This document shows positions 1-64,000 of a DNA stretch of 64,000 bases, one piece after another. The DNA is from Alphaproteobacteria bacterium (GTDB taxonomy: Bacteria; Pseudomonadota; Alphaproteobacteria; Sphingomonadales; Sphingomonadaceae). The DNA lies in assembly GCA_019239415.1 (NCBI GenBank), contig JAFAZW010000038.1:1-64000 (forward strand), written 5' to 3'. The notes below the pieces were generated by a model. It saw only the letters and a list, made by a program, of their open reading frames with translations. It made no database searches and was not told where the DNA came from. Both the position numbers and the translations under genes were made by a program. Positions within the stretch are counted from its first letter, which is position 1. Each line of letters opens with the position of its first letter.

Positions 1-912
1 CAGGAAATTTCCCATCTCGTTGCATTCGAGGAATATCCACTGGCCGTCGCTGTCTACGATGAAATCGAAACAGGCGAAGACGATCCTGAGGCGGCGGCAG
101 AACCAACGGCAAAGTGCGCTCACCCCGTCCGGAATGGAGATTTCTTCGCAGCCGAGCATGGCGGTCCTTGGAGCATTTCGCCAGTCCAGCGACGTTACGT
201 CGGACGCCTGCGAGTCGAGCCGGATCGCGAACATGCTGCTTCCGATCGTGGTGATCCGCACCTCGAAGCTTTTGCGGACGCGCAATTGGTAGATGGCAGG
301 ACAGAGGGAAACGTCCGCCGAGTCGACAATCTCCTCATCGACGACCTCGGTGGATACGGCGAGCGCGGCTCCATCCTGGGCGAGCCAGTTCATCGGGAGA
401 ATCGGCTTGCATATCGTTTCGTCACCGCACGCGGCATGGGATCGAATGAAGTCGACAACTTCGTCTCGCGAGCTGGAGACGAGCGTCTTCGGGATCTGGA
501 AGCCGGCTTCCACAGCGATCTTCAGCTGGAATGCCTTGTTATCGACGAGAAGATACGAGGACGGAGGATTGACGCAGAGCGGAGTTGCGCTTTCCAGATG
601 CAGATGCATCGCATCCCTGACCTCGCGCCACGCAGCCTGCGCGTATTTTCTGTCGGCGGGATGGCTGCCGCTGGGCAGAACCATCGCGCCGGAGCGGCGG
701 AACCAGATCGAGTCGTACCCGCTCAGCCTGAGATCGGAGCCGCCCCGGCCGAAGCGCCACTCTTCGGAGACGCCGGGCTCGAATGAGAGCGACTCCCGCT
801 GCGGGATATCGGTGAGGAAGACGACGCAATTCTCGACGCCGAGTTCAGTCAGCCCCCACCGGACCGCGGCGGCGTGGGTGTCACCCGGCACCGAGAAGGT
901 GAGGATTTTCAA
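1..912 (-). CDS. MvdC/MvdD-like ATP-grasp RiPP maturase (3' end cut by window edge)
   Basis: Reverse-strand frame open from position 1 to a TTG at 912: (M)KILTFSVPGDTHAAAVRWGLTELGVENCVVFLTDIPQ... to ...DFIVDSDGQWIFLECNEMGNFL; parallels the second copy at 23691-24821 (IWFRR and FLExNEMGN motifs). Missing from the ORF track because no stop lies in the window. Confidence 0.75.
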   Translation of the reverse strand, partial: MKILTFSVPGDTHAAAVRWGLTELGVENCVVFLTDIPQRESLSFEPGVSEEWRFGRGGSDLRLSGYDSIWFRRSGAMVLPSGSHPADRKYAQAAWREVRDAMHLHLESATPLCVNPPSSYLLVDNKAFQLKIAVEAGFQIPKTLVSSSRDEVVDFIRSHAACGDETICKPILPMNWLAQDGAALAVSTEVVDEEIVDSADVSLCPAIYQLRVRKSFEVRITTIGSSMFAIRLDSQASDVTSLDWRNAPRTAMLGCEEISIPDGVSALCRWFCRRLRIVFACFDFIVDSDGQWIFLECNEMGNFL

Positions 913-966
913 GTCAGCCAAAAAAAGGGCGGGCAACATATGTGCCCGCCCGACCAATTTCAGAAG

Positions 967-1149
967 TCACTCGCCGCCCATGGTCCGCGGGTCGGGCTGC
1001 TTTTCCCAGTCCCCCTGAGGACTGACGTTAGTACGAACCGCCGTGTCGATAGGCGGACCAGGATTTCCGTCATCGCCGCCAGCAACGCACTCGATCTCGG
1101 CTTCGGTGAGAGGCCGGGCAAGTCTGCGACCGATGATTCTGTCTTTCAT
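967..1149 (-). CDS. Putative RiPP precursor peptide A (60 aa)
   Basis: MKDRIIGRRLARPLTEAEIECVAGGDDGNPGPPIDTAVRTNVSPQGDWEKQPDPRTMGGE; GGAG ribosome site upstream; directly 5' of the ATP-grasp; shares leader with peptide B. Confidence 0.65.
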   Translation of the reverse strand: MKDRIIGRRLARPLTEAEIECVAGGDDGNPGPPIDTAVRTNVSPQGDWEKQPDPRTMGGE

Positions 1150-1359
1150 CACCATCTCCACGCTGAGGTGCGCTCGAACGCGCTCAGAAAAAATTGCACA
1201 GTTGCGGAACGCACGCAACGGCGATTCATCGGGGCCGCGAGACCGACAACTATATCGCTCATGCTGGGGTCGACTCGACGAATTGCGCCTAATTGGTTTT
1301 GCAGTCTTTAGCTTTTCCGGTGGAGGCAGCCCCAGCGTTATTGGCGAGAGGTGGTCGCG

Positions 1360-2586
1360 CTAACCCGGCACTCCGCTTTCTATCGATCCGATCAACAGCG
1401 TCTCGACGGTCTCGCCCGCGGCGGCGGCGGGCGCGTGGGGCAGGCGCCGTACCAGGGCGTTGGCCGCGGCGAGCGGCGCCTGGAGGCTGCTGTCGAGGCG
1501 AGCATCGGGCGCGACCCAGAGGTGGCCGTCGCGGTCGGCGCCGAGGCGGGCGCGCCAATAGACTTCGCGGCTGCCGCCTTCGGGCAACGCGGCGGTCAGC
1601 GCGGCGAAGAGCGGCGGCTCGGCGCCGGTCCGGCCAAGCAGGGCGAAGAGGAGGGGCTTCAGCAGCAGGTGGGCGCAGACGAAGGCGGAGGCCGGGTTGC
1701 CGGGCAGACCCAGGACCAGCCGCCGATCCGCGAAGCGCGCGTGCCAGCAGGGCTTGCCGGGCTGCACGGCGATCCGTTCGAAGACGGTGCGCGCGCCGAG
1801 CGACCGGATCAGCGGGCGCAGCACGTCGCGGTCCCCGACCGAAGCGCCGCCGAGGGGGACGATGATGTCGGAGGTCAGATCGGCCGCCCGGAGCGCTTCC
1901 TCGCACCGCCTGAAGTCGTCGGGCAGGATCGGGTGGAGGACCGGCTCGCCTCCCCAGCCGGCGATGAGCTCGGCCAGTGCATAGCCGGCGGAGTTGACGA
2001 TGCAGCCGCTCCGGAGCGGCGAGCCCGGCTCGCGCAGCTCGTCGCCGGAAGGGAGGACGGCGACCCGCGGGCGCCTGCGAACCGCGAGCATGTCCAGGTT
2101 GGCGGCGGCGGCGAGCCCGAGGCGCGCGGGGGTGAGGACCTGGCCGGCGCGGATCAGGATCTCGCCCCGGCGGAAATCGCCGCCGGCGGGACGGACGAAG
2201 CTCGCCGGTCCGGGCTCGCCGAGGATCCGGATCCGCTCGCCTTGCGCCTCGACGATTTCCTGGACGACGATGCGTTCCGCACCGTTCGGGACGACGCCCC
2301 CGGTCGCGATCCTGACCGCCGTGCCGGCCGTCACAATGCCCCCGAACGGCGCACCCGCGGGCGCTTCGCCGATGACGGTGAGGGCGGCACCGCTGCGCGC
2401 GTCTTGTGCTCGGACCGCGTAGCCGTCCATGGCGGATACGGGCCACGGCGGCTGGTCGCGTGCGGCGACGACGTCTGCGGCGGCGGTGCGGCGGCCGCAG
2501 TGCCCGATCGGCCGGGTCTCGGGCTCGACGGGAGACAGGTCGGCGAGCAGCAGCGCCCGGGCCTCGTCCAGCGGGAGCGGGGTCAT
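1360..2586 (-). CDS. moeA: Molybdopterin molybdenumtransferase MoeA
   Basis: [14 protein letters not shown]...[10 protein letters not shown]...[10 protein letters not shown]; in moco operon. Confidence 0.92.
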
Positions 2587-3071
2587 TCGTCCCGCCGCCA
2601 GTCGCCCGACTTGCCGCCTTTCTTCTCGCTCAGCGCGATGTCGCCGATGCTCATGCCGCGATCGACCGATTTCAACATGTCGTAGAGCGTGAGGCAGGCG
2701 ACCGAGACGGCCGTCAGCGCTTCCATCTCGACTCCCGTCCGGCCGACGGTCTTCGCCTCGGCGGTGACGGTGAAGCCGGGGCGATTCCTGTCGGGGACGA
2801 CCGCGACGACCACCGACGTCAGCGGCAGCGGGTGACAGAGGGGAATGAGGTCCCCCACCTTCTTCGCGGCCATTATGCCGGCCAGCTCCGCAATCCGGGC
2901 GACGTCGCCCTTTGGGCCCTCTCCGCGGAGCGCGCGGTCCAGCGTCGACGGCATCATGCCGACCCGGCCGCGTGCCACGGCCGAGCGCACGGTTTCCGCC
3001 TTGGCCGAGACGTCGACCATGTGCGGGCGGCCGGATTCGTCGAAATGGCTGAGCTCGTCCGCCATCGTCAT
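2583..3071 (-). CDS. moaC: Cyclic pyranopterin monophosphate synthase MoaC
   Basis: [14 protein letters not shown]...[10 protein letters not shown]...[25 protein letters not shown]. Confidence 0.95.
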
Positions 3072-3589
3072 TCCTCGAGCCGCGGCATGATCTCGACCAG
3101 GTTGCACGGCCGGGTCCGCGCGTCGAGCTGCGGAGCGATGACCTGCTCCCATCCGTCCCGCACCGCTCCGCCGGAGCCGGGGAGGCAGAAGACGAAGGTG
3201 CCGCGGGCGACGCCGGCGCAGGCCCGGGACTGGATCGTCGACAGCCCCACCGACCGGAAGCTGACATTGTGGAAGACGACCGCGAACCCTTCGATGACCT
3301 TGTCGAACAGCGGCGCCACCGCCTCCACAGTGACGTCCCTGCCGGTGAGGCCGGTGCCGCCGGTGGTGATGACGACGTCCACCTGCGGGTCCCCGATCCA
3401 GGCGCCCACCGCAGAGCGTATCGCCTCGACATCGTCCGGAACGATCGCGCGCCCCGCGAGGCGATGGCCCGCCGTCGAGATCGCCGCCGCCAGGTAGGCG
3501 CCGGACGTGTCGGTCTCCTCGGTGCGGGTGTCGGACACGGTCAGCACCGCGACCCGGACCGGAACGAAGCCGCTCGCGGTCACGCCCAC
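3068..3589 (-). CDS. moaB: Molybdenum cofactor biosynthesis protein B
   Basis: [16 protein letters not shown]...[13 protein letters not shown]...[13 protein letters not shown]. Confidence 0.93.
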
Positions 3590-4026
3590 CTCGCCCTGTC
3601 GTCATGGTCGACGGCGCGCGCCTCGATCCACCGCGAGCCGTTCGGCCCATGCTCGCGCTTCCAGAAGGGCGCTTCGGTCTTGAGCCGGTCCATCATGTAG
3701 TCGACAGCCTCGAATGCCGCGCGCCGGTGCGCCGCCGCTGCCGCGACGAACACGATCGCCTCGCCGGGCGCGAGCGTGCCGGTCCGGTGGACGATGACGT
3801 ATCCGATGAGGCCGAAGCGGCCGTGCGCCTCCGCGCCGATCGCGGCGACGCTGCGTTCCGTCAGGGGGGGGTAATGTTCCAGCTCCAGCGTGGCTATCTC
3901 GCCGCCATCGCTGTCGCCCCGGACCAGGCCGAGAAAGGAGGCGACGCCCCCGGCGCCGCCGACGCGGCCGGCGAAGGCCGCGAGCTCGGCGGCGGGGTCG
4001 AACGGCGCGGCCTGGACGCGGATCAT
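3580..4026 (-). CDS. moaE: Molybdopterin synthase catalytic subunit MoaE
   Basis: [27 protein letters not shown]...[32 protein letters not shown]. Confidence 0.92.
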
Positions 4027-4262
4027 CCGCCGCTCACGGGCGGGAGGAAGGCGATCTCGTCGCCGTCGTCGAGCGGGGTCTGCCGCGGATGCAGCTCGGC
4101 ATTGACCGCGATCCTGACCGAAGGTTCGCGCAGGGCCGGATGCTCCGCGGCGAGCCAGTCGCGCAGGCGTTCCGTGTCCCGCACGCCTGCCGGCAGCGTC
4201 ACGGTGAGCGCACCGGCGCCGACGGACTCGCGCAGCCGTCCGAGGAACAGGATCGTCGCCAT
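4023..4262 (-). CDS. moaD: Molybdopterin synthase sulfur carrier MoaD
   Basis: ATILFLGRLRE...LPPVSGG C-terminal GG, between moaE and moaA. Confidence 0.9.
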   Translation of the reverse strand: MATILFLGRLRESVGAGALTVTLPAGVRDTERLRDWLAAEHPALREPSVRIAVNAELHPRQTPLDDGDEIAFLPPVSGG

Positions 4263-5245
4263 CAGCCGCCGGTCACGGACATGTGCCGTTCGACCGCCGG
4301 CGGCCGTCGGGCGCCGATCGCGAAATCATGGCCCTGCGGCTTGCGGCCGATCGCCGCGTCGATGGCGGCATCGAGCAGGACGTCGTCCGCCGAGGCGCGC
4401 AGCGGCGTGCCCAGATCGGCCTTCGCCGGCTGGCCGAGGCACAGATACAGTTCGCCGGTACAGGTCACCCGCACCCGGTTGCAGCCGTCGCAGAAATTGC
4501 GGCTGAGCGGCGCGATGAAGCCGATCGTGCCGCCTTCGTCGGTGCGCACGTAGCGCGCCGGCCCGCCGGTGCGGCGGGCGAGGTCGGTGAGGGCCCAGCG
4601 GCGCTCGAAGCGGGCGCGGACCTCGCCCAGCGGCACGAACTGGTCGACGCGGTCCGCCTCGACCGAACCCATCGGCATCACCTCGATGACGGTGAGGTCG
4701 GCGCCGCGCGCATCGGCCCATTCCGCGAGGGCGACGAGATCGTCGAGATTGTCGGAGCGAAGCGCGACGGCGTTGATCTTGACGGCGAGGCCGGCGGCGA
4801 GCGCCGCGTCGACGCCGGCAATGGCCTCCTCGACCCGACCGCCGCGGGTGATCCGCGCGTAGGTCGCGGCATCGAGGCTGTCGAGCGAGACGTTGACGCG
4901 GCGGACCCCGCAGCGCGCGAGATCGGCCGCGTGGCGCGCCAGTCGCGTGCCGTTGGTCGTCAGGGTCAGCTCGTCGAGGTCGCCGCTGCGCAGGAAGCGC
5001 GACAGGCCGGCCACGAGCTCCATGAAATCCCGCCGGACCAGCGGCTCCCCGCCGGTCAGCCTGAGCTTGCGCACGCCTTTGCGGATGAAGGCGGCGGCGA
5101 GGCGGTCGAGCTCGGCGAGCGAGAGCAGGTCGGCGCGCGGCAGGAAGGACATCCGCTCCGGCATGCAATAGGTGCAGCGCAGGTCGCAGCGGTCGGTCAC
5201 CGACAGCCGCAAATAGCTGATTGTCCGTCCAAACGGGTCGATCAC
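4262..5245 (-). CDS. moaA: GTP 3',8-cyclase MoaA (radical SAM), GTG start
   Basis: [30 protein letters not shown]...[11 protein letters not shown]...[10 protein letters not shown]. Confidence 0.93.
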
Positions 5246-6009
5246 GCGCCGGCTCCCAGGGTCTCGCCATAGAAGCGGATGCCCAGCCGGACGGCAATAT
5301 AGAGAATGAGCAGAGCCGTGAGGATGCGGACATATTTGGGGTCGAGCCGACGGCTGCCGAGCGTCGCGCCGATCAGGCCGCCGGCCAGCACGGCCGGAAA
5401 CAGCGGCCAGTGCGCGGCGAGGAAGGCGCCGGCAGCCGCCCGATCCTTGGCGAGCTGCCCGGCGAGACCCGCGATCGAATTGGCGAGGATGAACACGGCC
5501 GAGGTGCCGGCGATGGCCCGGGGCGTCCCCCATCGCAGCAGGTAGAGCAGAGGCGCCAGGAAGATGCCGCCGCCGATCCCCACCAGGCCGGCGAGGAAGC
5601 CCAGTCCGCCGCCGGCCATCGCGTACGCCCAGGATGAGGCGAAGCGCGGCGGCCCCTCGCGCTGCCAGCGCGGCGGCCACAGCATCAGCAGCGCCGCGCA
5701 GAACAGCGACACGGCGAGCAGCCCCACGAAGAGCGCCTCCGCCACGACCAGCCGCCCGCCCAGCCAGGCCAGCGGGACGGACAAAGCGAGGAGCGGCCAG
5801 ATGCGACCCCAGTCGACATGGCCCGATCGCGCGAACCGCCAGCTCCCCATCGCTACGACCAGGATGTTGCAGGCGAGCGAGACGACCGGCACCGCGCGAT
5901 AGTCGCTCCCCGCCAGCACGAGCAGCGCGCTGTAGGTCGAGCCGCCGCCGAACCCCACCGCGCCGTACAGCAAGGCGGTGACGAAGAAGAACGGCGCCAA
6001 GATGGGCAT
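5242..6009 (-). CDS. TauE/SafE (TSUP) family membrane transporter
   Basis: [15 protein letters not shown]...[16 protein letters not shown] multi-TM protein. Confidence 0.85.
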
Positions 6010-6015
6010 GGGGGT

Positions 6016-8145
6016 CTAGCGGCCGGCGGGGGTCCGCGCCTTGGCGACCCGCCGCCAGTGATGGAGCAGGAATTCCGTATAGCCGTTCGGCTGCTCGCGC
6101 GCCTTGAAGATGAGATCCTTCGCGGCGAGGAATGCGGCGCCGTCGAAGCCCGGGGCCATCGGGGTGTAGTACGGATCCCCCGCATTCTGCCCATCCACGA
6201 CGACGGCCATCCGCCGGAGGGTATCCATCACCTCGGCTTCGGACACGAGGCCATGGCGAAGCCAGTTGCCGAGATGCTGCGCGCTGATCCTCAGCGTCGC
6301 GCGGTCCTCCATCAGCCCGACGCTGTGGATGTCGGGAACCTTGGAACAGCCGACGCCCTGGTCGATCCAGCGGACGACGTAGCCGAGGATGCCCTGGCAG
6401 TTATTCTCGATCTCCTCCCTGATCTCCTCGGCCGAAGGCCTGGCCTCGCCGAGGAGCGGCGCCGTCAGCAGCCGCTCCAGGCCTCCCGTCGCCGGCGCTC
6501 GCGACAAGCGGGCCTGGACGGCGTCGACGTCGACCTGGTGATAATGGAGCGCGTGCAGCACCGCGGCGGTCGGGGAGGGCACCCATGCCGTGCTCGCGCC
6601 GCTGGCGGGATGGGCCGATTTCTGCGCGAGCATGTCCGCCATCCGGTCGGGCGCCGCCCACATCCCCTTGCCGATCTGCGCCCGCCCCTTGAACCCGCAG
6701 GCGAGGGCGATCCCCACATTGCGCTCTTCATAGGCCTGCAGCCACGCCTCGCTCTTCATGGCGTTCTTCCGCACCACGGCGCCGCGCTCCATCGCCGTGT
6801 GGATTTCGTCGCCGGTGCGATCGAGGAAGCCGGTGTTGACGAAGACGATCCGCTCCCGCGCCGCGTGGATGCAGGCGGCGAGGTTGGCGCTGGTCCGTCG
6901 CTCCTCGTCCATGACGCCGATCTTGATCGTGTTTTCCGCGAGCCCGAGGATCCGCTCGACCCGGGCGAACAGTCGAACCGCCAGATCGACCTCGTCGGGC
7001 CCGTGCAGCTTGGGCTTGACGACGTAGATCGAGCCGTGGCGGCTGTTGGGGGCGCGGCCGACGCCGCTGTGGAGCGCGCACAGCGCGGTCACCAGCGCGT
7101 CGAGCACCGTCTCGGATGTCGGGCTCCCCTGCCAGCGCACGGCATCGGTGGCGATGTGATGGCCGACATTGCGGACGAGCAGCAACGACCGGCCGGAGAG
7201 GGTGACCGTTCCTCCCCTCGGCCGTTCATAGGCCCGGTCGCCGGCAAGCCTGCGCTCCTTCGCGACCCCGCCCTTGTCGACCAGCGCCGTCAGCGAGCCG
7301 TTCATCAGGCCCAGCCAGTTGCGGTAGACGAGCACCTTGTCGGCCGCGTCCACCGCGGCGACCGAATCCTCGCAGTCGATGATCGTGCTCACCGCCGCCT
7401 CGAGGAGGATGTCGGCCACCCCGGCCGGGTCGTCGCGGCCGGGACTCTTGCCGCGATCGATCACGATCTCGACGTGAAGGCCGTTGTTGCGGAGGAGGAG
7501 CGCGGCCGGGTCGTCCGGGTCGCCGCGGAAGCCGACGAACTTGTCCGGGTCGGCCAGGCCCGTCGGCCCGCCCTCCCGCTCGGCCGCCGCCTGGCCGCCC
7601 TCCACCCGATAGCCGGTGACCTTTGCATGGCTTCCCGCCGTCAGGGGGAATGCCTCGTCGAGGAACGCCTTGGCCCGCGCGATCACGGCGGCCCCGCGCC
7701 GCACGTCGTAGCCGCCGCCTTGGGCGGGGACCGGTGCGATCGCGTCGGTCCCATAGAGCGCGTCGTAGAGGCTCCCCCAGCGCGCATTGGCGGCGTTGAG
7801 CGCATAGCGGGCGTTGTTGGCGGGAACCACCAGCTGAGGCCCCGCGATCAGCGCCAGTTCGTCGTCGACGTTCGAGGTCGCGATCGTGAAGGGGGGCGGC
7901 TCCGGCTGGAGATAGCCGATTCGCTCGAGGAAGGCGCGCTCGCTCGCCGTATCGGGCTGCCGGTCGATCTCCTCCTGGAGCGTGTCGCGGACGCCGAGCA
8001 GGCGGCGATTGATCGGCTCGAACCATGCGATCAGGTCCGCGAAACCGCGCCAGAAGGGGTCGGCCTCGATCCCGGTGCCCGGGAGCGCTTCCTGCTCGAC
8101 GAAGCCGCGCAGCGCGGGGTCGATCGTGAGTTCGGGCTCATCCAT
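6016..8145 (-). CDS. glcB: Malate synthase G
   Basis: [26 protein letters not shown]...[18 protein letters not shown]...[26 protein letters not shown]; approx. 709 aa. Confidence 0.95.
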
Positions 8146-8265
8146 TGTCGCGCGGCTCCGGCGTGTCGAGGGCGGTTCGAGCGCCTTAAACCCGCCGCCG
8201 GAGCAGGAGTCCACCAGCCGATGCGATATGCTTGCGTTGCGGCCTGCTTCGGTTACGCCTGCGGC

Positions 8266-9654
8266 ATGAGCGAGTTCGAGCGGCAGGATGCGGCATACTC
8301 AAGCCAGTCCATCGCGGCCGGACCTGGGCCCGACAGCCTGCTCGAGCGGCGTTTCGAGCTCAGCGCCAGGGGCACCACGCTGCGCGCCGAGATCCTCGCG
8401 GGCGTCACGACCTTCCTGACCATGGCCTATATCGTGCTGGTCAACCCGGCCATCCTCGGCCAGGCGGGGATGCCGGTGGCGGCGGTCGCGGCGGCGACGT
8501 GCCTCGCCGCCGGCTTCGCCTCGATCCTGATGGGGCTCAACGCCAACGTTCCGCTCGCGCTGGCGCCCGGCATGGGGCTCAACGCCTATTTCAGCTTCAC
8601 CGTCGTCCAGGCGATGCATGTGCCGTGGCCGGTCGCTTTGGGCTGCGTCTTCGTCTCCGGCGTCGCATTCCTGCTCCTGACCTTCGCCGGCGTGCGCCAG
8701 CTCATCGTCGCCGCGATCCCGCCGCACCTGTTCGCCGCCGTCGCCGGCGGGATCGGCCTGTTCATCGCCCTCATCGGCCTCAAGAATGCCGGAATCGTCG
8801 CCACCAGCCCCGCGACCTCGGTGACGCTCGGCGACCTCCACGCCCCGGGAGCCGGTCTGGCCCTGTTCGGACTCCTGGTGACGGCGGCGCTCACCGCGTG
8901 GCGGGTGCGCGGCGCCATCCTGATCGGCATCGTCGCGACGAGCCTCGCCGGCTGGGCGCTCGGCGTCGTCGCCTTCAAGCCGCAGCCCTACGACCTCAGC
9001 GCAATCGCGCAGACCGCCTTCCATCTCGACCTCGCCGGCGTGTTCGGCCTGTCGGGAGGCCGCGGCCTCGGCCTGTTCGAGATCCTCTTCGTGTTCCTGT
9101 TCGTCGACCTGTTCGACAATATCGGCACCCTGGTCGGCGTCACGCGCCGCGCCGGCCTGATCGCCGGGGACGGGCGGATCCCGAAGCTCAACCGGATCCT
9201 CCTGACCGACTCCATCGCGACCATCTTCGGCAGCCTCGCCGGAACCAGCACCGTCACCTCCTATGTGGAGAGCGCCGCCGGCGTCCAGGCGGGCGGCCGC
9301 ACCGGCCTCACCGCGATCGTCACCGGTTTCCTGTTCCTGGCGGCGATGTTCGCGGCCCCCTACGCCCAGCTCGTGCCCCTCGCCGCGACGGCGCCCGCGC
9401 TGATCCTCGTCGGCGCGCTGATGATGGCCCCATTGGCCGACATCGCCTGGGACGATCCCGAGATCGCCATTCCGGCCTTCCTCACCCTGGCGCTGATCCC
9501 GCTCACCTTTTCGATCGCCAACGGCCTCGCCTTCGGGATCACCGCCTACGCCCTTCTGAAGCTTGTGCGGGGGAAGATTTCACGACGCGATTGGCTGCTG
9601 CTGGCGCTTTCGACCTTGTTCGTCGCGCGCTTCGTCTGGCTGTCGGCGGGGTAA
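8266..9654 (+). CDS. NCS2 family (AzgA-like) purine permease
   Basis: [33 protein letters not shown]...[11 protein letters not shown]. Confidence 0.92.
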
Positions 9655-9698
9655 GGTAGAGGCGTGGCCTGGTGTCGGAGGCCGACACGTCGGCGCCG

Positions 9699-11036
9699 TC
9701 AGGGCGACGCCTTGTCGGGGCCGAGGAGGCCTCTGAACTTGCCGGCCCGGTCGAGCTCGATCGCGACGAGCAAGGTCCGATCGGGGTAGACGAGCGTGAA
9801 CTCGTCGAAGCCGAACCCATCGGGGCGTCGAAAGTGGATGGCCTGCGGATCGCCGAGCGGCTGCAGGCGGCGGTGCGCGGCCGCAAAGGCTGCGCGGCCG
9901 GGCTCCCCCGTGTCCGCTGCCAGCAAAGTGTAATCGGGCTCAGGTGCGGCCCGGCCGGCGAGGAGGCGGCGCAGCATCGCCTTCGAGCCCTTGAGCGGCA
10001 CGGTGCGCGGCGTGAATTTCGGGGCGGGAGATGCCGCTTCGATCGTAGCGGCGGCGGGCGATCGGCCGAGGCGGCGCAGCGCAGCGGCGAGCGCATCCGC
10101 GTCGGGCACCGCGATATCGGGCTGCACCCCGCGGCCCTCCCAGTTGGATCCGGTAACGGGGCTCTCCGCGCGACCTGTCGGAATGAGGGCCATGACATTG
10201 TGTCCGACCGCAACAGCCTGCCCCGGGTTCGCGCCGCCACCGGTCGTCTCGCCGACGAGGGTGCCGAGCTTCAGCGTCTGAATGTCGTAGGCGAGCTCCT
10301 CGCCGCCCGAAAAGGTGTGGCCGCCGATGAGAACATAAACGGGCAGGCCGGCGAAGCTGACCGGGGTCGGCTCGCTGAAGAACGCCTTGCGCGTGACGTC
10401 GGTCGTCCCCGCCTTGCGCCAGACGATACGATTGATTTCGATCCGCTTGCCAGCAGGCAGGAGATAGCTGACCAGGTAGCTCACCGCTGCCGGATCGCCG
10501 CCGTGATTGCCGCGCACGTCGAGGATCAGAGCACGACTGCCCTTCAGTCCCGCCATGGCGCGGTCGAGCGCAGGTTTGAACGCCCAGGGATTGGCGAAGC
10601 CGGCGATTTCCAGATAGGCGATCCCGCCCGCAAGCCTGCCCGCCCGGATAATTCCAGCCTCGTCCGGCGGAATCGACGCGATGCTCAGGCCCGGCCCGTC
10701 CCTTGCAACGAACACCGCGAGATGCCCGTCGTGGAGGACGCCGTGGAGGTCGTCGGTCAGCCGACGGGCGAAGGACGGCAGGTCGGTGAACCGATCGTAG
10801 GCGCCCGCGGCAGCGGCGGCGGTGATCGCGGCGGCACCCTTCTCGCCGAGGTCCGGGTAGACGTATCGGTTGCGCAACTCGGTCGCCAATTGGGTCACGA
10901 TCGCTTTGCGGGCGGCCGGGTCGAGCGCGGCCGATGGGACCGACGAAGCGCTCGGCGCGGAGGTTTGCGCAATCGTCGGCGCGGCAACCGTGGCGAAGAG
11001 CAAGGAGACGAACACCGCGGTGGGCCGAAAACGCAT
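9699..11036 (-). CDS. S41 family peptidase, secreted
   Basis: Signal peptide, GSRALILDVRGNHGGDPAAVSYL and GHTFSGGEELAYDIQTLK motifs. Confidence 0.85.
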   Translation of the reverse strand: MRFRPTAVFVSLLFATVAAPTIAQTSAPSASSVPSAALDPAARKAIVTQLATELRNRYVYPDLGEKGAAAITAAAAAGAYDRFTDLPSFARRLTDDLHGVLHDGHLAVFVARDGPGLSIASIPPDEAGIIRAGRLAGGIAYLEIAGFANPWAFKPALDRAMAGLKGSRALILDVRGNHGGDPAAVSYLVSYLLPAGKRIEINRIVWRKAGTTDVTRKAFFSEPTPVSFAGLPVYVLIGGHTFSGGEELAYDIQTLKLGTLVGETTGGGANPGQAVAVGHNVMALIPTGRAESPVTGSNWEGRGVQPDIAVPDADALAAALRRLGRSPAAATIEAASPAPKFTPRTVPLKGSKAMLRRLLAGRAAPEPDYTLLAADTGEPGRAAFAAAHRRLQPLGDPQAIHFRRPDGFGFDEFTLVYPDRTLLVAIELDRAGKFRGLLGPDKASP

Positions 11037-11170
11037 CGATTTGTCCTCAGCGACCGGGGTTCAGACTTGTGCAACACAGTGCCGCATGCGCTATCCTGGT
11101 GCAAGAACCGCCAAGCGGACGAGGCCGACGGCCACCCTGAACGCACGGCGCCTGGGGGGATCCGCGCCGA

Positions 11171-11347
11171 TCACCGGCCCTGGCCCCGATCGCGCTCACC
11201 TTCTCGATCGCCCAACGGCTTGGCGTTCGGCATCACCGCCCACGCCCTTCTGAAGCCGTGCGCGGGAAGATTTCGGGGAGCGACTGGCTGCTGCTGGCTC
11301 TGTCGGCCCTGTTCGTCGCGCGCTTCGCGTGGCTGTCGAAGGGGTGA
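11171..11347 (+). pseudogene. Diverged, frameshifted 3' fragment of the NCS2 permease gene
   Basis: ATCGCGCTCACCTTCTCGATCGCC..GGCGTTCGGCATCACCGCC..GCCCTTCTGAAG..TGGCTGCTGCTGGC..GTTCGTCGCGCGCTTCG parallels 9497-9654. Confidence 0.8.
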
Positions 11348-11361
11348 GGGCTCGCCCTGGA

Positions 11362-12126
11362 TCAGCTCTCTGTATAGCGGAGAAGGAGCCACTCGCGGCC
11401 CGCGATCAGGCGGGCGAGCTCAGCGGCCGCGCCGGGCGGCGCCCCCCGATAGAAACGGGCGAGCTCGGCCGCGAGATCGCGGGCCATGGCCTCCTCCAAT
11501 GCCTCACAGCGGCGGAACCCGAGGAAGCGTGAGCCGATCCCGAACAGGGTGAGGCCGTAGGCCGACTCGAGGTGGCGGGCCAGAGCGAGGTTCTGCATCG
11601 GGTTGAGGTCCGCGCTGAAATAGCCGTTGGGGAAGGCGGCGATGGCTTCGGCGGGCGATGAGACCGGCACGAATTGGAAGATCACCTCCCCATCCTCGGC
11701 GATCCGCAAGGCCCGGTCCGGATCCCGGTTGACCGTGAGGAGGTCGTTCGAGTCCCCGGGCGTGGCCCAGTCCAGCAAGCCGGCGACGTCTCGCACGTCG
11801 ACCGCCTCGGCGCGTTTGAGGAGATTGGTCAAGCGGACCGGAAATTCGGTCGGCTGCTCCTCATCGAGACCCTCGACATCGTCCAGGCCGTAATGATCCG
11901 TGCCGTGTCCAGAAGTGTAGCAGGCCTGGCCGAGGTCATCGAGCGACGCCAGGATGCATTGGTGCGGCCGCTCCCGCTGAAGGCGGGCGTGGAGATCCAG
12001 CAGGTCGGCGAAGCAGGGGATGCTGCGCGCCGTCACGCCGTCGCAAAGCAATTCATTGAAGGTGAGCGGCTTCGCCTCGGCGAACGGGATCAGCCGGACC
12101 GGCCGTGCCCGTCTGAATCCGATCAT
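11362..12126 (-). CDS. Hypothetical protein (254 aa)
   Basis: Long ORF with coherent protein sequence; family not recognised. Confidence 0.7.
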   Translation of the reverse strand: MIGFRRARPVRLIPFAEAKPLTFNELLCDGVTARSIPCFADLLDLHARLQRERPHQCILASLDDLGQACYTSGHGTDHYGLDDVEGLDEEQPTEFPVRLTNLLKRAEAVDVRDVAGLLDWATPGDSNDLLTVNRDPDRALRIAEDGEVIFQFVPVSSPAEAIAAFPNGYFSADLNPMQNLALARHLESAYGLTLFGIGSRFLGFRRCEALEEAMARDLAAELARFYRGAPPGAAAELARLIAGREWLLLRYTES

Positions 12127-12127
12127 G

Positions 12128-12643
12128 TCAGCCGCCCCTGGCAGTGGCGGGGCCGAGAGTGATCCTTATCGCCGCCTCCGGCTCCAGTTCCACCTCGTCG
12201 CAATTGTCCCCGGGGCCCGCCCGGTCGACGACCAGGAAGTCGCTCTCCTCGAGGACCAGCAGGAAGTGGTGCCACACGCCCTTCCCGTAATGGACGCCCT
12301 GGTGGCCGTCGGCGCGGAAGAGGCGGATGGCGGTGGGGTCGAAGGGGCCGGGCGGGGCCACCGCGACGAGGTACGGGCGGTCGCTCAAGGGGACGAAGGT
12401 CTGGCTGCCGAGGGGATGGCGCTCGAACGCCTTCAGCACCCGCTCCGCGAGGGGGCGGGCGCGGAACAGGCTGACGATGGGGGTGCCGCCGCCGTCGGCG
12501 ACGTCGATGTCGGCGAGGCGGTCGTAGCGGACGGCGTGGCCCTGGTTGATGGCGAGCTTCACCGCCGCGTCCGACGCTTCGATCACGCTGCCGAACGGCG
12601 CGAAGGCCTCGGCGGTCAGCGGCTCCGGTGTCATTTCGCGCAT
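12128..12643 (-). CDS. allA: Ureidoglycolate lyase
   Basis: PEPLTAEAFAPFGSVIEA...GVHYGKGVWHHFLLVLEE. Confidence 0.88.
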   Translation of the reverse strand: MREMTPEPLTAEAFAPFGSVIEASDAAVKLAINQGHAVRYDRLADIDVADGGGTPIVSLFRARPLAERVLKAFERHPLGSQTFVPLSDRPYLVAVAPPGPFDPTAIRLFRADGHQGVHYGKGVWHHFLLVLEESDFLVVDRAGPGDNCDEVELEPEAAIRITLGPATARGG

Positions 12644-12688
12644 GCGGCGAGCTTGGCACAGAGCGCAGTTTCATCCTAGCAGTAGCGG

Positions 12689-13600
12689 GTGCACCCGATC
12701 GAAACCCCCTATCCCCGCGACCTCATCGGCTACGGCCGGACGCCGCCGCATGCGCGCTGGCCGGGCGGCGCCCGCATCGCCGTGCAGCTCGTCCTGAATT
12801 ACGAGGAAGGCGCCGAGGCCAACGTCCTCGACGGCGATCCGGCGTCGGAGGCCTTCCTCTCCGACATTGCCAATGCGGCCCCGGTCGAGGGCGCCCGGCA
12901 CATGAGCATGGAGCAGATCTACGAATATGGATCGCGCGCCGGCGTGTGGCGGCTGCTGCGGCTGTTCGAGCGCTTTGGGGTGCCGGTGACGGTGTTCGGC
13001 GTGGCGCTGGCGATGGAGCGCAACCCGGCGGTGGTCGAGGCCTTCCTCGAGGCCGGGCACGAGATCGCCTCGCACGGCTGGCGGTGGATCAACTATCAGC
13101 ACGTGCCCGAAGCCGAGGAGCGCGCCGACATGGAGCGCGCCGTCGAGGTGCACACGAGGCTGACCGGGGAGCGCCCGCTCGGCTGGTACACGGGCCGGAC
13201 CAGCCCCAATACGCGCGGCATCGTCGCCGGGGAAGGCGGCTTCCTCTACGATGCCGACGACTATTCGGACGACCTGCCCTTCTGGACGGAGGTGGCGGGG
13301 CGCAGCCACCTCATCGTCCCTTATTCGCTGGAGACGAACGACATGCGCTTCGCCTCGGCGAACATGCACACCGGGGACCAGTTCTTCGGCTATCTGCGCG
13401 ACGCGTTCGACATCCTCTATGCGGAAGGGGAGGAGCGGCCGAAGATGATGTCGGTCGGCCTCCACTGCCGGCTGGCGGGTCGCCCGGGCAAGCTCGCGGG
13501 GCTCGAACGCTTCCTGCGCCACGCGCTCGGCCACCAGGACGTCTGGTTCTGCCGGCGGATCGAGATCGCCCGCCACTGGCGCGCCGAGCATCCCCTATGA
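12689..13600 (+). CDS. puuE: Allantoinase PuuE (polysaccharide deacetylase type)
   Basis: YPRDLIGYGRTPPHARWPGGARIAVQLVLNYEEGAE...GHEIASHGWRWI. Confidence 0.93.
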   Translation: MHPIETPYPRDLIGYGRTPPHARWPGGARIAVQLVLNYEEGAEANVLDGDPASEAFLSDIANAAPVEGARHMSMEQIYEYGSRAGVWRLLRLFERFGVPVTVFGVALAMERNPAVVEAFLEAGHEIASHGWRWINYQHVPEAEERADMERAVEVHTRLTGERPLGWYTGRTSPNTRGIVAGEGGFLYDADDYSDDLPFWTEVAGRSHLIVPYSLETNDMRFASANMHTGDQFFGYLRDAFDILYAEGEERPKMMSVGLHCRLAGRPGKLAGLERFLRHALGHQDVWFCRRIEIARHWRAEHPL

Positions 13601-14583
13601 CGCAATTGCGCCAGCTCTACGTCAACCTCGCCCAGCCGCGCCTCGGCGCCGCGGTGGTCTACGCGACCGACGATTTCTTCGCGGACAAGGCGCGCCTGAT
13701 CGACCCGGCCGACCCGGTCTTCATTCCCGGCAAGTATGACGACCACGGCAAGTGGATGGACGGCTGGGAAAGCCGTCGCAAGCGGACGCCCGGCCACGAT
13801 TTCTGCGTCGTCCGCCTCGGCCTTCCCGGCCTGATCGAGGGTTTCGAGATCGATACGCGCCACTTCACCGGCAATTATCCGCCCTTCGCGGAGGTCGAGG
13901 TCTGCCGGAGCGATGACGACGTGCCCGCCGACGATGCCGGCTGGACGCTGGTGACCGGGCGGCTCCCGCTGCAGGGGGACCATCGGACCTATTTCCCGAT
14001 CCAGCATCGCGAGCCGGCGACCCATGTCCGGCTGCACATCTTTCCGGACGGCGGCGTCGCCCGGCTGCGGGTGTGGGGGACGGTCGCCAAAGACTGGTCG
14101 AAGGTCGGCCCGGACGAGCGGATCGACCTGCTGGCGATGGAGAATGGCGGGCGCGGCATCATCGCCAACGATGAGCATTACGGCGCCGTCGAGAACCTGA
14201 CCGCGCCCGGGCGCGGGGTGAACATGGGTGACGGCTGGGAGACCAGGCGCCGGCGCGAGCCGGGCCACGATTGGGCCGTGCTCGCGTTGGGCGCTCCCGG
14301 GCTGGTCGACGAGGTCGTCGTCGACACCGCCCACTTCAAGGGCAATTATCCGGACCGCTGCTTCCTCCAGGGGGCACCGGAAGCGCGCGGATCGCCGGAG
14401 GAGATCGGCGCGCAATCGGAAGACTGGCCGGTGCTGCTGCCGGAGGTGAAGCTCGAGGCCGACACGGTCCATGTGTTCCGGGAGGGCCTCGCCGATCTCG
14501 GCGCCGTCCGCTTCGTGCGGCTGAACATCGTCCCGGACGGGGGCGTCAGCCGGCTGCGGCTGATCGGACGCGTGGCGCGATGA
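13597..14583 (+). CDS. alc: Allantoicase
   Basis: LAQPRLGAAVVYATDDFFADKARL...DTRHFTGNYPP duplicated allantoicase repeat. Confidence 0.93.
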   Translation: MTQLRQLYVNLAQPRLGAAVVYATDDFFADKARLIDPADPVFIPGKYDDHGKWMDGWESRRKRTPGHDFCVVRLGLPGLIEGFEIDTRHFTGNYPPFAEVEVCRSDDDVPADDAGWTLVTGRLPLQGDHRTYFPIQHREPATHVRLHIFPDGGVARLRVWGTVAKDWSKVGPDERIDLLAMENGGRGIIANDEHYGAVENLTAPGRGVNMGDGWETRRRREPGHDWAVLALGAPGLVDEVVVDTAHFKGNYPDRCFLQGAPEARGSPEEIGAQSEDWPVLLPEVKLEADTVHVFREGLADLGAVRFVRLNIVPDGGVSRLRLIGRVAR

Positions 14584-15014
14584 CCGCCTTGTTCGACCAT
14601 TCGCCCTGGGTCGAGGAACGGGCCGACGCGCGTCCGTCTTGCGGCGACCGCCATGCGGACCTGATGGCCGTGGTCCACGACGCGACTCCCGAGGAGCAGC
14701 TCGCGTTGATCCGCGCCCATCCCGAGCTCGCCGGCAAGGCCGCAATCGCCCTCACCGAGGCCAGCGCGGCCGAGCAGGCCAGCGCCGGGCTCGACCGGCT
14801 GAGCCGGGAGGAGTTCGAGCGGTTCCACGCGCTCAATGCCGCCTATCGCGAGAAATTCGGCTTCCCGTTCATCATTTGCGTGCGCCTGACCGACAAGGCC
14901 GGCATCCTCGCCGCGATGGAGCGCCGCCTCGCCAATGATCGCGACGCGGAGATCGCCACCGCGCTCGACGAGATCGGCAAGATCGTCCGGCTGCGGCTGG
15001 AGGCCGACGCATGA
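14580..15014 (+). CDS. uraD: OHCU decarboxylase
   Basis: IRAHPELAGKAA...FPFIICVR; between alc and uraH (N-terminus short relative to typical). Confidence 0.88.
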   Translation: MTALFDHSPWVEERADARPSCGDRHADLMAVVHDATPEEQLALIRAHPELAGKAAIALTEASAAEQASAGLDRLSREEFERFHALNAAYREKFGFPFIICVRLTDKAGILAAMERRLANDRDAEIATALDEIGKIVRLRLEADA

Positions 15015-15346
15015 ACACCTTCTCCACGCACGTCCTCGACACCATGCACGGCCGACCCGCCGCGGGGATGACGGTGATGCTGAGCGGACCGGAGGGCGAG
15101 ATTGGTCGCGGCAGGACCAATGCCGACGGCCGCTGCCCCGAACTCGCGAAGACGCAGCTCGCGGCCGGCCGCTACGCGCTTCGCTTCGCCGTTGCCGAGT
15201 ATTTCCGGGGCCTCCGCGTCGCGCTGCCCGACCCTCCCTTCCTGGACGAGGTGACGGTGGACTTTGGTGTGGCGGCCGGCGGCGGCCATTATCACGTTCC
15301 GCTGCTCGTCTCGCCCTTCGCCTATTCGACCTACCGGGGCAGCTGA
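15011..15346 (+). CDS. uraH: 5-hydroxyisourate hydrolase
   Basis: THVLDTMHGRPAAGM...HYHVPLLVSPFAYSTYRGS C-terminal YRGS signature. Confidence 0.95.
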   Translation: MNTFSTHVLDTMHGRPAAGMTVMLSGPEGEIGRGRTNADGRCPELAKTQLAAGRYALRFAVAEYFRGLRVALPDPPFLDEVTVDFGVAAGGGHYHVPLLVSPFAYSTYRGS

Positions 15347-15349
15347 CGG

Positions 15350-16534
15350 ATGGCCGTACACCTGGCTGAATGGCTGAACCTGGCGATACGATGGCTGCAC
15401 CTCACCGTCGGGATCGCCTGGATCGGGTCGTCCTTCTATTTCGTCTGGCTCGACAACCACCTCACCAGGCCGGCCGAGGGCGACGCCTCGGGCGAGCTCT
15501 GGTCCGTCCACGGCGGCGGCTTCTACCACAACCAGAAATACCAGGTCGCGCCGGCGAAGATGCCCGCCGACCTGCACTGGTTCAAATGGGAGGCCTACTC
15601 GACCTGGCTCAGCGGCTTCTCGCTGCTCGTGCTGGTCTATTATGTCGGCGCGCAGAGCTTCCTCATCGACCCGGCCAAGGCGCCGCTGAGCCCCGCCGCG
15701 GGAATTGCGATCGGCCTCGCGGCGCTGGCGCTGGGCTGGCTGGTCTATGACGGCCTGTGCCGCTCGCCGGCCGGCGCCAACAACCTGACCCTCGGCGTGT
15801 TCTGGTTCGCCGTCTTGCTCTGGGCCGCCTACACGCTCGACCAGCTCTTCAATTCCCGAGCCGCCTATCTTCACGTCGGCGCGATCCTCGGCAGCGCGAT
15901 GGTCGGGAACGTGTTCCGCGTCATCATCCCGAACCAGCGCAAGGTGGTCGCCGACCTCATCGCCGGGCGGACACCCGATCCGCGCCTCGGCGCGGCGGCC
16001 AAGCAGCGCTCGCTGCACAACAACTACATGACGCTCCCGGTGCTGTTCATCATGATCAGCAACCATTACCCGATGACCTACGGCGCCGAGCGGCCGTGGC
16101 TGGTGCTCGCTTTGCTGGGCCTCAGCGGAGTCGCGGTCCGCCACGTCTTCAACCTGCGCGGCCGCGGGCAGGCGACCGGTCTCGCGATCGCCGTGGCCGC
16201 CATTCTCGCCGTCGCCAGCGTCACCTACGTCACTTTCGAGAAAGGCGGCGGCGCCGCCGGCGCGGCGGCGGGCTCGGTCACCTACGCCGAGGTTCGGCCG
16301 CTGCTCGCCACCCATTGCGCCGGCTGCCACAGCCCGCATCCGACCAACCGGGCCTTCGCCGCGCCGCCGCTCGGCCTCGCCTTCGACAGCTACGAGCATG
16401 TCCGCGCCGCCGCGCCGCGGATCAAGGCGGTGGCGGTCGATGCGCAGGTCATGCCGCTCGGCAATCCCACGGGCATGACCGCGGCCGAGCGCCGGCAGCT
16501 CGGCGCGTGGATCGCGGCGGGGACGCCGCGATGA
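15350..16534 (+). CDS. puuD: Urate hydroxylase PuuD (membrane domain + cytochrome c)
   Basis: N-terminal TM region, WIGSSFYFVWLDNHL, C-terminal THCAGCHSPHP haem c motif. Confidence 0.9.
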   Translation: MAVHLAEWLNLAIRWLHLTVGIAWIGSSFYFVWLDNHLTRPAEGDASGELWSVHGGGFYHNQKYQVAPAKMPADLHWFKWEAYSTWLSGFSLLVLVYYVGAQSFLIDPAKAPLSPAAGIAIGLAALALGWLVYDGLCRSPAGANNLTLGVFWFAVLLWAAYTLDQLFNSRAAYLHVGAILGSAMVGNVFRVIIPNQRKVVADLIAGRTPDPRLGAAAKQRSLHNNYMTLPVLFIMISNHYPMTYGAERPWLVLALLGLSGVAVRHVFNLRGRGQATGLAIAVAAILAVASVTYVTFEKGGGAAGAAAGSVTYAEVRPLLATHCAGCHSPHPTNRAFAAPPLGLAFDSYEHVRAAAPRIKAVAVDAQVMPLGNPTGMTAAERRQLGAWIAAGTPR

Positions 16535-17913
16535 TCCGCTTCGTCCTCGATGGCGAGGTAATCGAGGTCGCGGACGCCGCGCCGACCGATACCTTGCTCG
16601 ACCATCTCCGCTACAGGCTCCGCCGGACCGGCACCAAGGAGGGCTGCGCCGAGGGCGATTGCGGCGCCTGCACGGTGGTCGTCGGCGAGCTTGACGGCGA
16701 CGCGGTCAAATGGCGCGCCGTGAATGCGTGCATCCTCTTCCTGCCAATGGTCGACGGCAAGGCGGTCGCGACCGTCGAGAGCCTGTCGCGAAACGGCGCG
16801 CTCCACCCGGTCCAGCGGGCGATAGCCGACGGGCACGGGTCGCAATGCGGCTTCTGCACGCCCGGCTTCGTGATGTCCCTCTACGGCCGGAGCATCGGCG
16901 CGCTCGGGACGGAGGGCACTCCGGTCAGGGACGTCATCGCCGGCAACCTCTGCCGCTGCACCGGCTACGGGCCGATCCTGGCGGCCGGCGAGGCCAATCC
17001 CCCCCAGCCGGCCGACGATCGCGAAACCGCCGCCGTCCTCCGGTCGATCGCTCCCCTCCGGTCGGGGCCGGGATGGTTCGCTCCCAGGACCTCCGACGAG
17101 CTGGCGGCCCTGCTGCTCGAGCACCCCGACGCGCGGATCGTCGCCGGCGCCACCGACGTCGGGCTGTGGGTGACCAAGGGCCTCAGGGACCTCGGCACAA
17201 CGATCTTCATCGGCGACATCGCCGACCTCCGTGGGATCGACGAGGACGGCGACGCCGTGACGATCGGTGCGGCGGTCCGTTATTCGGAGGCGAAGCAAGC
17301 GCTCGCAGCGCTCCACCGCGACCTTGGGGAGCTGGTCCGCCGCATCGGCGGCCTCCAGGTCCGCAATGCCGGGACCATCGGCGGCAACATCGCCAACGGC
17401 TCGCCGATCGGCGACATGCCGCCGGCGCTGATCGCGCTCGGCGCGGAGCTGGTGCTCCGGCGGGGGGGCGAGCGCCGCGCCATGCCGCTCGAACGGTTTT
17501 TCCTCGCTTACGGGAAGCAGGACCGGCAGCCCGGGGAGTTCGTCGAGCGCGTGCGCATCCCCCGCCCGCGCGCGAGCACCCGCATCCGCATCGCCAAGCT
17601 CTCGAAGCGGTTCGACAGCGACATCTCGGCCGTGTGCGGCGCCTTCGCCATCCGGCTGGAGGAAGGCCGCGTCGTCGAGGCGCGGGTCGCGTTCGGCGGC
17701 ATGGCCGGCATTCCCGCCCGCGCGCCCGCCTGCGAGGCGGCGCTGACCGGAAAGCCGTGGTGCGAAGCGACGTTCGCCGAGGCCGCCGCGGCCTTGGCGG
17801 AGGACTATCGGCCGCTCAGCGATCTCAGGGGATCGGCCGCGTACCGCCTGACCGTTGCCGCCAATCTCGTGCGGAGCCTGGGCCTCGAACGCGAGAACCT
17901 GTTCGATGTCTGA
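16531..17913 (+). CDS. xdhA: Xanthine dehydrogenase small subunit
   Basis: GCAEGDCGACTVVVGE 2Fe-2S, FCTPGFVMSLY, FAD-binding domain. Confidence 0.94.
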   Translation: MIRFVLDGEVIEVADAAPTDTLLDHLRYRLRRTGTKEGCAEGDCGACTVVVGELDGDAVKWRAVNACILFLPMVDGKAVATVESLSRNGALHPVQRAIADGHGSQCGFCTPGFVMSLYGRSIGALGTEGTPVRDVIAGNLCRCTGYGPILAAGEANPPQPADDRETAAVLRSIAPLRSGPGWFAPRTSDELAALLLEHPDARIVAGATDVGLWVTKGLRDLGTTIFIGDIADLRGIDEDGDAVTIGAAVRYSEAKQALAALHRDLGELVRRIGGLQVRNAGTIGGNIANGSPIGDMPPALIALGAELVLRRGGERRAMPLERFFLAYGKQDRQPGEFVERVRIPRPRASTRIRIAKLSKRFDSDISAVCGAFAIRLEEGRVVEARVAFGGMAGIPARAPACEAALTGKPWCEATFAEAAAALAEDYRPLSDLRGSAAYRLTVAANLVRSLGLERENLFDV

Positions 17914-20146
17914 CGCCGTCGGCCAGCCGCTGCGCCACGACAGCGCCGAGGGCCACGTCGCCGGCACCGCGCGCTATGTCGACGATCTGCCCGAGCCGCC
18001 CGGGATTCTCCATCTCGCCTTCGGCCTCGCCGCGGACGGCCATGCGCGGCTGACCGGCCTCGACCTGACCGAGGTGCGCGCCGCCCCCGGCGTCGTCGCG
18101 GTCTTCACGGCCGCGGACATTCCGGGCGAGAACAATGTCGGCCCCGTCGTCCACGACGACCGGCTCTTCGCCGAGGACGAGATCCTCTATCCCGGCCAGC
18201 CGCTGTTCTTGGTGGCGGCGACCACCCACCGCGCCGCGCGCATCGCCGCCCGGCTGGCGAAGGTCGAGGCCGAGCCGCGCCCCGCTTTCGTCACCATCGC
18301 CGACGCGGCCGCCGCGGGCATGGATTTCGAGCCCCCGCAGATCATGGCGCGGGGCGATGCCGCCGCCGCGCTCGCCGGCGCGGCCCACCGCCTCGCCGGC
18401 ACGCTGACGATGGGCGGGCAGGAGCATTTCTACCTCGAGGGCCAGGCTGCCCTGGCCGTTCCCGGCGAGGCGGGGCAGATCCATGTCGTCAGCTCGACCC
18501 AGCATCCGAGCGAGGTCCAGCATCTGATCGCGGTGCTGCTGGGCGTGACGAGCGCCGACGTGACGGTCGAGGTGCGCCGGATGGGCGGCGGGTTCGGCGG
18601 CAAGGAGACGCAAGCCGCAGCCTATGCGGCGGCCTGCGCCCTCGTCGCGGCGCGTACCGGCCGGCCGGCGAAGATCCGCGCCGACCGCGACGACGACATG
18701 GCGATGACGGGCAAGCGCCACGACTTCATCGCCGACTATGACGTCGGTTTCGACGGCGACGGCCGCATCGAGGGCATCAGGATCGCGCTCGCCGCCCGCT
18801 GCGGCGCCACCGTCGACCTCAGCCTCGCGATCAGCGACCGCGCCATGTTCCACGCCGACAATTGCTATTACCTGCCGGCGGTCGAGATCGTGTCGCGCCG
18901 GCTCAAGACCCACAGCGTCTCCAACACCGCTTTCCGCGGCTTCGGCGGGCCCCAGGGGATGATGGCGATCGAGCGCGTGATGGACGCGATCGCCGCTCAT
19001 CTCGGGCTGGATCCCCTCGCCGTCCGCCAAGCCAACCTGTACGGTCCGGGCCGGGACGTGACGCCCTATCACATGCGCGTCGAAGACAATGTCGCGCCCG
19101 AGATCGTCGCCGAGCTCGTCGCGAGCGCGGACTATGCCGCGCGCAGCGAGGCCGTCGCCGGGTTCAATGCGCGCCACCGCATTCTCAAGAAGGGTCTGGC
19201 GCTGACGCCGGTCAAGTTCGGGATCAGCTTCACCACCACCCACCTCAACCAGGCCGGCGCCCTCGTCCTGGTCTATGCCGACGGGTCGATCCACCTCAAC
19301 CACGGCGGCACCGAAATGGGGCAGGGCCTGATGATCAAGGTCGCCCAGGTCGTCGCGGACGTGTTCGGCGTGCCGGTCGCGACGGTGAAGGTCAGCGCCA
19401 CCCGCACCGACAAGGTGCCGAACACCTCGGCCACCGCCGCCTCCTCGGGCACGGACCTCAACGCGATGGCGGCCAGGAATGCCGCGGAGACGATCAAGCA
19501 GCGGCTCGACGCCTTCGCGGCAACCCAGGCGGATGCGCCAAGCTGGAGCTTCGGCGAACTTTGCCGCAACGCCCATCTCGCGCGGATCTCGCTCGCCGCC
19601 ACCGGCTATTACGCGACCCCCAAGATCCATTACGACCGCGCCGCCCACCGCGGCCGGCCCTTCCTCTACTTCGCTTATGGCGCCGCCCTGAGCGAAGTCG
19701 CGATCGACACGCTCACCGGCGAGCATCGCGTGGTCGCGGTTGACATCCTCCACGACGTCGGCCGCTCGCTCAACCCGGCGGTCGACCTCGGGCAGATCGA
19801 GGGCGGCTTCATCCAGGGCATGGGCTGGCTGACCACCGAAGAGCTCGTCTTCGATGAACGCGGCCGCCTGCTCACCCACGCGCCATCCACCTACAAGATC
19901 CCGACCGCGGGCGATCGGCCGCCGCGCATGGCCATGCGCCTGTGGGACCGCGGCGAGAATGTCGAGGCGACGATCCATCGCTCCAAGGCGGTCGGCGAGC
20001 CGCCGCTGATGCTCGCCATCTCGGTCTTCTCGGCCCTCACCCAGGCCGTCGCCGCCGCGGCGCCCGGCAAGGGCCTGCCGAAGCTCGACGCGCCCGCCAC
20101 CCCGGAGCGCATCCTCGCCGCGATCGCCGAGCTGCGGGCGCGATGA
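17906..20146 (+). CDS. xdhB: Xanthine dehydrogenase large subunit (molybdopterin binding)
   Basis: GTARYVDDLPEPPGILHLAFGLA...GGFGGKETQA...AFRGFGGPQGM. Confidence 0.95.
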   Translation: MSDAVGQPLRHDSAEGHVAGTARYVDDLPEPPGILHLAFGLAADGHARLTGLDLTEVRAAPGVVAVFTAADIPGENNVGPVVHDDRLFAEDEILYPGQPLFLVAATTHRAARIAARLAKVEAEPRPAFVTIADAAAAGMDFEPPQIMARGDAAAALAGAAHRLAGTLTMGGQEHFYLEGQAALAVPGEAGQIHVVSSTQHPSEVQHLIAVLLGVTSADVTVEVRRMGGGFGGKETQAAAYAAACALVAARTGRPAKIRADRDDDMAMTGKRHDFIADYDVGFDGDGRIEGIRIALAARCGATVDLSLAISDRAMFHADNCYYLPAVEIVSRRLKTHSVSNTAFRGFGGPQGMMAIERVMDAIAAHLGLDPLAVRQANLYGPGRDVTPYHMRVEDNVAPEIVAELVASADYAARSEAVAGFNARHRILKKGLALTPVKFGISFTTTHLNQAGALVLVYADGSIHLNHGGTEMGQGLMIKVAQVVADVFGVPVATVKVSATRTDKVPNTSATAASSGTDLNAMAARNAAETIKQRLDAFAATQADAPSWSFGELCRNAHLARISLAATGYYATPKIHYDRAAHRGRPFLYFAYGAALSEVAIDTLTGEHRVVAVDILHDVGRSLNPAVDLGQIEGGFIQGMGWLTTEELVFDERGRLLTHAPSTYKIPTAGDRPPRMAMRLWDRGENVEATIHRSKAVGEPPLMLAISVFSALTQAVAAAAPGKGLPKLDAPATPERILAAIAELRAR

Positions 20147-21078
20147 TGCCCGACTGGCTCGAGGCGGTCCGCGCGGCGCGCGGCAGCGAGCCGGTGGCTC
20201 TCGTCACGATCCTCTCCACCGAGGGCTCGGCACCGCGCCGGGCCGGAACGCGCATGGCGGTCACGGCAGGTGCGAGCACCGGGACGATCGGCGGCGGCGC
20301 GCTCGAATATCAGGCCACCGAGCAGGCGCGCCGCATCCTCGCCGAGCCGCCGGGAAGCTGGCGCGTGCAGGACTGGCCGCTGGGTCCGCTGCTCGGCCAA
20401 TGCTGCGGCGGGCAGGTGCGGCTGATGGTCGAGCATCTGCACTTCGCGCCGGGGGCCTGGGACTGGACCGATTATGTCGAGCGCCGCAAGCCGGTGGCCG
20501 CCTATTTCGCCGGCGCGAATGCGCCGGTCGCTCGGCTCCCGGCCGAACATTGCGAAGCGGGAGTTCCGCCGCCGCTGCCGCCGCGCGCGGCCCGGCCGGG
20601 CGAGGGCACGATCTTCATCGAGCCGGACGACCGCCGGGCGGACCGACCGCTACTGATGTTCGGAGCGGGCCATGTCGGCGTCGCCATCGCGGGCCGCCTG
20701 CCGCGGCTGCCCTTCCGCCTCGCCTGGTTCGATCCGCGCCAGAACCGGGCGTTTCCCGGCGTCTCGACCCAGGACGAGGAGGCGATGGTCGCCTGCGCCG
20801 AGGCGGCGGAGGCGGGCGCGGCGGTGCTGATCTTCACCCACGACCACGGCCTCGATTACCGCCTCACCGCCGCCGCGCTGCGCTCCCGCGCAGCCTTCGT
20901 CGGGCTGATCGGCTCCCAGACCAAGCGCGCCCGCTTCCTGTCGCGGCTTCGGAAGGAGGGCGTCGACGCGTCCCGCCTCACCTGTCCGATCGGTATTCCG
21001 GGCATCTCCGGCCACCAGCCGGACGTGATCGCTGTCGCCGTCCTCGCCCAATTGCTGATGCTGGAGGGAGGCGCATGA
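20143..21078 (+). CDS. xdhC: Xanthine dehydrogenase accessory protein XdhC
   Basis: LVTILSTEGSAPRRAGTRMAV...FGAGHVGVAIAGRL...FVGLIGSQTKRARF. Confidence 0.93.
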   Translation: MMPDWLEAVRAARGSEPVALVTILSTEGSAPRRAGTRMAVTAGASTGTIGGGALEYQATEQARRILAEPPGSWRVQDWPLGPLLGQCCGGQVRLMVEHLHFAPGAWDWTDYVERRKPVAAYFAGANAPVARLPAEHCEAGVPPPLPPRAARPGEGTIFIEPDDRRADRPLLMFGAGHVGVAIAGRLPRLPFRLAWFDPRQNRAFPGVSTQDEEAMVACAEAAEAGAAVLIFTHDHGLDYRLTAAALRSRAAFVGLIGSQTKRARFLSRLRKEGVDASRLTCPIGIPGISGHQPDVIAVAVLAQLLMLEGGA

Positions 21079-29309: not shown

Positions 29310-30621
29310 CGCGCTTCGCGCGCCGCTGCTCGTCCCACCAGGCCATCCGCTCGGCGATCCGCTTCTCGAAGCCGCGGTCGGTCGGCGTGTAGAAGGTGCG
29401 GGGCTCCATCTCCTCCGGCCAGTAATCGTCGCCGGAGAAGCCGCCCTCCTGGTCGTGGTCGTAGGTATAGCCCTTGCCGTAGCCGATCGTCTTCATGAGC
29501 TTGGTCGGCGCGTTGAGGATGTTCTTGGGCGGCATCAGCGAGCCGGTGTCGCGGGCGGCGCGCCAGGCGCCCTTCTGCGCCGCATAGGCCGCGTTCGATT
29601 TGGGCGCGGTCGCGAGGTAGAGGCAGGCCTGGACGATGGCGAGCTCGCCTTCCGGCGAGCCGAGGAAGTCGTACGTATCCTTCGCCGCGATGCACTGGAC
29701 GAGGGCGTTGGGGTCGGCTAGGCCGATATCCTCGACCGCCGCGCGGGTGAGCCGGCGCAGCAGGTAGAGCGGCTCCTCCCCGGCGGTCAGCATGCGGGCG
29801 AGATAGTAGAGCGCCGCCTGCGGGTCCGAGCCGCGGATCGATTTGTGGAGCGCCGAGATGAGGTTGTAATGGCCCTCGCGATCCTTGTCGTAGACCGCGA
29901 CCCGGCGGTGGAGGAGGGCGGAGAGTCCGGCCGCGTCGAGCGACGCGTCCAGGTCGACGGAGAACAGCGTTTCCGCCTGGTTGAGCAGGAACCGGCCGTC
30001 GCCGTCGGCGGTGGCGACGAGCGCGTCGCGGGCCTCCGGCGTGAGGGGGAGGGGGCGCTGCATGATCGCTTCGGCGCGGTCGAGCAGCTGGCCGAGCGCC
30101 GCCGCGTCGAGCCGGTTGAGGATCAGCACCTGCGCCCGCGACAGGAGGGCGGCGTTGAGCTCGAACGAGGGATTCTCGGTCGTCGCGCCGACCAGCACCA
30201 CGGTGCCGTCCTCGACATAGGGCAGGAAGCCGTCCTGCTGGGCGCGATTGAAGCGGTGGATCTCGTCGACGAAGAGGAGGGTCTGCCGCCCCGCGCGCGC
30301 GAACTCCTTCGCCTCGGCGAACACCTTCTTGAGTTCGGCGACGCCCGAGAAGACGGCCGAGATGGCGACGAAGCGCATGCCGACCGCGTCGGCGAGCAGC
30401 CGCGCGATCGTCGTCTTGCCGGTGCCGGGCGGCCCCCACAGGATCATCGAGGCGAGCTTCCCCGCCGCCACCATCCGCCCGATCGCGCCCTCGGGGCCGG
30501 TGAGATGGTCCTGCCCGACCACCTCGTCGAGCCGCTGGGGCCGCAGGCGGTCGGCGAGCGGCGCGTTGTCCGCGGGCGGGGCGGGCGGAGGCGGGGAGTC
30601 GCTGGCGAAGAGGTCGGGCAC
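29302..30621 (-). CDS. rarA: Replication-associated recombination protein A
   Basis: PLADRLRPQRLDEVVGQDHLTG...MILWGPPGTGKTTIARLLA...LLFVDEIHRFNRAQQD. Confidence 0.95.
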   Translation of the reverse strand: MPDLFASDSPPPPAPPADNAPLADRLRPQRLDEVVGQDHLTGPEGAIGRMVAAGKLASMILWGPPGTGKTTIARLLADAVGMRFVAISAVFSGVAELKKVFAEAKEFARAGRQTLLFVDEIHRFNRAQQDGFLPYVEDGTVVLVGATTENPSFELNAALLSRAQVLILNRLDAAALGQLLDRAEAIMQRPLPLTPEARDALVATADGDGRFLLNQAETLFSVDLDASLDAAGLSALLHRRVAVYDKDREGHYNLISALHKSIRGSDPQAALYYLARMLTAGEEPLYLLRRLTRAAVEDIGLADPNALVQCIAAKDTYDFLGSPEGELAIVQACLYLATAPKSNAAYAAQKGAWRAARDTGSLMPPKNILNAPTKLMKTIGYGKGYTYDHDQEGGFSGDDYWPEEMEPRTFYTPTDRGFEKRIAERMAWWDEQRRAKRDG

Positions 30622-30657
30622 CTACACTAGATAGTCGAAAGGTCATGGCATTCCACC

Positions 30658-30815
30658 TGCCTCCCCATCCGACCGGATGGGGAGGGGGACCACCGAAGGT
30701 GGTGGAGGGGTGAGGGGTGCAGGCGTCCGCCGTCCAGCACCCGGACCTGTGGCGTTGGCGCAGCTACCCCTCCACCGGCTTCGCCGGTCCCCCTCCCCAC
30801 GCCTACGGCGCAGGG
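30658..30815. repeat. Intergenic palindromic repeat (GGATGGGGAGG / GGTGGAGGGG type)
   Basis: Perfect palindrome CCTCCCCATCCG-AC-CGGATGGGGAGG followed by CCACCgaaGGTGG, then a second inverted copy CCCCTCCACCGGcttCGCCGGTCCCCCTCCCC. Confidence 0.7.
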
Positions 30816-30846
30816 AAGCAGAGGCAGCTTGACTACGCTACATCAA

Positions 30847-30856
30847 AGATATATCT
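30847..30856. promoter_or_regulatory. Perfect palindrome AGATATATCT, candidate PadR operator
   Basis: 32 nt upstream of the PadR start codon. Confidence 0.4.
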
Positions 30857-30887
30857 AAGATGCAGCACGACAGAGCGGAGGAACATC

Positions 30888-31511
30888 ATGGCACGGCATT
30901 GCGGTCCCGGTTTCGAGTTCGGCAAGTTCGGTCCCGGCGTGTTCGGGATGCGATTCGGTCCGCGCGGCTTCGGCTTTGGCCCCGGCTTCCCGTTCGGAGG
31001 CGAGTTCGGCGAGGAGTTCGGCTTCGGCGGCGGCGGGCGGCGCGGGCGGCGCGGGCGGATGTTCGAGAGCGGCGAGCTCAGGCTCGTGCTGCTGAAGCTG
31101 ATCGCCGACCAGCCGCGTCACGGCTACGACCTCATCCGGGCGATCGAGGAGCTGACCCACGGCAGCTACGCGCCGAGTCCCGGCGTCGTCTATCCGACCC
31201 TCACCATGCTGCAGGACATGGGGCTGATCCAGGAGGCCGCCGCCGAGGGCGCGCGCAAGGCCTTCGCGATCACCCCCGAGGGCGAGGCCCACCTGGCGGA
31301 ACGCGCCGACGAGGTCGAAGCCCTGTTCGCGCGGCTCGAGGACGCCGGCGAAGGCAAGCGCCGCGCCGGCGGCCGGCCGATCAAGCGCGCGGTCGGGAAC
31401 CTCCTCTCCGCGCTGTGGCACCGCGTGGCGGCGGAGGACATGAGCGAGGAGCGCCTCCACGACATCGCCGCCATCCTCGACGAGGCGGCGCAGAAGATCG
31501 AGCGGCTGTAG
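30888..31511 (+). CDS. PadR family transcriptional regulator with Gly/Phe-rich N-terminus
   Basis: LRLVLLKLIADQPRHGYDLIRAIEELTHGSYAPSPGVVYPTLTMLQDMGLI. Confidence 0.92.
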   Translation: MARHCGPGFEFGKFGPGVFGMRFGPRGFGFGPGFPFGGEFGEEFGFGGGGRRGRRGRMFESGELRLVLLKLIADQPRHGYDLIRAIEELTHGSYAPSPGVVYPTLTMLQDMGLIQEAAAEGARKAFAITPEGEAHLAERADEVEALFARLEDAGEGKRRAGGRPIKRAVGNLLSALWHRVAAEDMSEERLHDIAAILDEAAQKIERL

Positions 31512-31538
31512 GGGCTGGCGGGGGCGGGCCCTGGTCCG

Positions 31539-31620
31539 TCATCCCGGCGAAAGCCGGGATCTCCACGCACGAGAGGCGCCGCGCTCTTCACCCGACGAGA
31601 CCCTGGCTTTCGCCGGGGTA
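31539..31620. repeat. Intergenic inverted repeat
   Basis: CATCCCGGCGAAAGCCGGGATCTCC ... GACCCTGGCTTTCGCCGGGG. Confidence 0.6.
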
Positions 31621-31650
31621 ACGGGTGACCACCGAGGCGCCACGCACACG

Positions 31651-31688
31651 AAAAAAAGGGGCGCCCCGGACCGGCCGGAGCGCCCCTT
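31651..31688 (-). terminator. Rho-independent terminator of the lipoprotein gene
   Basis: On minus strand GGGGCGCTCCGGCCGGTCCGGGGCGCCCCTTTTTTTTCG. Confidence 0.8.
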
Positions 31689-31711
31689 CTCGTTCGAGCC
31701 GAAGAGGAAGC

Positions 31712-32020
31712 TTACTTCTTCTTGGTCTCGGTCTTCGTCGTCGTGGTGTTGGTCGTGGCCGCGGCCGCGCCGTTCTTGTCGGCCTTCACCGCGTTGTCGA
31801 CCTTCTCGGCCTTGTTCTCACCGGCGGCGCGAACCGCGTCCGCCTTGTTGTCGGCGGCGGCGGTGATGTTGGAGGCGGTGTTCTCGGCCGAAGCCTCGAT
31901 GTTCGACGCGACGGCGTCGGCATTGGCGACGACGTTGTCGCCGGCCGCCGTATGCTTGTTGCAGGCGCCGAGCGCGAGCACGGCGAAGCCGACAGCCGCG
32001 GCCTTCACGATGAGCTTCAT
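31712..32020 (-). CDS. Small Ala/Lys-rich lipoprotein
   Basis: MKLIVKAAAVGFAVLALGACNKHTAAGDNV... lipobox LGAC, repetitive A/N/K/D tail. Confidence 0.75.
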   Translation of the reverse strand: MKLIVKAAAVGFAVLALGACNKHTAAGDNVVANADAVASNIEASAENTASNITAAADNKADAVRAAGENKAEKVDNAVKADKNGAAAATTNTTTTKTETKKK

Positions 32021-32046
32021 AGAATCTTTCCCCTCTGTTTCGGCCT

Positions 32047-32137
32047 CACAAAAGAACGCCCCAGCTTTTGGCTGGGGCGTCCGTGGGAGCCCCGCGTGAC
32101 CGGTTGGAGGCTCAACCAACAGGAATAACCCACGCGG
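32047..32137 (-). ncRNA. Candidate structured sRNA or leader RNA with intrinsic terminator
   Basis: Minus strand: TTGATT-N17-TAACAT promoter, then CCGCGTG..GGTTG-AGCCTC-CAACC..CACGCGG closed by stems, then ACGCCCCAGC-CAAAA-GCTGGGGCGT-TCTTTT terminator. Confidence 0.5.
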
Positions 32138-32213
32138 CATATGTTAAGTTCCGAAAGCGTCACAATCAAGAGACACGTGCTGCGGCGAAAAAACCGCCGA
32201 TTACCGCCATTTT

Positions 32214-33395
32214 CTAGGGTATCGGGCTCGGTCCGGGCGGTCGCCCCCCGGCGGCGCGGTGGCGGATGATTCGGCAATAGCCGTCGACGAGGTCCTGGTT
32301 GACCTCGTCCCAGCCGAAGCGACGGCTGCCCTCCGCGCCGGCCCGCCCCGCGGCCGCGCGCGCCGCCGGATCCTGGCAATAGAGGCGCAGCGCCTCGGCG
32401 AAGCCCTCGATCGCCCCCGGACGGATGAGGCGGCCGGTGACGCCGTCGTCGACGAGGCTCTCGCTCCCCGTCGCGCGCGCGGCGACGACTGGAATGCCGG
32501 CGGCGAGGGCCTCCAGGGTGACGTTACCGAACGTCTCGGTGACGGACGGGTTGAACAGCATGTCCATCGAGGCCACCGCGCGGCCGAGGTCCGGCCCCTT
32601 CTGGAAGCCAACGAACACCGCCTGGGGCAGGCGCTTCTCGAACCAGTCGCGCGCGGGCCCCTCGCCGACGACGAGCACCCGGTGGCGCACCTGCCGCTTG
32701 GCGAGGCAGTCGATCGTCTCGGAAAAGACGTCGAGCCCCTTCTCCATCACCAGCCGGCCGACGAAGCCGACCACCGGCTCCTCGTCGCCGATGCCGAGGC
32801 CGCCGCGCCAGGCGAGGTCGCGCATGCCCGGATTGAAGATGTCGCGGTCGATGCCGCGGGTCCAGATGCCGACGTCGTAGTTCATCCGCTGGTCGCGCAG
32901 CAGCTGCGCCATCGAATCGGAGGGCGCGAAGATCGCGTCGCAGCGGCGGTAGAAGCGCCTGAGGCCGGCGAGCACGAGCGGCTCGAGGAAGGCGAGGCCG
33001 TAATAGCGGAAATAGGTCTCGAACCTGGTGTGGACCGAGGCGACGACGGGCAGGTCCATGCGGTGGGCGAGAGTGACCGCGCGGTGACCGAGTATGTCCG
33101 GGCTGGCGACGTGGAAGATGTTGGGCCGGAACTCCCGTATGTCGCGGCGGGCGCGCGGCGGCAGGGCGATCGGAATCTTGTATTCCGCCCGCCGCGGCAC
33201 CGGCACGCTCGGAATGTGGATGACGGGCGCGTTCGGCGGGAAGGCGGGCCTGGCGACGGTCGGCGAATAGACCCGCACCGCCGCGCCCTGCCGCAGGAGA
33301 TAGTCGACCAGCCGGTTCAGCGCCTGGTTCGCGCCGTCCCGTATGTAATTGTAGTTGCCGCTGAACAGGGCGATGCGCAGGTCCGACGCGTCCAT
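32214..33395 (-). CDS. Glycosyltransferase family 4 protein
   Basis: DLRIALFSGNYNYIRDGANQALNRLV...VGFVGRLVMEKGLDVF...PSVTETFGNVTLEALAAGIPVVAA. Confidence 0.9.
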   Translation of the reverse strand: MDASDLRIALFSGNYNYIRDGANQALNRLVDYLLRQGAAVRVYSPTVARPAFPPNAPVIHIPSVPVPRRAEYKIPIALPPRARRDIREFRPNIFHVASPDILGHRAVTLAHRMDLPVVASVHTRFETYFRYYGLAFLEPLVLAGLRRFYRRCDAIFAPSDSMAQLLRDQRMNYDVGIWTRGIDRDIFNPGMRDLAWRGGLGIGDEEPVVGFVGRLVMEKGLDVFSETIDCLAKRQVRHRVLVVGEGPARDWFEKRLPQAVFVGFQKGPDLGRAVASMDMLFNPSVTETFGNVTLEALAAGIPVVAARATGSESLVDDGVTGRLIRPGAIEGFAEALRLYCQDPAARAAAGRAGAEGSRRFGWDEVNQDLVDGYCRIIRHRAAGGRPPGPSPIP

Positions 33396-33498
33396 CGCCG
33401 CGCGGATAGCCGCAATCGGCGGCGCTGCGCAAATCCGGGGCGGTTGAGCCGGGCGCGCAACGGGTCTAGCCTCGCCCGCCATCGACGGGGGTGAGACG

Positions 33499-35166
33499 AT
33501 GCCGAGAACCCTGCTTGCGATGCTGCTCGCGGCCGCGGCCGCGCCGGCCTTCGCCCAGCCGCACGACGACCATCCGATGCCGCCGCCCCAGACGCTGGCC
33601 GACTGGGCGAAGGGCGCGCGGCTCTACGACGGCCTGGGCACCTTCCACCGCGCCGTCACCACCTCCTCGCCCGAGGCGCAGCGCTACTTCGACCAGGGGA
33701 TGCGCTACATCTGGGCGTTCAACCATGACGAGGCGACGCGGTCCTTCGCCCGCGCGGCGGAGCTCGATCCCGGCTGCGCTTCCTGCTGGTGGGGCGTCGC
33801 GCTGACCTTGGGGCCCAATTACAACATGCCGCTGATGGCCGAGCCGCGGGCCAAAGCGGGATGGGAGGCGCTGCAGAAGGCGCAGGCAGCCGCGCCGCGG
33901 GCCACATCCGTCGAGCAGGCGCTGGTCGCCGCCCTCGCCGTGCGATTCCTCGGGCCCAGGCCGCTCGATCCGTCGAACAGCGCCGCGCCGCTCAAGGCCT
34001 ATGTCGAGGCGATGCGCGGCGTCGCGACGCGCTTCCCGGCCGACATGGACGTGCAGACGCTCTATGCCGAAGCCTTGATGAACACCAACCCGTGGAAGCT
34101 GTGGAATGCCGACGGCACGCCCGGTCCCGGCACGCCGCAGATCCTCGCGGCGCTGAAGACGGTCCTGGCGAGGGACCCCGGCCATCCCGGCGCCAACCAT
34201 TATTGGATCCACGCCGTCGAGGCGTCGCCGCATCCCGAGCAGGCGGCCGCTTCGGCCGAGCGGCTGGTCGGGATGATGCCGGCGGCCGGCCATCTCGAGC
34301 ATATGCCGGCCCACATCCTCCAGCGCGTCGGCCGCTACGAGGAGGCGGCGGAAGCGAACCGCAAGGGCGCGGCCGCCGACCTCGCCTATCTCGCCGCCAC
34401 CGCGCCGCCCGATTATTACCCGATGTACCTCATTCACAATTTCCAGTTCCTCGCCTTCGCGGCGGCGATGGAAGGGCGCAAGGCGGAGACGATCGACGCG
34501 CTCCGCAAGGCGAAGGCGGCGGTGCCCGAGGCGATGCTGCTCGGCATGCCCGGCCTCGATTGGTCGGTCGGCTATCTCTACGACGGCATGGCGCGCTTCG
34601 GGATGTGGGACGCCATCCTCGCCGAGCCGCGGCCGAACCCGAAGCTCGCCGGCCTCACCGCCGCCTGGCTCCAGGCCCGCGCCGCCGCCCTCGCCGCCAC
34701 CGGCAAGCCGGCGGAAGCGGAAGCGCTCTCCGCCGAGCTCGACCGCCTCATCGCCGCGACGCCCGCGGCGGCGACCCAGGGCCAGAACCTCGCCCGCCCC
34801 CTCTATGAGATAGGCGCGCTCAAGGCGAAGGCCCGCATCGCCTCCGCGCGCGGCGAGAAGACGAAAGCGGTCGCCCTCCTCATGGACGCGGTCGCGAAGG
34901 AGGACGGGCTCTCCTACGACGAGCCGGAGGACATGTTCTTCCCGACCCGCCACCTGCTCGGCGCCGCTTTGCTGGCGGCCGGACGCGCCGGCGAAGCCGA
35001 GACGGTCTACCGGGCCGACCTCCAGCGCCACCCGCACAACGCCTGGGCGCTGCAGGGCCTGCGCGCGGCTTATGCGGCGCAGCGCAAATATCCGGGCGAG
35101 ATCGATCCCGAAGCCGACCGCGCCTGGAAGCGGGCCGACGTGCGGCCGGCCGGCTCCGCTTATTGA
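33499..35166 (+). CDS. Secreted TPR-containing protein
   Basis: Signal peptide; QRYFDQGMRYIWAFNHDEATRSFARAAELDPGCASCWWG and repeat helices. Confidence 0.8.
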   Translation: MPRTLLAMLLAAAAAPAFAQPHDDHPMPPPQTLADWAKGARLYDGLGTFHRAVTTSSPEAQRYFDQGMRYIWAFNHDEATRSFARAAELDPGCASCWWGVALTLGPNYNMPLMAEPRAKAGWEALQKAQAAAPRATSVEQALVAALAVRFLGPRPLDPSNSAAPLKAYVEAMRGVATRFPADMDVQTLYAEALMNTNPWKLWNADGTPGPGTPQILAALKTVLARDPGHPGANHYWIHAVEASPHPEQAAASAERLVGMMPAAGHLEHMPAHILQRVGRYEEAAEANRKGAAADLAYLAATAPPDYYPMYLIHNFQFLAFAAAMEGRKAETIDALRKAKAAVPEAMLLGMPGLDWSVGYLYDGMARFGMWDAILAEPRPNPKLAGLTAAWLQARAAALAATGKPAEAEALSAELDRLIAATPAAATQGQNLARPLYEIGALKAKARIASARGEKTKAVALLMDAVAKEDGLSYDEPEDMFFPTRHLLGAALLAAGRAGEAETVYRADLQRHPHNAWALQGLRAAYAAQRKYPGEIDPEADRAWKRADVRPAGSAY

Positions 35167-36236
35167 CGGGCCGCGGCGGCGGCGGCGCGGACGCTGCGCG
35201 GGGTCCGTCCGGTCCAGCGCCGATAGGCGCGCGAGAAGGCCGCCGGTTCGGAGAAGCCGAGCAGGTAGGCCGTCTCGCTGACCGACAGGCGCCGCCGCGC
35301 CAGATACTCTTCCGCAAGGCGGCGGCGAAGGCCGTCGAGCACGGTCGCGAAGTTCGCGCCCTCCGCCCGCAGCCGCCGCGCGAGGGTGGCGCGGCTCAGG
35401 CCGAGCTTCGCCGCGGTCGCCGGCAGCGTCGCGCCGCCCTGGTGGAGCACGGGGGCGAGCAAAGCCTCCACCTTGCCGCGCATCGTCGCGCCGGCATCGA
35501 GCGCCTGCAGCAGGGCTTCGGCCCGCTCCTTGAGGATGGCGAAGACATAAGGGGACGGGAGCGGAGCCTTGACCTTCATCCACTCGTCGCCGCTCAGCCG
35601 CACCGCATTCCAGCGGCTCTCGAAGACCACCGGCACGCCGAAAATCCGGGCATATTCGTCCGCATAGGGCGGTGCCGCGTGGGTGAAGTGGACCTCCTTC
35701 CAGACGGAATCCCCGCCGAGCCGCCGTCCGGAGGTCCGCATCCGCGCGAACGAGGATTCGCTCAGTTCGGGAAAGTCGTTCGGGTTCTTGCGCATGTCGA
35801 CCAGCCACAGCTGGCCGTCGACGTTGCGAAGGACGCAGCGCTGTCCCTCCGCCGCTTCCTCGAGCTCGACCTCGATGGCGAGACGGGTGAAGCGGGGAAG
35901 AAGCGCGAAGGCCTCGGCGACCGTGTCGCAGGCTTGACCCATCAGCCCGACGATCGAAAGCTCGGTGATATCGAAGGCGTCGCCGAAATGGAGCGCGAAC
36001 GCCTCGTCTCCGGTCAGCGCCTTGGCCGCGCGCATGAGTGCCTTGTAGCGCTCGAAGGGGATGCGTCGGTCGGGGTCTTCGAGGTCCACGGCCTCGATGC
36101 CGGCGGCATTCAGAAGCGCCGGGCGGTCGGCGCCCCCGGCGACGGCAAGATCGACGAGTGCGCGCGCGAAGCCGGCGGCGCAGGTCTCGCCCCGCCCCTC
36201 GCAGAGTCCGGCGGTCGCTGCCCGTGCCGTCGCCAT
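35160..36236 (-). CDS. AraC family transcriptional regulator
   Basis: C-terminal SVSETAYLLGFSEPAAFSRAYRRWTGRTPRSVR HTH. Confidence 0.92.
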   Translation of the reverse strand: MATARAATAGLCEGRGETCAAGFARALVDLAVAGGADRPALLNAAGIEAVDLEDPDRRIPFERYKALMRAAKALTGDEAFALHFGDAFDITELSIVGLMGQACDTVAEAFALLPRFTRLAIEVELEEAAEGQRCVLRNVDGQLWLVDMRKNPNDFPELSESSFARMRTSGRRLGGDSVWKEVHFTHAAPPYADEYARIFGVPVVFESRWNAVRLSGDEWMKVKAPLPSPYVFAILKERAEALLQALDAGATMRGKVEALLAPVLHQGGATLPATAAKLGLSRATLARRLRAEGANFATVLDGLRRRLAEEYLARRRLSVSETAYLLGFSEPAAFSRAYRRWTGRTPRSVRAAAAAARQ

Positions 36237-36447
36237 CGTGCTTCCCCCGCCCCGAGGATCGGCTACAAAGCGCGCCGGGGCAAGAGCGAATGAGCTGCAC
36301 GATCATGCGACTGAGCCTGTGCGTCATGGCCAGGCGGCGAGAGGTCGCTAGCCTCGGGCCGGTGAAGCCGACGTACCTCGCGCACGCGCCGCCGGGCGGC
36401 GCCTCCACCCGCCCCAACGGCGCCATTGGCATGCGGGCGCCCGCTCC

Positions 36448-37431
36448 ATGAAGGCAGTCGTCCGGCACGCTTATGGCGGCCCCGAGGCGCTCCGGTTCGA
36501 GGAGGTGCCGGCGCCGACGCCGGGGCCGCGGGACGTGCTGGTCCGGGTCCGGGCCGCATCGGTCAACGCGATGGACGCGCACATGCTGCTCGGCCGGCCC
36601 GCCGTCGCGCGGCTGTTCACCGGCCTCGTCCGCCCGCGGGACGGGCGGATCGGCGTCGACCTGGCGGGGGAGGTCGTGGCGGTCGGGGAGGAGGTGCGCC
36701 GCTTCCGGCCGGGGGACGCCGTGTTCGGTGTCGCGCGCGGCGCGTTCGCGGAGCTGGCCTGCGCGGCCGAGGGCAAGCTCGCCCGCATGCCGCCCGCTTT
36801 GTCGTTCGACGGGGCCGCAAGCATTCCCGTCGCCGGCTCGACCGCGCTCCAGGGGCTGCGCGACGCGGGCCGCGTCGCGCCGGGCCGGAAGGTGCTGGTG
36901 CTCGGCGCCGGCGGGGGCGTCGGCAGCTTCGCCGTGCAGATCGCCCGCGCAGTCGGCGCGGACGTCACCGCCGTCACGCGCGCCGAACATGTCGAACGCA
37001 TCCGCGCGCTCGGCGTCCGGGAAGTGTTCGACCGCGCCGCGGGGGACCCGGCCGCCGGGGACGCGGGCTACGATTGCATCTTCGATCTCGGCGGCATCCG
37101 CGGGTTCGGCGCCCTGCACGGCCTGCTCGCCGCCGAGGGGCGGGTGGTCGCGGCGGGGGTCGGCGGCCTCGGACGGCCCACGCTCGGCGGGATGACGGCC
37201 TGGGGCGGCCGCATCGCCGGCGGTCTGCTGCGGTCCCGCCTCGGCCGGCGCAAGCTCGTCTTCACCATGGCCGCCGTCCGGCCGGACGACCTCGATCTGC
37301 TCGCCCGATGGGTGGAAGCGGGCACTCTCCGCCCGCCCGTCACCGCCCGTTTCCCGCTTGCCGGCGCGGCCGACGCGATGCACGCGCTGCTCGGCGGGCG
37401 GACCGGCGGGAAGATCGTGATCCTGCCCTAA
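36448..37431 (+). CDS. Quinone oxidoreductase-like zinc-type alcohol dehydrogenase
   Basis: MKAVVRHAYGGPEALRFEEVPAPTPGPRDVLVRV...VLGAGGGVGSFAVQIAR. Confidence 0.92.
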   Translation: MKAVVRHAYGGPEALRFEEVPAPTPGPRDVLVRVRAASVNAMDAHMLLGRPAVARLFTGLVRPRDGRIGVDLAGEVVAVGEEVRRFRPGDAVFGVARGAFAELACAAEGKLARMPPALSFDGAASIPVAGSTALQGLRDAGRVAPGRKVLVLGAGGGVGSFAVQIARAVGADVTAVTRAEHVERIRALGVREVFDRAAGDPAAGDAGYDCIFDLGGIRGFGALHGLLAAEGRVVAAGVGGLGRPTLGGMTAWGGRIAGGLLRSRLGRRKLVFTMAAVRPDDLDLLARWVEAGTLRPPVTARFPLAGAADAMHALLGGRTGGKIVILP

Positions 37432-37520
37432 TCGCGGTCGAGCCGTTTGCGGACGACGACGAGCGTCGGGATCACCAGCACGGCGACCAGCAGCAGGGTG
37501 ATCGCGATCTTCAGCTCCAT
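37428..37520 (-). CDS. Small single-TM peptide (30 aa)
   Basis: MELKIAITLLLVAVLVIPTLVVVRKRLDRD; stop codon of the upstream gene embedded in TAGGAGCGCCTGATG giving a ribosome site. Confidence 0.4.
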   Translation of the reverse strand: MELKIAITLLLVAVLVIPTLVVVRKRLDRD

Positions 37521-37529
37521 CAGGCGCTC

Positions 37530-38339
37530 CTATTTCGCCGGCGCGGCCGGCGCGGCAAGGGACGCCATCAGCCTGGCGAGCTGCTCGGGCAGCCGCGCGC
37601 GGACGGCGGCGACGTCCTTGCGCCACTCCGCCTCCGGCCGCTGCGACGGGACGTATTTGCCGTCGCCGACCAGCACGATGGTGCGGCCGATCCGGCCCGG
37701 CGCCGTCGGCACCTCCTTCTGCGTACCGTGCTGGAGGTTGTAGCTGGTCTCTTCCATGCCAGCGCGGCAGACGAAGTCGACGTCGCCGGCGGCGTCGCGG
37801 CGGGCGGCCGTGCGCGCTTCGAGGGCGAGCGCCACCTTGACGATCGTCTCGCGCTGCGCGCCCGTCAGCGTGGCCGCGAAGGGCCAGACCGTGGGATTCC
37901 ATTCGTTCATCAGCTGCGCGATGCGATGTTCCGGCGCGGAGCGATCGCCGCACCGCGCGCCGTCCACCGCGATCGCCGCCAGCGCATAGAAGGACGCCAT
38001 CAGCGCCGTCTGCCGCAGCTGCGACCTGGGCTCGTCGGGCAGGCCCTCGGCGCCGACCCAGAGCAACCGCGCGTAGAGCATCGTCACGAACGCGCCATTG
38101 CCCTCCATCATCCGCGCCTTCAGCCAGTTGAGGTCGGCCATCAGGTCGGCCTGGCGGCGGACCCCGGCGACGCGCGCGCCGAGCGCTTCGTAATCGCGCG
38201 CCGCGAGCAGGCGGTCGAGCGCCGCCGGCTGATGGTCGGCCGACACCATGGCATCGTTCGGCGCCTGCGCCGCCGGCGGCGCGGCCTGGCCCGCCGCGGC
38301 GGCGAGGAGGGTCATGAGGCTGGTCAAGGCGAGCGGCAC
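37530..38339 (-). CDS. Hypothetical secreted protein (GTG start)
   Basis: (M)PLALTSLMTLLAAAAGQAAPPA signal peptide; truncated from ORF 37530-38720, which runs into the IS element. Confidence 0.6.
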   Translation of the reverse strand: MPLALTSLMTLLAAAAGQAAPPAAQAPNDAMVSADHQPAALDRLLAARDYEALGARVAGVRRQADLMADLNWLKARMMEGNGAFVTMLYARLLWVGAEGLPDEPRSQLRQTALMASFYALAAIAVDGARCGDRSAPEHRIAQLMNEWNPTVWPFAATLTGAQRETIVKVALALEARTAARRDAAGDVDFVCRAGMEETSYNLQHGTQKEVPTAPGRIGRTIVLVGDGKYVPSQRPEAEWRKDVAAVRARLPEQLARLMASLAAPAAPAK

Positions 38340-38365
38340 GGCCGGAAGCTTAGAGCATTCTGCAT

Positions 38366-38932
38366 TTAGATGGATGCATATCCGGCGTTGGCGATGTAGT
38401 TGGCGCATTCGTCTGGTGTGAAGCGGTCGAGGAGGGAGCCGATGCGACGCCAGGTTGCCTCGACCGTTCGCTCGGCGGCTTTTCTGAGCAGGGTCTTGAG
38501 CTTGGCGAAGACCTGCTCGATCGGGTTGAGGTCGGGGCTGTAGGGTGGCAGGAAGAGCAGCCTGGCGCCGGCGCCGCGGATCGCCTTGCGGACGCGATCT
38601 CCCTTGTGGCTGCCGAGGTTGTCGAGGACGACGATGTCGCCGGGGCTCAGGGTCGGGATCAGCATCTGCTCGACCCAGGCGGTGAAGCTGACGCCGTTGA
38701 TCGGCCCGTCGATGACGCAAGGGGCGTCGATGCGATCATGGCGCAGCGCGGCGATGAAGGTCATCGTCTTCCAGTGACCGTGGGGGGCCTTGGCCTTCAG
38801 GCGCTGCCCTCGCCGGCAGCGACCGTGGGTCCTGAGCATGTTGGTCTTGGCCCAGGTCTCGTCGATGAAGACGAGCCGCCGAGGGTCAAGCCGCGCCTGG
38901 TAGCGCTTCCAGCTCGCCCGCCGACGCGCCAC
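38366..38932 (-). CDS. IS630 transposase, DDE C-terminal part (orfB frame)
   Basis: [44 protein letters not shown]. Confidence 0.92.
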
Positions 38933-39314
38933 GTCGCGTCGGTCCTGCTCGCTGGGCAGAACGCTTTTTTTTGAAGCTGATGCCCGCGCCGGTGAAGAAG
39001 CGCGACAGCGTGCCGGTATCGGTCCTGAGCTCCCGCTCGGCCGCCAGCCTCGCGCACAGCGCCGCCAGCGTCAGGTCCGGCTCCGCCGCGATCGCCGCCA
39101 GCAGCCAGTCGCGGTGCGGCTCCAGCTTCGAGCGCCGGTAGCCGCCCATACGCGCACAATGCCGGTCGCCAAGCCGCTCCAGGCGCTCAAGCCACTTCAC
39201 CGCCGAGGACTCGCTCACCCCGAAGCGACGAGCCGCCGAACGACGGCTCTCGCCGCCCACCAAAACCGCGTCGATCACACGCTCGCGAAGATCCTGGGAA
39301 TAAGCTCGAGGCAT
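38886..39314 (-). CDS. IS630 transposase, HTH N-terminal part (orfA frame)
   Basis: [45 protein letters not shown]; frame shift at A8 tract (38967-38974). Confidence 0.9.
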
Positions 39315-39406
39315 AAGGGCTGGCCTCCTCACACCAGCCCTCAGCTTGAATCACAACACAGCCGCGTTGGGAATCCCCAATCGATTCAATCTAAGCTCAG
39401 CGTGCT

Positions 39407-40672
39407 CTAATGAATCGTGGCGGGCGGCTCGATGTCCGCCGCCGCGATCCGCGCCCTCCGCGCCGCCAGCGCGAAGAGGACGATCACCGCATAAGCCGCG
39501 GCCGGCACGGCATAAGCGGTGCTGCGGCCGGCGACGTCGGCGATGTGGCCGTAGAGCTGCGGCAGGAAGGCGCCGCCGACGATGGCGACGCAGAGCAGGC
39601 CGGAGGTGGAGGCGTGGCTGGCGGTCGAGCGCTCGAGCGCCAGGGTGAAGATGGTCGGGAACATGATCGAATTGAACAGGCCGACGGCGATGGCGGCATA
39701 GCCGGCGACCGGGCCTGCCGTACCCAGCGCGACGAGGCAGAGCGCGACGGCCACCGCGGCGGCGAAGGCGAGCAGGTTGGCGGCTGCCAGGCGCGTCAGG
39801 AGGGCGCTCCCGGCGAAGCGGCCGATCATCGCTCCGAGCCAGTAGAGCGAGACCAGCTCCGCCGCCTTTTCGAGCGGCATGGCGAAGACGCGCGGCTCGG
39901 CCAGGAAGAGGGCGAGCAGGCTGCCGATCGAGACCTCGGCGCCCACATAGAGGAAGATGGCGAGCGCGCCGAACAAGGCCCAGGAGGAGCGCAGCGCGCC
40001 CCAGGGCGAGGCGGCGACGGTCGCGCCGGGCGCGGCCGCCTCGATCCGGCGCCGCTGCGTCCAGATGAAAGCGATGAGCAGCGCCATCAGGCCGGCGACC
40101 ACCAGGAAGGCGGTGTGGATGTGGCCGAGCGCCTCGGTCCGCGCCGCGGCGTCGACGGCGCCGCCCTTGTGCGCCGCGCCCTGGAGCATGATCCGCGCGC
40201 CCAGATAGGGGCCGATCACCGTGCCGAGCGAGTTGAACGCCTGGCTCAGCACCAGCCGGAAGTGGCTCTTCGCCGGGTCGCCGAGCGCGGCCGAGAGCGG
40301 ATTGGCCGCGACCTGCAGCGCGGTGATGCCGCTCCCCAGCACGAACAGGCCGAACAGGACCAGGTTGTAGGTCTCCTCGAAGGTCGCGAGGAGGATGATC
40401 AGGCAGGCCGCCAGCATCGCCGCGAGCGACAGGAGGATGGTGCGGACGTGGCCGGCGCGCGTGAGCAGGGCCGCCGCGGGCAGCGACACGATGCCGTAGC
40501 TGATGAAGAAGGCGAACTGGGTGAGCAAGGCCTCGCGATTGTTGAGGCTGTAAATGCCCTTCACCGCCGCGATGAGCGGGTCGATGATCGAGGTGATGAA
40601 GCCCCAGGCGAAGAACAGGCTGGTGACCGTGATGAACGCGGCCGTCGCGCCGCCCGCCTTAGCCCGATCCAT
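39407..40672 (-). CDS. Sugar MFS transporter (FHS/GluP-like)
   Basis: FITVTSLFFAWGFITSIIDPLIAAVKGIYSLNNREALLTQFAFFISYGIVSLPAA. Confidence 0.9.
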   Translation of the reverse strand: MDRAKAGGATAAFITVTSLFFAWGFITSIIDPLIAAVKGIYSLNNREALLTQFAFFISYGIVSLPAAALLTRAGHVRTILLSLAAMLAACLIILLATFEETYNLVLFGLFVLGSGITALQVAANPLSAALGDPAKSHFRLVLSQAFNSLGTVIGPYLGARIMLQGAAHKGGAVDAAARTEALGHIHTAFLVVAGLMALLIAFIWTQRRRIEAAAPGATVAASPWGALRSSWALFGALAIFLYVGAEVSIGSLLALFLAEPRVFAMPLEKAAELVSLYWLGAMIGRFAGSALLTRLAAANLLAFAAAVAVALCLVALGTAGPVAGYAAIAVGLFNSIMFPTIFTLALERSTASHASTSGLLCVAIVGGAFLPQLYGHIADVAGRSTAYAVPAAAYAVIVLFALAARRARIAAADIEPPATIH

Positions 40673-40741
40673 CCCGCTCCCTTTTCGCTTGTCTGGAGCG
40701 GGCTTAGGGGACAGGAGACCGGCCGGGCAAGGGGCCGATGC

Positions 40742-41506
40742 ATGAAGCTTGAAGCGCGCCAGGTCGAGAAGCCGTGGGGGCGGACGCGCTTGCCGCCGCC
40801 GTTCGGCGATACCGGCGGGCGGCGCATCGGCGAGATCTGGTTCGAAGGCCCCGCGGATCTCCCCCTCCTCGCCAAGTACATCTTCACCGGCGAGAAGCTC
40901 TCCGTGCAGGTGCATCCCGACGATGCCGCGGCGCGGGCGCGCGGGCTGCCGCGCGGGAAGAGCGAATGCTGGTACATATTGGACGCCGAGCCCGATGCGG
41001 CGATCGGCCTCGGCCTTAGCGCGGAGACGCCCCGCGAGGCGCTCCGCGCCGCCGCCGCCGACGGCAGCATCGAGGGGCTGATGGACTGGGTGCCGGTCGC
41101 GGCCGGCGACTTCTTCTTCGTGCCGGCGGGGACGATCCACGCCATCGGCGCCGGCATCGCCCTCCTCGAGTTCCAGCAGGCGAGCGACGTCACCTACCGG
41201 CTCTACGATTACGGCCGGCCCCGCGCGCTGCACCTCGACGACGCCGTCGCCGTCGCCGCGGCGGGGCCGTACGTCCGGCGTCCGGATCCGCGGCCGCCGT
41301 CGTTGGTCGAGAGCCCGCCCTTCTCGCTGCTGCGCGCGACCGAGGCGCCGGTCCCGCTCGAGGACCGCCGCCGCTGGGTGCTGCCGGTCGAGGGCGAAGC
41401 GCGCGCCGGCGGCGAGACGGCCGGTCCGGGCGAATGTCTGGTCGTCGCGCCAGGCGTGCCGCTCGACCTAGGCGCCGGCGCGGTCGCCTTCGTCGGCGCC
41501 GAGTAG
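40742..41506 (+). CDS. manA: Class I mannose-6-phosphate isomerase
   Basis: EKPWGR...KLSVQVHPDD...ECWYIL...VPAGTIHAIGAGI. Confidence 0.9.
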   Translation: MKLEARQVEKPWGRTRLPPPFGDTGGRRIGEIWFEGPADLPLLAKYIFTGEKLSVQVHPDDAAARARGLPRGKSECWYILDAEPDAAIGLGLSAETPREALRAAAADGSIEGLMDWVPVAAGDFFFVPAGTIHAIGAGIALLEFQQASDVTYRLYDYGRPRALHLDDAVAVAAAGPYVRRPDPRPPSLVESPPFSLLRATEAPVPLEDRRRWVLPVEGEARAGGETAGPGECLVVAPGVPLDLGAGAVAFVGAE

Positions 41507-42376
41507 CCGGGCCGCCATCGCGACGGGGCCGAGCGGCCCTGCCTGGTCGCCGAGCGCAGGGGCGCAGACATAGGATTCGGGGTCGGGGATCGGCATGTAG
41601 CCGGCCATGCTGTCGATCAGCAGGCGGCCGATGCGCGGCAGCAGATGCGGCTGGCGTTCGATCACGCCGCCGCCGATCGCGATCCGCCCCGGCGCCGCGG
41701 CGCAGACGATGACGTGGCAAAGCTGGGCCAGCGCCTGCGCGACGCCGTCCCAGACGGGATCGTCAGGGCGGAGCGAGCCGACATCGCGGCCGCCGAGCCG
41801 GGCCCGGATGGCGGTGCCGGAGGCGAGTCCTTCGACGCAGGCGCCGTGGAACGGGCAGGCGCCGGGCCAGTCGTCGCCGGCGAGGCGCGGCACCCGCACG
41901 TGGCCGAGCTCGCCATGGAGGAATCCGCGCGGCGGGCGGCCGTCGACGATCAGGCCGACGCCGACGCCCGTCCCGACCGTCACATAGGCGAAATCCGCGA
42001 GGCCCCGCCCGGCGCCCCATCGCATCTCCGCGACGGCGGCGCCGTTGACGTCGGTGTCGAACGCCGCGGCGACGCCGAGGCTCGCGGCGAGCGGCCCGAG
42101 CACATCGGCGTCCCGCCAGCCTGGCTTGGTGGTCGAGGTGATGAAGCCGTAGGTGGGCGACGCGGGGTCGAGATCGACGGGGCCGAAGCTGGCGACGCCG
42201 AGCGCCTCCACGCCGTCCCAGCGCCGCAGCACCGCGGCCAGCGCATCCAGCGTTTCGTCCGGCCGCGTGGTCGGCACCCGCGCCTGGTCGATCACCGCGC
42301 GGCCCTGGGCGAGGGTCGCGACGCACTTGGTGCCGCCGAGCTCGACACCCGCGATCCTCGGTTCCCTGTGCGGCAT
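41468..42376 (-). CDS. ROK family sugar kinase (fructokinase-like)
   Basis: IAGVELGGTKCVATLA...FGPVDLDP...TVGTGVGVGLIVDG...GELGHVRV. Confidence 0.92.
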   Translation of the reverse strand: MPHREPRIAGVELGGTKCVATLAQGRAVIDQARVPTTRPDETLDALAAVLRRWDGVEALGVASFGPVDLDPASPTYGFITSTTKPGWRDADVLGPLAASLGVAAAFDTDVNGAAVAEMRWGAGRGLADFAYVTVGTGVGVGLIVDGRPPRGFLHGELGHVRVPRLAGDDWPGACPFHGACVEGLASGTAIRARLGGRDVGSLRPDDPVWDGVAQALAQLCHVIVCAAAPGRIAIGGGVIERQPHLLPRIGRLLIDSMAGYMPIPDPESYVCAPALGDQAGPLGPVAMAARLLGADEGDRAGA

Positions 42377-42501
42377 TGCGGCGATGGCGGCCTCCCGTCG
42401 CCCTCTCTGCCGCCGCCGGCGCGGGAGATCAAACGGCAAGGAGCCGCCGGGGTCCACGCCCGGCGGCTTCCAGCAAAGCTTCGAAACGCAGGCCCGGCGG
42501 T

Positions 42502-42663
42502 TTAGCCGAGCGTCGTCGAGACGTTCGAGAAGGTCTTGTTGAGGCTGCCGCCCACGCCCTGCATGGCCGCAATCGCGGCGACGGCGATGAGCGCGGCGAT
42601 CAGGCCATATTCGATGGCGGTGGCGCCTTTGTCGTTCTTGATGAGCTTGCGGATCGCGTTCAT
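42502..42663 (-). CDS. Flp family type IVb pilin (53 aa)
   Basis: MNAIRKLIKNDKGATAIEYGLIAALIAVAAIAAMQGVGGSLNKTFSNVSTTLG. Confidence 0.92.
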   Translation of the reverse strand: MNAIRKLIKNDKGATAIEYGLIAALIAVAAIAAMQGVGGSLNKTFSNVSTTLG

Positions 42664-42777
42664 GGCGGGAAACCTTCCTGTTCTGGTCGTCGAACCTGGA
42701 TTTACTAAGACCGCGCCGGTTAACTTTCGGTAACGGGAACGACGGTGCGAAGACGGCATGGCTGACGCCCTTGTCAT

Positions 42778-44067
<1,290 letters not shown>

Positions 44068-44110
44068 GTCCCGTTCCCCCCGCGTAGCGGATGGGGAGGC
44101 CCCGGACACC

Positions 44111-45157
44111 TCACCGCGCCGTCACGCTCGACGAGGTCTTCCAGATGTCGATGCCGCCCTCCACCGCGTGGGCATCGATCGCGTCCAGCTCCTCCTGGGA
44201 GAAGTCAAGCCGGTGGAGCGCGCCGAGCGAATCGGCGAGCTGCGCCTCGGTGCGCGCCCCGACCAGGGCCGAGGTGACGCGGCGGTCGCGCAGCACCCAG
44301 GCGATCGCCATCTGGGCGAGCGTCTGCCCGCGCGCCGCGGCGATGTCGTGGAGGGCGCGGATGTGGCGGAGATTCCGCTCGGTGAGGAGATCGGGCGAAA
44401 AGGAGCCGGACTTCGCCGCCCGCGCGTCGTCGGGGACACCGTTCAGATATTTGGCGGTCAGCATCCCCTGCGCCAGCGGCGAGAAGGCGATGCAGCCGAC
44501 GCCCAGCTCGTCGAGCGTATCGAGGAGGCCGCCCTCGACCCAGCGGTTGAGCATCGAATAGCTCGGCTGGTGGATGAGGAGCGGGACGCCCTCGCTGCGC
44601 AGGATCGCCGCCGCCGCGCGGGTCAGCTCGGGCGAGTAGGAGGAGATGCCGACGTAGAGCGCCTTGCCCTGCCGGTGGGCCTGGACGAGCGCGCCCATCG
44701 TCTCCTCGAGCGGCGTCGAGGGATCGACGCGGTGCGAATAGAAGATGTCGACATAGTCGAGGCCCATCCGCCTGAGGCTCCGGTCGAGGCTGGCGAGGAG
44801 GTATTTGCGGCTGCCGCCATTGCCGTAGGGGCCCGGCCACATGTCGTAGCCCGCCTTGGTCGAGACGATCAGCTCGTCGCGCCAGGGCCGGAAGTCGGCG
44901 GCCATCACGCGGCCGAAATTCTCCTCGGCCGAGCCGTAGGGCGGGCCGTAATTGTTGGCGAGGTCGAAATGGGTGACGCCGAGATCGAAGGCGCGGCGCA
45001 GGATCGCCCGCCCGGTCTCGAAGACGTCGGCGCCGCCGAAATTCTGCCACAGACCGAGCGAGATGGCCGGAAGGTCGAGCCCGCTTCGCCCGCAGCGGCG
45101 GTAGGGCATGCGGCCGTCATAACGGTCGGCGTCGGGGAGGAAATGCTGGGCGGTCAT
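44111..45157 (-). CDS. Aldo/keto reductase (L-glyceraldehyde 3-phosphate reductase-like)
   Basis: MPYRRCGRSGLDLPAISLGLWQNFG...DLANNYGPPYGSAEENFGRV...IFYSHRVDPSTPLEET. Confidence 0.92.
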   Translation of the reverse strand: MTAQHFLPDADRYDGRMPYRRCGRSGLDLPAISLGLWQNFGGADVFETGRAILRRAFDLGVTHFDLANNYGPPYGSAEENFGRVMAADFRPWRDELIVSTKAGYDMWPGPYGNGGSRKYLLASLDRSLRRMGLDYVDIFYSHRVDPSTPLEETMGALVQAHRQGKALYVGISSYSPELTRAAAAILRSEGVPLLIHQPSYSMLNRWVEGGLLDTLDELGVGCIAFSPLAQGMLTAKYLNGVPDDARAAKSGSFSPDLLTERNLRHIRALHDIAAARGQTLAQMAIAWVLRDRRVTSALVGARTEAQLADSLGALHRLDFSQEELDAIDAHAVEGGIDIWKTSSSVTAR

Positions 45158-45206
45158 CGGCGGGTCCTGAACGAGGCGAAATCGGCGGGATGTTCCGGCG
45201 GGCGTG

Positions 45207-45510
45207 TCACTTCCCCCCGCCCCGGTACAGACGGTCGGCGGCGAGGGCGAGGAACATGTAGTTGGCCTCGCCGCCGCCCATGACATATTCGCGCTGCTGC
45301 CAGAAGAAGGGCCATTCCTTGAGCTCGGGCAGGTCGAACGACCAGGCCGGTCTCGCGCCAGCCGGAGAAGCCGGTGAATTGCGCGCCGAAAATTTTGGCC
45401 GTGTCCTCGCTCGCCGCGGGGGCCGCGCCGGAAAGCGCCATCAGAATGGCCGCGCCCGTCAGGGCAGCGAGTCGCCCGGCGATCCGGAGCTCGTACGCTT
45501 TGGCAGACAA
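45207..45510 (-). pseudogene. Frameshifted small secreted protein
   Basis: Frame 1 MSAKAYELRIAGRLAALTGAAILMALSGAAPAASEDTAKIFGAQFTGFSGWRETGL, continuing in another frame as WSFDLPELKEWPFFWQQREYVMGGGEANYMFLALAADRLYRGGGK*. Confidence 0.5.
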
Positions 45511-45588
45511 TGCCGCCCCTCCCCCGCGGCAAAGTCTGTTCCGCCCTTGGCGGGCATGTCAAGAATCGTCCGGCAAGCCGGAGCCCGT

Positions 45589-47415
45589 TCAGGAGCGGGC
45601 TGTGGCAACATACCGGTCGATCACCCGCTCCAGCAGCGTCAGCGGCACGTTCCCGCCCAGCACCAGCGCATCGTCGAACGTCCTGAGGTCGAAGCGGGGG
45701 CCGAGTGCGGCCTTGGCCTTGTCGCGCAGCCGGTTGATCTCGCTGTGCCCGACCTTGTAGCCGCAGGCCTGGCCGGGCCAGGCGCAATAGCGGTCGACCT
45801 CGCCCTGAACTTCCTCGTAGGTGGAGCCGTTGGTCTCGACGAACCACTGGATGGCGCGGGCGCGGGTCCAGCGCCTGGCGTGGATGCCGGTGTCGACGAC
45901 GAGGCGGCAGGCCCGGAAGGCGAGCGACTGGAGGTAGCCGAGGCGGCCGACCGGATCGCCGTCGTAGACGCCGAGCTCGTCGGCGAGCTGCTCGGCATAG
46001 AGCGCCCAGCCTTCCGAATAGGCGTTGAAGGCGAGCAGCGAGCGGACCAGCGGGAGCTTGTAGGTGTACTCGCCCTGCCAGACGTGGCCGGGAATGCCTT
46101 CGTGATAGGTGAGGGTCGGCAGGGCGTGGCGCGGCCAGATCGAGGTGTCGCGCAGGTTGATGTAGTAATTGCCGGGCACCGATCCGTCGATCGTGCCGGC
46201 CGCCGCATAGCCGCCCGGCGCGCCGGCCTCGATGTCCGGCGGCACGCGCTTGATGACGAGGTTGCCGGGCACGAGCGTCGCGAAGGCGCGGGGAAGGCGG
46301 GTGCGGATGTCGGCGACGCGGCCGTTCAGATAATCGAGGATCTGCCTGCGGCCGGCGTCGGTGTTCGGGAACAGCGACCTGGGATCCTTGCCGAGCGCGG
46401 TCATGCGCGCGCCGACGCTGCCCTGCGTCAGCCCGAGCGAGCGCAGGATCGGCTCCATCCGCGCCTGCAGGGCGGCGAGCTCGGCCAGGCCCATGCGATG
46501 GACCTCGTCCGGCGTGCGCGTCGTCGTCGTGCCGGCGCGCAGGCACCAGGCGTAGAAGGCGTCGCCGTCCGGCAGCCTCCAGCAGCCGGCGCGATCGTCG
46601 GCGCGGGCGCGCTGGCGGGCGAGCTCGGCGAGCTGGCGGTCCATCGCCGGCGCGACCTCGGCCTCGGCGATCCGCGCCGCGCGCCCGGCGAAGTCGCCCG
46701 GCATCGCGGCCGTCCGCCGCGCCAGCGAGCCGACGATCCCCCAGTCGCCGATCGGCTTCGCCCGCGCTGCCTTCATCTGGCGCATCGTCTTGTCGAGCAG
46801 GAAGTCGGGAAGGATCACGCCGAGGCCGGCATCGTGGCGCAGCCGCTCGGTTTCACCGTCGAGCTGGCGCGCATAAGCGTGCATCCGCGCGAGATAGGCT
46901 TCGGCGTCGGCGGCCACGGCGATGGCGTGGTTGCTGTCGAGCAGGTCGGGCGTCTCGACGAACGCGCCGAGATTCTGCGCCACCGCATAAGGCGAGTTGC
47001 GGTAGGACAGGTTCTGGTTGAGCGTGACGACGTCGCCATAGGGAAAGCGGAAGCCTTCGGCCGCGGTGCGGTGCGCCGTCTCCGCCACCTCGAGGTCGAG
47101 CAGGGTCGATGGCGACAGGCGATTCCGTGGCACGGACCGCATGCGCGCGCGCCGTGCGGCGACCGCCGCGGCCTCACGCGCCTTGCCGGCGAGCGAACGG
47201 TCGGTGAGCCGCGCCTTGAGCGGCGCGCGCGGGCCCTTGTCGAGGCCGAGCGTGGTGGCGTTCTCCGGGTGATCGCGAAGCAGTTCCTCGGCGATCCCGG
47301 CGAGCATCGCCTCGCAGGCGGCGTCTCCCGAGGCAGGCGGCGCGGCGGCGGCGGGGAGCGCCGAGAGCGCGGCGCCGGAAGCCGTGGCGGCGAGGAACTG
47401 GCGTCGGTCGAGCAT
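45589..47415 (-). CDS. DUF885 family protein, Tat-type signal
   Basis: MLDRRQFLAATASGAALSALPAAAA...LTYHEGIPGHVWQGEYTYKLPLVRSLLAFNAYSEGWALYAEQLADELG. Confidence 0.9.
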   Translation of the reverse strand: MLDRRQFLAATASGAALSALPAAAAPPASGDAACEAMLAGIAEELLRDHPENATTLGLDKGPRAPLKARLTDRSLAGKAREAAAVAARRARMRSVPRNRLSPSTLLDLEVAETAHRTAAEGFRFPYGDVVTLNQNLSYRNSPYAVAQNLGAFVETPDLLDSNHAIAVAADAEAYLARMHAYARQLDGETERLRHDAGLGVILPDFLLDKTMRQMKAARAKPIGDWGIVGSLARRTAAMPGDFAGRAARIAEAEVAPAMDRQLAELARQRARADDRAGCWRLPDGDAFYAWCLRAGTTTTRTPDEVHRMGLAELAALQARMEPILRSLGLTQGSVGARMTALGKDPRSLFPNTDAGRRQILDYLNGRVADIRTRLPRAFATLVPGNLVIKRVPPDIEAGAPGGYAAAGTIDGSVPGNYYINLRDTSIWPRHALPTLTYHEGIPGHVWQGEYTYKLPLVRSLLAFNAYSEGWALYAEQLADELGVYDGDPVGRLGYLQSLAFRACRLVVDTGIHARRWTRARAIQWFVETNGSTYEEVQGEVDRYCAWPGQACGYKVGHSEINRLRDKAKAALGPRFDLRTFDDALVLGGNVPLTLLERVIDRYVATARS

Positions 47416-47531
47416 CGGGCGGCTCCGCAAGGTGGGGAAGGGGCGGCCTTCCTCCCACGTCGACCCATGCGGCGCAACGGGCGACAAAGCGCCTTGTCAG
47501 CCCCGGTTCAGCGCACTAGCCTTAGGCCGTC

Positions 47532-47642
47532 ATGGCGATGAAAAGCCTTTCCTTCTCGACCCTTCCCGCGCGCGGCGGCGCCGCGCGCTGGTGGCGCTGG
47601 CCGGCCGATCCCGCCCGGGGCGCCCCCGCTTGCCTGCGCTGA
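47532..47642 (+). CDS. Trp-rich leader peptide (36 aa)
   Basis: MAMKSLSFSTLPARGGAARWWRWPADPARGAPACLR; TGG TGG CGC TGG at 47589-47600 upstream of DAHP synthase-trpEG. Confidence 0.75.
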   Translation: MAMKSLSFSTLPARGGAARWWRWPADPARGAPACLR

Positions 47643-47674
47643 CGACCTAAGAGTCCTTAGCCAACGCAACCAAG

Positions 47675-47698
47675 GCCCGCCCCTCCGGCGGGCTTTTT
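47675..47698 (+). terminator. Attenuator hairpin upstream of DAHP synthase-trpEG
   Basis: GCCCGCC-CCTCC-GGCGGGC-TTTTT. Confidence 0.8.
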
Positions 47699-47725
47699 CG
47701 TGTCTCCAGCCGAAAGCCGTATCCG

Positions 47726-48745
47726 ATGATCATCGTCCTCAAGCCCGAAGCCAGCGCCGACGTCGCCCAGGAGCTGCTCGACCGCATCGCCGAGAAGGGC
47801 CTCAAGCCGCTCCACATGCCGGGTGCCGAGCGGGTCGTGCTCGGCGCCCTCGGCGACGAACGGGTGCTCGCCGAGCTCGCCCTCGAAAGCCATCCGATGG
47901 TCGAATCGCTGAAGCCGATCCTCGCCCCGTACAAGCTGGTCAGCCGCGAGATGCACCCCCACGATACGGTGGTGCGGCTCGGGCGGACGGCGATCGGCGG
48001 ACGCGGCTTCACGGTCATCGCCGGCCCCTGCGCCGTCGAGACCGAAAGCCAGATGCGCAACACGATCGCCGCGACGAAGGCGGCCGGCGCCGACGCGATC
48101 CGCGCCGGCGCCTACAAGCCGCGGACCAGCCCCTACGCCTTCCAGGGCCACGGCATCGAGGGGCTCAAGATCCTGCGCGCCACCGGCGACGAATTCGGCC
48201 TCCCGGTCGTGACCGAGGTGATGGAGACCGCGGATGTCGAGGTCGTCGCCGAATATGCCGACGCGCTCCAGATCGGCGCCAGGAACATGCAGAATTACGC
48301 GCTGCTCCGCAGCGTCGGCCGCTCCGGTAAGCCGGTGGTGCTGAAGCGCGGCATGGCCGCCAAGGTCGAGGACCTGCTGCTCGCCGCCGAATATCTGCTC
48401 GCGGAAGGCAATGAGCAGGTGGTGCTGTGCGAGCGCGGTATCCGCACCTTCGAAACGGCGACGCGCAACACGCTCGACCTCAACGCCATTCCCTACATCA
48501 AGCAGAAGACCCACCTTCCGGTGCTGGTCGACCCCTCCCACGGCACCGGCATCCGCGACCTCGTCGCGCCGATGGCCCTCGCCGCGGCGGCGTGCGGGGC
48601 GGACGGCATTCTCGTCGAGGTGCACGAGGATCCCGCCGTCGCCTGGTCCGACGGCGCCCAGTCGCTCTACCCGCACCAGTTCGCGCAACTGATGGCGAAT
48701 CTCGCGCCGATCTGCGCGGCGGTCGGCCGCCAGCTCGCCGCATGA
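47726..48745 (+). CDS. 3-deoxy-7-phosphoheptulonate synthase
   Basis: MIIVLKPEASADVAQELLDRI...GRTAIGGRGFTVIAGPCAVE...LPVLVDPSHGTG. Confidence 0.95.
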   Translation: MIIVLKPEASADVAQELLDRIAEKGLKPLHMPGAERVVLGALGDERVLAELALESHPMVESLKPILAPYKLVSREMHPHDTVVRLGRTAIGGRGFTVIAGPCAVETESQMRNTIAATKAAGADAIRAGAYKPRTSPYAFQGHGIEGLKILRATGDEFGLPVVTEVMETADVEVVAEYADALQIGARNMQNYALLRSVGRSGKPVVLKRGMAAKVEDLLLAAEYLLAEGNEQVVLCERGIRTFETATRNTLDLNAIPYIKQKTHLPVLVDPSHGTGIRDLVAPMALAAAACGADGILVEVHEDPAVAWSDGAQSLYPHQFAQLMANLAPICAAVGRQLAA

Positions 48746-50391
48746 GCGCGCCGATCCCGGCCGGCGGGACGGCGCGGGCGCTGACCCGCCGCCTGGACGC
48801 GGCACCCGACCGCCTCGCCCTTTACGCGGCGCTCTCCGACGGCGGCCGCCGCCGCGACACGATGCTGCTCGAGGCGCTGGCGGGGCCGAGCCTGATCCTC
48901 GACCAGGCGGCGGCGCGGATCGAATGCCGCGGCTTCGACGTGGTGCTGACCGCGCTCGGCACCGGCGGCCGCGCGGTGCTTGCGTCCGTCGCGCGCGGGC
49001 TGCCGCACCGGGTCCTGGAAGCGGCGGCGGACCGGCTCGTCCTGCGCTTCCCGCCGCCGCTGGGCGACGACGCCGAGGCGCGACTGCTGGCGCCCTCGCC
49101 GTTCGACGCGCTGCGGGCAGTGACCACGGCCTTGCGCTCCGACACGCCCGACGAGCCGTTCGCGCTCGCCTGCCTCGGCGTCATCGCCTTCGATCATGTC
49201 GACTTCCTCGAGGCACTGCCGGCGCCGGCCGAGGATCCGCTCGGCTTTCCCGACTATGTCTTCTGGCTCGCCGAATCGCTGGTCGTGTTCGAACAGGGAC
49301 TGGCGCCGCGGCTGGTCTGCACCGGCTTCGCCGGCGAGGAGGAGGGCGCCAGGCACGCCCACTATGCCGCAGCCGAGCGGCTGGCCGCGCTGGCCGCGCG
49401 ATGCGAGCAGGTCTCGCAAGTCCGTTCGTCCCGAGCGAAGTCGAGGGGCGCTGGCACGGCGGCGGAGCGGGCGCCCCTCGACTTCGCTCGCGACGAACGA
49501 GATGGGGGTCTTGCACTTGTCCCTCCACGGCCGGCACCGGTGGAGGCCGAAGCCGATCTCGACGATGCGGCCTACGGCGCGGTCGTGTCCCGGATGAAGG
49601 AGCATATTCTCGCCGGCGACGTCTACCAGATCGTGCCGTCGCGGACGTTCCGCGCACCCTGCCCCGACCCTCTCCTGGCCTTCGCCGCGGTCCGGCGTCT
49701 CGACCCGTCGCCCTACATGTTCTTCGTCGCCGCGCCGGACCATATCCTGTTCGGCGCCTCGCCCGAAACCTCGGTCCGGGTGCTGCGCGAGGAAGGATGG
49801 CCCGTCGTCGAGGTGAAACCGATCGCCGGCACCCGCCCGCGCGGCGCCGATGCCGACGACGACGACCGGATGGAGGCGGACCTCCGGCTCGACGGCAAGG
49901 AGATCGCCGAGCACATGATGCTGGTCGACCTTGCCCGCAACGACGTCGCGCGGGTGAGCGTCCCCGGCACCCGCCGCGTCGCCAGGCTGATGAGCGTCGA
50001 GCGCTACGCCCGGGTCATGCACCTCGTCTCGTCGGTGAAGGGGGTGCTCGGCATCGGCTACGATGCCTGCCACGCTTTGGCCGCCTGCCTCAACGTCGGC
50101 ACCCTCTCCGGCGCGCCCAAGCTCAAGGCGACCGAGCTGCTGCGTCGGGCCGAGCGGACCCGGCGCGGCCCCTATGGCGGCGCGGTCGGCTGGCTGAACG
50201 GCGAGGGGGCGATGGACACCGGCGTCGTCATCCGCTCGGCGGTGGTCAAGGACGGCACCGCCTTCGTCCGCGCCGGAGCCGGCGTCGTCCACGACAGCGA
50301 CCCCCGCAAGGAGGCGGACGAGACCCGGCGTAAGGCGTCGGCCGTGCTCTCCGCGATCGCCGCCGCGACCGCGGCGGGAGGTGCGGCATGA
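48742..50391 (+). CDS. trpE: Anthranilate synthase component I
   Basis: EHILAGDVYQIVPSRTF...SPYMFFVAAPDHILFGASPETSVRV...GTLSGAPKLKATELL. Confidence 0.95.
   Translation: MSAPIPAGGTARALTRRLDAAPDRLALYAALSDGGRRRDTMLLEALAGPSLILDQAAARIECRGFDVVLTALGTGGRAVLASVARGLPHRVLEAAADRLVLRFPPPLGDDAEARLLAPSPFDALRAVTTALRSDTPDEPFALACLGVIAFDHVDFLEALPAPAEDPLGFPDYVFWLAESLVVFEQGLAPRLVCTGFAGEEEGARHAHYAAAERLAALAARCEQVSQVRSSRAKSRGAGTAAERAPLDFARDERDGGLALVPPRPAPVEAEADLDDAAYGAVVSRMKEHILAGDVYQIVPSRTFRAPCPDPLLAFAAVRRLDPSPYMFFVAAPDHILFGASPETSVRVLREEGWPVVEVKPIAGTRPRGADADDDDRMEADLRLDGKEIAEHMMLVDLARNDVARVSVPGTRRVARLMSVERYARVMHLVSSVKGVLGIGYDACHALAACLNVGTLSGAPKLKATELLRRAERTRRGPYGGAVGWLNGEGAMDTGVVIRSAVVKDGTAFVRAGAGVVHDSDPRKEADETRRKASAVLSAIAAATAAGGAA
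49423..49499. repeat. Palindromic repeat inserted in frame within trpE
   Basis: Arms CCGTTCGTCCCGAGCGAAGTCGAGGGGCGC and GCGCCCCTCGACTTCGCTCGCGACGAACG with one mismatch. Confidence 0.85.
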
Positions 50392-50957
50392 GCGGCGACG
50401 TCCTCCTCATCGACAATCTCGACAGCTTCACCTTCAACCTGGTCGAGGCGATCCAGCGGCTCGGCCGCAAGGTGCGGGTGCTGCGCAGCAGCGTCCCGGC
50501 GCACACGGCCCTCGCCGCCGCCGAAGAGAGCGGCGCGACCCTCCTCCTCTCCCCTGGCCCGGGCACGCCCGGGGATGCCGGCTGCTGCCTGGAGCTGATC
50601 GCCCTCGCCAAGGGCAAGGTGCCGCTCGCCGGCATCTGTCTCGGCCACCAGGCGATCGTGCTGGAGGCCGGCGGGACGGTCGAGCGCGCCCCCGAGCCGG
50701 TGCACGGCAAGGCGTCGATCGTCCATCACGACGGCATCGGCCCGTTCGAAGGCATCGAGGGACCGGTGCAGATCGGCCGCTACCATTCGCTGTGCACCCG
50801 CAACCTCCCGCCCCGCTTCCGAGTCCATGCCGAGGTCGACGGCATGGCGATGGCGATCAGCGATCCCCAGGCCCGGCAGGCGGGGCTCCAATTCCACCCG
50901 GAGTCGATCCTGACTCCCACGGGCAACGCTATCCTCGTGAATTTGCTGCGCATTTAG
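50388..50957 (+). CDS. trpG: Anthranilate synthase component II (glutamine amidotransferase)
   Basis: LLIDNLDSFTFNLVEA...LLSPGPGTPGDAG...GICLGHQAI...FHPESILTP. Confidence 0.95.
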   Translation: MSGDVLLIDNLDSFTFNLVEAIQRLGRKVRVLRSSVPAHTALAAAEESGATLLLSPGPGTPGDAGCCLELIALAKGKVPLAGICLGHQAIVLEAGGTVERAPEPVHGKASIVHHDGIGPFEGIEGPVQIGRYHSLCTRNLPPRFRVHAEVDGMAMAISDPQARQAGLQFHPESILTPTGNAILVNLLRI

Positions 50958-50994
50958 CCTTGGAGCGGAGTCCCGTCCGGGCTATGCACTTCCC

Positions 50995-51786
50995 ATGTTC
51001 GCGACCCTTATGGCTCTCTCCGCCGCCGTGCCGGCCTCCGGTCCGCTGCCTCCGCGCAAGGCCTGGATAGTCGATTATGCCGAGACCTTCTGCACCGCGG
51101 TGCGCGAATATGGCGACGCGGATGCGCCCCTGGAGCTGGTCCTGCGTCCCTCGCCCAACGACAGCCTCCTGCAGCTCTTCGTGATCCGCAAGAGCGCCAA
51201 TGCGACCGCGGAGCACGTTCCGGTGACGGTCGCTTTCGCGGGGCGGACGGTCAAAGCGACGGCGCTGGTCTATTCGGTTGAAAAGAGCGGCCGCAAGGTC
51301 GTTCTCACGAGCCTCGCACCCGGCGACGCAGCCGAAATCGGGCGCACCGGTGCGATCGGCCTGAAGGGCGGCCGCGGCATCGACTGGACGTTTGCGGTAC
51401 CCGGCATCGACAAGGCGATGGCCGCTCTCGCCGCCTGCAATGCCGACCTGCGCGCCCATTGGAACATGGACGCGGGCCGCTCGGCGGCGATCAAGACCGA
51501 CGCCAAGCCGCTCGCCCCCCTCGCCAGGTGGATCTCATCGAGCGACTATCCCGCCCAGGCGCTGCGGGAGCTGGATACGGGGCGGTCGCGCGTCTTCCTG
51601 CTCATCGACGAGCAGGGCAAGGTCCGCGACTGCCTTCTCGAGGAGACGAGCGGCAATGCCTCCCTCGATGCGATGACCTGCATTGCGCTCAGGGAGCGCG
51701 GAAAATTCCATCCCGCCCTGGACGCGTCGGGAAAGCCCGTGCGAAGCGTGTACGGCCAGGCGATTTCGTGGAGGATCGCGCCTTAG
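50995..51786 (+). CDS. Hypothetical secreted protein with TonB C-terminal-like domain
   Basis: C-terminus DYPAQALRELDTGRSRVFLLIDEQGKVRDCLLEETSGNASLDAMTC..KFHPALDASGKPV. Confidence 0.7.
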   Translation: MFATLMALSAAVPASGPLPPRKAWIVDYAETFCTAVREYGDADAPLELVLRPSPNDSLLQLFVIRKSANATAEHVPVTVAFAGRTVKATALVYSVEKSGRKVVLTSLAPGDAAEIGRTGAIGLKGGRGIDWTFAVPGIDKAMAALAACNADLRAHWNMDAGRSAAIKTDAKPLAPLARWISSSDYPAQALRELDTGRSRVFLLIDEQGKVRDCLLEETSGNASLDAMTCIALRERGKFHPALDASGKPVRSVYGQAISWRIAP

Positions 51787-51804
51787 GCCGCTCGGACCGG
51801 GACC

Positions 51805-53133
51805 CTATTCGGCGGGTAGAGCCACCGGTTCGGGCCGGCGCGGCAGCATCGCCCTCAGGCGGGCCAAACGCCGCGTGATCGGCGCATGCTCGGCGGCCCA
51901 CGCCGCATAGTCGCGGTAGGCCGGATCGGCCATCAGATGCCGCTCCTCGGTCCGCGCGCGCCAGTAATAGACCCCGTTCACCGCGCACAGCACGAAGGCG
52001 TTGCGGATCGAGTCGTGGATGTTGCCCGTCGTGACGAGGAACGGCAGGGTCGCGAGCCACCAGAAGAGGTTCTTCGACAGGTAGGCGGGGTGCTTGGTCC
52101 ACGCATAGGGGCCGTGGGTCAGGATGCCGCGATGGGTGAGGTTGGAGAAGCGGGGGCCGAACGCCACCGTTGCCCAGGCGTAGATGCCCGTGAGGGCGAC
52201 GAGGATCGCGCCCCAGATGCAGAGCAGGACAGGGTAGCCGTCGAGCCAGTGGCCCCAGCCGTCTTCCCCCAAAGTCGCGTAGCGGTAGTTGAGCGGGCCG
52301 TTGCCGCCCATCATGACGAAGGGCGGGTAGCAGATCAGGGCCGCCATCCAGCCGGCCGCATAGGGGTTGGCGGAGCGGATGTGCGCGTCGAGCGGCTTCA
52401 TCGTGAAGACGTAGCCGACGGTGGCGAAGGTCGTGTCGAACATGAACATCGCCACGATCAGCCACTGGGTCAGGCGGACGACGTTCGTCGAGATCTCGGC
52501 GGCGCTGGGTGCGACGACGCCGAACCAGTTGCCCGGCACGATGGCGAGCATGAAGGCGAGGAAGAAGCCCTTGATCGTCCAGCAGCGCAGATGCTCGTAC
52601 ACGCCGTTCCGGTCGTACGGGCGGCCAAGCAGCAGATTGCCGAAATGCCAGGCACCGTCGTGCGGCGCCTTCAGCCGCCGGTCGATCCATAGCATGTACG
52701 GCACCGACGCGACCGCCAGCGGCAGCGCCGCCGCGGCGAAGATCCGCATCGAGAAGAGATAGGGGTCCTGCCAGTACCAGCGGCCCATGCAGTAGAGGAA
52801 GGCGATCGCCGCCCACGTCCCCCACAGCCCGGTCAGCTTGACGACGCTGAGCCGCGCGGAGTCCGCGAGCGGGCGCGGCGGCGAGTCCCAATCGAGGCCG
52901 TTGGCGGGGCTGCGATGGACCTTGTCGACAAGGAGCGACCAGGCGACCATGGGCAGACCGCAGGCGGCGACCGCACAGAGCGAAGCGCGCGGGCCGGACC
53001 AGTCGTAGAGCCGCGCGGCCACTACCCAGGCGAGCAGCCCCGCGACGCCGACGAGGCCGACGCCGCCGCTGACCGCGGAGCGGGGACGAACGTCCTCGCG
53101 CAGCCGCCGTGCGATCTTCAGCTCCGCGTTCAT
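51805..53133 (-). CDS. Membrane protein with isoprenylcysteine methyltransferase-like C-terminus
   Basis: HRGILTHGPYAWTKHPAYLSKNLFWWLATLPFL, multi-TM. Confidence 0.75.
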   Translation of the reverse strand: MNAELKIARRLREDVRPRSAVSGGVGLVGVAGLLAWVVAARLYDWSGPRASLCAVAACGLPMVAWSLLVDKVHRSPANGLDWDSPPRPLADSARLSVVKLTGLWGTWAAIAFLYCMGRWYWQDPYLFSMRIFAAAALPLAVASVPYMLWIDRRLKAPHDGAWHFGNLLLGRPYDRNGVYEHLRCWTIKGFFLAFMLAIVPGNWFGVVAPSAAEISTNVVRLTQWLIVAMFMFDTTFATVGYVFTMKPLDAHIRSANPYAAGWMAALICYPPFVMMGGNGPLNYRYATLGEDGWGHWLDGYPVLLCIWGAILVALTGIYAWATVAFGPRFSNLTHRGILTHGPYAWTKHPAYLSKNLFWWLATLPFLVTTGNIHDSIRNAFVLCAVNGVYYWRARTEERHLMADPAYRDYAAWAAEHAPITRRLARLRAMLPRRPEPVALPAE

Positions 53134-53287
53134 GGCTGCGGTCGTAGGCGGGAATGGTAAGCAAGCCGTGAACGCTTCGCCCGCATCGGGCCGCGCTCCG
53201 CCGCGGACGCGCGTAACAAGTTCTTAAACCTCTCGCCTGCTATGGTTTTTCGCATCGTGGGGGATCGCCGAAGGGGACTTCAGGGGA

Positions 53288-53944
53288 TTGGCGGGGACGA
53301 TGCTGGCAAACGATCTTCACGACGAGACGATAATCTCCTTCTCGCAGCGCGCGCCGCTGCCGCCGTCCGCCGCCGAGCGGCGCCAGGCGCCGCGTCACCT
53401 CACCATATTGAGGGTCGGCGCGCTGATCGGGCGCGAAGGGCGCGAGCTCTGCCTGATCCGCAACATTTCGGCCGGCGGCCTGATGGCGCACGTCTATTCG
53501 CACCACGCGCCCGGGGCGGCCGTCGCGATCGAGCTCAAGACCAATCACCAGATATCGGGGACGGTGATCTGGGCGGAAGGCTCCAACATCGGCGTCCAGT
53601 TCGAGGCGCCGATCGACGTCGGCGAGATGCTCTCCAGCCAGGCGGTGCTCGAAAATGGCTGGCGGCCGCGCCTGCCGCGCATCGAGGTCGACCGGCTTGC
53701 GACCTTGCGCTGCGGCGCCCGCATCTACGGCGTCAACACCCGCGACATCAGCCAGGGCGGCGTCAAGGTCGAGACGGACGAGCCGCTCGAAGTCGGCCGT
53801 GAGATCGTCCTCACCCTCGACCGCTTCCGGCCGGTCCACGGCGTGGTGCGCTGGTGCGGCGACGGCCTTGCCGGCATCGCCTTCAACCAGCTCATTCCGT
53901 TCGGCGAGTTGATGGCCTGGCTCCGGGGCGAGACCATGGCCTGA
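53288..53944 (+). CDS. PilZ domain protein (two PilZ-like units)
   Basis: APRHLTILRVGALI...IRNISAGGLMAHVY and RLATLRCGARIYGVNTRDISQGGVKVE. Confidence 0.85.
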   Translation: MAGTMLANDLHDETIISFSQRAPLPPSAAERRQAPRHLTILRVGALIGREGRELCLIRNISAGGLMAHVYSHHAPGAAVAIELKTNHQISGTVIWAEGSNIGVQFEAPIDVGEMLSSQAVLENGWRPRLPRIEVDRLATLRCGARIYGVNTRDISQGGVKVETDEPLEVGREIVLTLDRFRPVHGVVRWCGDGLAGIAFNQLIPFGELMAWLRGETMA

Positions 53945-54000
53945 GGTTCGGGCGCTCGCGGGCCTCTCGTCGCGAAACTCCGCCGAGTCCCTGTCAAACG

Positions 54001-54102
54001 CCGTTCGGGCCGAGCCTGTCGAAGCCCTGCCCTTTCTCTCGCGGGGAGCGGGAAGGACGGGGCTTCGACAGGCTCAGCCCGCACGGGAATTGATGATTCC
54101 CG
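54001..54102. repeat. Intergenic palindromic repeat (CCGTTCGGGCCGAGCCTGTCGAAGCCC type)
   Basis: Arms 54001-54028 and 54058-54087 plus ACGGGAAT-TGATG-ATTCCCGT hairpin. Confidence 0.8.
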
Positions 54103-54131
54103 TCGCTCGGCACAGAGTCTAAGTCCGGCAG

Positions 54132-55577
54132 ATGCTGAGCAGCCGCACCGCAACCGCCGCCTTCGCTCTCGTGCTGGTCGCCGCCGCGCCGGCGCCCGCG
54201 CCGCCGCCGCCGCCACCGGCTCCGCTGCAGGCGCGGGTCGAAGCGAAGCTGGCGGAGGCGGGAGCGGGGCCGCGGTTCGGCCTGGTCGTGGCGGCGGAAG
54301 ACGGGCGGGAGCTGGTGGCGATCGCCCCTGAGGGCCGCTTCGTGCCCGCTTCGACGACCAAGCTGTTCACGGTCGGCACCGTTTTCGCCGACCTCCCCGG
54401 GATCGAGGCGGCCGATGCGACGGGCGGCGCGGCCGTGTGGCTCGAGGGCAAGCAGAACGCAAGGCCGGATGTCGTCCTCGAAGGGCATGGCGACGCCCGC
54501 CTCTCCAGCGCCGCGGATTGCCGCGAGGACTGCCTCGCCGCGCTTGCCGACGCCGTGGCGGCGCGGATGCGCAAGGTGCGCGACGTGATCGGCGACGATG
54601 GCGCCTTCCCGGACCAGAGGTGGAGCCCGGGAATGAGCTGGAACAACATGGCGACCGAGTCCGGCACGGCCGTCTCGGCGCTCACCCTGGACGACAATGA
54701 GCTGGCGCTGGTCGTGACCGCCGCGGCACCCGGGCAGGCTCCGCATGTCGAGACGCCGACCTACTACACGCTTCGCAACGACGCCTCTACCGTCGCCGCG
54801 AGTCAGCCTTCGACGCTCGACGTGGAGCGGCTGCCCGGCAGCCGCCTGCTCCGCCTGACCGGCACCATCCCGGCCGGCGCGACGCCGCAGCGGCTCCGCC
54901 TCGGCATCGACGATCCGGCCGATTATGCCGCGAGCCGGCTCGCGGCCTTGCTCGCCGCGCGCGGCGTGCGGGTGACGGGGAAGGTGGCCGTCCGGCACCG
55001 GAGCGGCGCCGCGCCTCCCTCGCAGGCGGGTCGGATCCTCGTCGCGAAGCTGACGCCGCCGCCCCTCCTCCTCGACCTCCGCCGCACGATGAAGGCGAGC
55101 CAGAACCTCCATGCCGAGTTGCTGCTGCGCCGGCTGGGCGCGACGACCGGCACCGGCTCGATCGCCGACGGCCTGACCGCCGTGCGGGCCGCCCTCAGCC
55201 GCGCCGGCATCAGCGAACGGGCCGTCGACCTCTCCGACGGCTCGGGCATGTCCACCTATAACCGGGTGACGCCGCGCGGCGTGGTGGCGTGGCTGCGCTG
55301 GGCGGCCGGGCAGCCCTGGGGCGGCGCGTGGCGCGCGACGCTGCCGGTCGGCGGCGTCGACGGCACCCTCGCCCGGCGCTTCCGCGGCGGGCCGCTCGAG
55401 GGGCGGATATCCGCCAAGACCGGAACGCTGAACCAGACGTCGGCACTTGCCGGCTATCTCGTCGCGAGGAGCGGCCGCACCCTCACCTTCGCGGCTTATG
55501 CCAACGACATTCCGCAGGGCGTCGGCGCGGCGAAGGCGATGGATGCGGCGCTGGAGCTGATCGCGGCGGAGAATTGA
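54132..55577 (+). CDS. dacB: D-alanyl-D-alanine carboxypeptidase/endopeptidase (PBP4)
   Basis: FVPASTTKLFTVG...LSDGSGMSTYNRVTPRG...SAKTGTLNQTSALAGYL. Confidence 0.93.
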   Translation: MLSSRTATAAFALVLVAAAPAPAPPPPPPAPLQARVEAKLAEAGAGPRFGLVVAAEDGRELVAIAPEGRFVPASTTKLFTVGTVFADLPGIEAADATGGAAVWLEGKQNARPDVVLEGHGDARLSSAADCREDCLAALADAVAARMRKVRDVIGDDGAFPDQRWSPGMSWNNMATESGTAVSALTLDDNELALVVTAAAPGQAPHVETPTYYTLRNDASTVAASQPSTLDVERLPGSRLLRLTGTIPAGATPQRLRLGIDDPADYAASRLAALLAARGVRVTGKVAVRHRSGAAPPSQAGRILVAKLTPPPLLLDLRRTMKASQNLHAELLLRRLGATTGTGSIADGLTAVRAALSRAGISERAVDLSDGSGMSTYNRVTPRGVVAWLRWAAGQPWGGAWRATLPVGGVDGTLARRFRGGPLEGRISAKTGTLNQTSALAGYLVARSGRTLTFAAYANDIPQGVGAAKAMDAALELIAAEN

Positions 55578-55677
55578 AGCTGTGGACAGGTTCGAGAAAG
55601 GCTCTGGCGCGCGCTGAAAAAAAATGGTCATGAATGCGACACCCGCCGGGGCGGCGGTGACGAAGAGGGGGTATAAG

Positions 55678-58600
55678 ATGGCACATTGGACGCGCCTGCG
55701 GCGGATCCTCGTCTCCGGAACCGCGCTGACCGCGCTGGGCATGGCCGGCGCCGCGGCCGCGCAGACCACCCCACCGGGGCAGGACACCACCAAGGAAGCG
55801 CCCACGCCTACCGGCGCCGAGACGCCGAAGACGGACGCGGCGCCCGGGCCCGGCAACCCGGCCACGACCGAGCAGGAAGGCAAGGCGATCATCATCACCG
55901 GATCGCGCATCCGCCAGGATCCGAACAACAGCGCGCTGCCGCTCCAGATCATCACCAACCGCGACTTCCAGCGCGAAGGCATCGCCAATCCCGAACAGCT
56001 CGTCTCCTACCTCACCGACAACGGCAACGGCGCCGACAATCTCGCGTCCAATTCCGACGTCGTCACCGGCGCCGCCCGCGGCACCAACGGCCTCTCCTCC
56101 GCCAACCTGCGCGGCCAGGGCAGCGCCTCGACGCTGATCCTGCTCAACGGCCGCCGCGTCGCCGCCCACGGCCTGCAGGGCTCGGCGGTCGACGTGAACC
56201 AGATCCCGTTCGCCGCGATCGACCGGGTCGAGATCCTCAAGGACGGCGCCTCCGCCATCTACGGCACCGACGCGGTCGGCGGCGTGATCAACTTCATCAC
56301 CAAGACCAACTTCACCGGCGTCGACGTGTCCGCCTTCAACGACATCACCCAGCGCGGCGATGCGCCGATCCGCCGCGTCTCCGCCACCGTCGGCTGGGGC
56401 AAGCTCGAGAAGAACGGCTTCAACATCATGGGCGCGGTCAGCAAGAGCTGGAACGGCGCCCTGTTCGGCCGCGACCGCGCCTTCGTGAACGGCAACCAGC
56501 CGAACCGCGGCCTGTCGATCGACACGCGCGGCACGCCGATCGCCACCGCCTTCCCGATCAATCCGTCGGGCGCCGGCATCGGCATCATCCAGAACGGCAC
56601 CCTCCTCGGCGGGACGAGCGGCGGGACGTCGCTCACGCCGGCGGGCGGCTTCAACCCGGGCTTCGTCGTCCCCGGAACGACGACGCCGGCGACCGGCGGC
56701 GTCAACGTCCTCCGCCTGCCCGGCGGCGCCGGGTGCGCCTCGGTCGAGGGCGGAATGGACTACGATGCCGTGCTGTGGGCGAACCCGACCGCCGCCCTCG
56801 CCTGCTCGTGGGACACCGGCCGCGCCGCGACGATCCAGCAGCCGATCGACACCCTCACCTATTATGCGCGGGCGACCGCGCGGCTCGGCGGCCATGAACT
56901 GTACGCCGAGGTGACCGGCTCCGACGCCAATTCGTCGAAGCTGTTCTCGAACAATCAGTACAGCTCGAACAATTCCAGTCTCCCGATCGCCTATCCGCTC
57001 AATCCGCTGACCGCGGCGACCTACAATGCCGTCTACAGCAGCATGGTCGCCGTGCTGCCGGCGATCGCGGCCAATTACGGCAAGCCGATCACCTTCCGCT
57101 GGCGCTGCATCGACTGCGGCAACCGCGAATATGACACGGACACGAAGACGTTCCGCGCCGCGCTCGGCATCGATGGGCCGCTGTGGGCCGGCTGGGACTA
57201 TCGCGCCGGCGCGAGCTACGCCACCAGCCGGGCCAATTCGGTCCTCGGCGGCGGCTATCACTATACGGGCGTGTTCCGGAACGCGCAGGAAGTCGCGGCG
57301 GCCAAGGCGGCCGGCATCACCAACGCCGTGATCGGCGGCGTCGACCCGCGCGCGCCGACCGCGCCGGGGGCCAGCGCGCCGGGCATCGTCGGGCTGTTCA
57401 ACAGCGGCATCCTCAACCCCTTCTCGCTGACCCAGACTCCCGCCGCGCTCGCCGCGCTCGAGGCCGTCTCGGCGAGGGGCGTCAAGCTCTACGGCGGCAA
57501 GTATGAGACGCGCCAAGTCGACGCCTCCGTCTCGGGCAGCCTGTTCGCCCTGCCCGGCGGCATGGCGAAGGTCGCGCTCGGCGCCGATTACCGCCGCGAG
57601 AGCTACCATTTCGAAGGTTCGCCCTACGGCGACGGCACCCAGCCGGACATCTTCAACGCGGCCTTCGACAACGCCAACGCGCTGAAGCAGGCGAAGCGCA
57701 CGGTGAAGGCGGCCTATGGCGAGGCCCTGTTCCCCATCTTCAAGGAGCTGGAAATCTCCGTCGCCGGCCGTGTCGACGACTATACCGGCTTCGGCACGAC
57801 GACCAACCCGAAGGTCACCGCCAAGTTCAGGCCGATCGAGCAGGTGATGTTCCGGGCGTCCTACAACACCGCCTTCCGCGTGCCGACGTTCAACCAGATC
57901 TACAACGGCATCCTGCAGTCGCCCAACCCCGGCAACACCCTCGTCGATCCGACCACCTGCCCGTCGGGCAAGGTATCCGCGACCGATCCGGGCTGCGCCG
58001 CGATCACCCCCGACACGCTCTCCGGCGGCAATCCGAATCTCGGGCCGGAGACGGCGAAGGAATATAGCGTCGGCGTGGTGCTGCAGCCGACGCCGCGGAT
58101 CAGCCTCACCGCCGACTTCTGGTCGATCGCGGTCGACAACACGATCGGCACGATCACGCTCCAGCAGCTGCTCGCCAACATCAACGCCTTCTCGACCCGC
58201 GTCACCCGCACCAACGGCGTGATCACCTTGATCGACCTCACCAACGGCAATTTCGGCTCGCGCCGGACGCAGGGCATCGACTTCACCGGCCGTGCCAGCT
58301 TCCCGGTGATGGGCGGCAACCTGCTCGCCGGGTTCGACGGCACCCTGCTCCTCGTGAAGCGCGAAAAGCTGCTGCCGAACCTGCCCTACACCAACACCAA
58401 GGGCGTGTTCACGCTGGCCGGCGACCTCGGCCTCAAGTGGAAGCACAACGCCTTCATCAGCTACACCCGCGGCGGCTTCGCGGCGACCTTCTCGCAAATC
58501 TACCGGGATGGCTACCAGAACCAGGCCCTCCCGGGCAGCGCCGGGCGGCCGGACTTCAACCCGAGGGTGAAGCCGTACATCATCTACAACGCCTCGATCG

Positions 58601-58776
58601 CCCAGACGTTCGACAACCGCTTCACCATCGTCGGCGGCATCAAGAACCTGTTCGACAAGGACCCGCCGTTCGCGATCACCTACGATTCGAACACCGGCTC
58701 CGGCAGCTCGTGGGAACCGCGCGTCGCCGACCCGCGCGGGCGCTCGTTCACGATCTCGGCGGAGGTGAAGTTCTAG
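55678..58776 (+). CDS. TonB-dependent receptor
   Basis: Signal peptide, IIITGSRIRQDPNNSALPLQIIT plug, VEILKDGASAIYGTDAVGGVINFITK, terminal RSFTISAEVKF. Confidence 0.95.
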   Translation: MAHWTRLRRILVSGTALTALGMAGAAAAQTTPPGQDTTKEAPTPTGAETPKTDAAPGPGNPATTEQEGKAIIITGSRIRQDPNNSALPLQIITNRDFQREGIANPEQLVSYLTDNGNGADNLASNSDVVTGAARGTNGLSSANLRGQGSASTLILLNGRRVAAHGLQGSAVDVNQIPFAAIDRVEILKDGASAIYGTDAVGGVINFITKTNFTGVDVSAFNDITQRGDAPIRRVSATVGWGKLEKNGFNIMGAVSKSWNGALFGRDRAFVNGNQPNRGLSIDTRGTPIATAFPINPSGAGIGIIQNGTLLGGTSGGTSLTPAGGFNPGFVVPGTTTPATGGVNVLRLPGGAGCASVEGGMDYDAVLWANPTAALACSWDTGRAATIQQPIDTLTYYARATARLGGHELYAEVTGSDANSSKLFSNNQYSSNNSSLPIAYPLNPLTAATYNAVYSSMVAVLPAIAANYGKPITFRWRCIDCGNREYDTDTKTFRAALGIDGPLWAGWDYRAGASYATSRANSVLGGGYHYTGVFRNAQEVAAAKAAGITNAVIGGVDPRAPTAPGASAPGIVGLFNSGILNPFSLTQTPAALAALEAVSARGVKLYGGKYETRQVDASVSGSLFALPGGMAKVALGADYRRESYHFEGSPYGDGTQPDIFNAAFDNANALKQAKRTVKAAYGEALFPIFKELEISVAGRVDDYTGFGTTTNPKVTAKFRPIEQVMFRASYNTAFRVPTFNQIYNGILQSPNPGNTLVDPTTCPSGKVSATDPGCAAITPDTLSGGNPNLGPETAKEYSVGVVLQPTPRISLTADFWSIAVDNTIGTITLQQLLANINAFSTRVTRTNGVITLIDLTNGNFGSRRTQGIDFTGRASFPVMGGNLLAGFDGTLLLVKREKLLPNLPYTNTKGVFTLAGDLGLKWKHNAFISYTRGGFAATFSQIYRDGYQNQALPGSAGRPDFNPRVKPYIIYNASIAQTFDNRFTIVGGIKNLFDKDPPFAITYDSNTGSGSSWEPRVADPRGRSFTISAEVKF

Positions 58777-59000
58777 CGCAGGCCGCGGCGGCCGAACGGC
58801 CGCGGCGACGGGAACAGGGCGCGCTCGCGGAGCGTGAGCGGCGGCAGGCGGCGCTCGCGGCCCTGCCGCTCCAGCTCGGCGGCCTCGCGCTCGAGCCGCG
58901 TCGCCTTCAGCGACAGGGGAAAGCCGACGTCGGGCGCATATTCGCGCGCCAGCGTCCGGAGCTGCTCGGCTTTCTCGCGCAAGGCGGCTGCGTTGGTCAT
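58773..59000 (-). CDS. Hypothetical protein (75 aa)
   Basis: Charged helical ORF; convergent overlap with TonB receptor stop. Confidence 0.5.
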   Translation of the reverse strand: MTNAAALREKAEQLRTLAREYAPDVGFPLSLKATRLEREAAELERQGRERRLPPLTLRERALFPSPRPFGRRGLR

Positions 59001-59117
59001 GGCGGCGGGGCTAAGTCGGACGGCGGCAGGCCGTCCAGACGCCGATTTGGGGCGCTCCGAAACGGGACTCGCGCGCGTCAGGCGTTAACGGCGCGATAAC
59101 CACGATCTGGCGGAGGC

Positions 59118-59191
59118 TGGAGCGGGTAGCGGGAATCGAACCCGCATCACAAGCTTGGAAGGCTAGTGCTCTACCATTGAGCTATACCCGC
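59118..59191 (-). tRNA. tRNA-Gly (anticodon TCC)
   Basis: GCGGGTATAGCTCAATGGTAGAGCACTAGCCTTCCAAGCTTGTGATGCGGGTTCGATTCCCGCTACCCGCTCCA. Confidence 0.93.
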
Positions 59192-59197
59192 CTGCGC

Positions 59198-64000: not shown

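Follow-up and report, generated by a model that had tools for sequence, protein, structure and literature searches.

A predicted graspetide operon interrupted by a contig end in a sphingomonad genome assembly

Known graspetide systems and the locus at the contig end

The graspetides (omega-ester peptides) are a well-known class with more than 20,000 predicted members, and their synthetases phosphorylate Asp/Glu residues of a core peptide and link them to Ser/Thr as esters or to Lys as an amide (PMC13097080). The locus described here, module 1, was compared with the systems nearest to it. The closest solved relatives of its ATP-grasp enzyme, synthetase 1, are MdnC, MdnB, AMdnB, and CdnC of the microviridin/chryseoviridin systems (group 1), with which it has the catalytic motifs in common. 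However, the leader of module 1 is of the GG type and not PFFARFL, and neither TxKxPSD nor TTxxxxEE was found on inspection of the translated core. Membership of the microviridin (group 1) and plesiocin (group 2) types was thus excluded, and the assignment to the graspetide class was unaffected. The best family model, TIGR04187 (GRASP_SAV_5884 ATP-grasp ribosomal peptide maturases), describes systems that likewise have the precursor gene directly upstream, but module 1 scored below its cut-off, has another leader and core, and belongs to an Alphaproteobacterium, not an actinomycete. Proteobacterial and myxobacterial loci with RILGRxLAxEL...VAGG leaders (Enhygromyxa, Nitrosomonas, and uncultured organisms) have the leader motif in common with module 1 and mostly the same order of precursor and ATP-grasp; their enzymes are 31-37% identical, whereas their cores and downstream genes differ. 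The clusters with DUF6624 or unannotated partners (groups 18, 20, 23, and 42) resemble another locus of the host, on contig C48, but module 1 has a different exported protein.

The window, that is, the whole stretch of 64,000 nucleotides that was analyzed, begins at the terminus of the 78,184-bp contig C88, part of a sphingomonad genome assembly of 3.49 Mb in 103 contigs. Module 1 lies across this contig end and was found to consist of the following features.

Positions 967..1149 (stop included), minus strand: precursor peptide 1, 60 aa, an ORF recovered by the leave-out leader profile
Positions 927..951, minus strand: terminator-like hairpin GGGCGGGC-ACATATGTT-GCCCGCCC followed by T7, between the precursor stop and the ATP-grasp start
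Positions 1..912, minus strand: residues 1-304 of graspetide synthetase 1 (ATP-grasp), from TIGR04187 and PDB matches
Contig C74, positions 4-216, plus strand: residues 305-374 of synthetase 1 and its stop codon, from the tail match and an in-frame 3-bp overlap
Contig C74, positions 222-890, plus strand: third gene, a 222-aa exported protein, starting 5 bp past the enzyme stop

Module 1 is a new addition to an already well-known class, and its core chemistry is unpredicted. We assign a probability of about 0.88 to the reading that it is a small, probably horizontally acquired graspetide operon working by the mechanism proposed below. The gene order, the intact enzyme over the contig gap, the family membership of enzyme and leader, and the kinship with a second module of the window are directly supported.

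Synthetase 1 and its continuation on contig C74

The ATP-grasp gene runs off the window as an open frame of 304 codons (912-1, minus strand), and the GC content by codon position in this frame (0.59/0.46/0.78) is typical of coding DNA. TIGR04187 matched synthetase 1 over nearly its full length (E 1.7e-49), and since the score of 169 bits is below the curated cut-off of 350 bits, synthetase 1 is a divergent member. The MvdD, MvdC, and GRASP_w_spasm models matched as well, the E-values running from 1.7e-49 for TIGR04187 to 7.5e-21 and all scores lying below the cut-offs. All six PDB sequences matched by profile are graspetide synthetases (E down to 1.7e-43), namely, MdnC, MdnB, AMdnB, CdnC, 9bou (named MvdD-like protein), and 7drm, which we take to be PsnB; 5ig9 and 5ig8 are presumably MdnC and MdnB, respectively. 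Family models and PDB matches alike place the enzyme among the graspetide synthetases, as an ATP-grasp ligase. With the C-terminus taken from C74, it is complete in its catalytic and metal-binding residues: along with the Lys-x-x-Glu-x-Arg-x-Thr motif (KSFEVRIT) and the metal site DFIVD...FLECN (Asp283/Glu296/Asn298), it retains both Lys residues of the nucleotide site. The start codon is only tentatively assigned: TTG 912, named in the original prediction, coincides with the paralogue's start in the alignment, but an in-frame ATG near 940 and a TTG at 957 also exist; the former would fall within the terminator-like hairpin.

The gene is cut by the contig end of the assembly and not by mutation. 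In an own-genome search, the first 127 bases of C88 had only a weak match elsewhere in the assembly, in the paralogue, and therefore the break does not lie at a repeat; the same query found no contig overlapping the start of C88. The relatives predict that the enzyme continues with W-[IVL]-E-x-x-x-P-x-x-x-L-L-D-x-F and about 60-75 further residues. The whole genome was searched with a profile of eleven C-terminal tails of relatives, from which module 1 was left out and in which the module 2 tail was included. The profile matched the module 2 tail, itself one of its rows, and one further place, right where contig C74 begins (C74:4-177, E 2e-16). C74 starts with CTGTGGGTGGAGGC... and the minus strand of the window ends with ...AATTTCCTG, so that the two overlap by 3 bp with the frame kept (...NEMGNF-L-WVEANNPEIPLLDCF...). 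The joined junction reads NEMGNFLWVEANNPEIPLLDCF, where the paralogue, synthetase 2, has NEMGNWLWIESCNPEIPLLDCF, and the joined enzyme is about 374 aa long, with an intact frame and a stop codon. Moreover, the sole synthetase lacking its end in the genome searches was that at C88:1, and the sole end lacking a start was that at C74:1. The junction is supported by sequence continuity, not by reads, and on this basis the enzyme can be taken as intact across the contig gap. The original prediction had placed the 3' end of the gene outside the window and had named, as the outcome that would overturn it, a truncated fragment without a C-terminus; the C-terminus was located on C74, in frame, and what had been seen as a fragment belongs to a complete operon.

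Precursor, hairpin, and third gene

The 60-aa peptide noted ahead of the ATP-grasp was recovered independently of its own sequence. It comprises the leader MKDRIIGRRLARPLTEAEIECVAGG and the predicted core DDGNPGPPIDTAVRTNVSPQGDWEKQPDPRTMGGE, and a GGAG ribosome-binding site lies directly upstream, at about 1156-1159. A leader profile was made of seven leaders from other organisms, both window peptides being left out, and was searched against 911 ORF segments. It picked exactly the two precursors of the window (E 3.4e-9 and 8.7e-9), the next non-precursor having an E-value of 2.4. By this evidence, the ORF 1149-967 qualifies as a true precursor. The leaders of the two modules align over 25 residues with a score of 63 (best of 1000 shuffles, 41), and leader 1 also aligns with leaders of relatives in other phyla. 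Thus, a short precursor with a conserved leader adjoins the enzyme, and its core contains Ser, Thr, a single Lys, and Asp/Glu residues. No recognised repeat of the Ser/Thr...Asp/Glu type was found in core 1, and cores 1 and 2 gave no alignment (score 15); the number and positions of rings are therefore not predictable.

The hairpin between precursor and enzyme (951-927) has a G+C stem of 8-9 bp and a T7 tail, with a fold z-score of -3.3. It was the only terminator-like site in positions 1-1600, where 1.2 such sites were expected from shuffles. Stable hairpins in the gap between precursor and enzyme also occur in module 2, in the C48 locus, and in several relatives, if not in all. The hairpin of module 1 probably lowers the expression of the enzyme relative to the precursor.

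In the case of the third gene, the N-terminus of the 222-aa protein is signal-peptide-like as judged by eye, and the protein had no Pfam or NCBIfam match and hence no hydrolase match. The original prediction had expected any esterase of this module beyond the window edge, but the gene found there encodes an unrelated exported protein, and the operon contains no partner gene of the esterase or alpha-beta hydrolase type such as module 2 has. When the module 2 esterase was used as bait against its own genome, only the esterase itself and one weak match on contig C47 were retrieved, and no esterase at a contig end. Neither a transporter nor a protease adjoins the operon. The third-gene family is represented in 21 of the 401 genomes of the bacterial family, the host included. 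A graspetide-specific partnership was rejected, as homologues occur in 20 other genomes and, in the 14 neighbourhoods read, none adjoins a recognised graspetide ATP-grasp. In one genome (G022, 517-4465), a Cas9-like ORF followed by short repeats lies near a homologue of the third gene.

Second module, alternative readings, and proposed biosynthesis

The window contains a second, homologous pair of precursor and ATP-grasp, as had been predicted; both modules are on the minus strand and the aligned synthetases are 39-40% identical. Module 2 and its flanks comprise the following features.

Positions 24915..25088, minus strand: precursor peptide 2, 57 aa, with leader MMQQSAKRVIGRHLAKELTPEEQGLVAGG (leave-out leader profile, E 8.7e-9)
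Positions 23691..24821, minus strand: graspetide synthetase 2 (ATP-grasp, 376 aa; TIGR04187, E 3.1e-48)
Positions 22478..23641, minus strand: esterase with an N-terminal signal-like segment and a likely GTG start near 23641 (PF00756, E 1.1e-14)
Positions 22006..22305: left copy of a 300-bp direct repeat flanking module 2, the 3' part of a guanine deaminase gene
Positions 25277..25576: right copy of the repeat, 96% identical to the left copy

The esterase is the third gene in module 2 only, with no counterpart beside module 1 or in the loci of relatives. The repeats fit an insertion of module 2 via a single crossover or a similar event; a direct repeat of this kind was sought around module 1 and not found. 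A tRNA-Thr gene (25651-25726) adjoins the right repeat copy. The synthetase genes of both modules have 61-63% GC against about 70% in their surroundings, and no close plasmid match was found over module 1. A third graspetide locus lies on contig C48 (8075-10050), with a 65-aa precursor whose leader ends in VAGG, a 330-aa ATP-grasp, and, directly after it, an exported DUF6624 protein (E 4.9e-19); DUF6624 has been reported beside graspetide groups 18, 20, 23, and 42 (PMC13097080). The two modules do flank a moco/purine block, as originally described, but the low GC, the repeat at module 2, and the third locus elsewhere make the flanking look incidental, and the placement is best taken as the result of two separate insertions. 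The MoeA encoded at 1363-2586 shares only 40-45% identity with its best counterparts from the same genus, and the moco block may be a non-orthologous copy.

A tree built from 49 enzymes placed synthetases 1 and 2 (40% identity) as nearest neighbours with moderate support (92/65); both fell in a small group of sphingomonad enzymes (96/80), and the C48 enzyme in another clade. Synthetase matches at 1e-15 were present in only 17 of 401 family genomes. This kinship, together with the similar leaders, would suit a recent local duplication of module 2; we consider this origin improbable, because the identity is just 40%, cores and third genes are unrelated, and the 96% direct repeat around module 2 is absent at module 1. 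An ancient duplication, or independent acquisition of the two modules from one lineage, agrees better with these data.

Two further readings concern the function of module 1. It could be taken for a decayed remnant from which no product is made, as the window stops inside the ATP-grasp gene, and decay may occur in the genus: in the genus relative G004 (9054-10065, minus strand), an ATP-grasp is split into two overlapping frames, by a probable frameshift or sequencing error. This is hardly credible for module 1, given that position 1 is a contig end and no break in the gene, that the in-frame C-terminus and stop codon at the start of C74 refute it at the assembly level, and that all catalytic residues and the coding GC pattern are retained. 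The enzyme might also be a RimK-like ligase adding amino acids to a small protein, the 60-aa ORF being its substrate or irrelevant, and a weak similarity to the RimK family does exist (E 0.0012). We regard this as very unlikely, since RimK reached 18 bits against 75-169 bits for the graspetide models, every PDB match is a graspetide synthetase, and the leader is akin to those of precursors that accompany homologous synthetases in other phyla. By sequence, module 1 appears real, intact, and functional-looking, consistent with ordinary graspetide biosynthesis.

For this graspetide operon, the following mechanism is proposed. The terminator-like hairpin would stop most transcripts before the enzyme gene, giving a high precursor level. 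From what holds for the family, synthetase 1 would bind the leader RIIGRRLARPLTEAEIECVAGG and phosphorylate Asp/Glu side chains in the core, and ring closure through attack by Ser/Thr hydroxyls or the single Lys would yield one or more macrolactones (or macrolactams). The leader would then be cut after Gly-Gly, probably in trans; such cleavage is possible because the host genome has genes for five C39 (double-glycine) peptidases on other contigs, and one of these would be the likely protease. The exported third-gene protein may, more speculatively, act in export, maturation, or self-protection.

Module 1 and its companions, three loci in a single genome, add a graspetide lineage from the sphingomonads, and to our knowledge the cores of these loci fit no known pattern. 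Exported partners following the synthetase differ between operons: the esterase, the DUF6624 protein, the sphingomonad 200-aa family, and an unannotated 326-aa protein. It is conceivable, if rather doubtful, that the exported partners are interchangeable modules, each acting outside the cytoplasm to process or neutralise the ring-closed peptide; an esterase could, for instance, open the ester rings, a logic comparable to that of the lasso peptide isopeptidases. Two tandem ATP-grasp-like ORFs on contig C11 (8848-10487, minus strand) are weakly similar to the graspetide enzymes and were set aside, no GG precursor being recognised there. In Sphingosinicella sp. LHD-64, which belongs to the same GTDB genus as the host genome, a related ATP-grasp (9011-11445, minus strand) is preceded by a short ORF without a GG leader and followed by the exported 326-aa protein.
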